DNA of 64,000 bases from Dryococelus australis. Lineage: Eukaryota; Arthropoda; Insecta; Phasmatodea; Phasmatidae. Below, in pieces: positions 1 to 64,000 of this stretch; position 1 is the stretch's first letter, and each line of letters begins with the position of its first letter. A program made the position numbers and the translations under genes. The notes below the pieces were generated by a model. The model saw only the letters and a list, made by a program, of their open reading frames with translations, had not been told where the DNA came from and searched no databases. Where the stretch lies: positions 223,463,491 to 223,527,490 of the forward strand of contig CM056994.1 in the NCBI GenBank assembly GCA_029891345.1. Reading direction: 5' to 3'.

Positions 1-1269
1 ATGCCAAACCAGTTAAAAACAACACTTTTGTTTTTTTTCGAGCACAAATATGAGAATTTTTAACTACAAATTTTAATTCTTTCAAATTTTGAGCAGTTAT
101 TTCGAGACAAAGTTTGGTTACAACAAATGTATTTCGTGAAGTCACTGCAGTGGCACATTACAATTTCTTTGAAATCTGGCGCATGGTTGTCCTGCGGTCA
201 AGTTCATCTCGAAAGTTGAAATTTAAATACGGCGAACGACGTAACGAATTTCCAAGAAAATACTCTTCTTGACATTCTGATGGTGATTACATACATACAT
301 ACACATACAATTATTTTGAGATGTTACTCTACGTGTAAATTTGATTCAAATTTCAGATTTGTACAAAAAAAGTATGTGGATTTTAAATTTGTATATCTGA
401 TTTCATTAGTTTTTGACAAGTAATTTTCTGCCGTTTTCGTACTTTTTTAATTTAAACATTTTTTTTATATCGCAACAAAGTATATGTAATGTGCTAAAAA
501 TGTATAAAATTCAACTTCGGACCACACAGATCTGCGTTGGAATCCCGGGTAAGCCATGAATGAGTGTTCCTTTTTTTAAACCTAAGTTAAAATTTAGTCA
601 TTAAAACGGTTTCCCGACAAGACTAACGCTTAAAAAAGGACGTTAAAAAGGCGTTATTGCAAAATAATGGTATAATTAATATTTTATTTTTGGTCATTAA
701 CTCGTATGGCAGCTTCGCCGTAAGGTCTTGGCTATCAGATTCTCCTTCGTGAACTCGGTCGTAAAACATTGTGACCAACAAAAAGTAAACTGTCGGGAAT
801 CGCAAAATTAATGTCTGAGTGACGAAACGGTAGCCTTTTTGCGTTGAAAATGCTATTAGTCCCTACTATTTGTCTTGCACGGGGTTTGAATAGTGTAAGG
901 ACATTGTTGCAGTGAGTCTAGCAATTCAAGAAATATATTTAAAGTGCTACACATTTGAACCGTACATGTAAATACCATGTTTCACAATTGAGTAATATAT
1001 AAATTCAGTATGGTACGTGCCACAAAACAAGGTTTTTCGCTAATTGTGTTGCAAGTAGTACGTATGTCAAATGGTAGATACGCCATTGTTAAGTGGTATA
1101 TATAAAAGGGTATTATTATATTTATATGCATACAAATATTAATAAAAATGTTTGCATTTAGCTTTATTTTTCCCTACAGGAATAAATATACGTTTACGTA
1201 CGTATGCAGTTTACATCCACACTTTCCACGAAATTGACATTAACAACCAAAAACAACGATTAATCGATA
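1..1269. other. AT-rich non-coding stretch with a SINE scrap
   Basis: No coding exon is recognisable here. Open frames are short, lack any domain signature and are flanked by AT-rich sequence. The only structured piece I can support is the tRNA-like scrap at 526-580, listed separately. Confidence 0.5.
526..580 (+). repeat. Fragment resembling the B box of SINE family A
   Basis: A B-box-like core (GGAATCCCGGGTAAG) is followed by ATGAATGAGTGTTCC. This resembles the segment just downstream of the B box in the better SINE copy at 28871-29061 on the minus strand. Only about 55 bp align by eye, with no A box and no 3' tail, so this is at best a relic. Confidence 0.35.
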
Positions 1270-1425
1270 ATTATGCTGAACAGGGGCCGATGACAAATTT
1301 TTTGTCTGATTGTATTTCCATGTATATTAAATGCTCCTTTATTGTTCCCCAAAAAAGGCTTCTGTTAATAATGCTTATAAGTTTGGAGACAATTTGTTTT
1401 CCTATCAGCCCCTATTCTGCATAAT
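1270..1425. mobile_element. Short MITE with about 38-bp terminal inverted repeats
   Basis: The left end (ATTATGCTGAACAGGGGCC) and the reverse complement of the right end (ATTATGCAGAATAGGGGCT) match with few differences. The pairing continues to a shared ACAAATT..TGTC segment, leaving a short unpaired middle. The 156-bp size, AT-rich interior and lack of coding capacity fit a non-autonomous DNA transposon. The 90-residue frame across it (1152-1424) is a by-product of the repeat. The superfamily cannot be assigned because a target-site duplication is not clear. Confidence 0.6.
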
Positions 1426-3510
1426 AACCAATTAAATATTTTTTCATATGCCTTCAAATGTTACGAATATGCCTCTGATAAAAATATATTCCATTGACTG
1501 TAACCAAGCCATATCAAAACAATATGTTTGTTTGGTCTCATTTACATTCTACACATGTTTACTTAATGAGGCCTTCTGTTATAGTGATTTGTCCCTTGCC
1601 TATACTCACAGCATGTGAAGTATGGTGTCTACGTAGATACCATAGCATCGATTACCATTAAACAGCCTTTAAACACAATGCAGGTCCTGTAATGAATACG
1701 ATATTTCACATTCTACAGGTTCATTTAATAGGTCGCCCAATAACGCAGAGAGTGAAAGTTAACACTATCTGTACTTATGACTATGTTGCTTTACATACAT
1801 ATTAACTAAATACGCAGGGCGAATAACAAGATAAGTGACACAGATACGATGTTTTACGTGCTTGACGAGTGTAGATATCCGCACTGTAAGAAATTGTTCA
1901 CAAATAGACCATGCTATTGTATATGTATACCGAGAAAGGGCCAGCGGTAAAGTTTTTTCCATACATCTATGGTAGCGTTCTTTGCTCACGAAACAGTCAA
2001 ATGCATAGGGAAGTTGCCAATTATATATTGTCGCAGTGCCAAACATTCTTATATTTGCAGCCTGATGTATGGTAGTATTTCCATACAATGTGTAGGTTAA
2101 AAACGTCCATTACCGTTAAGGAAGTTTACTAGAAAATATTTTACAGTGTGGGTAGATGTTACGTGCCATTTTTATCAGTATTCTAGTTCCAACTGTTTGA
2201 CAAATATATTGTGGATGAAGATCTGGATCATCGTCACTGTTGTCATCAATACTACTTCTGGAATCACTATTTGTAGCAAAAAAAAAACCTTTTAACTGCA
2301 TCGACACTAGCACAGTCGAGCTGAAGGATTACCATTTTTGTCATATATTATATCATGTTTTACTCCCAAACAGCTGCTAGACACTATGGCTTTGTGCTAA
2401 CTTTTTTCCACTTTACAACAAACTACCCCTCATACGATCGTCACATATTACTTATTACACTTATCGAATTCTAGTGCAATCAGTATATCATTTTTGTACA
2501 ACGTGTCAATTACCATGTTTTACGACCGAGTGTCCCAATTTTTCAGTATGGTGCTATAAATCAACTGTACATTACCACGTCCTCCGTCTGTTAGTGAGAA
2601 TACTCTGACAGCGTGACGAGTGTTTTAAAATGTTACATCCCGCCTTGGTTTACGTCGCTTCTGTTAACTGTCGTTCTTAGCTTATCAATTTAATATTGTG
2701 CATTTGAATTCTTAACAAACGCTATTTAACAAATGCTAACAATCACCTTGTTACTAAAAGTTTTTCAAAGTAAAATGAATTTCCTTTCCGCTCGATAAAG
2801 ACAGTGGCAGAAAGTATACTTAGCATCCAGAAGTAGTTACTGCAAAATTCTCTTGCCAGAGTGTTCATAAGCATTAACCTTCTGCGACTGCTGAATTCCA
2901 TTTTTAAATCTGACCTATATATATCTACAAATGGTGTATAATTAAAAAAAAAAACTGATTGGTGTACCTTTCTTTATGAAAGAGTATTATATTTTCCGAG
3001 TACATTATTGTTTAACTGTGTAGTCAAAACCACTTAACCTGTAGGCTGATAATTTTTATTTTAATTTTGCTTGGTTAGACTAAATTATTAGGAGCGTCGC
3101 TAAAGGCTGTGTTTTTTCGGGAACAAATTTCCCCTTGCCTTCGACGAACGCGTTGTATCAATGTGGGCAGAGCACTTAAAGGTGGATGGGAAATTTGGCA
3201 CGGCGTACAGAATAAGGGGTTTGTGGTCTGCATTATTTATTGAAAATTGTTCGCATGCCACCGATGAATACTTAAACTTTTGCCAACGTTTGACGAGCCA
3301 GCACTTAGTCATATACATACGTTACAAATTATTGATAATCGTAATCGTGCAACTTGAAGAATAAGAGCAGAAGTGTTTGGAGACTATTTTCGTTGCGTCT
3401 GTATAAAATATAGTACGGGGTTATTATAATGTGTCCAAATTATTTAAAAAATTTTTAAGTGTGCGTAGGTTATTTGTTTTACATTATCTGGATATGTAAC
3501 ACATTATATA
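1426..3510. other. Non-coding AT-rich stretch
   Basis: Several 60-107 codon open frames occur on both strands (for example 1765-2088 minus and 3100-3318 minus). None shows a domain motif, compositional bias or splice context that I can support. I see no repeat family shared with the rest of the window. Confidence 0.4.
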
Positions 3511-4091
3511 TACCAGGTGTTTAAGGGGAAACGGACTTACGTTAAGAGGAGATAGTATAATCCATTCTGAAGGGAAAACATCGATAAACACATGCTCTAT
3601 TAGCAAAGGTGTCTGAGATACAGTTATCTTACTCTGACAGGAATGGGAAAGGTGCAAGTGATATTAAATGAACAGATCGTTTGGTGTTGGGTTTTGTTGT
3701 GTATATTACCTTTACACCATATGTTCACAAATGCCACCCGACTTCTATGTATTTTGCAGGTCGTGTAGTCAAATGCTGTGATGCTGATCGAAGCTGGTGT
3801 CCACATTCTTCTTTAATGTGCGCGCAAGCATTTGACACGCGAGCAGGCACGTCTTCCCTTGTTTACGCCTTTTGCCTGTAGACTTCGGTATTCAACCAAC
3901 CCCACAAACAATAATTTACCCTAAGTGATGTGGGCATTCAAGTGCTCAACTTGGTAAACGCCGTGAGTGTCACATAGCTATATCTGGGATACTATTGCGA
4001 ATGGAGCATTATGTTTATTGATGCTTTCCTTTAAAAATGGTAAATACTGTCATCTCTTAACGTATGTCGGTTTACCCTGAAATTGCTGTAT
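3511..4091. mobile_element. Non-autonomous DNA transposon with about 115-bp imperfect TIRs
   Basis: The left end (CAGGTGTTTAAGGGGAAACGG, then TTACGTTAAGAG) pairs with the reverse complement of the right end (CAGCAATTTCAGGGTAAACCG, then ATACGTTAAGAG). The match continues through GGAAARCATCRATAAACA to roughly 115 bp. The sequence just outside both ends is TA-rich, as expected for a TA-targeting Tc1/mariner-type insertion, but the exact duplication is ambiguous. Two overlapping short frames inside (3624-3806 minus and 3681-3881 plus) show no transposase motif. Confidence 0.6.
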
Positions 4092-4529
4092 TATATATAC
4101 CCAACGAAAAAATACATATATTCTTGCTATGGAATTGTGTTATAACACTTAATTTGAACATTTATATTTCTCCATGTTTGGGAGTGACCCCGCCAGCCGC
4201 GATCAGTTGATGACTGGCATGTAAATAAATATGCCTTCTGTATGGTCGAATGCTATTAAGGGGGCCGCCTACTAGGCGCTTGAAATATCTTGCAGGGTGT
4301 TGGGAAATCCGGTTTTTTTTAACGAAAATATTCCACGTGCGCCCAATGTGCTGATTGACGAAAAGAAAAGAAACTTCAAGCGATGACGGAATGTCACTTT
4401 CAAGACACTACGCATGTTAGAACCACTATTTCCAAGCCCTCCAACATAGCTTAAAAAAAAAAAAAAAAAAACAGCATTTTCAGAGCATTTTCAGACTGTC
4501 GAATGTCAAAATGTGCTGACTGGATCTAC

Positions 4530-4740
4530 GTGAAACTCAGATACACTCTTGCATTGAACTTTGCATCAGACTTTTCATCCGTAAAATAATATTGTTACCG
4601 CTTAAAGTCCCATAGAAAAAACTGTTCGACCAAAAGCTTGCGTGCTAGTTTAGTGATTCACGCATAGTGACGATGCGGCACTTGATGTGCGTGCCAGTGT
4701 CGCTTTTAGCGTTCGCTCGCTCCTGTGTCATGTCACGTCA
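4530..4740. repeat. Dispersed repeat, copy 1 (diverged)
   Basis: This segment aligns by eye with 15094-15310 on the same strand. Shared blocks are TTAAAGTCCC, a TTCACRCATAG block and CACTTGATGYGCRTG, in the same order and with similar spacing. The copies are strongly diverged. No ends or coding capacity can be defined, so the element class is unknown. Confidence 0.5.
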
Positions 4741-7700
4741 GGTAGGCGACACCCTTAACAGGATATCTTCCCCACCTCGTCAACCTTCCTCACGCGACAC
4801 AAGCTGAGCTGGCTCACCAATTGAGTGCATGTTGACGGGCTGTGTTGCCTCCTTGTCACAGAAGCGTGCTGCACGGCCGAGTGCAGCTTCAACTGGCGAG
4901 TTTGACATCTCTAGAGAAATGAATAAAGCTCTTCCTATAGGTATAGATTGCCAAACACTCGGACTTCCTTAGAAAGTGAGGAACATTTCGTGTGCATCTT
5001 GAATTATGCAAGATGAAAGAAACGGGGAGGATATGATGGCGGAAGATTCCTTAAAATTCATCTCATTCAATGTAACCACAGCAATAAAATGGACAAAGAA
5101 CAAGTACACTGAACGAGTGGACGAATCTAGGTGAATTTGAACTGGGCATTACGCAGATATTTAAAGAACCTCAATTAACCGTTGGAGCTGGAGGGGGGGG
5201 GGGGGGGGTGGCTCCTCTGTTGCAAGTTACTGACATAAGCTTTTCATAAAATGCCCCAGTTATTGGTGTTTACACAGTAAAAAGTATTTCTTAAATAGTG
5301 CTTCAAAGCAATGTACATGAGAGTTTAATAAAACAGATGATAACAGCCACCTCAAATTAATACTCTTTTGTAAACCACAGTGGCCACGAAAACGGGTATC
5401 ATCGAACCAAATACTCGACTGCTGTTGTATTCACAGATTCACGGACAGGAAGGAAGTGGGAGTAGTGTACTACGCTATTTGTGAAATGGACACAGCCATT
5501 GCAATAGCATATGAATGGAAACATATTTTTATTGTACGGGCGTAGAAATATTATTGGAATTTGTATGTATGCTGCATAAAATCGTAACGTATATTAACTA
5601 ACATTTCGAAGTGACCTTAACGCCCATGGTAAAATCAGCAGCCGAGTAATTATCCTTAGGCTTTTCAGGAGCTATTCACTAAGAAGTTTGATTGCCTTGC
5701 CTTGCACGCTACTGACCGTAGCTTAGTTCTGCCATGGGAGGGGGTTTTGGCTCACTGCTGACCCTAACATGTTCGTAAAACGGCAGTTTTTTTTTTTGCG
5801 ATTGAGGTTCATTCTCACGTGAAAATTGCATAAAGGAGAAGAAAAGTTTGGAAAATGGTTATCAATTAAAAATTCCTTTTCACTTTCAGTAATACGAAAT
5901 AAATTACTATCATTGTGACGAACAGATTATGTTGTATGTTCAAGATATCTTTTTAAGGTGCTGCAAATATGATATAGTCCTATTTAACTGTTTTTGGTTA
6001 TTGAATCTGCTCATAATAAAAATTGTTTCCATTTTATATGCAATGGTAATTACTTTCTTTGCTTTTCGATATACTTAACTAACAAATAAATAAACGTCAA
6101 ATATATTAAAGAAATCACACTATTATTTTACATATAGCAATCACAGATGACGCAAAGATTAATAAAACAAGTTTTTAAACATTTACGCATTTTTCTTGAA
6201 TTAATGCCTAAAGTCTTCATTCTTAAATACATTTTATTACATAAAATATTTTCAATGTAATCGGCTGTATAAAAGAAAAAAAAATTACAAATGAAATTAA
6301 ATATTCGTAATACATCTGGCGACTGGACAATATATCCTAAATATATATTCCAAAATTCTATATTCCTAAGATTTATGTTGTTTGTAGTGCAAATTTACTT
6401 TCCAGCGCACGCATTTGCGTTTTATCTTTACAGACTGTGAAATAAAATGACAATTGATAAGCTAATGTATTATATTTTATCGTCTGAGTAATTGTTAATA
6501 TCTTTGTTTGTAAAATTTCGTGGGATGTGCTGTACTTGTAAAACTGGCAGTATGTTTAAGGCGTGCGTGATTTTTTTTGTTTGGCCCAAGACGATACAAA
6601 ACATTTTGGAGCACTATTTGTTATGGGACGAGAATTAATATCAGAATATTTCAGGTTTGCTGTACACTGCTTATTTGTTAATCATGCAATATAGTTATTT
6701 TCTGGTGTTCATGCATACAACAGCGATATCAAGAAGGCCATAATGCTGTGTTGACAAATATACTATCGTTAACCTTTCTATTTATGAGAATTCCTTAACA
6801 ACAGTGCGTAGTGCACGATGGTGGTGTTAAGAGATCCAGTGTGTGTAAGCTACTGACCTTAATTGCCAAAAGTTACTGAATAGACGACCAGGAGTTGATA
6901 TTAGGTAATTTAAGTACGTGTGTTAATTAGATTGGTGTGGCTATTTTTAATGGGAATAAGGCGAAAGGGATGAACCGAGGATATTGAATGTCTTCACGCC
7001 GAGTCAGAAGTAAGGGAATGGAAACCGTTATCTCATGGTACCAAAGGAGAGAAATCTTCTCAACCCAATGTCCACGAGGCGAGCTAACCACGCTTCCAGC
7101 GGATTTGTGAAGTGAGCCCCCCACTGATATAATTAAATACTAACTTCACTAATCTAAATGTTAGTAGTGTAAAGTGTCACACATGAAGACCATGTCCATA
7201 TAAGAATTGGGTAAGTTTCATGAAAATGAAATAAACCTTTGTGAAGACTCGGAAGACAGAGGTATGTCTAAATCCAGAGTCACGCGGGGTTGGCTATTTC
7301 AGCTTCTCTTGATTAGTTGGCTGGTGGTGGAAGGCCGGTACGAGGATTCGATGGGACGCGATACGCAACGACGTAGTCCAACTCCTCTACGGCTCCGTTC
7401 CTAATCAGTCGAACGATTCGAAGGGCATTCATAGTTTAGTTGGCATTTGGAAGCACGTATAGTTGCGGTCATTTTATGCGCACGGAACGGGACTTGTAAT
7501 TAATCAGCAGCTATAGACACGAGTGACATGATAAAGAGTTAGTTGTCGGGCCTGACTACATGACACTGGACGAAACTCTCTGCCCGGAGTCACAAGAAAC
7601 TGACTTCAGTTGTTTTGTTTTGAATTAGAACCCGAAAAACAAACACTGCCTGTGAAATATCAACTGAAACTGTACGAGCAACGTAATGGCGACAGAGCAA

Positions 7701-9049
7701 ATCACATTTACAGGACCACCGGTTACAGTTGACCAGCTTCCTTAAGTTCTTCCGGACCTATCCGTGCACATATACGTTCCATTGAAGACTGTACACGGAG
7801 TGATTTACGTTGTACGAGTCATGTTAGATCGTTAGTGCTCTATCACTGTACGGGGAATTCAAAATAATGGTATACTGATACAAAATTATGGTACATTTCT
7901 AAAGAATGTGTAAAATCACAATTTTATGTTTGTTTTACTTTCAACGCACGACATTTGTTTCAGCGTTGCACTACTAATAACAAAGACACATGAAATACAG
8001 CCTCTAATTCGCAGATAAATCATAGGGCTTCAGCTTTCGACTCAAACCAAGCGCTACAAACTGATCACCTTTTATTATACTTTTAGAGTCATTGGCTGCA
8101 TAATTTACTGTAGTCAGATCATGGTACATTTGTGTCCTCGTCATGGTACATGGTACATAAAGGTCTAATTATTGTACAAGTATCATGAAAATGGTGCATC
8201 TGACATCGCTGGTACGAGTCCCTGTCACTGTACATTTGTCCTAAGTGTTCTACAAGAAGAACAGAGGAGATTGCAAAAAAATATATTTTGTAGAAAATTG
8301 ACTTTAAAATAATGTAGCCTCCTGCAAGAAATAAATTAAAATAATGCTTATGTGATAATTTGTGTTAAAGAGAACAGCTTTTCGCTAATTTACTTGTTAA
8401 AATCCCACGGGGCAGTGTTTACATAAATAAATGTACGATGATTTTTATCTACGACAGTCGTTTTGTGTGGGGTAAATTACTACGAACATGCGGGCGACGT
8501 CTGAGTAGGTTCGGTTGCAGATTAGAAACCAAAACACATTTTTACGTTGGTGGAATGTGTTGTGTTCTTTAGTGTGTGTGTTGTAGAGCGAAGATGAAAA
8601 TTGCAAATTAAATTGAATAACCATTTTCTTCAAACCATGCCAAACTTGGTAGTATTTGACAGCCCGGAAACAATTTTAATACTACCAGAATCTGCCAAAG
8701 ACGTCTGAAGCCTGTGAAACACTTTTCTGTAAGTTAAGCATCAAGTAGAAAGTTTAGAATGATCAGTCAGCGTTGTGATTTTCTTTTTGCGCTGGAGTGA
8801 AACTTGGCAGATTTAAAGGGAAATACCGAAACGTTTAACGTCTGCATCTGCACGGCTGATAAAAATACGCTTTTGCAGTGATGCTTGAAACAGCGTGCAT
8901 CACTCACACCATAACTGCGGAGATCGCTGAGGGTGTTATTTTAAAAAATATGTTTTTACAGGTGACATTTTAAAGTTTTAATTCTGAATATTCTTGATAA
9001 CCATACTTAAAAAGTTTCAAACGGAAATGGGTTCGTTCGATTTAAGCAC
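4741..9049. other. Long stretch without recognisable genes
   Basis: This stretch is AT-rich with a G homopolymer at about 5193-5208. Between about 7860 and 8230 the motif ATGGTACA or close variants recurs several times, which may mark the interior of an old repeat whose ends I cannot define. The small frames at 6927-7124, 7207-7404 and 8445-8633 have no family signature. Confidence 0.4.
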
Positions 9050-9387
9050 TGCTTAGACGAGTGAGGCCAAACTAACCAAATGTTCCCGCAGTGCCAGCTT
9101 CAGGCCAAACACCACTCAATAAACAGAGTGTGGAAGCGTCTGTGAGGACAGCCTAGTGTTGCTGATGTGGAAGCAGAGTGGCCAGATTAACGGCTTGCAT
9201 CAGTTATGAAGCCTACATAAATGTTGACGATGGCTGTGCGGCTCGTGGAGTGCTAGCAGATGGAGGGATCGCAGAAGAGGCGATGAAGCATAATCCCGAA
9301 TCATATTATGAAGATCACGACAACAACGTTGATGTGCCAGAAGAGCTGACACCGACCACTTCTGGAACTGTTCGAATGATGGAATAA
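9050..9387 (+). pseudogene. Relic of the C-terminus of a pogo/Tigger-type transposase
   Basis: The frame from 9075 reads TKCSRSASFRPNTTQ followed by a stop. This resembles the (T)IKNCFRKAGFRPN motif that follows the DDE catalytic domain in pogo/Tigger (Tc1/mariner superfamily) transposases. After a frame change, 9178-9387 reads YEAYINVDDGCAARGVLAD, then an acidic EDHDNNVDVPEE patch and TPTTSGT. That matches the acidic tail typical of Tigger and jerky-like proteins (VDVDD..GVLTDEDI, then PxPxTS). The catalytic domain and DNA-binding CENP-B-like domain are not visible upstream, and there is at least one internal stop and one frameshift. This is a dead 3' fragment of a DNA transposon, not a host gene. 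Confidence 0.65.
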
Positions 9388-10372
9388 TCGATATAATTTT
9401 TAGCTTAACCAAATGTAGATTATATATATATATATATCTAAACATAGTTTTTCTTGCCATGTAAATTCACATGAGTGAAACAAAAACATCTGGCCCGTTG
9501 TCAAATGTTTTTTTTTTGTTATTTTTTTGCCTAAAATATGTTTTTTTTTATCTTCTATTCCATTTTCACGGGAGTAATATCTTTTTTTATTTTTCATTGT
9601 TTTGTATAATGTTCCTTTCACGTACTGCGTATTTTCTATTGCAAAAAACCAGTATAATGTGATGTACATATTTTACATAACGCTATGGACTCTATATCAT
9701 GTACTCCTATTTATTTAATTTTTAAATGTTAACACACATTCCACGCAGTTTTTATTTAATTCTGTGATAGAGAAACCTAAGTTAAATCTGGCAAATTATA
9801 TCATTTTTATAGAATGTGTAGAACTATTCTGTAGTAAGCTGCACCAGTATTGACATATCGTGCTTGTCTTGCAGCAAGTAGGTACATCGCGAGTTGGATT
9901 CTATCGATATCTAGATGAAACCTAAATATTTTGCACAGTTTAGAAGCAAATTATATACAACATTTATGAAAGATTGGACTGTTTATGTAAAAGAGAAATC
10001 TTTAATTCATTGCTGAAGTACAAATATTTAAAGTATACCTTTTTTTTACAAGCTTTTATTTAAGTTGCATTGTTTGTATGTGTTGTGTCTGTCCGACCTC
10101 TATGCAAAGCAATGAACAGGCGTGCAGTCTGCCTTCAGCGCATTACTGGTCGTCAGGTTGCAGCACCAGTGTTTAACTTAATTTTTTTTAGTATTTTCAG
10201 TCTAACCTATTTTTTGCATCACTGTTTGTCTGGTTGCAGCCCAACGTTTGGAAGGGGCCATTAATCAACAACTGCATATTTTTAGTCTTTTTAGTCTTAC
10301 GAATGTATAAATATTGTATATATATTAAAATAAGAAAAAAATTGTAGAGACTAAATAGCGAAAAATAAATAA
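9388..10372. other. AT-rich stretch with a short (TA)n run
   Basis: It holds (TA)n at 9420-9436 and several long T runs (9508-9553). It probably includes 3' flanking or UTR sequence of the dead Tigger element, but no right-hand TIR was found. No gene is supported. Confidence 0.4.
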
Positions 10373-10916
10373 ACTGTAAAAAAAACTTTTAAGACCAACC
10401 TTTTATTTATAAATACACTAAAAAGAAAAAAATAATTATAGTAGTTACAGAATTTGTAGAACTTGTAAGATGCGGTTGAACAGCCGTAATAAACGTGACT
10501 GCAAATTTTATAAAAGCTTGGCGCAATATAGAACGTATCTCATTTGCGTAAGTGTAGTAAGCACATATCTTGAGTAAGAATCTTAACTATTTATAATATA
10601 GAATGTATACCTCATTTGCATAATCGTAGTGAGAAAATATTGTACGTAAGGCTGTTAAACGATTATGTATTCACGATATAGAACGTATACCTCATTTGCG
10701 TAAGCAGATATATTGCGTAAGGCTCTTAACTGTTTGCACCAAGCTTTTATATATTAAATATAAATTGATACACACATAAATTTGTAGTAAAGTTTATTAC
10801 GGCTGTTCGACCACGTCTTACAAGTTGTTCAAATTCTGTAACTACTATAATTATTTCTCTCTTTTTAGTGCATTTATAAATGAAAGATTGGTTTTAAAAG
10901 TTTTTTTTTACAGTTA
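10373..10916. mobile_element. TIR element with about 150-bp arms and an internal tandem repeat
   Basis: The left arm (10373-10523) and the reverse complement of the right arm (10738-10916) match well by eye. Shared blocks include ACTGTAAAAAAAACTTTTAA, TAATTATAGTAGTTACAG, GAACAGCCGTAATAAAC and AAAAGCTTGG. Between the arms are three degenerate tandem units of 70-80 bp, each containing ATATAGAAYGTAT..CTCATTTGCRTAA (10524, 10593, 10674). There is no coding capacity. This is a non-autonomous DNA element with long TIRs; the superfamily is unknown. Confidence 0.7.
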
Positions 10917-11499
10917 ATTTATTTTTATTAATTAATGAGATTTCGGCTGAGTAAAGGATTGAGAAATTCAGGCTTAATTCTGTTCAAAGTTCAACGGACT
11001 TCTGTCGTGAATTGATTTGGCAGTGTCTGTCTAAACCAACTCAATGGAAAATAATTGTGTATTCTCAAGTGGCTATCTGCTAATTACTATGTTAGCGAAC
11101 TGTGTGTACCTGTAAAACGCAAATTCATCGTAACCTATGAGAGATTTAGTTAAAGTGCTCCAAGAAATTTTCCAAAACATAAACGCTATAATTAACACAT
11201 GGTAATAGTTTTTTTTAACTGAAAAGGCGTTCATTTAGTCGGTATACGGACATAGCACAAAGAGGCACGTAATGTAGATAATATCGAATAAATTACAAGT
11301 GGCCAAGGAATTTAATGATTACTAGTGTCGAAACACACGAAACGTGCAACTGCAAACATTGATTGCGAACCGTTTTGCAGTACTATGTTCACAATAGATT
11401 GGGTTAGTGTTTGGAAAAAAATATCTTTGAATAAAGCTGTTGCTAGAAAATTGTTATACTCAATGCGTGCACACGACTAAAATTTCTGCGAATATTGTA

Positions 11500-11512
<13 letters not shown>

Positions 11513-11571
<59 letters not shown>
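11513..11571. repeat. (TG)n-(TA)n microsatellite
   Basis: A short TG run passes into about 25 TA dinucleotides. It generates the artefactual IYIYIY frame at 11440-11625. Confidence 0.95.
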
Positions 11572-11575
<4 letters not shown>

Positions 11576-11710
11576 AAAAAAAGTTAAATGTAGAGAAATG
11601 TTTGCATATGTTTATCAGTTTGTGAACTGTTATTTGATGATTTCATTTATGAGAAACAGTACTCCTTGGCATTAGTTTATGTTACAATTTCTTTATTCTG
11701 TACAATTTTG

Positions 11711-12135
11711 TAAAGACTGTTCCACGATAATGTGAGCACTTTTGAAATAAACCTTAGAAATAATCACTGGTCAGCCCTGCATTAACTTCAAAGGGCGCAC
11801 TGAGCGACATGAACCTAGTAAAATTTGTAACGATAGATGGGAAGTAGTTCCGTATCTTAACGTCGAATAAAAAGTGTTGGGTAACCATTTGTGATAATTT
11901 AAAATATTTAACTATCTTTCTGTTTTTTTAATGCATCAGTGTGTAAAAATTAGTATATTTATGAAATGTTTACTGTTCTAATAATTTCAAAGTTTCACTT
12001 GACTGACGTATGAATAAATTGATGAGGACCATGGCAATGTTAATTTTACATAAGGAGGAAGGATACACAACGTGCACACAAGTAGATCTTAAACAGGGTT
12101 TTCAAAAGTGCTAATTTTACTGTGAACAGCCTATA
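11711..12135 (+). mobile_element. MITE family 1A, copy 1
   Basis: The element begins AAAGACTGTTC and ends GAACAGCCTATA, with subterminal TGAGCACTTTTGAAA and TTTTCAAAAGTGCT forming an inverted repeat of about 35 bp. The interior contains AACGTCGAATAAAAAGTGTT and CCATGGCAATGTTAATTTTA, shared with the copies at 28042, 59806 and, reversed, at 13159, 31481 and 63011. It has no coding capacity. TA at both edges suggests a TA target duplication, as in Tc1/mariner-type elements; that assignment is inference. Confidence 0.85.
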
Positions 12136-12436
12136 TGTAGTATTACGGCTAAAACAGTAAGGAAATTTGTATTTAACATCAAATAATTAAAAAAAATATT
12201 AAGTCTAAATGTTTTTATTCGAGGAAACTGTCACCACGTGCAATGCGTAAGTTAGGAGTAAAACAATGTATGTTAAAATTATAAATGAATTAATTTTTGG
12301 GGCTCCGACAGCCACAAGTGTGTTGTAGACGGAACATGTTGCAAGGAGCTACATGCAGAAGGTCGTGGCAGTCTGTAAAGATCACTCCTCATACTGACCT
12401 CGCACCGCGGTAATGAAGCTCTTCAGTCCTCAGGGA

Positions 12437-12677
12437 TATAGGCTGTTCACGGTAGTGAGCACTTTTGAAAGCCCTTTCATTTGGAATAATAGTCAATAAA
12501 TATGTTTTATTTTAGCCTTAGGCGTTACCATCCGAGTGCGGTGGAATATGCACACTGTGTTTATTACTTACATGGCAATATTTATTTGAAAGGAGTGGTT
12601 AAAGGATAAAAAAAATGGCTGAAGAGGAAAAGTAACCAGAACCTCAAAAGTGCTCACTTAACCGTGAACAGCATATA
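12437..12677 (+). mobile_element. MITE family 1B, copy 1 (same TIRs, different interior)
   Basis: The ends are TATAGGCTGTTCACGGTA and AACCGTGAACAGCATATA with GAGCACTTTTGAAA next to them, so the TIRs match family 1A. The interior of about 170 bp is unrelated to 1A. It matches the copy at 40200-40432 in reverse, with shared CCGAGTGCGGTGG and CACACTGTGTTTAT blocks. This is a subfamily sharing only its ends. Confidence 0.8.
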
Positions 12678-13158
12678 CCAACCTGCCTCCGGGCTCTGAA
12701 CAGGACACGAGCGCTGTGCTGGCCCCTAGGCAGGACGACGAGGGGGATGGGGGCGCAACTGAACTACAGCTTGAAGGGACTGGATTGTTATGTCCCGTGG
12801 AATGGCAAGGCAGATTTCCACATGTCGTAATAATGAACATAATGAGCACTGTTAGAGCTCGTATTACTCGCAGAGTACAGCAGAACGTCTCGCTTCCCCG
12901 AGGCATGATGATTAGGGAGAGAAAGTAGCCATCCTCGACAAGAGGTCGTCAGGGCAGCAGCTACGACTTTCTTCATTCAAATCCCCAATGAAGCACAAAC
13001 AAGTATGCCGGTTTTTTACTTGCGAGTTTGTTTTATTTGTTTAAATTATAAGGTGGACCCGAATAGCCTTATAGGTTAATACTTGGAAATCCTCGAAAGG
13101 GAAAATAATTCACAATGCAGAATGTACTACAAAGGCAAGTTCGAACAGTGTCGGTTAC

Positions 13159-13556
13159 TATAGGCTGTTCCCGGTAATTTGAGCACTTTTGAAAGCCCTG
13201 CTTAAGATCTACTTGTATGCATATTGTGTCTTCTTCCGCCATATGCAACATTAACATTGCTGTGGGGCTCGTCACTTTATTCATGCGTCGGTCAAGTGCA
13301 ACTGCAAAATTATAACAAATGAAAATATTGTGAAAATATGCTTATTTTTACATTTCGATTCATTTAAAAACATAAAGTGAAAGAAATAATTTATTTTATC
13401 ACAAATGGTTACCCGACACTTTTTATTTGACGTTAAGATAAGGAACTACTTTCGATTCATCGTTCAGTTCGCCCGTGAAAATATATGCAGGTAGGGATAG
13501 TGATATTTTTCTAAGGTTGATTTCAAAAGTGCCCACTTTATTGTGAACAGCCTTTA
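13159..13556 (-). mobile_element. MITE family 1A, copy 2 (reverse)
   Basis: The TIRs are TATAGGCTGTTCCCGG and TTGTGAACAGCCTTTA. The interior is the reverse complement of the 11711 copy, with TATTCATGCGTCGGTCAAG and TTTTTATTTGACGTTAAG. This is the third member of the family within 1.9 kb. Confidence 0.85.
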
Positions 13557-13638
13557 AGTATAATTACGAATGTGTGTGAAGGGTTATCAGAATGAGGGGT
13601 CCACTTACCTCAACTCTAAATCTGGATAAGTGGGAATT

Positions 13639-14493
13639 TCACTGTATAAATCAGTTAATGGCACTCTACTTATTCAGCAGTCACTTCAGTCAATTTAACT
13701 GATGAATTAGTGAGAAAAAAATCCGGTTTCCTTTACTTATTGATACAGTGGTATTTTACACATAATTTAACACTGTTTTTCAGTGGTATTTTTTTTTTAC
13801 TGATGAATCGGTTATACAATGCGTATCAAATGACATGACAATTCATAAACTAATAACACCAATGGAATATTTGTTTGAATGTGAGTTTTCTCTTTTGTAA
13901 TATCATTTTAAGAGGCAATATTAAAATTTAGCCTTTCATTTCGTTCTTGTGTCTTTCATTTCATTTTCACGGAATGATCATAGCGCTTGGTTTCAAGGTT
14001 TTAACTGTATTAATTATGGTGAAGTTTTACCAATCATAATGCTAATCAAACTAAAAAATACAAGAAATGACACACGATTTATAGCTACGTATTTTCGATA
14101 ATGAGGTATAATACATATATTTTCCCTCTTGCAGTCAACTTTGTCATGGTAGCTCGATTGGTAAGGTAAGCGTCGAGTAGCCGGATGCTGTGGGTAAAAA
14201 TTTTGGACATCGCTTTTTTTTTTTCTGTTTTTATTTTTACAATTACGTTAAATTTCACACCATAAACGGTGACTATCGAATATATATATATGTTATTTCT
14301 CGTAATGGTTTGATTAAATTCAATAAAAACATAATTTAATTCGCAGCACGTAGTTGGCTGTCACTCACTCAATCAGTGAAATGATTTCACTGGAACAATC
14401 AGTGGGTTTCCACCGATTCTAAGTGGAGCCAGATTCACTGGTTCAAGTAGTTGAATTCCACTGCGTACCAGTGGTTTTTCACTGATTCTAATT
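13639..14493. mobile_element. CACTG-ended element with subterminal CACTG/CAGTG arrays
   Basis: The left end starts CACTGTATAAATCAG and the right end finishes CACTGATTCTAA. The last 150 bp hold about seven CACTG or CAGTG motifs in both orientations, and the first 250 bp hold about four. Short subterminal repeats plus CACTG ends recall the CMC group (CACTA/Mirage/Chapaev), where the transposase binds such arrays; this is inference from general family architecture. No transposase is present. A tRNA-like segment at about 14150-14210 (AGCTCGATTGGTAAGG, then GTGGGTAAAAATTTT) lies inside. The outer boundaries could be off by a few bases. Confidence 0.5.
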
Positions 14494-14650
14494 TAGAATG
14501 CTGTGCTAAAACTGCGTTGCAAATGATTGAAATACTATTAGACGTGCCCCCTTTTTTTACCTACGAAAATATAACAGACTTGTGATGACAACGGAATAGG
14601 AGTTATTAGCATTGTCGTGATCTTTGAATGAATAGTACAATGAACGAGAA

Positions 14651-15034
14651 TGACTAGATAGAAATTTTTGGACATTCGCCATTGCGATGCAGATGTCTGC
14701 CATGGAAAAACAGGACTGAGCACGAAAAAAAAATCCATAAGTAAGACTAGTAACCTAAGGACAAGAAAATAATATGTTTATACAACAATGTAAAATTCCA
14801 AGAGGGAATACATAAAAAATAAATAATAAGCAACTAATTACGAAAAAATGAGTTGCTGTCCTGTTTTTCTAACTGTATTTCCTCTTGGAATTTTACAGTG
14901 TTGTTTACACACATTTATTTTCTCGTCCTTAGTTACTTGTCTTACTTGAGCATTTTTTCGTGCTCAGTCCTGTTTTTCCATGACAGACATATGCATCACA
15001 ATGGCGAATGTTCAAAAATCTCCTTCTAGATATT
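14651..15034. repeat. Hairpin: about 160-bp inverted repeat with a short loop
   Basis: The arms 14651-14812 and 14874-15034 pair through GACATTCGCCATTG, GGAAAAACAGGACTGAGCAC, AAGTAAGAC and GTAAAATTCCAAGAGG. About 60 bp separate them. This is probably a small foldback or TIR-only element. The 66-codon minus-strand frame inside (14538-14738) is incidental. Confidence 0.75.
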
Positions 15035-15093
15035 AGCATTGTTAAATATGGCTTTTTCGAGTGTCTGCCGTATCTTAACACTTCTTATCCAGA

Positions 15094-15310
15094 CATAAGC
15101 TAAACTACAGCAGGGGCCTGTATCAAACTCTGCCACAGACTTTCCGCCAGTAAATTGATAGTGTCTCCGGTTAAAGTCCCGTAGGCACAAGCAGCTCGAC
15201 AACACTGCACGAGAGTTCACACATAGCCTTGCGCCTAGCGGCGATGGCGCACTTGATGCGCATGGCAATGCAGCCATTATGGCTTCCGCGCTTCTGAGCC
15301 TCAAAGTCGG
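15094..15310. repeat. Dispersed repeat, copy 2
   Basis: Same-strand diverged match to 4530-4740 through TTAAAGTCCCGTAG, TTCACACATAG and CACTTGATGCGCATG. The class is undetermined. It is GC-richer than its flanks and gives a chance 92-codon minus-strand frame. Confidence 0.5.
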
Positions 15311-16973
15311 AAAACAGCTCGAGGTACCTAGAAAAAAGTAAAATGTTGGAACAACAGTATTACTGTTACTACAACAGAAAATCTTTTGTTATCTGTGACA
15401 TTAAGTGCGTTTGTAACATCACCTCCGTACTTTTCTGTAAACCTTAAGGTGGTGTTTATGTTGCGGCAAAACAAATTTTGTGTTGAATTGATGTTAACAT
15501 TTATGTTAAAAAATTTTCTTGAGTTTTCTTTGCTTTAAAAATACATTCCGATGTAAAATAAATTAACTACAATTATTTTGTCACAAAAGAAATGTTACCA
15601 ACGAAAAAAAAAACGAAGGCTGGGAGGGGAACCGAACACGCACACTCATTACTTGATGTTCTATACTTTACGAAACCAGACAACCTTCTAACAGCTCTAT
15701 CTTATGTCTGATTAGAAATAAATTTACCACAATATAATCGAAAAAAGAAATGTCTCAATAGTAGTTTTTTTATTGCAAGAGCATTATACTTTTTTTATGT
15801 GTAGGCGAGGCCCTTAAGAGAGGGATAGACCCCCGCGCCTAAGGTCAAGATGCGAGGAAGCGATACGGTCGACAATAACAAGTACGCCTAGTGCTTCATC
15901 GCTCCTACGCGCAAGGCGTGCAGTGTTTCCGTCGTAACGCTGTACTGTGCAAATTCGATCTGTAACAGTGGTGTTTTATTACACGCGATGAAAGACCACA
16001 GATTAATCTACGCCCGTATATTTGTACTTTTCTCTTGCCGCTTAAGTTAACTGCGTAGGCAAGCTTTAAAAATGCAATATTTGATCATTTTCACGATTTT
16101 TTTTCTCGAAGAATACATTTAGTATAATAAAAGTTAAAAAAAAATAGGGCATAGAAAATTGTTTGTTAATTTTTATGACAAAAAGTCGTATTTGCAGAAC
16201 ATTTATTTACCGAGATATGCGTATTTCCGCAAACAACTATTTCACAAAAATGCAGGGGTCCATCCCATTCTTAAACTTCAAAATCGGTACGTTTGAAATG
16301 TCCTACTGGGACCCAGCCGATTTGAAAGTGAAGTAATTAACGCCCTCTTTAGTTGCTCTTTAGCTACGATCGAGTAGTGTAGCAATGAAATGTCGATGTG
16401 GCACTTCAGTGCTCATAAATGTCCCTCGTTACCATATCTGAGGTCTGCTTACACACACTGACAACTCGAGCACACAGCCACCTAGCTGGCGTACATCCTG
16501 CCTGCATTTCCCGTGTTTGTGGTCGCGCCATCATATCGCGTTGCTCGCAGCGACGGGCGGCGGGGGACCCCCCCCCCCCCAACACAATCAAATTTGCCAT
16601 TCCGATATTCCGCGTAAACCGCTCGGATCAAACATCCCGTGTCAATACGATTGCACAACAAAGCAGGCGGAACAACGCCCCTAGTTTTTTTTCTCCCGGA
16701 TGTTATTTGATCGTGAATGCGAGGAAAGGGCAAATGTTGTGTGGAACTTCTTTACCAGAATAACCTGTGAACTTATGTCAGCGTGAAAATAACGTATATG
16801 TTCATTCCAGCAAAACGATACAGAGAGAGATAGAGACTGGGAATATATCTATAATTCAACTTTAAGTTAAGAGTAGAGGGACTTTGCAAAATGTTTTACG
16901 AGTATTGGCTACATTTTTGAATGATTTTGTTGTATGTTGTATGAATTTATAGTACAACAGTTGCGTAACGAAT
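15311..16973. other. Stretch without supported genes
   Basis: A GC-richer patch at about 16420-16720 carries overlapping frames on both strands (16419-16763 plus, 16406-16600 and 16482-16733 minus) and a C homopolymer at about 16568-16580. No domain is recognisable and the frames overlap each other, so I do not call a gene. The rest is AT-rich. Confidence 0.4.
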
Positions 16974-17153
16974 GTTTTAGCACAAGCTAGGGCATGAGAT
17001 ATTAGTGTTGTTTTAGCACAAGCTAGGGCATGAGATATTAATGTTGTTTTAGCACAAGCTAGGGCATGAGATATTAATGTTGTTTTAGCACAAGCTAGGG
17101 CATGAGATATTAATGCTGTTTTAGCACAAGCTAGGGCATGAGATATTAATGCT
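16974..17153. repeat. 36-bp minisatellite, five near-identical copies
   Basis: The unit is GTTTTAGCACAAGCTAGGGC followed by ATGAGATATTAATGTT, repeated five times with only 1-2 substitutions per unit. The period is a multiple of three and lacks stops in one minus-strand frame, so 16862-17182 reads as a 12-residue repeat (ISHALACAKTTL). I interpret this as a young tandem duplication, not a protein. Confidence 0.95.
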
Positions 17154-18694
17154 GTTTTTTTACGTGCAGTTGATATAAGCATAGAACTTGTTATTTATAG
17201 TCACGAAAATCCAATGAACTTATTTCGGTTGAGCAAGCTAAGTTTTTATTAGGAAAGATGTAAAATCATATGGATTTCATACTTGTTATAAGTAGCCTAA
17301 GTAATAAAGATGAGTACTTATTTAAATAGTAGAATTCAAATTTACCTGAACGTGCTAGTTTGATCCCCTCTTTTGCTGTGAATATTTATTTAATGTTTGA
17401 GATTAATGAGATCTCCAAAATGAAACAACTCCAAATGCGTTTTAACTTCCGATAGAAACATAAGCAGAATCTTCAAATTAGGCATTAGGCAGTTTTGGTG
17501 TTGGGAACATCTAAACTTTGAATATTGTAATTATTAATACGCGAAACAAACATTTCGAGAAAATACCTACCCAGAGACAAACACTGAAGTTAAAACAATG
17601 ATCGTGAGTGCATACACTCAAACTATTTTTAATTCAACTTTAAAAGTATATGTAAACGAGACTTTAATATCATGCATTACATGCATAATAAACGTGGTAA
17701 TAAACTGTTAGCACGTTCCTAAAAAAATAAACAAACTAGACTCGTACATCTTTTTTTACAGAGTTTGCATTTTTTCCCCAACGGAAGAAAAATGAATAAC
17801 TGAATGCGATGTTCCGTCTAGAAAAAATTGGTTTGTTGATTGTAGAGACACGTTACAATACAATTATTTAGGGTGACTTTCAGAAGTTGCAATTAGCATT
17901 CAAGAAACCACAAAAATGTAGAATATACAAGCAGCCAGGATAGAAGGGGAATGAAAGAGCTTTGACAAATTGACAGTTAGAAAATAACCCAGAAAGCCCG
18001 AAGTAAACTGTATGGGATAAGGTGTCTAATCAGATGAACTGCAAGTAGAGAAAACCAATTGAAAGAAGAGAGGTTTATCGCATCATGTTCGAGAAGAGTG
18101 AACTGACAATATTGGCGAAGAGAATCACCCAAGAGAGCGAGGCGCGTTCACGCCAACACAGCACAACGAAAGAAATATATATTTGTGTTCCGAAAATAAA
18201 TCAAGATGCGCCTGACCAGAGCAAGGAATGATGCAAGCTCAAATATAAGGTACCTCTATTTGTAGTCCGTGTAGCAGTGTTTCACGTCCCGTATTTTGTG
18301 TTTTCCTCCGATTCCGGGTTTTTGGTATATCCATGAATACATGTTCACCAAGCTATTGGTGAACATTCCGTTTGTAATTGTAAAGTTTGATAATTATACT
18401 TTATTTTATTAACAAGGTTTTCGATGTTCTAATTGTAAAAAAAAAAAATGATATGAGTTTATGTAGTGGTATTCTGTTAAAGGTCCGTTTTCTTGTTAAT
18501 ACTGCATGGCAGTTTTAGAATACTGAACGATGGCATACCTGTTGCTCTTTCTAGCCAAACTGTTTTCAACATTATTGCACTATCTGGAAAGGTAACTGCC
18601 TGGAAATATTAACGTTTCAGATTTTTCTCATTTATATGTACTAACCTTTTATATTTTCATGAGGCATAATGTGTGAAGGATTTTCAACGTTTAA
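17154..18694. other. Stretch without supported genes
   Basis: AT-rich sequence with no domain-bearing frame and no repeat family shared with the rest of the window. Confidence 0.4.
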
Positions 18695-18911
18695 TGGGGC
18701 CGCGGTATCTAGTGGACAGACTATTACCTCCCACCAAGGCGAACCGGCGTTGATTCCCGGTGTGGTTATCGCCAGATGCCGCTGTTTGGTGGATTTTCTC
18801 GGGGTTCTCTCGTTTCCCTATCCTTGCATTCCGGCGCAGCTTCATACTCACCCCGCTTGACCCTCATCGGTTCTCAATGCCTCGATATTAAGAGTCGTCC
18901 AAATCGCTTCA
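18695..18911 (+). repeat. tRNA-derived SINE family B
   Basis: The head GGGGCCGCGGTATCTAGTGG carries an A-box-like segment. GTTGATTCCCGG is a degraded B box. The body (GCCGCTGTTTGGTGGATTTTC, CTTGCATTCCGGCGC, CATACTCACC, CATCGGTTCTCAA, AAGAGTCGTCCAAAT) is shared with copies at 30729, 40636, 49788 (minus) and 58351. Such elements are transcribed by RNA polymerase III and moved by a LINE. It lies immediately upstream of the nested mariner/foldback structure. Confidence 0.85.
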
Positions 18912-19905
18912 CTTACACACACTCTTCGAGCAACAAGTTGGTACTGGGGTTCTAAGCTCACTGTAATCACATTTCCGCAAAACCATGTTACATAAAATCC
19001 TAACCGGAAATTATTATTTTTTATTTCCCGCCGGTGAATGCTATATACTGGTTGTCCGAAATTGTCTACACTCCTTGTACATTAATAACAGAGTAACTGT
19101 TTAAAACAATCTAATGGGATTATGTGTATTTGACACTGCAAGGACAATGTTGGAGATGTGCGAGCACGTGTAGCCATTATGAGATCATGATTGAAGTGGA
19201 GAGATGATGGAAGGCAGTGTTCGTTACTGCAATAATAAAATGTTTAACAATGAAACGAGTAGATGGGAAATGACAGATCTGGAGAACTGGCGTCCTCTCA
19301 GAAAGCCAGGAGCCATGGCGGCAATCTTGGATGATGTCACACTGAAATCTCCGGCTCTTTCATTCCTCGTCAGCAGCATACATCTTGATTTTCCCTTGGC
19401 GTTTCCCTTTTTCCCCTCTGAATTTCCCTTTTTCTTTATCCCCGACTTCCTGCTCTATAATTTCACCTTGTCTCTTCATGTTCTTGCATTCAGACTTTTA
19501 TCATGCTCTCTCATTCCTTCTTGCCTCTCTTCCACACCCATTCTCGCTTGTCTACTCTATTCCTTGGTTCTCATATTCCTTCTGATCTCCTATTTTCTCT
19601 CTTGCCTTGTATTCTGCCATACATTCACCCCTCTCTTGGGTTTTACATCCTCCACCTTTAATTCCCGCACCTACCGCCAGCCGTCTGCTGTAGGTGGCCG
19701 TATTTGATTCATACACCCCCCACTAGAATGTGATAAATTCTACCATTCGCAGCTAGGAATACTGGTATCGATGCGGTCATCTTGTTCGTGTTGGTCCACT
19801 CGTCGCCTGCAGGGGCGCTCTAGCATCGGGGCATATAGTTCAAACGGAGGTCGCTAGGAGTGCTGGATTTTTTCTTTAGTTGGTGGTTGTTTCGGAACTC
19901 AAAAA

Positions 19906-19989
19906 ATGCCAGAAGCGTGCAGTATCGTTCCGGCACCACTTGGGTCGGCAGTCGAGCATCTTGACCTCAAGACTACTGAAAAACATTAG
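19906..19989 (+). CDS. 27-codon reading frame conserved between palindrome arms (left copy)
   Basis: The frame starts MPEACSIVPAPLGSAVEHL and ends KTTEKH, with an A-rich context (CAAAAAATG) before the start. The right arm has a frame of exactly the same length at 22166-22249 on the minus strand. Comparing the two by eye, nine codons differ and six of the differences are synonymous; the three replacements are S/G, T/N and E/A. This is more synonymous change than expected for non-coding divergence, although two synonymous changes are at CpG sites. It could be a captured exon start or an element-borne small ORF. I do not recognise the product. Confidence 0.3.
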   Translation: MPEACSIVPAPLGSAVEHLDLKTTEKH

Positions 19990-20889
19990 GAAAGGAGTAT
20001 GTTTAATGAGTAATGTGTATATGGTTATTGCCATCTTAGCATTCTGAAAAATAAAATTCGACCTACCCCGGGTTTATATATAAAAATCGCCATTGCATGG
20101 TTAGGAGAAGAAATAAAGTAAATACTCTCATCGGCTTAGTGACTCCCTAGATGATAAACTTACTATCGCGAAAAATAAAAGATTTTTAATGACGAATACA
20201 CATAAAAAACTGCAGGCACCACGTGCGCATGCATACATTTTTTTATACTGTAAAAGGTATATGTAATCATAAATAGCACTTGTACTACGCATATTTTTGT
20301 CCGCACAAGTGCTGGCGACTATTTAAAAACTAATTTTTCATGCAACATGCATGCATCTATTCATACACACACACACACACATAGACAGGCCGCGACTTGA
20401 AAAAAATTTATAGATATGAAAAAATACCATCATTCTATAATCCAGAAAATAAAATTTATATGCATACAAATGTGGACAGGTCGCATCTCTATATAAAAGT
20501 TATATGCATCCATACAGAGCCAATTGCTCAGCAACATACATGCACAGCGGTCTTGTGCACGCGCACTTCTGTATTTCCAACTTGTTCATGTATTCGAGTA
20601 TGTGCATTTCTGTGTAGCTCCCGGCTCCCTGCCAGGATTCCAGGTGTGGCAGAGCCTACTGTACGTAGCACCACGCACGCATCAAGTACACCTTAAGCCC
20701 ACGTATAAGTATAGTTGACTAATGTCTGAACTGAAGAATGCGCACGTACACTTCTGTATCTCCAACATATCAGTTCATACGAGTATGCACACTTCTGTAT
20801 CAGAAACTTGTCCATGCATTCAGCGTGAGAGAGTGTGGAACTGGCCAATGCACACTAGCCTACAGTCGCACCACATGCATGTGAAACAC

Positions 20890-21350
20890 GTCTTAAGCCC
20901 TCTTCTAAGCATAGTTTATCTAATTTACGAACTGTTTAAGATACAGTCAACAAATTTATAATGTAGGCATCACTCCCGATGACGAAAAGGACCGAAGGGT
21001 TAAGTTTGCTCTAAGCCCACTTATAATCATGTTTGGCTGTAATTTTCGAACTGTTTGAGATATAACCATCAAATTCATAACATAAGAATCACTCCCGACT
21101 ACAAAGAGGGCTGCAGGGTCAAGTATGCCCCATTCGTTGTCGGGTTGATACCTATGTTATGAATTTGGTGGCTGCATCTTAAATGGTTAATAAATTACAG
21201 CCAACTATGCTTATAAGTGGGCTTAGGACATACTTGACCCTACGGCCCTTTTCGTTGTCGGGGTGATACATATGTTATGAATTTGGCGATTGAATCTTAC
21301 ACGGTTCGGAAATTAGAGCCAACTATGCTTATAAGAAGGCCTATGGAGTA
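20890..21350. repeat. Central repeats of the palindrome, about 115-bp units
   Basis: Two units in the left arm and two inverted units in the right arm share AAGCCCACTTATAA, CATAGTTGGCTGTAATT, AAATTCATAACATA and ATCACTCCCGA blocks, followed by GGGTCAAGTATG. Internal tandem repeats inside the inverted arms are a known feature of foldback elements such as Drosophila FB. Confidence 0.7.
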
Positions 21351-22165
21351 CTTGAAGTGCGCACAGTGTTACTCTAGGCTAGCGTGCATGTATCAGCTTC
21401 GCTCCATGCCATGCTGAATGCACGGGCAAGTTTCAGATACAGAAGTGCTCGCATGTACTCGACAGTTCAGACATTACAGCCAATTATGCTTATACATACT
21501 TGACACATTCGCGGTGCGATGTATGGTAAATTCTGTTACGCCTGGCGTCCTGGCGGGGAGCCGGGACTCACACAGAAGTGCGTGTGCTTGAATGCACTGG
21601 CATGTTGGAGATACAGATGTGCTCGCACACAATTGATCCCTGCGCATATACGTTGCTGCACAATTGGCTCTGTATGGGTGCATATAGCTTTTATATAGAC
21701 ACACGACCTGCTCACATTTTTTGTCTATAAATTTTATTTTCTGTGTGATAGACTGATTTTTTTATATACGTAGTTTTTTTTAAGTCGCGGCCTGTCTGTG
21801 TGTGTGTGTTTGTGTGAATGTATGGAAGCATGCATGTTACATGCTAATGCAGTTTTTAATTAGTTGTCAGCACTCGCATGGAGCGGAATATGCATAGTAC
21901 AAGTGTTATTGATTTTTATGTCTATCTTTTACATTTTAAAAATGTGTGCACGTGAACATGGTGCCTGCAGTTTTTTCTACGTGTATTCGTCATTGAACAT
22001 CCTATCTGGGGAGTGAGTAGACAAATGCGAGTATTTACTTTATTTCTTCTCCTAATCATGCAATGGTGATATTTATAAATAAAGTTGGGGCCTGTCCAAA
22101 TTTTTTTTCCGAATACCGAGATGGTAATAACTATATATGTATTCCTCATTAAACATCCTTCTTTC

Positions 22166-22249
22166 CTAATGTTTCGCAGTATTCTTAAGGTCAAGATGCT
22201 CGACTGCCGATCCAAGTGGTGCCGGAACAATACCGCATGCCTCCGGCAT
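22166..22249 (-). CDS. 27-codon reading frame conserved between palindrome arms (right copy)
   Basis: Mirror of the 19906-19989 frame, with the same start, length and stop. It begins MPEACGIVPAPLGSAVEHL and ends KNTAKH. The upstream sequence is also conserved between arms, including CAGGGGCGC and TTCAAACGG, and a CCATCTTG element about 135 bp before the start. Function unknown; see the left copy for the codon comparison. Confidence 0.3.
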   Translation of the reverse strand: MPEACGIVPAPLGSAVEHLDLKNTAKH

Positions 22250-22989
22250 TTTTTGAGTTTCGAAACAACAACCAACTAAAATAAATTCCGGCACTCCTAG
22301 CGACTTCCGTTTGAACTAAACTCCCCAATACTAGCGCGCCCCTGCAGGCGATGAGAGGACCAACACACACAAGATGGCCGCATGGTAGACGTAGCACACT
22401 CTGGTGGCGAGCACATGAATTAAAGATGGCCGCCTACAGCAGACGACTGGCAGCAGGCACGGGAGTTAAAGATGGAAGACTTAAAAAAGAGAGATAGAGA
22501 AAGAAAGAGGTGGGATACAAGAATACAAGAGAGAAAATAGGAGACCAGAAGTAATATGAGAAAACCAAGGGATAGAGCGGACGAGAGAGAACGACATGGG
22601 AGAGAGACATGAAGGAAATAGAGCATGAGAAAAATTCGGATTGCCAGAGCATGAAGTAAAAGAATCGGAATGCAAGAATATGAAGAGACAAGGTGGAATA
22701 AGAGCAGGAAGTCGGGAATAGGTAAAGAAGGGAAATTCCGGGGAAAAACTAGATGGACGCTGCTGACGGGGAATGACAAAAAAGAAAGTTTCGGTGTGAC
22801 ATCGTCCAAGATGGCCGCCGTTGCTCCCGGCTCCCCACCAGGACGCCATTGTACCAGTAATTTTTTTCCCCTTCTACTGACACAATTGCATGACAATTGT
22901 GAGGGATGGAACTGTGTGTGACGTGAAGAAAGAACAATGTGACAGGATGAGAAGAACGGGTGGAAGAAGTATGGGGCTGTGTTGCAAAC

Positions 22990-23620
22990 ATTGACACATT
23001 ACACGAAGTCGTCGTAGTCAGTCAGTCGCATTTTATAGCATGTTAAGTGGAGGCACTACATTCCCACAATATTTCACGCTATGAATGAAGATGACCCTGA
23101 TAGTTGTGTCAAATTTTGTGAGTGGATTGTGAACATGCGCAATTACAATAAACATTTTTCTTAAGTGATTGATTGTTCCGACGGGGCAACCTGTAAATTT
23201 AAAGTAACTGTCAACTGCTACAACTGCATGTACTGGGCTGACGAAAATTGCCACTTCATATCAGAGCAAGCAGTCATTCACTGCCGGAGGACTTGAGGTG
23301 CCATTCTTCTCCGACGAAACAGTGGCAAGTGAATGTTTACCATATTTCAGGAAAACATTGTGCCAGCTGTTCATCAACTCTACCCACATGGCAATTGCTT
23401 TTTCCATTAGTACGGTGCACCGCTACATTAATATTGAGGCGTACTGTCGCTCCTAAATGATACATCTGTTGGGAGGTGGATAGGCCGACTAGGAAGTGTT
23501 GAGTATCCACCCAGATCTCCAGATTTGACGCCGTTAGATTTTTTTTTTGGAGAACGTTGACCTCTGTTCGCCACAAAGCCACGACACTGGAGCAATGAAA
23601 GACGCGATTGTGACCGCATG
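22990..23620 (+). pseudogene. Decayed DDE transposase, Tc1/mariner superfamily (DDE_3-like)
   Basis: From 23054 the frame reads HAMNEDDPDSCVKFCEWIVN, matching the NEDDPD..FCEWM motif of insect mariner-like transposases whose N-terminus is annotated as DUF4817. It is followed by a stop, then a degraded IxFSDEATF catalytic-D segment (reading VIDCSDGATCKF) and YNCMYWADEN. Downstream is a degraded QDGAPPH (reading QYGAPLH) with two nearby stops, then NDTSVGRWIGRLGSVEYPPR and SPDLTPLDFF, the region containing the last catalytic Asp. A one-base shift in a ten-T run breaks the frame before the expected W. Several in-frame stops make it non-functional. The N-terminal DNA-binding part is not recognisable. 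Confidence 0.75.
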
Positions 23621-23837
23621 CGAATCCACTCGTATGGTAACCTTAGCTATTGTCTCCTATATTGTTCTACAGTGTTTAAGACGATGTCTTGCTGCTGATT
23701 ACGGAAATGTTGAATATTTGTAACTGTTATTAACATTCGCGCACATCCGAAATTGTCCTTACAGCTTCAAACTTTTATTAGTGTCTTATTTTTTCCCATT
23801 CAAAGAACATAAACGTTAATTTGGGACATCCTGTAAA

Positions 23838-25720
23838 TGTCTGATCATGTAAAATAATAAAGTTTAAATTATCTATTTTACTACGGTCATAAGTAAGAGC
23901 ATTTAAATAACGTTACTGTCATTGGGCGAAACAACTCGCGTAGAAAAATAATGATGTACCGAAATTATGTTTATAGTTGTATATTGTAAAATGAAGTGAT
24001 TTGCTGGGTATTCTATGTATTAGGCATAATGAATGAGATAAGTGGAATGAAATAACTTTAGTCCACGATTCCTTAATATTCCTAATTAGAATTACATATA
24101 GTTGAATGATCCTAAATGCCATCAGGTAGCCCAATATTTGGTGTTCTATATTGTCAGAGAGAACGAAATGATAATGAAGATTGCTATAGTTGTATTAATA
24201 GGTACAGATGGTAAGTGCAGTTCACGGGCAAATACCTGTTGTATTTCTGGAGATTCATTAACTAATCGCTAACGTCTGCTCGTGTGGACGACGCGTATTT
24301 AACGCTCCTCCGTAATCTGCAAGTTACGGGCATGACACGTGGCTCGGAAATCTCAGTGCCTCGTGCATGATCTGTATTTACGTCGATCCCTCAAGAGGAT
24401 ATCTGCTTTGTGAGAAGGTGAGGTGAACTGTTCCATGTACTATGCTTTTATTTTCGTAGTACCTAAACATAGCCTCGCTTGTCCCAACTAAGTAGTTGGT
24501 GTAACATTTTGAATTAAAGTTAATGCGTTCTTTATGTCGACTACGTAAAAACTGCCAATAAATAACACAAAACTACTGGGGGGGGGGGGCACTGTAGATA
24601 GCCGTTAGTTGACTTAGTCATTAGATATGAAACGATATTTTGGCAAAGTAGGTTTAAGAACATTTCCATTTAACATCATTACTTCATGTATCGTGCTAGG
24701 CAAATAATTATTGTAAATTACTCTTAGGCACGACCATAAAACTAGACGTATGGTGTTCGGTGTTATAAGCCAGCTTCGAAGGAAAATAAGTTAGCAATAC
24801 AAAGGCAGAGCAACATTTAACACAATATCGGTTTTTGCTCTATACTAGATATCTGCAATTTCGTTCTCAATGAAATGACCCGGACCGGCTGAAATCGACG
24901 AAGGAGTGGAGCTTTTTTACTTCCACACGTATCGTTCAAAGCTGTGGAAAGAATCCTAAATGTTCAGACTAACAAATGTGTTTCAGCTGTGGATGGCTGA
25001 ATAAAGAAACGTGTTGTATCGGGGTGACGTAAATAACTTAAAATAATCAATAAAAAAAATTAAATTCTGGCCCTCATTTTTTTTAGGACAATAAAGTAAA
25101 TAAACTTTTGGTTTTCTCGAATTATTTCAATTACCTATCAGTTTTAAATATTTGGAGACATTGTTTTTGCAGTGCACTGAAGGGACAGTGTTGAACTCGC
25201 AATCAGGTGACCTATTTGTGCTGATATACAAATGACTTGATTAACTCTGAAAACATGATACTTAGCTGATAGTTAATGTCATATATCTACATGGTTTGGT
25301 ATGTGTTTCTGATCTAATCATTTGTTGAATACCTGCTCTTTCTCATAGATATAAAAAATAAATACAATACAAATCTTTCTTGCAAGCTGATAAGGTTCCT
25401 TGCCTTTGATTTACACATGTGGTTCATGGGCAGAGCAGACTGTGTAAATGAAATAATCTATGTAGAAATTTTGTCTAATGGTCAGTTTATCTGTTAACTA
25501 AATACCACTGTTCTTTTTTATTTTTTTTGTTGTATTTTGTTACTAGTAGGTGTTTGTACATCACCTTTATTTGTTTGCTGGAATTAAAAATAATACAGTT
25601 TTCGTAACTGTGATTTGTTCAAAGAGAAATGATTTAATATACATTATACACTTGCTAATTATTTATATCAAATTCTTTGTGCAATATTTGTGTGTATGTG
25701 TGTGTTGTTAGCGCATGCGC

Positions 25721-25797
<77 letters not shown>

Positions 25798-26318
25798 CTG
25801 CGTGTTCACATATGTTAAATGAGATAATTAAATTTTTGAAGAAAAGACTGGCGAGGGCTGCAGAAATAATATTTTTACGTAATGGACGCTAAACGCGTAC
25901 AAAGCGGTCCAAGGCCGTCGCAGAACGTCTAGAGTTATTAGACGGTGTTTAGCACGATGCTGTGTGGTTAACGCTGGTGCCAGCAGTTCTTAAGAGCTTT
26001 GACCACGGAGAAATGTTATCCTATTATATAATAGGACGATCTCTGCCTGGTGGTCTGTCCGCCTTTAATACTTCAAATTCCCTTGAAACTCGACAGAAGT
26101 TCTTCAAATTTTGCAGGGCCAATCCTCAGAGCAAAATACAGGCCAAGTTCGAATTTCAGCAAGATCAGATTACGCAATCATTACCGTTTACCTTAAAAAC
26201 TAATTTTTTAATTACTTTTTTCGTATGAAAGTTTTGTATTAATGCATAGAGATTATTGCATAAAGATATGAAGGAACTGGAATATAATTTTTGTTTACTT
26301 TAAATGTCTCGCTTCAAT
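23838..26318. other. Stretch without supported genes
   Basis: It contains a G run (about 24579-24589) and the (GA)n block at 25722-25796. Short frames such as 25962-26228 show no family motif. Confidence 0.4.
25722..25796. repeat. (GA)n microsatellite
   Basis: About 75 bp of AG/GA dinucleotides with two GG interruptions. It accounts for the RERERE open frame at 25677-25892. Confidence 0.95.
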
Positions 26319-26502
26319 GTTGAGTTAATTTCCAAGTGGGGCCACAGTGGCTGAGTGGATAGAGCGATTCCAAGTGGGGCCACAGTGGCCAAGTGGATAT
26401 ATAGATATCAAATGGGGTTTTAGTGGCTCAGTGGATAGAGCGATTCCAAGTGGGGCCACAGTGGCTTAGTGAATAGAACTAGATCCAACGTTGAGTTAAT
26501 TT
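26319..26502 (+). mobile_element. Four tandem SINE heads flanked by a 13-bp target-site duplication
   Basis: GTTGAGTTAATTT at 26319-26331 is repeated exactly at 26490-26502. Between them lie four head-to-tail units of 37-39 bp: CCAAGTGGGGCCACAGTGG, then CTGAGTGGATAGAGCGATT, and variants (one has GGGGTTTTAGTGGCTCAG, the last is shortened). GTGGCTCAGTGGATAGAGCG is a classic tRNA-type A-box region; no B box or SINE body is present. The duplication indicates that the array integrated as a single retroposition product. Confidence 0.8.
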
Positions 26503-28041
26503 CACATAATTCTTTTTCAGTCTTTGTATGATAAAAATTTGTAACATCGTAGGCACGTGACAATACTAAAAAAAAAAAAAAAGCCAGGGGCTGGGCCCCT
26601 AGTTTTATATAAATGTACCACGTAGTAGTCTACTGCTCAGCTTTTGGAAACTGTAAGTAAATATACTCCCCCCCCCCCCCTTACCAACAAAATAAATTAA
26701 GAGCATAGTTATCGCAAATACATATCAAAATCTCAATTTTGCTGTTCCAGAAATGTACAAATAATTCAAACTATTCTTGGTGCAGAAATGAGATAATTCA
26801 CGCTGAAATAATATCCCCAGAGCTGCTTCATGGCGTTTATAAAACCGTACAATGGGATGTTTTTGCAATTTAATAAAAAATTGCTGAAAAAAATTTAAGT
26901 TTTTGATTTGTGGCTGCCTCTGAATTTTTGTAAAAAAAAAAAATAATAATACGATAACCATACCTTAAAATCAACTAAACAAGACCTTTCCGTTGCCTCT
27001 ATACAATGTCCTGCAAATAGTCTGGTTAATTTTATTTGTTCATTATAAAAACTGTAAAAATGTTACTTTGACATGTCATTTTGAAAAAAACTATGAAATT
27101 TATAAAATTATCTGAAAAAAAAATTGTTAAAGATAATGTCTACAAGCTGTGGTACAAGTATAAAACTACGAATTCTTGTGGGGCCAACGCCCTTAATCAG
27201 AAACAAACACGAGGCCTGCTGAATGCACTTCCAAATGGAAGAGTAAAGGCCGATTCACATTGAAGTTGGAGCTATTTGCTTTAACTTACAGATAGAACAG
27301 CGGTGTACTCAAATTGAATTAATAGCGAAGTATACATAAATTTTCCATCCGAGAAGTTTATCCAACATCAATATAACGTAAAGGTAACGTAGTGTTCGTT
27401 GGCCAGTCTGGATTAATTTTTATTCCTGCCAACTGCATTATCATTTGTATATTATGCAACGATTGTAACATACATTGGAGTAAAGCTAAATTCATGTTTG
27501 TTTTAATGATAAATAAATTAACGATTTGATGAGCTCTGGATTGAAAGGATACCTTTAATTGCAAATTGGCGGCACTCTATGTAAAACATGAGAATTATTG
27601 GCACGTCGAGGAAAACGTTTTATATATTGTAACAACTGCTGATATGTACGTTAAATTACAAACTAACCTTTTATTTTCAGACCATACGTGCGATTTGGCA
27701 GTAGTGAATTACCACTTATCAACGATGACCCTTGCCTAAGGCTCGATCTCATCCGCCATGTTGAATTTTCAATTTATGTACCATTTCTTTGCAATGAAAT
27801 ACCTTAATATTTCTTCTTTTGGTATATTACATTTCACAAATGCCTACAAATGTAGTCACCAAATTTTATCAATGCCTTAGCTGGTAATGATAAAATGGTG
27901 AGAATTTATTTGTAATTTAAATGTGATGTTACAATAAATTAGTCATAACTATGTAACAATAGTTTATTATTTATGTTTGTTCTGGAACGTTTTAGTTTCA
28001 AAATAAGTGTTCCCGAACAACTGAAATAGGGTAAAAATCAG
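26503..28041. other. Stretch without supported genes
   Basis: A-rich tracts (26568-26582), a C run (26669-26680) and AT-rich sequence. No domain-bearing frame. Confidence 0.4.
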
Positions 28042-28407
28042 TAAAGAATGTTCATGATAAAGTGACGACTTTTGAAATAAACCTTACAAATAGTCACTGC
28101 TCCTGCCTGCGTATATTTTAACGGGTGCACTAGTGAAATGCGCTTAGTAAAATTGGCAACGATGGAAGGGAAGGTAGCTCCATAGCTCAACGTCGAATAA
28201 GAAGTGTTAGGTAACAATTTGTGATAACAAAATTATTTCTATCACTTTTTTTATGCACCGAAGTGTAAAAATTAACAGATTTTTTAAATATTTATTTTTA
28301 TAATATCCTTACAGTTTCACTTGACCGACATATGAAGAAAGCGATGAGGCCTATGGCAATGGCAATTTGGTTAAGGAGGAAGAATAAACAACCGTGAACA
28401 TCCTATA
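28042..28407 (+). mobile_element. MITE family 1A, copy 3 (right end shortened)
   Basis: The left TIR is AAAGAATGTTCATGATAAAG. The interior matches the 11711 copy (AACGTCGAATAAGAAGTGTT, TATGGCAATGGCAATTT, AGGAGGAAGAATA). The right end jumps from that block straight to ACCGTGAACATCCTATA, missing about 35-40 bp including the subterminal TTCAAAAGTG segment, so it has an internal deletion. Confidence 0.8.
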
Positions 28408-28858
28408 ATTCGACATGAAGTGTTCACGCAGCGCCGTAACTGCAGTGTTAACATAGGCACGATTTTACACTTTAAAAAAAAATTCTCGTACAAATATATG
28501 GCAAAAGTGTAGTAAGGAGCATAGTGCGGGCGTGGCCGTTAGCCGTGCGTTGCCATGTCGTGCTGGAACAGCAGCAGTCCGTGGCACGGCTACGGACACA
28601 AGGATTAGGTCATCGCACGTTTTGAAGAATATTATGTTGGGGGGGGGGGGGGTTACGGGTTCGACCGCCCTCTGTTACCAGGCGAGGTCGCATCACAAAC
28701 ACGGCACTGCACACGCGCAATTATGCCGCGCACACTCGCCATTCCGGACAATTCCGCCATCTCACGCCAAATAAACACAAGTTCATCATACTCCGGGGAG
28801 GGAGGTACATTAAAGACCCGCTCAGTCGACGAAGGCTGCTCCCGCTTTGGCGAAAGAA

Positions 28859-29070
28859 CTGTTTGGTAAAATTGTAATTGTAAAGGCCTTTTTACCGTCC
28901 CCCGCCTTTATGCTTGAAAGCTTAGCAGGGGACGGTTTATAGAGCTACTTGTAACCTTACTTATACGAAACGAACACCCATACCTTACCCGGGATTCGAA
29001 CCCAGAGCCTCCCGCACCCCAGATCGGTGGTGCACCAACCGACTGCGCAACGGGAGGTCGGCTGTTTGGT
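28859..29070 (-). repeat. tRNA-derived SINE family A, flanked by a short direct repeat
   Basis: On the minus strand the element reads GCCGACCTCCCGTTGCGCAG then TCGGTTGG (A box), GGGTTCGAATCCCGGG (B box), and a body with AAACCGTCCCCTGC and GGCGGGGGACGG. It ends in an ACAATT-rich tail. CTGTTTGGT occurs on both sides (28859-28867 and 29062-29070), consistent with a target-site duplication; the SINE body is about 28871-29061. It is much better preserved at the tRNA-related end than the family B copies here. Confidence 0.9.
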
Positions 29071-29489
29071 TAAAAAAAAAAAAAATATTTGTGGCTCTGA
29101 TTTGGCCAACACGGTGATAGCTGCATTGAAACCATAATGGCGTGCTGCATGTGGAGTTATACCCGTAGTCTGGGATTTGTGGACTTTTTAATTGTTTTTC
29201 AAAAAAATAATATTTTAATGGCGATGAGACAAAGCATGTTTTGTTGCTGTAACGATAGTTATTTCATACGTTAAACATATTTTCTACCTAATAGGCGAGG
29301 AATCAAAATATTTTTACATTAAGGAAATGCTCCTGACATTCAGTTAAAATTAGGATGAATATCGGATGCATTAGAGTGACTCCTAAGGGTTAGTACTTGA
29401 ATAAAAGTTCCTTTTTCAGCCCACTTTCCGAATATGAGATCACTTTCCTATCTGTGTGTATGTGGGTTTCATTGTGAGTGCTCCCCCAC

Positions 29490-30020
29490 CCCCCTCCCAG
29501 GATTTTGAACGCGTGAACCGAATTTTACCAAACTCGGTACACATATATAAATAAGTAAGGACACCTGCCCTATATAGTTTTCCACCACGCCGGGCACTTA
29601 CCTACTCTAATTATGGTGGCCATTTTAAAATTTAGGGCAAGGTCATCTCGGAAACCATTCAGCCTATTTTAACCAAAGTTTGTAACAACGCAAGTTGTAA
29701 GTATTAAATTCAAAAGTTAATGTTGTGGTTGGGCCACCATTTGGGAAGATAGCGCCACAAGAATAAATAAAGCGTTTACATTGTATCTCGAAAGCTACTC
29801 AACCTATTTCCCCCAGATTTGGCACCTAAGTAATACTATGATTGGCCAGGTAAATGTAAGTTATTTAACTTTATTAGGCACGTATTTTCAGAATGGTGGA
29901 CATACAAATATTTTAGGTTCGTTTGGTACTACTTGATCAACTTCAACCAAATTTTGTACACTGACAGTATCTATTACAGGCATCATATAAACCAAACAAC
30001 AAACACTTTTTCCGCCATTT
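29490..30020. repeat. Degenerate long-period tandem repeat
   Basis: Four loosely similar units of about 150 bp contain variants of TCTCGGAAACCATTCAGCC then TATTTTAACCAAAGTTTGTA. The matching later blocks are CTACTCAACCTATTTCCCCC, AGATTTGGCAC and CAACTTCAACCAAATTTTGTA. Each is followed by a CACCATTTGGGAAGATAGC or CGCCATTTTGGAAAATAGC block. The element type is unknown; it has no coding capacity. Confidence 0.55.
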
Positions 30021-30728
30021 TGGAAAATAGCCCCACGTAAAAAATCGAATGGTGTAGTTTAATTTTGAATGTAGACTATACATTCGAAACTGCAATGCCA
30101 AACTCCATTCCCCGATTTTATCGTCAGATTTTCTGGATTGCCTCCCACTATGGTCGCAAATCAAATTTAAATACGTATTCTGGTCGAAAACGTATGTCAT
30201 AGTATAAAATTAAATTGAACCTTGAGGTGTGGGTCAGATCGACGTACAGCACATGTTTTATGTTCTTTTTTTGCAAGTTCCATGTTGAATACATAATAAA
30301 TAAATAAATACAAAACGTATTTTCTATTTTATTTATAATCCTAGGTTTGCAGAAAATTAACTACATCAGGGTAATTGTGGAGATTTTTTTTTCTTTACTC
30401 GCATCCTTCCCTGGCTTTGTGTATTTGGAGTTTCTGTCGAGTCGTGATCGACAAATTTTGATTTACAACATCAGTGTACCTATTGCCTATTCATAACCTT
30501 AATGTAATATGTAAAACAGGAGTACAGCCCTCTAATTTGCTTTCTGTAGTGTACTCTAGTCTCTACCTAGGAACCAATATCCCACCTCCCATTGATGTGC
30601 CATCTTGTGTCTAGGTGAGGGTTCCTCGGGGTGCCCACGTTTCAGTCGCGATTGTGGTACGTAGGTGATGCAGTCCGGAGGGCACCCGACTGTTGTGGGA
30701 AACTGAGGAGAAGAAAAGGGGGGGGGGG

Positions 30729-30995
30729 GTGCACAGGGGTTAGAGCCCTCGCCTCCCACTAAGACAACCGGGTTCGATTCCCGGTGGTTTAGCTCCCGGA
30801 TTTTCGCGTGTGGGAAGCGTGTCGGATGATGCCGCTGGTTGGCGGGTTTTCTCGGGGGTCTCCCGTGTTTCCTCCGCCCTTGCATTCCGCCATCGCTCCA
30901 TACTCGCCTCGCTTCACCCACGTCGGATCGACTGTCCAAACCTCTCCACTGCCTCGTCGTGGGGAAACTATAGCAATGCAACCACAAGACGCCGT
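30729..30995 (+). repeat. tRNA-derived SINE family B
   Basis: A perfect B box (GGGTTCGATTCCCGG) is followed by the family body GATGCCGCTGGTTGGCGGG, TTTTCTCGGGGGTCTCCCGT and CTTGCATTCCGCC. The head (CAGGGGTTAGAGCCCTCGCC) is preceded by a G homopolymer. The best-preserved B box among the family B copies here. It explains the opposing open frames at 30556-30987 and 30808-31022. Confidence 0.85.
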
Positions 30996-31399
30996 CGCGA
31001 CGTTTGGTTAATTTCCTGGTAGAGTGCGTAAAATATAAATTGACGCGTAAACTTGCTATGTGACGTCTTCGGATCTTTGAAATCCAGTGCTGAAAACTTA
31101 AGAAACAACAATCGTAGATAGATGTGTGTAATTATTATGTGATCAAGCTATTTACGAGTGTGAGACATTATTTGACGCAATACTTTGCGCTGCAGAAACA
31201 TTTTCATGGCACACTCGCAAAACATAAGTTCGCGAATTTGTCGGAAATTCTTGCCTGCGATTATTCTAGGATTTTTCTATATCGGCCATCAGAATCCTGT
31301 GTGAATTTTAATGATCGTGTTTATCACTAATTTAAGTCCCACGACCCTTTAAATTTCACCAGGTATGATTTTCTTACTAACGATCGCTGTCGGCAGTCT

Positions 31400-31480
31400 T
31401 CAAAGAAGCCTCGCTGATCGTGCAACTAGAAGCCCCTCCTCGCCCCTCTTCAAACATCAGGGTTCGAATCTGGACTTGGG
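31400..31480 (+). repeat. tRNA-like scrap next to a MITE
   Basis: A B-box match (CAGGGTTCGAATCTGG, 31458-31473) sits directly left of the MITE at 31481. No convincing A box or body was found, so this is a fragment of uncertain origin. Confidence 0.35.
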
Positions 31481-31888
31481 TAGGCTGTTCACGGTGAAGT
31501 GGGCACTTTTAGAAGCCATGCTGAAGATCCGCTTGTAAGCATGTTGTGTATTCTTCCGCCTTATGTAAAATTAACAATGCTATGGACGTTATCACTTTAT
31601 TCATGCGTCGATCAGGTAACATTGTGGAAATATTAGAAGAGTAAATATGTTAATTTTTACACTTCTATATATAAAAAAAAAACAGAAAGCGAAAGAAATA
31701 ATTTAAGTTATCACAAATTGTGACCCAACACTTCTTATTCGACGTTAAGATATTGAACTACTTTCCCTCGCTCAACTTTACTGGGCGTATGTCGCTCAGT
31801 GCGCCCGTTAAAATATATGCAGGTACAAGCAGTGACTTTTTTATAACGATGATTTGAAAAGTGCTCACTTTATGGTGAACAGCTTTTA
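31481..31888 (-). mobile_element. MITE family 1A, copy 4 (reverse)
   Basis: The TIRs are TAGGCTGTTCACGGTGAAGT and ATGGTGAACAGCTTTTA. The interior (GTGTATTCTTCCGCC, TATTCATGCGTCGATCAGG, CTTATTCGACGTTAAGA) is the reverse of the 11711 copy. Confidence 0.85.
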
Positions 31889-33300
31889 TCCAACATGGCG
31901 ATTTTAACTAATGATTGGTAGTTTCTCCTCGTGGTATTCCCGTTTCTCCCACATTTGAGTTCAGATGGAGGCCTTTACATTTCACCTACAGAAATGTTCT
32001 AACATGGGCCGATGCTACCCTAGCCCTTAACTACACTATAACTACAAGCGCGACCCTTGTTAAGGCGCCTTCCATATACGAGGATATGGGTTCAAATCTC
32101 AGTTAAGCTACGAATATATGTGTTGTCGTTTTCATACTTCTTTCCTTGAAAATTTAGGCGTATGGAATCAAGGAAATGTAAACATTCATTTATGTGTGTC
32201 GAACCCCATGGTAACTCTTTAACCACCTTGCAGTTTGTATAGTCCATTCACGTTTTCTTGGACCCTTTTGGAATCGAACCTTTGAAAAATTAACCCTAGG
32301 AGTAATATGTCTACCTGTTTTTCCAATAATTTGTATTCCACAAATATTTAATACTTTGATTAACTTTAGAGTAGTGTTTTATTGAATAAATGAAACTTTA
32401 CCTTAGTATCTTATAGAGATCATCGACGTGTTGCAATGACCGGTAAGAAATAGTTCAGTTAAAATATTTTGACCTCGTTTTTATGTTTACTATTTGTAAG
32501 TTAAACGTTGCCAATTGATATATTTGTATTAGTTAGCACTGACGGAAACCCATTTCATTGTTGCAGTTGAAAATATCCGCGCCAATGCCATGCCCGTGTG
32601 TAGGCTGGTGTTTTTTTCCCGTCCGGAATAAAGGTTCAATGCGCGAAGCAGAGCGTGTCGCTCTCTCGCTTTCGCTCTCTCCCCCCCTCCCCTTTTATCT
32701 CTTCTCTCTCGGGAAGATTGTACCACCTGTGTATCAGGAAAAGTATACATTTTCTTATTTCTAATTTCAGCACATTTCATACCAATTGCATCAACAATAA
32801 TGATGTTTAAGATTGTAATTTACAACTGAAACGAGATGTTATTGTATAAATACGTATTATATGTTATTTAGATGCAACGACATATTTTAGATGCGATGGC
32901 GCAACACAACTCGTTGCGCGATACTAACAAATCCAGCAGGTTGGCGACGTGGTGTGGAAAGGAGAATCTAGAATTTGATCAACTTCCCCCTAGTCCATGC
33001 CCTAGCCACGCGCTTGTCCCAATATGGCGGGAGGCGGGTGATTATACCCGTTTTTATAGTGCCTTACGATTTGCAGTGGTGTGGGATTCGCTAACTAGCT
33101 CTCGAGGTGTTCCGATCGGATAGTTTGTTACGAATTGTTGTCAGAAAAGTGCATCGCAAACGGTTCTGAGTGAAATCTGTATTCTACCTTTTCTAGTAGT
33201 GATAGTGTGTATTACTGCCTTGTGTAATATTCATGACGTCACTTTGCAGATGAGACAGCTACGCCTACCTCTATCGCAGTGAGTAATAATCTGCCATTCT
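31889..33300. other. Stretch without supported genes
   Basis: A tRNA-like piece at about 32045-32105 carries a B-box match (GGGTTCAAATCTC) with no clear A box. A TC-rich patch lies at 32660-32710. The 83-codon frame at 32872-33123 has no recognisable motif. The 5' UTR of the downstream LINE may begin within the last few hundred bases. Confidence 0.4.
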
Positions 33301-33389
33301 AATGGGGGATAACATCATGGAGCACGAGGTGAGGTGTCGTTGATGCTTGTCTTGCAGATGACCGATCGTAATCTTCACAACACTATCCC

Positions 33390-34620
33390 GAGGTTTCGAA
33401 GGATCAACTTGCGTCACCTGCCGCATCTACTTTGCAGAAAGATTTATTACCTTCTGATCATCGCCAAACGACTGTGTCATTGTACAGTAGGACATTTCTG
33501 GGATCGTACATTGTCTTTGTCGAAAGTATAGACAAGAATATCGGTAATATTCATCCTGTGTCTGTAGGGAAGAAACTGCACGGATTATCTAAGGACATCA
33601 TACAAATTCAAAGGGCGGGTCCAAATCGCCTTGAACTGATTATGAAAACGGCGCAGGCCACCAATGATATACTTACACATGCTCATCTTAGCCAACATCA
33701 ATTGAAAGGGACCATTCCACTTTGCCTTCTACAAAGGCAAGGCCTTATATATGGAATCACATTGGATCTATCAGAACAAGAAATCTTTGATGGTATTGAA
33801 ACTCCATATGGATTACTTAAAGTAGAACGAATGTCCAAACGTTTTTATGGATCCAATGAAACAGTTTACCGACCCACCAAACTTATTGCTGTAACCTTTT
33901 CGGGTTAACTATTACTCGACAGAGTCTTGGTTTACAAACACCTATACAGTGTTAAACTTAAGATCCAATCAGTTATTATGTGCAATAAGTGTCACCGTTT
34001 TGGGCACACTGGGAAGAATTGTTGCAGTACAAAAAGCAGTTGCCCTGCTTGTGCAGGTGACCATCAGATTTCGGAATGCACGGCGGAAATGCCTTCTTGT
34101 CCCAATTGCCGTGGTTCTCATTTGGCTACGGATAGAGAGAAGTGCCCCCATTGGATCCTTGAACAGAAAGTAAAACAAACAATGGCTACACTCAATTTAG
34201 GTTATTCTGCAGCGAAGAGGAAGGTTCTTGATAAGTTCAAAAATCTTCAAGATACAGATGGTGATTTATTACATTCTGCATGTCCTGGGACTAAGGACTA
34301 CTGTACCCTCTTTCCTGACAGGATCCCGGTATGTGGAAGAGAAAATCCTGGCGTACCTTGTTAATCACCTCCGATTGCTGTCCCCACATCTGCCACTTAT
34401 GCTGATTGTGTTAAAACCTTTGCCAAACGCCAGTTAGAAGATACTGGGAAAACCCCTGCTGCAAAGGCTATCGTTTTGCAACGCCCAACAAAACTGCATG
34501 TTGATCATCGTATCTTGCCTCCTCAACAATCTTCGAAGTCAATATCTGTGGCCCAATACTTTTCTCAGTTTAATCCTGTTGGTGAACACACCGGTAATGG
34601 GATAGTCCTCCGTCGAGTTT
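33390..34620 (+). pseudogene. LINE ORF1 (gag-like nucleic-acid-binding protein), broken
   Basis: The first open part (33432-33908) ends with YRPTKLIAVTFSG, the region preceding the knuckles in I-type gag proteins. A stop and frame change follow. The next open part (33927-34364) contains CNKCHRFGHTGKNC, CPACAGDHQISEC and CPNCRGSHLATDREKC (33981-34145), three CCHC zinc knuckles that bind element RNA. A further frame change lies near the 3' end. In the family, ORF1 coats the RNA to form the retrotransposition particle; that role is inferred from the family. Confidence 0.8.
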
Positions 34621-34847
34621 AAGACCACTCTGTACAGGGACCACCGGCTGTGGCGCGTTCTTCCTAAGATAACCCTTCGACCAGCTATACTGCTTTCTAT
34701 GATATTCTCTTAAAATTAATCGCATTAATGGATCCCCCATGCTACAAGGTAACCCTGTCTTGCAGGAAGTTGTCACCGAGGTGAAGAGGATTGTTAGTGA
34801 TACAGTAAGCAGCTCTTAGTTTTCTGTTCCTTTATATATCTCCTATC

Positions 34848-37800
34848 ATGAGAATACTAAAGTGGAATTGTCGGTCTTTGTCACTTCAATGAGGACTTCA
34901 ACTGAAGTATCTTTGTACCACACCAGCTGATGTTATACTGCTACAAGAAACGCACTGGCACTTTGCAGCTAACCAACAAGGTCTCTTTTCTAGGTATACA
35001 GTGTATCATATTGCTCCACTGAATAAACATGGTGTAGCCATACTTTTCAACACTGTCATATACTCGGTGGAATTATAGGTTTCCAACTTGCCTGATAATG
35101 TTGAGGCAGTTGCGGCTAAGGTTGTCTTCGATGGCGTCGAATTGGCTCTACTTTCCATTTATGCTCCACCACAGCATGCTACCAGTACTTTTTCCTGGGA
35201 CAGACTGCTTGGGGCATGCAATCATAGTCCCATAATAGGAGATGATTTTAATGCTCATCATACATTGTGGGGTGATGTGAGGTGTGATTTGGCTGGGAAG
35301 AATCTGGCAGAATATATTGACACCTCGCCGTATGTGTTATTGAATGATAGCAGTTCTACCTATGTGGGAGCTTATGATAAACACAGCTCTGCCATTGATC
35401 TCACACTGTGTACTCCCAGACTTGCAATGGACTTCACTTGGGCCGTGCTTACTGATGCTATGGGTAGTGATCATTTTCCCATTGAACTAGTTAGTCAGGA
35501 TATGGGTACAACTACTCTTCTTACTCATCCTGATTTGCAGCCCTTGTGGTACTCCTGCTATAATTACCAGCGCACCTCATGGCAGGCATATCGTGAACAT
35601 ATAGTACATTATATAAGCTCCCCCACTATCTTGGGTGGTGATGTCCAAACTATGTATGATTACTTTCAGAATTTGGTCACATCATCCATGTGGCCGCTGT
35701 GCCACATAAGTCTTCTTGGTCTGGACTCCGTAAACCATATTGTGAATGGTGGACTTCTTCTTGTACGTCCCTTAATGCAGATCGACGTCTGGCCTTCCGC
35801 ACATACAAACAGCATAGTACGAAGACAAATTTTTTTACTCTATCTGGAGGTACAAGCTCGTTTTAAGTTGACTCAAAACTGCGAAGAAGGATCACTGGCA
35901 GTCTTACTGTCAACAGTTTTCCTGTGTTACCCCTTCGGGGGAAGTCTGGAAGGTCATCTGTTCTCTACGACAATGCTCATCCTCTCCTCGATCCGGAAGT
36001 TTGGGATACTCCACTCTGACTGCTATCTATAAATGTTTTTCTCCTGATTATGTCCCAACCTATGATGAATCTCCTTGTTCTCATTCGGCATCTGCACCTA
36101 ACCCCAAGAGACGACCTGCTAAGGATACTGCTATCTTGATGTCTGAAATCAGCATTGCAGAATATCGTCACTCTCTTCGTGATGGATGGAAATCACCAGG
36201 ACTAGATGGGATTACATATCAGCATGTGTGGGAGCTTCCACAGGAAGGCCATCACCTGTTACTTTGTATCTTCAATGGTATATTGCTACATCAGGTAATT
36301 CCTACTCAATGGCAGGAACACATCATTTTGCCCATTTTCAAGACTGGTAAAGATGTAACATTAGCTACATCCTACAGACCTATCACGTCTTGTGTAAACA
36401 AATTCTTTGAGAATATTTTGAAGAAGAGGATGGAATGATGGTTGGAGACTAATCACCTCTTACGCAGGGAACAATTTGGCTTTTGTAAAGGAAGGACCTC
36501 TCTGGATGCTATTACAGTATAGATAAAATGGGCTAAGGACACGTTTACTAGCAATGGTGTTTTATGTGCATGTTTCTTGATATTCACTCTGCATTTGATA
36601 CAGTAAACATTCCTGTACTTTTGCACAAATTAGCTCAGATAGGGCTGCCACTGTGTCTCGTTCGTATCTTCAAGGCTCTCCTTCAAATTAGGATCACTTA
36701 CCTTAAAACAGACACTTATATTACACTTGGAAGGTTGGTGTATCAAGGCACCCCACAAGGTGGTGTTCTTAGTCCTCTTTTGTACCTTATATGCCCTCAA
36801 GATCTTATTTTCAATCTTGGCCCATTTGTTCAACTTATTAGTTATGCTGATGATGTTGTCTTGTTTTATTTGTCCTTCGCTGTTAGTGATGTGGTATCAG
36901 TTATGAATGATGCCCTCCAACATCTTGGCACCTGACTTTGTTCTCATTGTCTAACACCATCAGTTCACAAAACTAAGGCTATGCTGTTTACTAGAAAATG
37001 TATTGACTAGTCACAGATCCATCTGCTTCTTTGCAATACACCTTTAGAGGTCTACTTATTTGGGCATCGTTCTTGACTCTACTCTTTCTTGGGTGGATCA
37101 GGTAACTCATCTTACTGTGAAGATACATCAAATGTTTCAGTTGTTGAAAATGCGTGGACACACTGCCTAGCGTGGTGATCCTCATACACTGTTACTGTTT
37201 TAGCGAACATTTATTTGGGCCAAGATGAATTATGGTAGTGTTTTTATGACTTAATTGTGTGATACTACCCTCACAATATTACAGCTTTTACAAAATGCCT
37301 GTCTACATTTATGTCTAGGGGCACTGCAGTCCACACCCTTTGGGGGCACTTCATGTTGAGGTGAATATACCACCATATGGCCTACATAGAAGGATGTTGG
37401 CTCACAAATTCTGGATCAAGGCAAATTATTTTCATGAATCTCCTCTCCATACCATTATAAATTGTATTGGTATTGGTGTTCTTGGTTGTTCTTTGCAATA
37501 TCGCCTGCTTTTACCTTGTGTGAAGCGCATTTCTGTCTATATGGTGGACTTTCCTGTGCTTTTTTATACATGTAAGGTGGAACGTTTATTTACAGAATGC
37601 AAATGCTGCATGAGTGGTGGAGAAGTTCATGCGCTATACCGGCAGTGTCTGAGCCAATATCCCAACTTTCTCCACATATATATTGATTGATCGAAATCCC
37701 TATATGCAGTTGGTTGTGCCTACTATATTCCTGCATACAAATCGTCTGGTTTATTTAAGTTATCATCTTCCGATTCTATATTTTATGCTGAAGCATATGC

Positions 37801-38387
37801 TATCGTAAAAGCACTGGAGTATGTATTGCCGGACTATATCAGCCAAAAATCTCTGCATATTTACAGATTCTAACAGTGTTGTCACTGCTCTTGCCTCTCT
37901 CCACTGTCATTGTCAACCAGATGATATTATCTTACAGATTAAGCATCTTATCTAGACTATTGAGATCATGGGTGCTATGGTTGTGATTGTTTTGCTTCCG
38001 AGTCATGTGGGTATACCCGCCAACGACATGGCTAATAAACTGGCAAAACTGGCTTCTGACACAGGGATGCCGATTACTGCTCCAAATCTGGATATGTTAA
38101 TTACAATTTCCAAACGTCACCTTCGTGGTATTTGGGAAACCCAGTGGCAAGAATGTGAGGTTGCACCGTCCTACAAGAATATCCAACCGCACTTACAAAC
38201 ACAAACATGGTTTAGTGGAAAAGCAAGGAAAAAACTTTATTTCACTGTTATTATCTGCCCGAGGCTAAATCATAAAAATTGTAATGTTCATCTTCACAAG
38301 TTAAATCTGGCCGAATCACCTAATTGTCATTGCAGGGATGGTGCGCAAACTATTAGTCACATTCTATTTCATTGTCGTCAAATGTAA
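34848..38387 (+). pseudogene. LINE ORF2 (endonuclease, reverse transcriptase, RNase H), broken
   Basis: The start ATG at 34848 gives MRILKWNCRSL, the usual beginning of the AP endonuclease. It is followed by ILLQETHW (34935 area), GDDFNAHHTLWG (35238 area; the family usually has GGDFNAHH), SAIDLTLCTP and GSDHFP. RT motifs are GWKSPGLDGITYQHV, LDIHSAFDTV (about 36577), GTPQGGVLSP (36747-36776) and the catalytic YADD (36843-36854). RNase H pieces are YID.SK (37676 area), FYAEAYAIVKALEYV, FTDSNSVVTALA (frameshifted) and LPSHVGIPANDMANKLAK (37993 area). The C-terminus has a CHCRDGAQTISH..FHC motif. In-frame stops interrupt the endonuclease (about 34893 and 35076), RT (36436, 36520) and RNase H (37687), and several frame changes occur. 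Confidence 0.85.
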
Positions 38388-38582
38388 GCTCGTGATGAAT
38401 TGTATGACTGATTACATCACTGTGGAATCTCTCCGCCATTTGACAGAGAGGGTGTTTTATACCCTTATCAGATTAAAGTATATGATGCTCTATTTGCGTT
38501 TTTAGTGCGGAATAAATTTCGTCTATGAATGCTCAAAGAACTAAATTTCCATCATCTGAAGCCACTGTTTGCACAAAAAAAA

Positions 38583-40199
38583 TGAATCCATACCATTGAT
38601 CTGTCTGTAGCGATACTCGGCTGAAGCTGTATTCGAAACATCATAATATGGCGTGATCTTTTGTCTCTGCCTTGATTTGTATTATTATCATGTGTTACGT
38701 CTCCCACATCAGTGTTGTTCCAGTCTCTGTGGAGGAAGGTTGTACATCTCACTCCGACACGGCTACTTGTCTGTGAAGTGGGCAAAATGGCGTACCTAAC
38801 TTCTACGTCTCACCAGGTGAAATTGTTAAGTCTTATAATGACTTAACTGTCAGTGTTGTTCCGATTTTCGTAACTGATGGATATCTGTGACCTACTGCGG
38901 CAAGAAACGAGTTTGTTTACGTCAAATTATCGGTTGGGTATTTTTCCTCCCCTTCTAATACGGGTAGAAAACTGATTTCGTCATGGCTGTACGGAAACTA
39001 AGGCCCGAAAAGACAGAACTGAACTCAACTGCAGTGGTGTGGCGACATGACAATGACACGATGTGTTTCTGAACGAAGCGTCAAGTTCATACTCGTGTTT
39101 TTTAAATATCCTAGGGAAGTTACAATGTTGTGATAAATATGTTTCCATGACAGGGATAATTAATATACTGAAACGAGTGTTGTGATCGCCGCATGTGCAA
39201 GGGCGTAGCCGCAATTTCCGACTATGGTGACTGTGTTGTAATCGTTGCGCAGGCCAGATGTGTGTGGATTTCAAATATGTGCAAAGTTTATACGTTTTAA
39301 CTATGAACTGATGCTATGACGAAGTTAATTATTTATATTTACGTCTGTTTATCACAACATTGTACCTTCGCGCTATTTGTTTGAAACACAGTTGTGTAAT
39401 GAGCTTATGTTTCTGTGATTAGAATTTTTGCCACAATCACAAAAAAATACTAAGCCCATCCAGATAAATTTAAATAAATAATAAAATAAACCTACAAGCC
39501 AGTAAGTGTTAGTGCATGCAAATATTAGCGGAATAAATGTTACAGTAGGCCTATGTGTTTGCATGTTCATCAGTATATTTTACATTTGTCGATGCTACGT
39601 ACAATAAATAAGCGACACGCGATGCGTGCTTGAGTTTACTGCGTCGTTTCGTTGGACTGATTGTCCCTTCGTTTTAATTTTTATTCCAAACACATTAATA
39701 ACAACAGGTTAAATACTACTGTGTTTCCGCCACAGTTGTAACAAACACCGTCGTGGCTAAATATTAATATGCATTATGTGTAAAGTGCTATATCGTGTGT
39801 AACAAATAGTTGTAAAGCCGACCTAAATATTGTTATAGGCCTAAATTGTGAACATTCGTAGGAAATATGACAGCATTCTTTGAACAGCTATAAAACAGCA
39901 ACCAACGCATTTGACAGTTATAAAAGTAGAAGTCACACGACAGTGTGTGTGTTTACGTGTAGCGGAAGGATACGTAATCAGTAACCAAAGGTAAAAATTT
40001 GGCAGGGCTTCAGGAAAAGGCCGAAGTTATCGTGAATCAACTGTAGTAAAATGCTGAGCCACCGTGACAGAATAGATGATGATGCTGGGCCTGGGATGCC
40101 ACTGGATTCCAGAGAGTAAATTCCTCTGCAAACGGAAAATTATTTCTCGCGAGTCTGCATGTAATGAGCTTCGCTTGCTGCTGGATGTGTTCGCACACT
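38583..40199. other. Stretch without supported genes
   Basis: Several frames of 65-97 codons (38552-38785 minus, 38981-39274 minus, 39373-39570 minus) lack any family motif. No repeat family shared with the rest of the window was found. Confidence 0.4.
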
Positions 40200-40432
40200 T
40201 ACAGGCTGTTCACGGTAAACTGAGCACTTTTGCGGCCATAATTAATTTTTCCTTTCAGCCATTTTTTATCCATCAAACATTTTTTTAAGAATGATATTGC
40301 TATGTAAGTCATAAACACAGTGTGTATATCCCACTGCACTCGGAAGTTAACGTCGAAGACTAAAATAAGGATTATTTACTGTGTATTATTCCAATTATTC
40401 AAAAGTGCTCAGTTTACCGTGAATAGCATGTA
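40200..40432 (-). mobile_element. MITE family 1B, copy 2 (reverse)
   Basis: The TIRs are GGCTGTTCACGGTAAACTGA and CAGTTTACCGTGAATAGC. The interior is the reverse complement of the 12437 copy (CACAGTGTGTATATCC, CACTGCACTCGGA, TTTTATCCATCAAAC). Confidence 0.8.
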
Positions 40433-40635
40433 ATATATTACTCATTACGTGCAGTGCTGCGGGCAGGATTGTTATATTTGCTTATAGAAGAGGTGGTCAT
40501 TTCCTCGAAGAAGTATGCTGTTTGGTTTATGTCTCAGCCAACGGAAACAGTTTGTTTCGTCACGTGATCACATTCCGTACGTGCATTAGACGAACATACT
40601 GTAGGTTTTGTCTGGAATTTGAAAGTTCTCCTGGT

Positions 40636-40790
40636 CTTTCGCAAATGGGGACCGTGGCAGACGTAGCCGTTGGCAGACTGTATTTCTTGGGGTGCTCCCG
40701 TTTCCTCCACCCTTGCACTCCACCTTCACTTCACTCCACCTTAACTTCACTCTTACGGGCGCTCAATACATGACCAAGCTCCGACTGAAA
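40636..40790 (+). repeat. SINE family B, 3' part only
   Basis: It begins inside the body (TTTCGCAAATGGGGACCGTGG), continues through GGCAGACTGTATTTCTTGGGG, CTCCCGTTTCCTCCACCC and CTTGCACTCCACC, and lacks the tRNA-related head. It is 5'-truncated compared with the 18695 and 58351 copies. Confidence 0.7.
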
Positions 40791-42245
40791 CCTTTCAACG
40801 CAACCCATTTTAAATATCAGGAAAATAACAGAAGAAATGGTTGCTCAAAGCACCGTTAAATGTATGTATGGAGAAATTGTGCGACATTAATTTTACCTTA
40901 CAAAGTAGTAAGTAGATTGTGTATATTGTGAACACCAAAAATGGAAAACTGTAGGTTCTCAGTATTTTTCGTGCAAGAAAAATGTAGATGTATTCCAACA
41001 CATGACACGCCGCTGTCTAGTGCACGTAACACAAAAGTAAGGGTTTATTTAAAATAACGTATGTTACTATAGTGTTATCATACATATAATACATCAAAGC
41101 TGGATGTCTACACACAAATAACGTGACTAAATAAAAGTCGCTTAGAATTACTACACATTTTCCTGGCTGAAGCGTTAAACATCGGCTTATTGGTATTAAT
41201 CAAGGGCCTGTAGGTTCGAATTTAAACATTTCTAAGTTTAATTCACAACATTTTTATGAAGCTGTGTAGCTTACTCGTATGTTACAAAAGATAAGAATGT
41301 TTAATCAAACTAAATAAAATTTTTGAGCTACGTAATCAGTATCAGAATTTAGAGCTTTGTGGAAATCTAAACATTCACAGCATTTGTGGTGTACTTATTC
41401 GGCAAATCTGGTTACATTTTCGAGTTTGCAAAGTAATAGATAAACAGTCGGGTGGTGATGACAGAAACTCATTCATGCGGAGGACAATTAACATAAATAT
41501 TTAATGGTTTAATGGGAGTAATAAAACTATAACAGAAGTAAGACTTACAATAATGTTTTTTTTTTGTAAAACATAACAGTTGTTAACGTATTAAAAAGCA
41601 CGACCGTGTCCTACACTCCAGAAACCAGGAACTTGTATCTGTTCCACTGGCAGCCACACAAAAGTTTTGTTTGGTCTGTCGTAGTAGTTTTACCATAAAT
41701 ATGTCGTAGGATTGGACGCTCATACCGTAGGGCTGACAATTGAAAACATCACTTTATATTATATAAATATTTTGATCAATTTGTTAACATTTAAAAAATG
41801 TTTTAAAAATTACTAATAAAATATTTATTTAAATGTTAATTTATACTTTTCCCGAAAAAGTGTTTTTTAGTTTATTAAACATTTTGGCATTTAATTTAAT
41901 TTTGTGTGGATTTACTTATTGTGAAAAAATGTACCTGGGCTTTAGTTAAAATATTAAAAATACATTTTAAATTATTATATTACAGAGAACTAAATTGACA
42001 CAGAATTTTCCTTCACAATAAAATTTTAAGTAGGCCTACATCAGCCGCTAACTCGCGACTGATACTATTACACATTTTTATGGATTTAGTTGTCGGAAGA
42101 ATTGTTTTAACCTATCTATCGTGGCGTGGCATTTGTATGTGAATGGAAAGAATAACTTCTTGGCATTTTCTATACACCCTAAAGAAAAATCACAATGTTG
42201 CGATCTAAAATGACTTGTGGGTTTACATCACTTCAAAGCACGCTG
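40791..42245. other. Stretch without supported genes
   Basis: AT-rich. A B-box match (GTAGGTTCGAATTTA) at about 41210-41224 is preceded by a possible A box (GAAGCGTTAAACATCGGC), so a decayed tRNA-like segment may be present. I could not define element ends around it. Confidence 0.35.
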
Positions 42246-42942
42246 CACTGAGAGAAAATCGAATAAAGTATTTGTTTGTATAGGGCCAAATATATATTTA
42301 GTTGTCCTAACAAAATATATTGTTGAGCAAACAAAATTTGAAAGCAACAAAATTATTTTCGTTCGTTTAACAAGATATATGTTTGAATAATCAAAATCTC
42401 TTTGTTGGGCCAAAAAAAAAAAAATTAGACTGTCGACTAAATATACTGTTGAATTAACTTTATATATTTGTTTGGCCACTCATTTGACTGCCTTCGTTCG
42501 AAAATACAGCTCGAGAGTTTGTTTGTATTTTTGTGACAATTAGGATAGTAAACGTGTTTGTTAGTGTATCTATTGATGCTTAACAAGCGTATAAGCACAT
42601 TAATAAAACACTGCAACAATAAACTGACAAGTAAAGCTGTAAAACTTGAAATATTTGTTTGTATACATTGCCCAATATTTGCAGTATATCTACTTAAAAG
42701 CTTTCCAGTGTCGTTAGTTGTCACATTAGCTGAGATTACTGAGGACACTTGGACACAGGTGATCTAGGTTCGAAACTGTGTCGTATTGGTAAGGTTTTTT
42801 TTTTATAACGGCCCGAACTGTTTAATGTACGTGTAGTCAAACAAATGAGAACAACAAAATATTTCATTGCCCCTGTACAAAGAAATAATTCGGTTGCACC
42901 AAACAAATCTTGTTCGATTCAACAAAACATTTTTTCTCAGTG
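42246..42942. mobile_element. CACTG-ended element with an internal tRNA-like segment
   Basis: The left end is CACTGAGAGAAAATCGAATA and the reverse complement of the right end is CACTGAGAAAAAATGTTTTG. Subterminal regions on both sides are full of AACAAAATAT, TTGTT and CAAACAAAT motifs in both orientations. Near 42700-42775 a tRNA-like stretch (CATTAGCTGAGATTAC, then CTAGGTTCGAAACTG, a B-box match) lies inside. No transposase was found. CACTG termini plus subterminal repeats suggest the CMC group, by inference. Confidence 0.6.
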
Positions 42943-45138
42943 TATGATGGCCGCCCGCCAAAGGGAAGCAGTACCAACTGCAGCAGAACTATTTCCGGAC
43001 CCCGTGAGTGATTACATTACACAGCCTTTTGTGGAGCGCTTCAACAAATATACTGAAAATCGCGGGAAATAAATACGGTTCCATGTGCGACGAGAGTAAT
43101 ACTCGCTGAAGGTCGCAATACAATAATAGAAAGCCTTCACTTATTCTTCAGTGAAGCTACATCGAGGCCTTATACTAGCAAATGACAGAGTGAGGGATAA
43201 ATAGAACACGAAAGAAAAAGAATCAACATTTTTACGTTTGAAGTATCGCAAAAGAAACTGTTTATAAGTGGATGAGTCAAACAGTCGTTTGATTTATGGA
43301 ATTTTAAGGAGATAAAAACATATACTGCAAAAATTTCCTGTAACTAGAAGTGATTTACGCAATCAGTATTTATACTAGGCCTTGGTACCTTTAATTTGCA
43401 GCGTGCTTATTCCTAACCTCAAAATGTAGCAACCAACTGAGATCAACGAGCAGCGGTGCGAAACACAATTTTTTATATTCTATTTTTGCAGTGTCACCAA
43501 CCCTCGTCGTGTACATTTTCCAAAAGTATTCCTGTTTAAAAATATTTTTTTCTCATTCACCGTTACCAACTGTTGTCGCTAAAGATGTTATATAATGTGA
43601 CTCTAGACCGTTGCGTTGACGGTAAAGTTAACGATCGTATTTTTGATGTTGGCTGACGCTATTTCTGAGTCTTGTTGACGTTAAGTAGCGACTGACGCTA
43701 AGCTACCGACAAAAAGTCACAGTAGGCCCACAGAGAGGCACTCAACACAATAAAGGAAATCTCAATACCAACAACGTTAAAGTGTGTAAGGCAAGCTACA
43801 GTGGCGAACATAATAGCGCTTTGTGACGATACAACAAATTCGGTACCGCTATTTTCAGTCAGGGTACCATCATTAAAATGTATTTTATTTAATGAATATA
43901 TTACAATGCACATAAAGCTGTTAACACGCCACGCCACTTAAGGATAACACCGAGTTGTCTCGGTGGAGGGGGGGGGGGAATAAAACATCTGCCCAGTGTT
44001 TTTTTAATGTATTTGTTGTCGCCAAGTTCCTCTTTTCCAAATCCAGCCGCCTTCCATTGGGGAGCGGCAAATAAAATTTTATTTTATTCGTCCTAAAAGC
44101 TGTTCAGAATGTTTACAATCAATGCGTAGTAATAGCAAATGTACAATATTCTGAAGACAAGAAAATAATATGTGTGCGCTTTCTTAAAAATGCACGTTAC
44201 GTGCTACAGGAATACAATTGATTGGTTGGAGAATTTTGGTTACCGAGAAAGAGGAGCATTTCCCGCCAAAAATCATCAATCAGTAAGGCGAACAAGATAT
44301 CAGATAACCTGAGTAAGAACACTTGGTTGTGAGCGATCTGTATACAGTTCCATGCCCAAGGAGCGAGGCTGTAATATCAGTCTCGGTAAATTAATTGTAA
44401 ACACTACGTTCTTTTTCACGCCTGACGACTAAATGAAAAGAATAATGTCATTAGTGCCCAAAAAGTATTATCAACTATCTTTAATTACGTCGGAAGCAAG
44501 CTTTGTGAAGTGTTTGTTATGACAAGTGAAGCCCGCAGAAAAACAGGAACTCGTACTTGGCGTATTTTCACTTCCCAACGCCTAATGAGATATATGTACA
44601 ATGTAATGTATTGTGTGTAATAGGTGTACATAAAAAAATCTAGTCATTAAAATGTTTTTTTAATGTATGCTAAGCACGATAAAAACAGAGCGTATGTATT
44701 TAATCATAATCTTACTTTCACAGGGAATCAGGCTCTGCTCTCCGAAAAGAAACCATCAGAATGGTTTATTGCATTGAACATTCAGAATGTACAGCTGAAC
44801 CAGTGATTTCAACAATGAAGTACCAGTGACTGGATACTAATTTGATACGTAATACGCTCTTCCTAAACATAAATCACAGTGGAGTGCATTGACAGTGGAA
44901 TTTTGTAAATATCATTACACGTTAAAGTGGAATCTATGAAATTAACCTTTCAAATAATATAACTTCGGCGATTATAATAAAACCGTTTTCACTAAATTAC
45001 AGCCGAAATTTTTCCTATCTTAACATTTCTTTACTACCCGGAATTCAAAGGATGTCCTCTTCCGAGTACTTTTTCGAAACCAAAATAAAAATTGTCGGTT
45101 TTTTGGATGTACTGGCATTGCAGACAGATCCGCAGTAT
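42943..45138. other. Stretch without supported genes
   Basis: A G run lies at 43968-43978. Frames at 42845-43072, 43698-43937 and 45020-45322 have no family signature. A CAGTG/CACTG-rich patch at about 44800-44915 resembles the subterminal arrays elsewhere in the window, but no partner end was found. Confidence 0.4.
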
Positions 45139-45908
45139 ACTGTAAAAAAATGTAATTTTTATTGAGAAATCGTAATTTTACAAATGCCAGTAACAGTACA
45201 AAGATTTCTCTTATAAAACTACTCGTTTGTAAAACTACAGGGGCCATGCTTGTAGAAGAACTCAGGAAAATGTTAGTACTATACTGACCCGTATCTACGA
45301 GCTTCAGCAAAATGGCGGACACTCGACCAATAACCTAAAACCGTATATAGCTGTTTGTGTAAAAACAATGGGTGATGTAAATTGTAAGTGCGTAAAAAAA
45401 ACAAACGTATTAAGAGTTTGAATGACGTAAATTATAAAATGACAATTTAAATCAGACGTGACCGTATTACTCATTAGCTGTTAATGTTTCCTAGTTACAC
45501 GGAAATCTTGAAATGAAATACAGTACTGGTAAATGTATGTAAGTACTTGGAGTTATAATTAATTTATAAATAAGCGCTAAGTAAGTCAAGTTGAGCGGTT
45601 AAATGTGCAGGCTAATAATAAAAAGGGACGTGGGTTTTAGTCCCTATGTTAGTAAAGTGATTAATTTTTTCATAAATTATGTATTGAAGATTTTTTAAAA
45701 ATACATTCTCTTATATTAATTCATCAAATTTGTTTTCTAGAAGAACAAAATAATTTTATCTACACTTTTCAATACTGTATCATTTGTAATATTACAAATA
45801 TTTGTTTTGCAGATTTTACAAGGAAACTGTTTGTAGTTTACAAAGTAATTTCTTGGTAACCGGGTTTCCAAGGACTTGTCTTGTAAAAGGACAAAAAATA
45901 TTTTAGAA
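45139..45908. mobile_element. Probable non-autonomous element with TTTACAAG arrays and a tRNA-like segment
   Basis: The left part starts ACTGTAAAAAAATG and carries TTTTACAAATG and TTTGTAAAAC. The right part carries repeated TTTACAAG/CTTGTAAA motifs (45815-45895). Between them, 45595-45650 reads GAGCGGTTAAATGTGCAGGC, then GTGGGTTTTAGTCCC, an A/B-box-like pair. The right terminus does not match the left and directly abuts the next element at 45912, so it may be truncated. Confidence 0.4.
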
Positions 45909-45911
45909 TGT

Positions 45912-46332
45912 GCGCTAAGTGTATATCTGCTAGTCTTATGAGCAAGGTGTGACCGCCTGTATGCACAGCATTACGTACATTGTCTACGCACCTACATATG
46001 ATCAGTCAGAGCGTCTGTAGTTCGGCGGTTAGCATATCGTCCCCCCCCCCTGCCCTCCTTCTCCAATAAAAGTGCGATCCTAGTCCAACGCCCAGAGATG
46101 CAAGTTAGATATTTTCAACATGGGAAATGTGGCGAATGTTTCTGATGGCCAGTAGGTTTCCTTGAGACGCCTCACGTTTTCTTGGATTGGAGAAAGGTGA
46201 CACGATATGCCAACCGCAGAACTACAGAGGCTCTGACTGATAATATTTTTGTCCGTAGAGAATTTACGTAATGCTGTTAACACACGCGGTTACATCTTGC
46301 TCATAAGACTAACACACACACACACTTAGCGT
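45912..46332. mobile_element. TIR element with about 80-bp arms and an internal tRNA-like segment
   Basis: The left arm reads GCGCTAAGTGTATATCTG, then CTAGTCTTATGAGCAAGGTG and ACAGCATTACGTACATT. It pairs with the reverse complement of 46250-46332: ACGCTAAGTGTGTGTG, then TTAGTCTTATGAGCAAGATG and ACAGCATTACGTAAATT. Inside, 46018-46082 has CTGTAGTTCGGCGGTTAGCA, a tRNA D-arm-like sequence, a C homopolymer, and GTGCGATCCTAGTCC as a degraded B box. No coding capacity. Confidence 0.75.
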
Positions 46333-49168
46333 ACGGCGAATCTGTCTGCAATTATTATTATTATTTAAGTACTTGGACAGATGAAATACTTTATATTACT
46401 CTTTAAATTTCGTGTGGTAAACAATAATTCAGGTCAGAGAATTTTTGGCACTACTTTAGTGAAAACTGTTTTATTGTAACTGCGAACGAATATACAAGGT
46501 GCATGGTATGGGTTATCGCAGGGCGTCGTTAGGAACCTCTACCACTCGATGCCGCGACTTCTGGTGGAAACCGCAATAAATATTGCTCATGCTAGTCTCA
46601 GATTGTAATCGTTTCTTGGTTATGTTGACCATTGCCTTCTTTACGAATAGCATTACACTCCGACACTACTTGTGGGTGCAACTATTTTGTCGACGATGAG
46701 TGTAAGAGACTTTTTTGAGAAGAGTGAATGTATATTCGGAGTTAAAGAATACGGAAGGAACAGTCTATTTTCATTTTATTTTGCTTCCAAGTGCAGACAC
46801 TACCAACAGTTCCATTTTGCGGGTCGTCCAACTTCCATTAAGCAATTAAGTAAATGGCGACGTAGAAAGGAAATGCGCGGGACGAAGCACGCGCGCAGCC
46901 ATTTCTTAATTACCGTCGGATGCCTTGTTAGATTTTATTAAGGTGCAATTGTAGCTCGGTTTAAGTGCCGCCGTTCTCGGCAGAAGCGAGCGACTGCGTT
47001 TGCCAAGTGTGCCGCCGCTGTAAGTGGCCCGGGGGGGTCGTAAACAAGCCACCGTTATAGTAGCCTGCTAAAGCCCGAACCTGCACTCTGCGCCCAGCCA
47101 CTGTGACCTGCTCTACCATCTCGCCACCCACTACTGAGGAGGCAGCACAGGTAACTAACTACACGTGCTCCATTAAGGATCACGCGCCATGTCACTCCTT
47201 TATACTTATATATCTTAATCAAATAAAACGGACCTTATACCAGGGACGCGGCAACGAGGAAACGTGGGAAAATAGAGTAGAGAGCGGAGAAATTCGGGTG
47301 ATTTTTAACACAGAGGCTTTAAGGCGTTGGTTTCCCTGGCGGTCGGCAGGTAGATTTGGCGAGTGTCGCACCTGTTGATTGAAATCGGAGACGAAGCTTG
47401 AACATTCTCCTGTTATTTCAGCCTTTTGACGAGAGATGGCGACAGCACCGACACGGTTTGGTAACAACACAATCACCATTCGTGGAAGGCACGTGTCTAA
47501 CTTCTAAGAAACACGGACCAGTCCGTTAGACGCCAGCAGGTAGTCTGTGGCCAATTGAACTATTGGTCGGCCTGGATTGTTTGTGTTTTTTAACGTTATA
47601 TTGTGTCTGGATATTATCTAAGATTATATACAAAAATATTAAATCATTAATATATGCCGCTTACCACTTTTAAATAATATATATTGTAATACGTATTCGG
47701 GAAATAAGTAATTTTAATTTACAACCGTTTCATAACTCGTTAACTTTTTGTTTGTGGGGACACATAATGTAGTACCCAGATCGCTTGTCTTCAACCACAT
47801 AATTTATTGCTTCATACGAAATACACGTAAATGCCTTATATCAGGTACCACTGTTAAAAAACATACATATCAAGCAATGTAGTTATATAGTTCCTTAACT
47901 AATTTTAATGCAAAATACATATTTCTATATTGATATTACCTACAAAAACACTAGTTATGGAGAATAAAATTTTAACGAATGACTAAGACTATTTTCATTT
48001 ACAGAAATACCAATTTTTTTCAGTGTATGGTATTAATTGCATTTCTAAGCTAGGCGACCTAGTAAAAATGTTTTACAGTATAACATTTTTATTTCCTACT
48101 TGTTTCGTTCCTTTGGATCTTTCTTGTGCTTCCAGTATGTACGGTGGCTCCCGTACTCGCATTCCTCTGCTTATTCGACTGTCTGCCAATTCCGGTGACA
48201 AGCATTCTATATCAAATCTACGCATCTTGGGTAACATATTTTCTCTCCAGAATTCGTCGTCATCCCACTACCACAATATATTACTATATCACACAAGTTT
48301 CTGTTTGCTACGTGAAACTGACCCTGTATTTTGTACCTATAGGCCCTACTTGTGCTATTGTTTAAATTGTAGTTTCCCATTTTTTTCTTCAATAGTGAAC
48401 AGGCACACAACCTATTAGCAAAATATGCATTAGTAGTGTCAGACCATGCCACGTGAACTACGCCCGCCTTTACACGAGAAAGGTTAATTTACGCTATAAG
48501 GATATCTTACAGGCACTCGACTTTCCTGATGTCTTTATTATTGAATGAATGTGTATGTAGACACAGATGCGATACGTTGTTTTTTTCCTCTGTGGTCGAA
48601 ATGGTCGTATTCGTTGTATTTTGTTATACTAATACTGTAACAATGTTCGTAAACTAAGACATTATTATATACTACATTTCACAAACGTGCTTTGATTCGA
48701 AAACAAAAGAAAATGTCTGCTGAAATGTGCGCAAATTATTTATCACTATTAGCAACTATTTTCTTTACATAGGCTACTTTATCACACATTTTCTGATTTT
48801 AAAAATTTTTTGTCCTAAGTTTTTTCTTTTTTATATTTTTCGTTTTGTATACTGAATACGTAAAGAAAATATAAAATATCAGCTACTCTAGACGACTTAT
48901 AAAACGTAATTTTGTCTGTTAATTGAGATTAAGTACGGCAAAGAACATAGTTTCACAGTTTACAGAAAACTAAAATTCTTGAGAAAACATGTAGTCAATT
49001 CATGTTTCAGTTGAAAGAAAATCGGCATATTTTTTATAAACCACAAGAAAATTAGTTTAGGAGCTGATAAATGCACTTTTTCACCTTCAACTGTCAAGTT
49101 ATTGTGAATTTAATCAAGCTAATAAGCAGAAACGTTGAATTATGAGAAAAATAATTAAGGAAACTACC
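46333..49168. other. Stretch without supported genes, with one GC/CpG-rich patch
   Basis: 46860-47460 is GC-richer and CpG-containing relative to its flanks and carries overlapping frames on both strands. A donor-like CAGGTAACT occurs at about 47149, and a short frame opens at ATGGCGACAGCACCG (about 47436). No protein family is recognisable. The rest is AT-rich; the frame at 48023-48418 has no motif. Confidence 0.35.
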
Positions 49169-49795
49169 CCCGTAAGTAGTGATGGGATCCTCGATAACGC
49201 GACACCTCGATACCCTCGAAACTTTATAGTATCGAGTATCGCATGATATCCAAAAGTATCGAATTTCAACACCCATTTTCTCGTGTCATATATGGTACGA
49301 GCGTACCATAAAATTTGGAATGCATTCGATACTTTCAAAAAGTGTACCATAGCTGTTCTTAACATCCCTTTTCTTGTGCCATAACTATGGAACAAGCGTA
49401 CCATACCTTTCGGAATGTGTAGTATACTTTCGAAAAGCATACCATAATTTAATCTGCGTCCTTCGAGCATTCCAACGCACCCATAAAATTTGACCTATGT
49501 CAAACGGTTCGCAAGATATTAACAGCAACTTTTAAATGCGTACCATAATGATCTCTGCTGGTAGCAAGCATTCCAAAGGTTTATCATTGATTAAGGACGT
49601 TTAGGTTACAGGTCAGTGTGTGTCTACGACACTAGTAAAATGAGCAATTTTCTTGTTCAAGTTGTCTTGTGTTCATAACAATTTTAATTTGGTATAGAGA
49701 AAAGTATCGGTATCGAGTATCGTGAGAATGTTTTGGTTTCGAAACTGGAATCGAGTATCGAGAAAATGTGTTATCGACCCATCCCTACTCTTAAG
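49169..49795. mobile_element. hAT-like non-autonomous element
   Basis: The left end is TAGTGATGGGATCCTCGATA and the reverse complement of the right end is TAGGGATGGGTCGATAAC. Both sides then carry CTCGATAC/GTATCGAG blocks. TAG(G/T)GATGGG termini are typical of many hAT elements, which make 8-bp duplications. The candidate flanking octamers CCCGTAAG (49169-49176) and CTCTTAAG (49788-49795) agree at six of eight positions. Inside, 49272-49463 is a two-unit tandem repeat of about 100 bp with GAGCGTACCATA and AAGCGTACCATA blocks. No transposase. The right flank is the 3' end of a SINE. Confidence 0.65.
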
Positions 49796-50004
49796 AGCCG
49801 ATGAGGGTAAAGTGAGGTAAGTATGTAGCAGCGCCGGATTGCAAGAGTGGAGGAAACGAGAGATTTCCAAGAAAACCCGTTGGCCAGCGGCATCGTCCGG
49901 AACGATTCTCACGTGCGAATATCTGGGAGCGACTCCGCCGGGAGTCGGGCCAGTTTCACTTAGGTGGAGGCTGAGTAGTCTGACTACCACACCACCGCGG
50001 CCTT
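49788..50004 (-). repeat. tRNA-derived SINE family B (minus strand)
   Basis: Read on the minus strand: a GGCCGCGGTGGTGTGGTAGT head, GGCCCGACTCCCGG as a degraded B box, then GATGCCGCTGGCCAACGGG, CTTGCAATCCGGCGCTG, CATACTTACCTCA and CATCGGCTCTTAAGAG. It is full length by comparison with the 58351 copy. Its 3' end abuts the hAT-like element. Confidence 0.85.
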
Positions 50005-50042
50005 CTGAAAGGAAGGCGACTGCTGCTAGTCAGAGGAGGCCG

Positions 50043-50159
50043 AGGTTTAAAACATTACTTCCACTAAAAACGCGAGTTTATAGGTTTAAAACATTATTTC
50101 CACTAAGAACGCGAGTTTATAGGTTTGAAACATTACTTCCACTAAGAACGTGAGTTTAT
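50043..50159. repeat. 39-bp minisatellite, three copies
   Basis: The unit is AGGTTTAAAACATTACTTCC followed by ACTAARAACGCGAGTTTAT, repeated three times with 2-3 substitutions between units. Confidence 0.95.
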
Positions 50160-50808
50160 ATGAAGTTACGCACTATTTTTAAAAAGTTCTCCATAATCTT
50201 ATGAGAAGAGGAGCTTTCGTTTCCCATACATCTTTTGAGCGGAAATTAAGCATTAAAAAGTTTTTATTTATAGACAGCTTTCTTCAGTATCCGAAGCTAC
50301 GCCAAGTTATCTAGCTATCTCAGACCATACAACGGGAGGAAGCTGCCGGGCGATGCAATAATTCTTAATTTTAAATTCGTTATAAACAATCTATTAGAAT
50401 CTATGAAAAATAACATTACTTGTAGTTTCATACTTTTTATGCCAGCTCCTTGAATGTAATATTTTAATAATATTTTGATATCATAAACGTGTTAGGAAAG
50501 GTTCCTCATAGTCAGTGGCGTGTAGCGAGTTTTTTTTTATTTTACAGGGCAAGCAATTTCTACTAACAAACGCAACTTCCAACTTTGCTTACCCTCCACA
50601 TGTATTTACCGTTTTATAATACCAAACATTAGTTATAGCAATGGAAACGAAATGAACGTAATAATAATCAAATTGAATATAATTCAGAGAGCATATTACA
50701 AATGATAAGAAACGTTTTCTCGAACACTTTCATTCACTTTTCAAGGAAAAATGTAGGACTGAAGGACGCAAACAGAACGACTGCTTACCCTGCCGAAGGG
50801 TACTACTT

Positions 50809-51459
50809 CACTGTAAAAAAAAATTGAGGTAAAATTCCCTTACATGTAAGGGAAGCTAATTACCTCTACATGTAAGGTAAAATTACCTCTTAGATGTAGA
50901 GTAAATTTACGTAACAAGTCAAGTACTATTCCCTAATTGTACGGGAAAAGTAACTGACAAAAAAAGGGGGGGGTCGCATAGAAGTAAGGGAATATTAACT
51001 ATAATGTATAATGGATTTATATTTAAAACTATCGCGGAGTATTAGTACTGTTAATTATTTTATTATCTATATTCTCTGACGAATAGTAACCAAAACCTCA
51101 ACACTATAGTCCGACACTTTCTGGTGGTTGGACGCGAACCAAAGTCCTCTTATCACGACAGGCCGATGCGCTATCCATTACATCACGATGACAGCAGACA
51201 TCATTAATAAATGTAAACGTGTTAAAGTGTTGTTTCTTCCGCCCGTCCCCCTACTTATCTGTTGAGAATGCCGAAGAGATGCACGTTTCGTTAGGCAATT
51301 TTCCCATCTATGTATGGGATTTTCCACTACCATGTACGTGAATTTTACTGCAGAGTGCGGTAATTTTACCTTACCTGTAAGGTAAACTATATTTCCCACA
51401 CAAGTTTGCGAATATTACCTTATACTTGTCTGGTAATGTCCCCATTATTTTTTACAGTG
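50809..51459. mobile_element. CACTG-ended element with GTAAGG subterminal arrays and a tRNA-like segment
   Basis: The left end is CACTGTAAAAAAAAATTGAG and the reverse complement of the right end is CACTGTAAAAAATAATGGGG. Subterminal repeats of TTACATGTAAGG, GGTAAAATTACC and TTACCTGTAAGG occur at both ends. At about 51125-51195 the minus strand reads GATGTAATGGATAGCGCATC, then TTTGGTTCGCGTCC, a good tRNA-type A/B-box pair. The 73-codon frame on the minus strand at 51178-51399 runs through it and is not a gene. Confidence 0.65.
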
Positions 51460-54400
51460 TGGTCATTGTTACAGTACCTACAAGGTGTTATTATTCTGTA
51501 TATATTAATAAACAAACGTAGTAAATTTATGTCCCAATCTTGTATATTTCTGCCCTTTAAACCATTGCAACACAGACATGGGTTTGGCCTAAGACTTTCT
51601 TTATTGTTATTCATGCATAGCTAACTTGTTCTTGAAGGGGAGTGGAAACAATTAAAAATAAATCCATTACATTAGGTTATTCATCTAGAGAAGTAAATTC
51701 TTACAGCCATAGTCTTTCACACAAGACTCTAAGTTCCACAGCTGTATTGTCAGAAATTTGTTGATAATATCAATGTATAATCGGGAAGGTGTGGCAACAT
51801 GTGTTTACGTAGTAAAACGTAAGGAATTTTAGTTCGAGAATTGTTTGGTTCAGGTAGGTAAGCTAGGTTAGGCCAGCATTATTGAATTAAAAAAAATGAG
51901 TGTAAGAGGTACAGGGTGTATGTCGTAAAAAGACCGTCCCGTTTCAATGTAATTTGTGGTTCGCCCGGTAAGTTATGTTAGGTCGGTTTAGCAACTTTGC
52001 GAAGGAAAGCTATTGATTCTTTTGGAGTGGAATTGTATGGTTACCGTATTAATTATTCTGAATAATACTTCTCTCATGTGAAAAATAAATAATTTTATTT
52101 AGTGATTTCGTCGATATTTAGCTAGCAAAAAACTGAAACATTTTATTTTGTTGATAGTAAGTGAACGATTACGTAGCAGGTTTGTACACATAATTACAAC
52201 TTTACAGATAAAATTATTTATTTGTGGATACAACGCAATTTTCCTATATCAAATGACCAATATATGCACATGAAATTTATTCATAAGGTGCTACTAAACT
52301 ACGAGAAGGAAAAATCGTGTCCTACATGGTTAAGTCACATATGGCGTGCTACCAAATTAGTACATTGAAAATATGGACATCCAACGTGTAACGCCTGCGA
52401 ATGTCGTAGTAAAAGGAAATTTAACATGGTTGAGAAAATTTCATTGAAACGAAATTTCCCGTAATTTGTAGCAGACTCGGCCGTAATGTTTTGGTACAAT
52501 AACACGATCTTACTGTGCAGTACCTAACATAACCATCAAACGCTTATAGCGAAATTTAAAAGCACTCCATTTTTATCGTATTATATTATTTAGGCTAGGA
52601 ACTGCATTTTATAAACCAAATTACTTGAAAATGAACCGGCGTTTTTTTGCAAGTAAAGAGAAAGTGTTTGTAGAAATGCCTCCGCCACCATTTTTATTTG
52701 ATTTGGCGATGAGCAGGGGCTTATGACGCTAACCTGCGACTGTTGGATGTCTGCGATTGTTAACACGACTAGCGTTTGCTTGCGTTGCGGTCCTAATAAG
52801 CCCGCTGAACTGTTTATCAAGCGCATATTGTTGCGCAGCGTTCAAGATGCACCCTTACATTGTATAGTACATGTAATCTTAATTGTTATTATTTACTAAA
52901 TACCCCCCTTTTGGTTTGCGATAGCATTTATGTCAATCTGATTATCCTATTGAAAATGAAATATCAGAACCGTACGTACCATTTCTACCGAACGTCGGCG
53001 TCATTCGAGGTAAGCTCTTTCTAGTGAAATGTCTTGGACTATAATTTCTTTCAGTTGCATAATGAATGGCCATCAATCCAATATAATGTCTGCATAACAC
53101 AGTACTAAGAGTCCACACTAGCTTGTGCAAGATATGCCATTATAACTGTTATAGCACCGACTACGACAGCCTGAGACAAGTGTCTCCGTGCCCGTCTTCG
53201 ACTGTCCAGCTCAACATACCGCTTGACTACGAGGCATCGGAAAAATACTGTTTTCTACGACCCGACAGAAAATCCGTTCTTAAACATGAAAGGCAGTTTT
53301 ATTATTAAAACTTACAACTGCATTCCTACATGCAAATGTAACACCAAGCTTATTTGTGTATCTGCTGAATGATCTGTTATATTTACCCTTGTTACGACAA
53401 GGAACTTTACAACTGACAACATTTCACTCCGTGACACATCATAGCCTCTGGCCGCAACCAGCTCCAAGGGTATAATGGCAAGCTCGTGGATGGTGGAGCT
53501 TTGAGTGGCAGCCATGCGAAACAGTGGCGCCACTGGTGACGTGGTCGCCGGAAGGGAGGCCATGTGGACGGAAGTCGGCACCAACCAAGAAGCTTTTGAC
53601 ATCCCAAGACTATTATCGAATGTTCTCTTGGGCCCTGGTTGGCCGGATTTAAATTATGGTGTTTTGGAGTAGAGACAACTGTCCGATCCTAGAGTATGTA
53701 ACATTGGGAGGTGGTCGGTAGCCTCAGAGACCGACTTTCCTCCTGGACTTCTCCACCAGTTAAGTATTTCACCTTAAATGTAACTTTGACCCTTCAGGTC
53801 TGAAAACAGGCAAGATGGCGGCTATATCCGTCCTTAAAGACGGAGCTTTTTTAAAAGGAATTTAAAGATACCATTTTTTGGTAATTTGCTGTTAGAAATG
53901 TTATACAAGCTTTTAATGCTGGAAGTAACAGCCCTTTTGTAATCAAGCACGATTTATGGAAATTCCAAAAAAAAATTTAGTAAGTCAGCCATTTGTGGAG
54001 TAAAACTAAAGAATTTCAGATGACTGTTTTAATGCTGAAATGCTGCAATGTTTTTAAAGATGTAGTCCACTTTGCTAGTAAAATGATAGGAAGGTTAGGA
54101 ACATAAATGAGTCTGAATAAATTTAAAAAAAAGACCTATATATTGTGAAATACTCGTTTAGAAAATTCACATTTGAGTGACATCTAACTTTGTGATAATT
54201 ATCGAAATGTCCAAATCTTTATAGTTGAAACCTTTTGTGAGAATTTTGGAGTAATAGAAACTTTCATGAGAAAGTTGGCTTTCTTAGTAAAGGTATTTAG
54301 CGTGAAAGATTAATAGCATAAACAATATATATGTATGTTATAATATATGTACTTATCCCATTAACTTTGGATTGTTTATAATAGTTAAAATATCTACTTT

Positions 54401-56600
54401 TCTTCAATATTGTAACTTATAAAATATAAAAAATATTATGCGAGTTCACTTTGTTTGCCCAAAACAAAATGAATAGGCATTAATATGTCAATAACCCGAA
54501 AAGTTGTATTTTCTCCTGAATATAATTCAAATGTACCAATTTGTATTTTATACAAAATAAATATTGAAATTTCATGAGAGAATTCATGTGTGTGTTTGCC
54601 AGAAATCCTTACACTTCGTGGCTCTGTCTTATACACTTGTTTTTGTAATATTTTGTTAACTTGCATTGCTGCCACGCCCTTTAAGAGGGGCGTCGCAAGC
54701 CATCGCGGTATTTGTCACTTGCTTTCGCGGGATTTCGTATTAGGTTTAGTAATAAGGACATTTCCTATTTTCTGTGGCAGATGCAATTATCACTTTTCGT
54801 ATCAGGTTATCACATTACAGTTACATTACAGACTAATAGAATACCGCCTTTTGATTATACGCCCGTGAGATTGAAATCCACTCGAACTGCTTTTAAAAGG
54901 ACAGATTCAAATATATGGACGATGACAGCTTTCAGGTACTTTTAAACTACCCACTTAATAAAAATGATGTAATTTTTTTTTAAATTTATAATGTATTACC
55001 CCTACTTAAAGTTGACTATATTTCCTTGTACTTTTTGCGTATTAGAAGTGTTTTGGTATGAATACTAAGCGATAATATTGTACGTGAGTTCAAAACGCCT
55101 TTAGGCATTTTTTTCAACTTCCTACTGCCAATCTTTATTTATAGTCGAGAAATAATTACATAACGCGAACTGTTATAAATCGCGTAAATACTTATAAAAA
55201 AACTCTATCGACGTATGCGCCAAGCCTTACAGGAGCTTGTACAGAAGCAACTGCAGCAGCGGGTTTATTATATCATCTTCTTTAAGAGCATGTGCTGCAC
55301 CCATTCCTCAGTAAAAACTTACGAAACATAGAAACAAATTCAGCCAGGCGTCTGTACGGCATGCAACACGGTCATCAGTTCTGCTGTGCAGGTTGCCTAG
55401 GTACACACGTTATAGGCGGCGCTGATCAACAGGGTGAGGTGCTAATTAATGCAACACTGACTCAAGGGGATGCCAGCCAACAGCCCAACATGCTATTCCG
55501 ATTCCGCATATTGAAGTCCGTCAGTTGGCAGCATTGCCGCTCTGCAGACCGAACTCATTGATCAAGTCATTTACCGCCAATCACACACTGGTGTTTTGGT
55601 GCTGAATAGTTACTCACAGTCCAAAATAGTGTGCGTGTGTGTGTCAGAGGCTGGAAAAATGTACTAACATCCTTTATCTAAGTATATAAATCGGGTGTAT
55701 TTGAACAATATCGAATAGATGACAATAACTAAATAATGTCTACTAAAGCAGTTAGCTTATCAGTGATAATGAAATTGAAAATTCTAATTTTTAACACAGA
55801 GTTTCACTCGTATATAATTAATCGAGAGAAATCGATGACATACGATTGATTACAAGGTGTTGATAATCACATAGCACTACCATCTAAAACTTTTGTTTGA
55901 ATCATTGCAACATCTACACATGTTATTGACTCTTGAACTTTACCGTCATCAGGAGTAAAATTTTATGGAACTCCAGGACGTGGTATCAATGAAAAATTCA
56001 TAAAATATTAAGTAATTTGAAAAATATCGAAAAAGTAAAATCAAAACATAATTATCATTTTCCACTAAAGTTGTTTTTACATGTGTTATGCGCCTCGTAT
56101 TTTATGCGCTTTTCATTCAAAATATTAGGAACTATTTGCGTTTAAGTAACAAAAGCGGTAATAGTGTTTTGTATAATGGAGACCTTGCCTCTGTAAAAAT
56201 ACGGTTGCCAGTGTCGTGTTCCTTCGTGGTGAAAACGGGGTTCGGTATCTTCATTACTGGGCAAAACTTTGAAACACTAAAATGTACGCAATTTTTTTTC
56301 ACGATGTATTATGAATCATTACATGTATATTAACACATAAGGTAGTCTTCTCGAAACATGCTGAGGCCAAGAGTTCTCGAGAAATCCTCACGTAGCTCCC
56401 AAAACACACTTCATGTTGCCTGGCAGGTAGGCAACACACGAACACAACAAGGCGTTTTAAATAATGATCTTTTGAGGGCTCGCAGCTCCTGTAGAAATTA
56501 TTTGAGGGATAAAGTGTATATACATGTTTGTCTTACATTTTCGTGTGTAATAACCTGCCGTAGTTTGTCAGTGGTGCCAAAAACACACACACTATAGGGA
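51460..56600. other. Long stretch without supported genes
   Basis: 51850-52000 has GGTTAGGCC- and GTTAGGTCGG-type words that resemble scattered TTAGG but are not a telomeric array. 53400-53620 is GC-richer with two overlapping minus-strand frames (53312-53602, 53407-53607) and no recognisable domain. 54590-54945 and 55292-55561 hold frames without motifs. Confidence 0.35.
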
Positions 56601-57243
56601 GGTCCTGAACTACAGGTACAAACGTTTTAAGGTGAATCCCTATGCAAAATGGGATAGAAAATAGTATACGAACTATGTCGTACAGTAACTCGTAAGGCAT
56701 ATAACCACCGTTGAAAATTGATATTTCAAATGGTTCTACCAGAAAATAAAGAAAATCTACATGAGATGAAAGTCAGTTTGTGATAATGACTTCTTTATCT
56801 AAGATTTAAACCTGCGAACAGTTGTGGCGTACTATCATCTCCTATATTGGGATACTAGGGGGTGGTATGTTAATATCTTACAAATGTGTATGTAACTATC
56901 GGGTATTTTGTAAACACGTCATAATCATACGTTACTGCATGGAAACACGTTACCTTGATGTAACGACCTCAGGCATACAGTGTTCAAGACAGCGGACAAA
57001 GTTTGTAACTGACAGGTAACCATGTGCACCCTTACAAACGTTGTTTTCTCGCAAAACTGTTCACCTGAGAGTGTTACATATATATAACGTTATTTCCACA
57101 ACTCTTAACACCGTTTGACATGTCGAATTTCAAGGATGGCTACCTCCTTTGCGTGTTACTGTACGACATAGTTCGTATACTGTTTTCTATCTCATTTTGA
57201 ATAGGAAACGGCCTCACAGCGTTTGTACCTGTATCTCAGGACC
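56601..57243. mobile_element. TIR element with about 110-bp arms
   Basis: The left arm is GGTCCTGAACTACAGGTACA, then TGGGATAGAAAATAGTATAC and GAACTATGTCGTACAGTAAC. It pairs with the reverse complement of the right arm: GGTCCTGAGATACAGGTACA, then TGAGATAGAAAACAGTATAC and the same GAACTATGTCGTACAGTAAC. The interior of about 420 bp has no coding family motif. Superfamily undetermined. Confidence 0.8.
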
Positions 57244-57363
57244 ATTTGTACACGTGTAACTAAAAATCACCCAAGGCCTTTACTTAAGGGTGTAAACACC
57301 CTTAACAGTGGAAGTAAAACCAAAGTTTATTACAAATAAAACATGCAGTGTTTGAGCTTAATC

Positions 57364-57581
57364 TCAGAGTTTCGGGCCGACCTCCCGTGGTGCAGTTGGT
57401 AGGTGTGTCGCCGGTTTGGGGCGCGGGAAGTTCTGGGTTCGAATCAGGCCTGGGTGTTAGTTTAAGTTATGTTATAAGTTAGTTTATGAGCCGTCCCCTC
57501 ATGAGCCTTCAGGCATAAAAACGGGGGACGTTAATAAGCCCTTTCCAGTCCAATGCAATTCCAATCCAATCAGAGTCTCGG
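57364..57581 (+). repeat. tRNA-derived SINE family A with target-site duplication
   Basis: The head is GCCGACCTCCCGTGGTGCAG then TTGGTAGG (A box), followed by TGGGTTCGAATCAGG (B box). The body has GAGCCGTCCCCTCATGAGCC and AAAAACGGGGGACG. The tail consists of CCAATGCAATTCCAATCC-type repeats. TCAGAGTTTCGG (57364-57375) and TCAGAGTCTCGG (57570-57581) flank it, matching at 11 of 12 positions. Confidence 0.9.
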
Positions 57582-57840
57582 TATAATATGTTATCAAACA
57601 AAGATGCGCAATCCATGATGGCTTGCTGATAAAAACCCTGCCCATGAGAAAATAAGGGTTGGCACACTTTTTTTGCATGAAAAAATGTGACCCTGTAGAA
57701 AGTATGAGGATTTATCTTCTGACGTAAGCAGTATGGCTAATGTTGCCAAAAAAAAAAAGCTGTCTTGTGCTATTACGATACACCTCACGGGTTTCAAGAA
57801 AGGGATGTTTAATGTTCACTGCTTAGATGTGATTTTACCG

Positions 57841-57952
57841 ACTGAAACCACCGGCCAGTGGCAACGTCAACTAGGTTTCCCACGAGAGAATCGAACACGA
57901 TGCGCCGTTGTAGTAGGAGATCGACAATGAGCTGACTACAACGGCTGGCCTT
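57841..57952 (-). repeat. SINE head fragment related to family B (minus strand)
   Basis: Minus strand: GGCCAGCCGTTGTAGTCAGC as head, GTGTTCGATTCTC as B box, then GTTGCCACTGGCCGGTGGTT. The last block resembles the GATGCCGCTGGCCAACGGG block of family B. The rest of the body is missing. Confidence 0.65.
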
Positions 57953-58205
57953 GTTTCCTCTCTAACTCTCACTTAGTCTCTCTCTCTCTCTCTGTCTCTC
58001 TCATTGCCTTCTGCCATGACCGACCTGTGTATACCTGGTTTAGATGGCTGTCCAGGAGCTAAAATATTTTTTATAGATTTTGAGGATATGCGATTGTTTC
58101 ATGACGGTGTATCGATGATAAATTAATGAAATATCAAATCATTTGACAAATAACCGTTGTAATACTTTTAGCATAAATGGGTGTAATTTAGTTAGATTTT
58201 TTGAT

Positions 58206-58580
58206 TGTACAAATTTTAATAAGTTTTTTTTTTTTTTTTTAACAAAAGCTTTGTTATTAGCCAAAGTGTTTATTGAAGTCACGTAAGTGGCATGTTGCAT
58301 TTTTTAAACTTCTAACAGATTTGGCTTTAAATGTTATATTGAAAGATAAAGGGCTGCAGTGCTGTAGTGTTCACACTACTTGCCTCCCATCTAGGCGAAC
58401 CGGGTTAGATACCCCGTGGGGACTCTTCCAGATTTTCGTACTTGGGAATCGTGGTCGGCGCGTTTTCTCGGGGATCTTCAGTTTCCCCCGCCATTACATT
58501 CCGGCGTTGTTTCATACTCATCTCACTTCACCCCCATCGGTTCTCAAGACCGCAATGTTAAGAGCCGCCCAAATTTCTCC
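58206..58580 (+). repeat. T tract followed by a SINE family B copy
   Basis: A long T run (about 58225-58241) is followed about 110 bp later by the SINE at 58351-58580. The SINE reads GGCTGCAGTGCTGTAGTG, CCGGGTTAGATACCCCG (degraded B box), TTTTCTCGGGGATC, CATTACATTCCGGCG, CATCGGTTCTCAAG and AAGAGCCGCCCAAATTTCTC. It explains the two overlapping frames at 58273-58689 and 58416-58604. Confidence 0.85.
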
Positions 58581-58724
58581 AGTCTCCACTACATCGAAAC
58601 GTAAATTATTGAAATACAGGCCGACCGCAAAAATTAATTTCCAAGAAATATCCTGCATTGCTTTCCAATACCGCGAGCAATTATTTTAAGCTGTAGCCTA
58701 CTAGCCTACCCTATTAATTTGATT

Positions 58725-58755
58725 TATGTGTGTGTGTGTGTGTGTGTATATATAG
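58725..58755. repeat. (GT)n microsatellite
   Basis: About a dozen GT dinucleotides followed by a few TA units. Confidence 0.9.
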
Positions 58756-59805
58756 AATTCCAATAATTTGTTTCATTCTTATTTACAAAAGGCATTATTC
58801 TGATTTGTCATAATTTTTTTTTTTCATATCACGACGAAAGAATGTAATCTGCTTAACATCTAGGGAATAATTTTATCCTCTTCTCGCTTTTCGTGCACCA
58901 CAGAGTACCATTCAAATTTGTTCTAGTAATTAAACAGGAAACACTGATGTCCGAGATCCTTTACCTCTTACACGTCATGATTTTCAATTTGCATTGTAAT
59001 CATACTTGTAACACCGCTGAACTAGGAAGAGTGACTCAAAAATCGTTTTTTCGCATTAAGTGTAAGCGGCCTATAGACGTGTGGGCGTTTTCGCGTAATT
59101 TCGCTGCCTCCGGTGTTATTCTGGCATAGCCCACCTTACAACGGTAAATTAATATATCTTAAAAGCCTCTTTGCAAGTGTAGTGGAGATTGAAATCTACT
59201 GCACAGTTGTTTCGACAACTCTGCACTTTCACCATCGTCGGATGAGAGCAGACCTGCTTTCAAGCACACAACGTCTACAAAAGTTGTTCGACACACTTGA
59301 TGTAAACAACCGTGACCCATTCGTTAACTGTTGGCCTATACAGTGCCGGTAAGTTCTAACCTGCTAATATCAAGGTTTTTAGGCTAAACTGCGAAGGCAG
59401 GCTAATATCGCACTGCGGTGGCGCATGGGCTGTACCGTGATCACACACACTCCAGGGCGTTGCAACCTTTATGTGACGTCACTGGCGATAGGCCATACAA
59501 TCGCTACGAGACATTGTTTTGGAATATGTAACAATGCGGCAAAATAAAATAGGTGGCACTGAATAAAACCAAATTTCCGCTGCTTTCATTCAATTGCCAT
59601 TTGCGAACGATGATCAAAAATATCCCCTAATGATACATTCTGTAAATATATGAACTAGCTGTAGGCTACTTCTTATTGTTCTTGTATTTATTATGTTGCT
59701 ATTTGCAAGCAAAAAAATATACTGCTAAATTATAACCTAATTATAGATTCGCTGAATGTATTAAAAATACAATTATTCAGTGTTCGTTATTTAGCAGTGA
59801 TGTGT
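58756..59805. other. Stretch without supported genes
   Basis: Frames at 58893-59129 and 59113-59352 overlap in different phases and show no motif. No repeat family was identified. Confidence 0.4.
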
Positions 59806-60195
59806 TAAAGCTGTTCACGATAAAGTGAGTACTTTTGAAATCAACCTTAAAAAAAAGTCACTGCCCCTGCATGCATATATTTTAACGGGCGCGTAGAGTG
59901 ACTTGTGCCCAGTAAAGGTGGTAACGATGGAGGGGAAAGTTGTTCCATATATTAACGTCCAATGAAAAGTGTTAGGTAACCATTTGTGATAACTAATATT
60001 ATTTCTCTCGTTGTAGATTTGTACAATATTTGCTGTTCTAATTATTTCACAGTTTCACTTTACCGACGCATGAATAAAGTCATGAGGCCCATGGCAATGT
60101 TAATTTTACATATGGCGTAAGAACACACAACGCGTATACAAGTAAATCTTAAGCAGGGCTTTCAAAAGTGTTCATTTTACCGTGAACAGCCTATA
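59806..60195 (+). mobile_element. MITE family 1A, copy 5
   Basis: The TIRs are AAAGCTGTTCACGATAAAGT and TTTTACCGTGAACAGCCTATA. The interior has CATGCATATATTTTAACGGG, TTAACGTCCAATGAAAAG and CCATGGCAATGTTAATTTTA. A small deletion relative to 11711 lies in the middle. Confidence 0.85.
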
Positions 60196-61470
60196 ATAAT
60201 GTTTAACGAACGGGGAAGGTAATGTAAATATAACCTATATATATTTATTTATATATATTTATATATATATTTATATTTATTTATTTATTTCCTAAGATTA
60301 CTACGTATGTTGTTCGAAATATTTTTTGTAAAAACTAACTTATGAAAAAGTTGAAATAGTTGTAATACATTGATTTAATTATACAAAATCGGTTTTATTC
60401 AAGCACAAAATACTGCAAAAATAACTTTTATGAGGAGCGCGTAAAACAATTAGTAAAGCTTTGGCGTAGGCCCTAAAAAAGCTATCCTTCTATATTGCTC
60501 AAACACGCACTGCTGTGTTATTTGAATGTTACTTTATTTACTGAAAGTCTATAAAGTTGATAGACAAACGTCTACTTACACGTGAAAACTTTATGGGCAG
60601 AAAGTTCTCTCGTGAAATAGTGTTCGCCCAGGCATTTACTCTGTCATTGTCAGGAAACAATGGTGTGCACTTTTTAGCCAATCAGAGTAATTGACAAAAT
60701 ACCGAGGAACACACAAGTTAAACACCGTGGTGTATTATCACACAGACGCCACGCCACAGTTTGAAATAAAATACGACTCACCACATGTCTATACTAACCA
60801 AGCTGCATTCTATATTGGCCACTTAGTAGTCATGTCACTGGCTAGAAGGCCTTGCAGTGTCAGTGCTCACAGCTGAACACGTGTCCGGTCTACCTTTGTT
60901 GTTATGTCTGAATAAGAGCTTTCACAAACTGACACTAGAGCCCTGTAGATCTAGCAAGCTGAATTCTTTTCTTATGTTTATTTCCGTATCAAGTGTTTAT
61001 ATTTAACCGGTTTTTATGTAATCCACTTTAACAATTTAATGAAACTTATAGTGTGTAATTTTGGTCAATTGAGATTTACCGAGTAATGTGAGATGTATTT
61101 ATTGGTTTAGTTTAATTTATATTCATGTTCCAGTTAATAAGTTTATTGCGTTAACAGCGTGCTTCAAACCTGTGAATTTTTATCTGAGTTTATTGACCCC
61201 TCTTTCATACGTCTAGACTGTTTTATTGCTTTGACGCGCGAAAACTTTCAAAACAACTAAAAATTTATGTATCATAGGACACAGGTTGGGACTAACTGTT
61301 AGTGAATATTTGTCTTAGCGCACAACTTGTCTTTAGACACGTGAACTTCGTGACATCAGAAAGTACCGTGCATCAATATTCTTATGCTAGGGCACGGTTT
61401 CGAATAGCGGCGTTGTAGACAGGCCTCTTAGGTGGACCGCCGAGATAAATTACAATTGTTCAGTTTGATG
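60196..61470. other. AT-rich stretch with a TTTA/TATA-rich simple repeat
   Basis: 60234-60290 is an ATATTTAT-type simple repeat. The remaining sequence has no supported gene; 60691-60876 is a short motif-free frame. Confidence 0.45.
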
Positions 61471-61735
61471 GTTCTGCCAACGGTTAACTCAGTGGTTAGT
61501 TTGACTCTTGCTGTTGGAGTAACTGTATCTATCCCAGACCCAGCCAGGCGAACATTTTTAGAATGAGTATTGTCATCGTTTGAGAGAGTTTGGCATATTC
61601 TGCCGGGACATGCGGGTTTTCTCAGGGGATTCTCGTATCCTCCTCCACTTTCACTTCGCAACTTCTCTAGCACATCTCAGCTCTAACCTCGTCAATTCCT
61701 CGGTCTGGCCGGAACGATACGTCTGACACGGGAAC
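61471..61735 (+). repeat. Diverged SINE related to family B
   Basis: GGTTAACTCAGTGGTTAG is an A-box region and GTATCTATCCCAG a degraded B box. The body (ATGCGGGTTTTCTCAGGGGA, TTCTCGTATCCTCC, CACTTTCACTTCGC) resembles family B but with a longer tRNA-to-body spacer. Confidence 0.65.
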
Positions 61736-62365
61736 CCCAGCCCCCGTTTCAGCCAGTTTTTATTTGCTTTATCGTGTATGATGTTTGAAATAACTATTAA
61801 TAGTTTTCACGAGATACATTTTATTTTCTTATCTTTATGGTCGATAGGAAACTTACACGTTAACGAGGGGCAGAGCGTACTGTACGTAATTTTCTGAAGT
61901 ACTGAGCGGAAGGGTGAAGGCTGTAAAGGCTTAATTTCATGACGTCAGACGATCATACAAAGAACACTGATTTATTCACATATAGGGTAGAACAAATATT
62001 ACAGAGCCGCTACTTTGAAAAGAAAGCATATAGATTTATTTTTCGGCGGGCCAGGAGATTTACCAAGATATAAAATATCAAATGCCAACGACTACTCTGT
62101 CTCCTCTGCCACTAATGTTATATGTTGCCAGGCGTCCGCGTATAGATTTCCGAGAGATTCATGGGGAAGGGTTTCGTGGAGAAATCACTAACTGTGTGGC
62201 CCGAGATACAATGGTCCCATGTCAATATCCCGCTAGGCGTGCAAATGCATGTTGACATAATGGTGCGTGGTAATTACGTTTGTAGTGTGTGTCTAAACGC
62301 CTCCTGGCGTTAGATAGAGGAGCCCGTCCGTAATGACGAGCAAATGGAATAATAGCATATACCGT

Positions 62366-62625
62366 TAATGATGATGATGATGATGATGATGGCTACACAT
62401 GGACATTAGGCCAAGTCGCGTTGATGGAAAATGCAGCAGTCCCAAAGGGGAACAAGCAGAACGACCATACGATGATTTGCCGTTACATTCGCGGTACAGA
62501 GGCGGGGCAACAACACAGCACCCAGTCCTAAGCAAAGAAAAGGAAAATTTTCTTGCTGAAAAATCCCGACCCGATCTGGAATCGAACTCGTGAATGTAGT
62601 CCATCCAGTCGGGTCAGCAATCAAC
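62366..62625 (-). repeat. SINE-like element with a (CAT)n 3' tail
   Basis: On the minus strand, GACCCGACTGGATGGACTAC and GAGTTCGATTCCAGATC (B box) begin the element. It continues through AGCAAGAAAATTTTCC and GGCCTAATGTCCATGTGTAG and ends in eight CAT units. It differs from families A and B in body and tail. It explains the frame with a C-terminal His run at 62365-62604. Confidence 0.65.
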
Positions 62626-63010
62626 AACCATAATGCATAGATGATTTATTCTGTTTGTATTGCAGGCTGTTTCAAGAGGCATGATTACGTGTTCCAATGA
62701 AGGCAGGATGGTCGCGTATTTCATTCCCGATTGAGGAGAAAACAAAGATTCTCGAACCAGGCAATCCTGACTAACACCTCTACATTTTTGTTTGAATAAT
62801 TCCGTTTTCAAACTGAAATCTTTAAAATATTTTCCGCTGCTGCAATAACAACTGTCACATTGCGTCTTTAAGTCAGCGAACAGCTATTCACCACACTTCG
62901 CAAATCATTGATTAAAGCGAGCGTAAAAAGCCTTTTGGATGCAGTTTTTTTTATTACAGTACTTTATGGATGGTGGTATGCGAAAACTTGTTTGGCGCGA
63001 TGACCGTTAT

Positions 63011-63384
63011 TATAGGCTATTCACGGTAAAATGAGCACTTTTGAATGCACTGTTTAAGATCTACTTGTGTGCACGCTGGGTATTCTTCCGCCTTATGTAA
63101 AATTAGTATTGCCATGGGCCTCATCACTTTATTCATGCATCGGTCAAGCGAAACTGAAATCATTATAAAAGTAACTATTTCACAAATCTGCTCATTTTAA
63201 TACATCGTTGCATAAAAATTACAGAAACAGAAATAAATAAGTTAAGTTTTCGCAAATGGTTACTTAACAATTTTTATTCGACGATAATTCACCCAGTGCG
63301 CCCGTTTAAATATATGCGTGTAGGAATAGTGTATTTTTCTAAAGTTGATTTCAAAAGTGCTCACTTTATCGTGAACAGTCTTTA
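63011..63384 (-). mobile_element. MITE family 1A, copy 6 (reverse)
   Basis: The TIRs are TATAGGCTATTCACGGTAAA and ATCGTGAACAGTCTTTA. The interior is TATTCTTCCGCCTTATGTAA, CATGGGCCTCATCAC, TATTCATGCATCGGTCAAG and TTTTTATTCGACG, the reverse of 11711. Confidence 0.85.
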
Positions 63385-63473
63385 GCGTGATTTATATACT
63401 GCACAGCGTTGTTATTCTTGCTGCAGTATGCGTGACGCTCATTCTCTTGGAGAGGGTTTCACTCCAAGAGACG

Positions 63474-63750
63474 AGGCGAGATGGCTCAGTGGTAACGCAC
63501 TAGACTCGTATTCGGGAGAAACCAGGTTTTGTTCCTGGTCCGGCCATCCTTATTTAGGTTTGACTTCGTTTATCTAATGTCCGGATACACCATCGTTGTT
63601 CTAAACTCGAGAGATCGGATCTACGATCGACACAGACAACTGTTGCACCATTCGAGTGCAGAGCTGGACTGGAGATCGAGAATAAGTTCATTTCGAACCG
63701 CCTAGATTGGCGGTTCGAAATCCCGATCCGAGATCAGCAGCCATCGTCGA
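63474..63750 (+). repeat. tRNA-derived SINE family C
   Basis: The tRNA-related head GAGATGGCTCAGTGGTAACG and CACTAGACTCGTATTCGGGA is followed by CCAGGTTTTGTTCCTGG (degraded B box) and GTCCGGCCATCC, TTATTTAGGTTT. This head and the GGTCCGGCCATCC-TTTAGG junction resemble a SINE type I know from several insect genomes. It is not a functional tRNA because the acceptor stem does not pair. The 3' boundary is uncertain. Confidence 0.75.
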
Positions 63751-64000
63751 CAAATGTAGTTTTAATACGCCAACAGATAGAACTACGTTCGATTATTGGG
63801 AAATTGAAACAACATTATACGCACTTGAATATTATTCAGTAAAATTCGTACAACAATAATTCACTTAAAACAGATAAAACATCGCACATCTCGTTCTATC
63901 TATAGTGGAAAATACGCCTACTTCCATGACGTCATATATTACGAACCAATAGCAAAATTTGTCTCATACTTGATCTCGATCTCTCACTTTGGAACCAAGA

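Follow-up and report, generated by a model that had tools for sequence, protein, structure and literature searches.

Background

Helitrons with tandem repeats of variable number at their centre are established (PMC10048060, PMC7348941, PMC2374699), and elements of the DINE-1 and HINE type have been described from Drosophila, mites and mosquitoes (PMC2374699, PMC4067079). A canonical Helitron, as characterized in PMC4067079, starts with TC, ends with CTRR and is inserted between A and T. It makes no target-site duplication of its own and carries a palindrome of 16-20 nt about 11 bp from its 3' end (PMC4067079). Satellites that derive from the heads of SINEs are likewise on record, in squamates (PMC10702118) and in Hy/Pol III and Xenopus Satellite 1, which come from tRNA-related regions of SINEs (PMC9659126). 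Variable-repeat Helitrons and SINE-head satellites are each already known.

Here we describe a locus in a 64-kb stretch of the Dryococelus australis genome, referred to below as "the window", in which four short tandem units resembling the head of a SINE lie between two copies of a direct repeat. The initial annotation of this DNA read the locus as a multimer of SINE heads that had integrated here as one unit.

Results

The sequence GTTGAGTTAATTT has only two exact occurrences in the window, both on the plus strand, at 26319 and 26490; the minus strand has none. The initial annotation was correct that an exact duplication flanks four tandem units, and the exact direct repeat is 14 bp long (GTTGAGTTAATTTC, 26319-26332 and 26490-26503). 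Identity is 17 of 18 positions when 26315-26332 is compared with 26486-26503, and the sole mismatch is a private change of the right copy. The array between these 18 bp repeats is 153 nt long (26333-26485) and consists of units of 38, 38, 38 and 39 nt; Tandem Repeats Finder reports a period of 38 and 3.9 copies. Pairs of random window positions with this spacing (39,698 in all) never had more than 12 identical bases in common, and an exact flanking repeat of more than 6 bp was found at none of the eight other tandem arrays tested there. Single units fold no better than shuffled sequences, unit 2 excepted. The whole array folds better than shuffles (z = -3.85), as repeats with inverted parts do. 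The features of the locus are listed below (slashes mark the boundaries of the element).

26018..26603, plus strand: host bases A (26018) and T (26603) bordering the element, from a comparison of the ends of 40 copies
26019..26602, plus strand: non-autonomous Helitron-like element carrying the array; 584 bp, arms common to dispersed copies, A/TC...CTAG/T
26019..26036, plus strand: 5' end of the element, with TC start and short palindrome, from the sequence; DNA fold -3.7 kcal/mol, z = -3.18
26315..26332, plus strand: left-hand occurrence of the 18 bp internal repeat, CAATGTTGAGTTAATTTC; occurs across the family and is identical to the family consensus
26333..26370, plus strand: unit 1, 38 nt
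26371..26408, plus strand: unit 2, 38 nt
26409..26446, plus strand: unit 3, with TTTTAG against CCTTAG in the consensus of the other four-unit copies
26447..26485, plus strand: unit 4, 39 nt
26486..26503, plus strand: right-hand occurrence of the 18 bp internal repeat; a single T to C change (CAAC) is private to it
26586..26602, plus strand: 3' end of the element, with a 6 bp hairpin (26586-26591 with 26595-26600) and terminal CTAG (26599-26602); fold z = -0.87, not stronger than shuffled

Two readings that were based on the window alone were superseded by the search of the genome. In one, the 18 bp repeat was taken for a target-site duplication that arose locally and encloses a whole number of units. 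The other, that the units had diverged before insertion, was put to a test that proved uninformative (P = 0.19 for at most one mismatch in 18, given the divergence of the units).

Other repeats in the window were recorded along the way. Two minisatellites, one of 36 bp in 5.2 copies (98%; 16973-17158) and one of 39 bp in 3.0 copies (93%; 50043-50160), have no flanking repeat longer than 6 bp. A LINE-like element with several broken frames occupies 33372-38387 on the plus strand and encodes an endonuclease domain (PF14529, E = 6e-20) and a reverse transcriptase (PF00078, E = 1.3e-15). Just past it lies an exact 13 bp direct repeat (38709-38721 and 38850-38862, 141 bp apart), which may flank a small insertion or may be due to chance, about 0.3 such pairs being expected per window.

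The array and its flanking repeat belong to a dispersed family

The 3.415 Gb assembly (G000, 646 contigs) was searched with a 184 nt query made up of the array and both flanking repeats. The best 40 of 2387 candidates were scored and all 40 places were fetched (L017-L056, with L017 being the window's own). Among these best 40 of 2387, at least 13 places other than the window match the query from end to end with both repeats. With a tolerance of up to 4 edits, the left repeat motif was found in all 40 copies and its right counterpart in 37 (the right motif is poor in L018). The flanking repeat is part of a dispersed family, a fact that is not visible from the window alone. Twenty evenly spaced stretches of the genome, 200 kb in total, contained no copy with recognisable arms. 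One of the fetched places, L018:993-2470, holds at least three Helitron pieces side by side, one of them inverted; one piece has about nine units and one has two.

The similarity between copies extends outside the repeats for about 300 nt on the left and about 100 nt on the right, and at the outer edges of these two arms the copies end. Allowing up to 10 edits at the 5' end and 7 at the 3' end, we recognised the left boundary (A followed by TCCTATATAATA) in 37 of the 40 copies, 32 of which read A/TC, and the right boundary (GGGCTGGGCCCCTAG followed by T) in 38. CTRR precedes the T in 30 of these 38, in the form CTAG in 28. The window element and the majority of copies therefore have the TC and CTRR ends of a canonical Helitron and its position between A and T; the TT insertion site of the Helentron-type elements DINE-1 and HINE was not found, the flanks being A and T. 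Conserved arms around a central array of variable length are what defines a non-autonomous Helitron bearing tandem repeats, and the family has this layout. The 3' hairpin of the window element is 15 nt long and reaches into the CTAG. We use the label "Helitron-like" because this hairpin is atypical.

Our main conclusion, to which we assign a probability of roughly 0.9, is that a non-autonomous Helitron-like element of the rolling-circle type has this array as its central tandem repeat, and that the whole element arrived at this place with its four units most likely already present. On this reading the array was inherited along with the element, and it can be accounted for without invoking template jumping or several different template RNAs.

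Variation among the units points in the same direction. We aligned 17 four-unit copies, the window included, and compared the window with the other 16. The third unit of the window has TTTTAG at a point where the consensus of these 16 is CCTTAG. In that unit TTA occurs in nine of the 16 (TTTTA in the window) and CTA in one, while the remaining six carry CCGCA, CCACA or CAGCA, so the order of variants is not uniform; in the fourth unit 15 of the 16 have CTTAG. Units 1, 3 and 4 of the window find their best match at their own position in other copies (0.867, 0.852 and 0.861), and unit 2 does not discriminate (0.794 at position 1 against 0.790 at position 2). Most of the unit variation was already present when the element arrived, and the four-unit background from which it came was itself not uniform. 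The differences between units had been tentatively attributed to the copying of several template RNAs; because they recur by position in other copies, that explanation is not needed.

Copies with none, one, two and many units

The number of units between the repeats varies widely. Among the 37 copies with both arms (three of the 40 loci, with a right arm score below 38, are omitted), 17 have four units, six have five, seven have six, one has seven and three have eight, with single copies at nine, 10 and 15; these loci are the best matches to a four-unit query, and the numbers are accordingly biased and do not represent a random sample. Shorter forms were sought with separate queries. A one-unit query matched without interruption over at least 223 of its 232 nt at 27 of the 40 places scored. 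Five of the 27 were fetched and all five have one unit. The initial annotation had named a paralogous copy with one unit between the same duplications as the observation that would speak against it, and these five places are such copies. The unit is shortened to about 29 nt in L085, the right repeat is reduced in L084 and the left repeat in L081. Another locus, L080, has two units between perfect 18 bp repeats.

A query without the array, in which the arms were joined around one repeat, ran straight through at three of 40 scored places. When fetched, these copies (L077, L078 and L079) had both arms and a single repeat and carried no unit; their 3' ends read CTAG/T, except for CTTG/T in L078. 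In an unrooted tree of 41 of the 44 loci, with bootstrap values not settled, the three empty copies group together (100/96) next to copies that bear the array. Because they make up one clade adjoining array-bearing copies, the empty copies may reflect later loss rather than the ancestral state.

At the other extreme, L086:148-1448 (minus strand) contains 21.3 copies, at 98%, of a 61 bp monomer composed of the 18 bp repeat, a head unit and a few bases. Its uniformity makes this look like a recent, derived local array within a Helitron copy.

The units resemble the head of a SINE

Copies of a SINE of about 260 bp, which has a tRNA-like head and a B box, occur in the window and in the evenly spaced stretches (L064:2471-2760 and relatives). 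The first 26 nt of the family unit agree with the copy in L064 at 23 of 26 positions and with six other SINE copies at 19-21 of 25 or 26, whereas the remaining 12 nt agree with SINE copies at only 2-5 of 12. This comparison supports the view, also taken in the initial annotation, that the units carry a SINE head, which would be about 26 nt long. A SINE copy proper would have a head with A and B boxes followed by a body; no B box or body was found in the units. Four more or less complete copies of a SINE with a unit-like head are present in the window, at 18775-18916, 30735-30904 and 58351-58584 on the plus strand and 49789-49942 on the minus strand. A second tRNA-like SINE family, with the head CCGACCTCCCKT...GCAGT and a B box, is found at 57388 (plus) and 28992 (minus) of the window and at L076:9089 (plus).

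The resemblance to tRNA can be traced in several ways. Positions 8-26 of unit 3 are identical to the D arm of a tRNA-Arg gene. The sequence TGGCTNAGTGGATAGAGC occurs in 16 viral contigs, in 13 of them at the D arm of an ARAGORN tRNA prediction (12 tRNA-Arg and one unassigned) and in three without any tRNA call; the 16 include several near-identical contigs (L006, L007, L012 and L015; L009 and L010), so that the independent cases are fewer. D-arm-like motifs number 32 in the window against a mean of 17.9 in shuffles, and matches to the A box number nine against 3.6 expected; a D-arm-like motif also appeared in 491 of 5000 shuffled versions of the array. By themselves, such motifs argue only weakly for a tRNA head. 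Neither ARAGORN nor Rfam found a tRNA in the window, and Rfam found none in the array at E values up to 10. Exact unit patterns had no match in the viral contig collection (viral_contigs) or in genome_contigs. A strict pattern of head plus B box had no match in the insect's own genome, because GGTTAG is what mostly follows the A box in the SINE copies. Duplications were also looked for at the other three candidate SINEs, with no informative outcome.

Units of this kind are not confined to one element. Across 200 kb, both strands included, seven 26-mers reached at least 20 identities; three fall in SINE copies (L060, L064 and L074) and four in units of a second Helitron-like element, two of them in L058 and two in L070. 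Degenerate units lie at about 6060-6135 in L058 (minus strand), with the 3' end of the element near 5985, and at about 975-1125 in L070 (plus strand), with the 3' end near 1330. Both elements end in GCGAACGAAGYCGC...GCTAG/T, a Helitron-like 3' end different from that of the window family. Either the 38 nt units moved between Helitron families or they predate the window family.

Discussion

Viewed in isolation, the locus invites the reading given in the initial annotation, in which a SINE-head multimer, made by template jumping during target-primed reverse transcription or copied from a tandem-head RNA, integrated here and GTTGAGTTAATTT is the resulting target-site duplication. The perfect flanking repeat and the SINE-head content of the units are what that reading predicts, and template jumping by non-LTR reverse transcriptases is a real process (PMC2881922, PMC10499050). 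Retroposition nevertheless calls for a duplication that belongs to the target site and not to an element, and here the same repeat, together with the same arms, flanks the array at many unrelated places. Moreover, copies exist with none, one or two units between the same repeats, and the element's own Helitron-type ends lie outside them. Integration of a multimer at this site, by either route, is thus not supported, and we consider it extremely improbable; the array was inherited with the Helitron-like element.

How the element itself came by the array is a separate question. In the course of events that we favour, an ancestral element without the array would have gained one 38 bp SINE-head fragment and, with it, an 18 bp target-site duplication; copies would then have gained units by local tandem duplication, through slippage, unequal exchange or errors of rolling-circle copying. 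A four-unit version would have spread by transposition, and the window copy would afterwards have decayed by point mutation. The duplication may in this case mark one old insertion of a 38 bp SINE head into the ancestral Helitron. In its most far-reaching form, the proposal is that retroposition placed a single tailless SINE-head fragment of 38 nt in a Helitron, that rolling-circle transposition expanded it into a minisatellite (0, 1, 2 and up to 15 units, or about 21 in the case of a longer unit) and that this passed between two Helitron families; as a complete account we put it forward tentatively and think it unlikely. Another source would be a ready-made array, or a segment from another Helitron family, taken up by the Helitron; recombination, either among the units or between the two repeats, would later have contracted it in the one-unit and zero-unit copies. 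The similar units in the second Helitron-like element (L058 and L070) fit such an uptake, as do the position of the empty copies beside array-bearing ones in the unrooted tree and the single unit of L084, which runs into the shortened right repeat as a recombinant might. A single insertion followed by growth is, on the other hand, the simpler explanation of the tidy 18 bp repeat and the many one-unit copies, and we regard uptake as possible, if on the unlikely side. The 18 bp repeat might also not be a target-site duplication at all, since tandem duplication of one head together with the neighbouring 18 bp of the element would leave a repeat on both sides. Exactly such a monomer of repeat plus unit makes up the long array of L086, but that array, given its uniformity, appears to be a late product, and the scheme requires an older form in which a head stood next to a single repeat. 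We find this origin of the repeat rather doubtful.

Whatever its source, the locus illustrates that perfect duplications around a tandem array can mimic site-specific retroposition when a single locus is read alone. In the family one can read a series, from zero units through one and several to a single long array of uniform units, of the way in which a transposon's central repeat may arise and expand. If a retroposed head was indeed grown by a Helitron, the birth series of a tandem repeat would be preserved in one genome.

We recognised no paper on a Helitron with SINE-head central repeats in the open-access literature searched, and the nearest relatives are systems that share part of its organization. 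Like the DINE-1 and HINE elements, as they are described in the portions of PMC2374699 and PMC4067079 drawn on here, the family is short and non-coding, has a tetranucleotide tract of the CTGT/CCGT type near its 5' end, varies within the species in the number of its central repeats and has a candidate 3' stem-loop. DINE-1 and HINE have a TT insertion site and carry subterminal inverted repeats; the window element ends A/TC...CTAG/T, as canonical Helitrons do. Furthermore, DINE-1 is said to be without tRNA-like or pol III features, while the central repeat here is a SINE head. Oyster Helitrons with Cg170 central repeats (PMC7348941), and satellite-bearing Helitrons generally (PMC10048060), share with the window family the layout of left arm, variable array and right arm, and the occurrence of the same repeat in several elements. 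The Cg170 unit differs from ours in length and sequence, and the passages of PMC7348941 used here do not state that it originated from a SINE head.

For the proposed first insertion of 38 bp, a possible model is provided by tailless retropseudogenes, short fragments of small RNAs that are truncated at the 3' end, lack a tail and are bordered by target-site duplications (PMC5322556). They are described in therian genomes (PMC5322556), whereas the insertion step here is one that we infer. The squamate satellites, Hy/Pol III and Satellite 1 resemble the window array in being tandem repeats of a part of a SINE that includes the tRNA-related head (PMC10702118, PMC9659126). As described in those sources, SINE-derived satellites stand alone or grow from SINE copies; the array in the window, in contrast, is carried inside a Helitron-like element.
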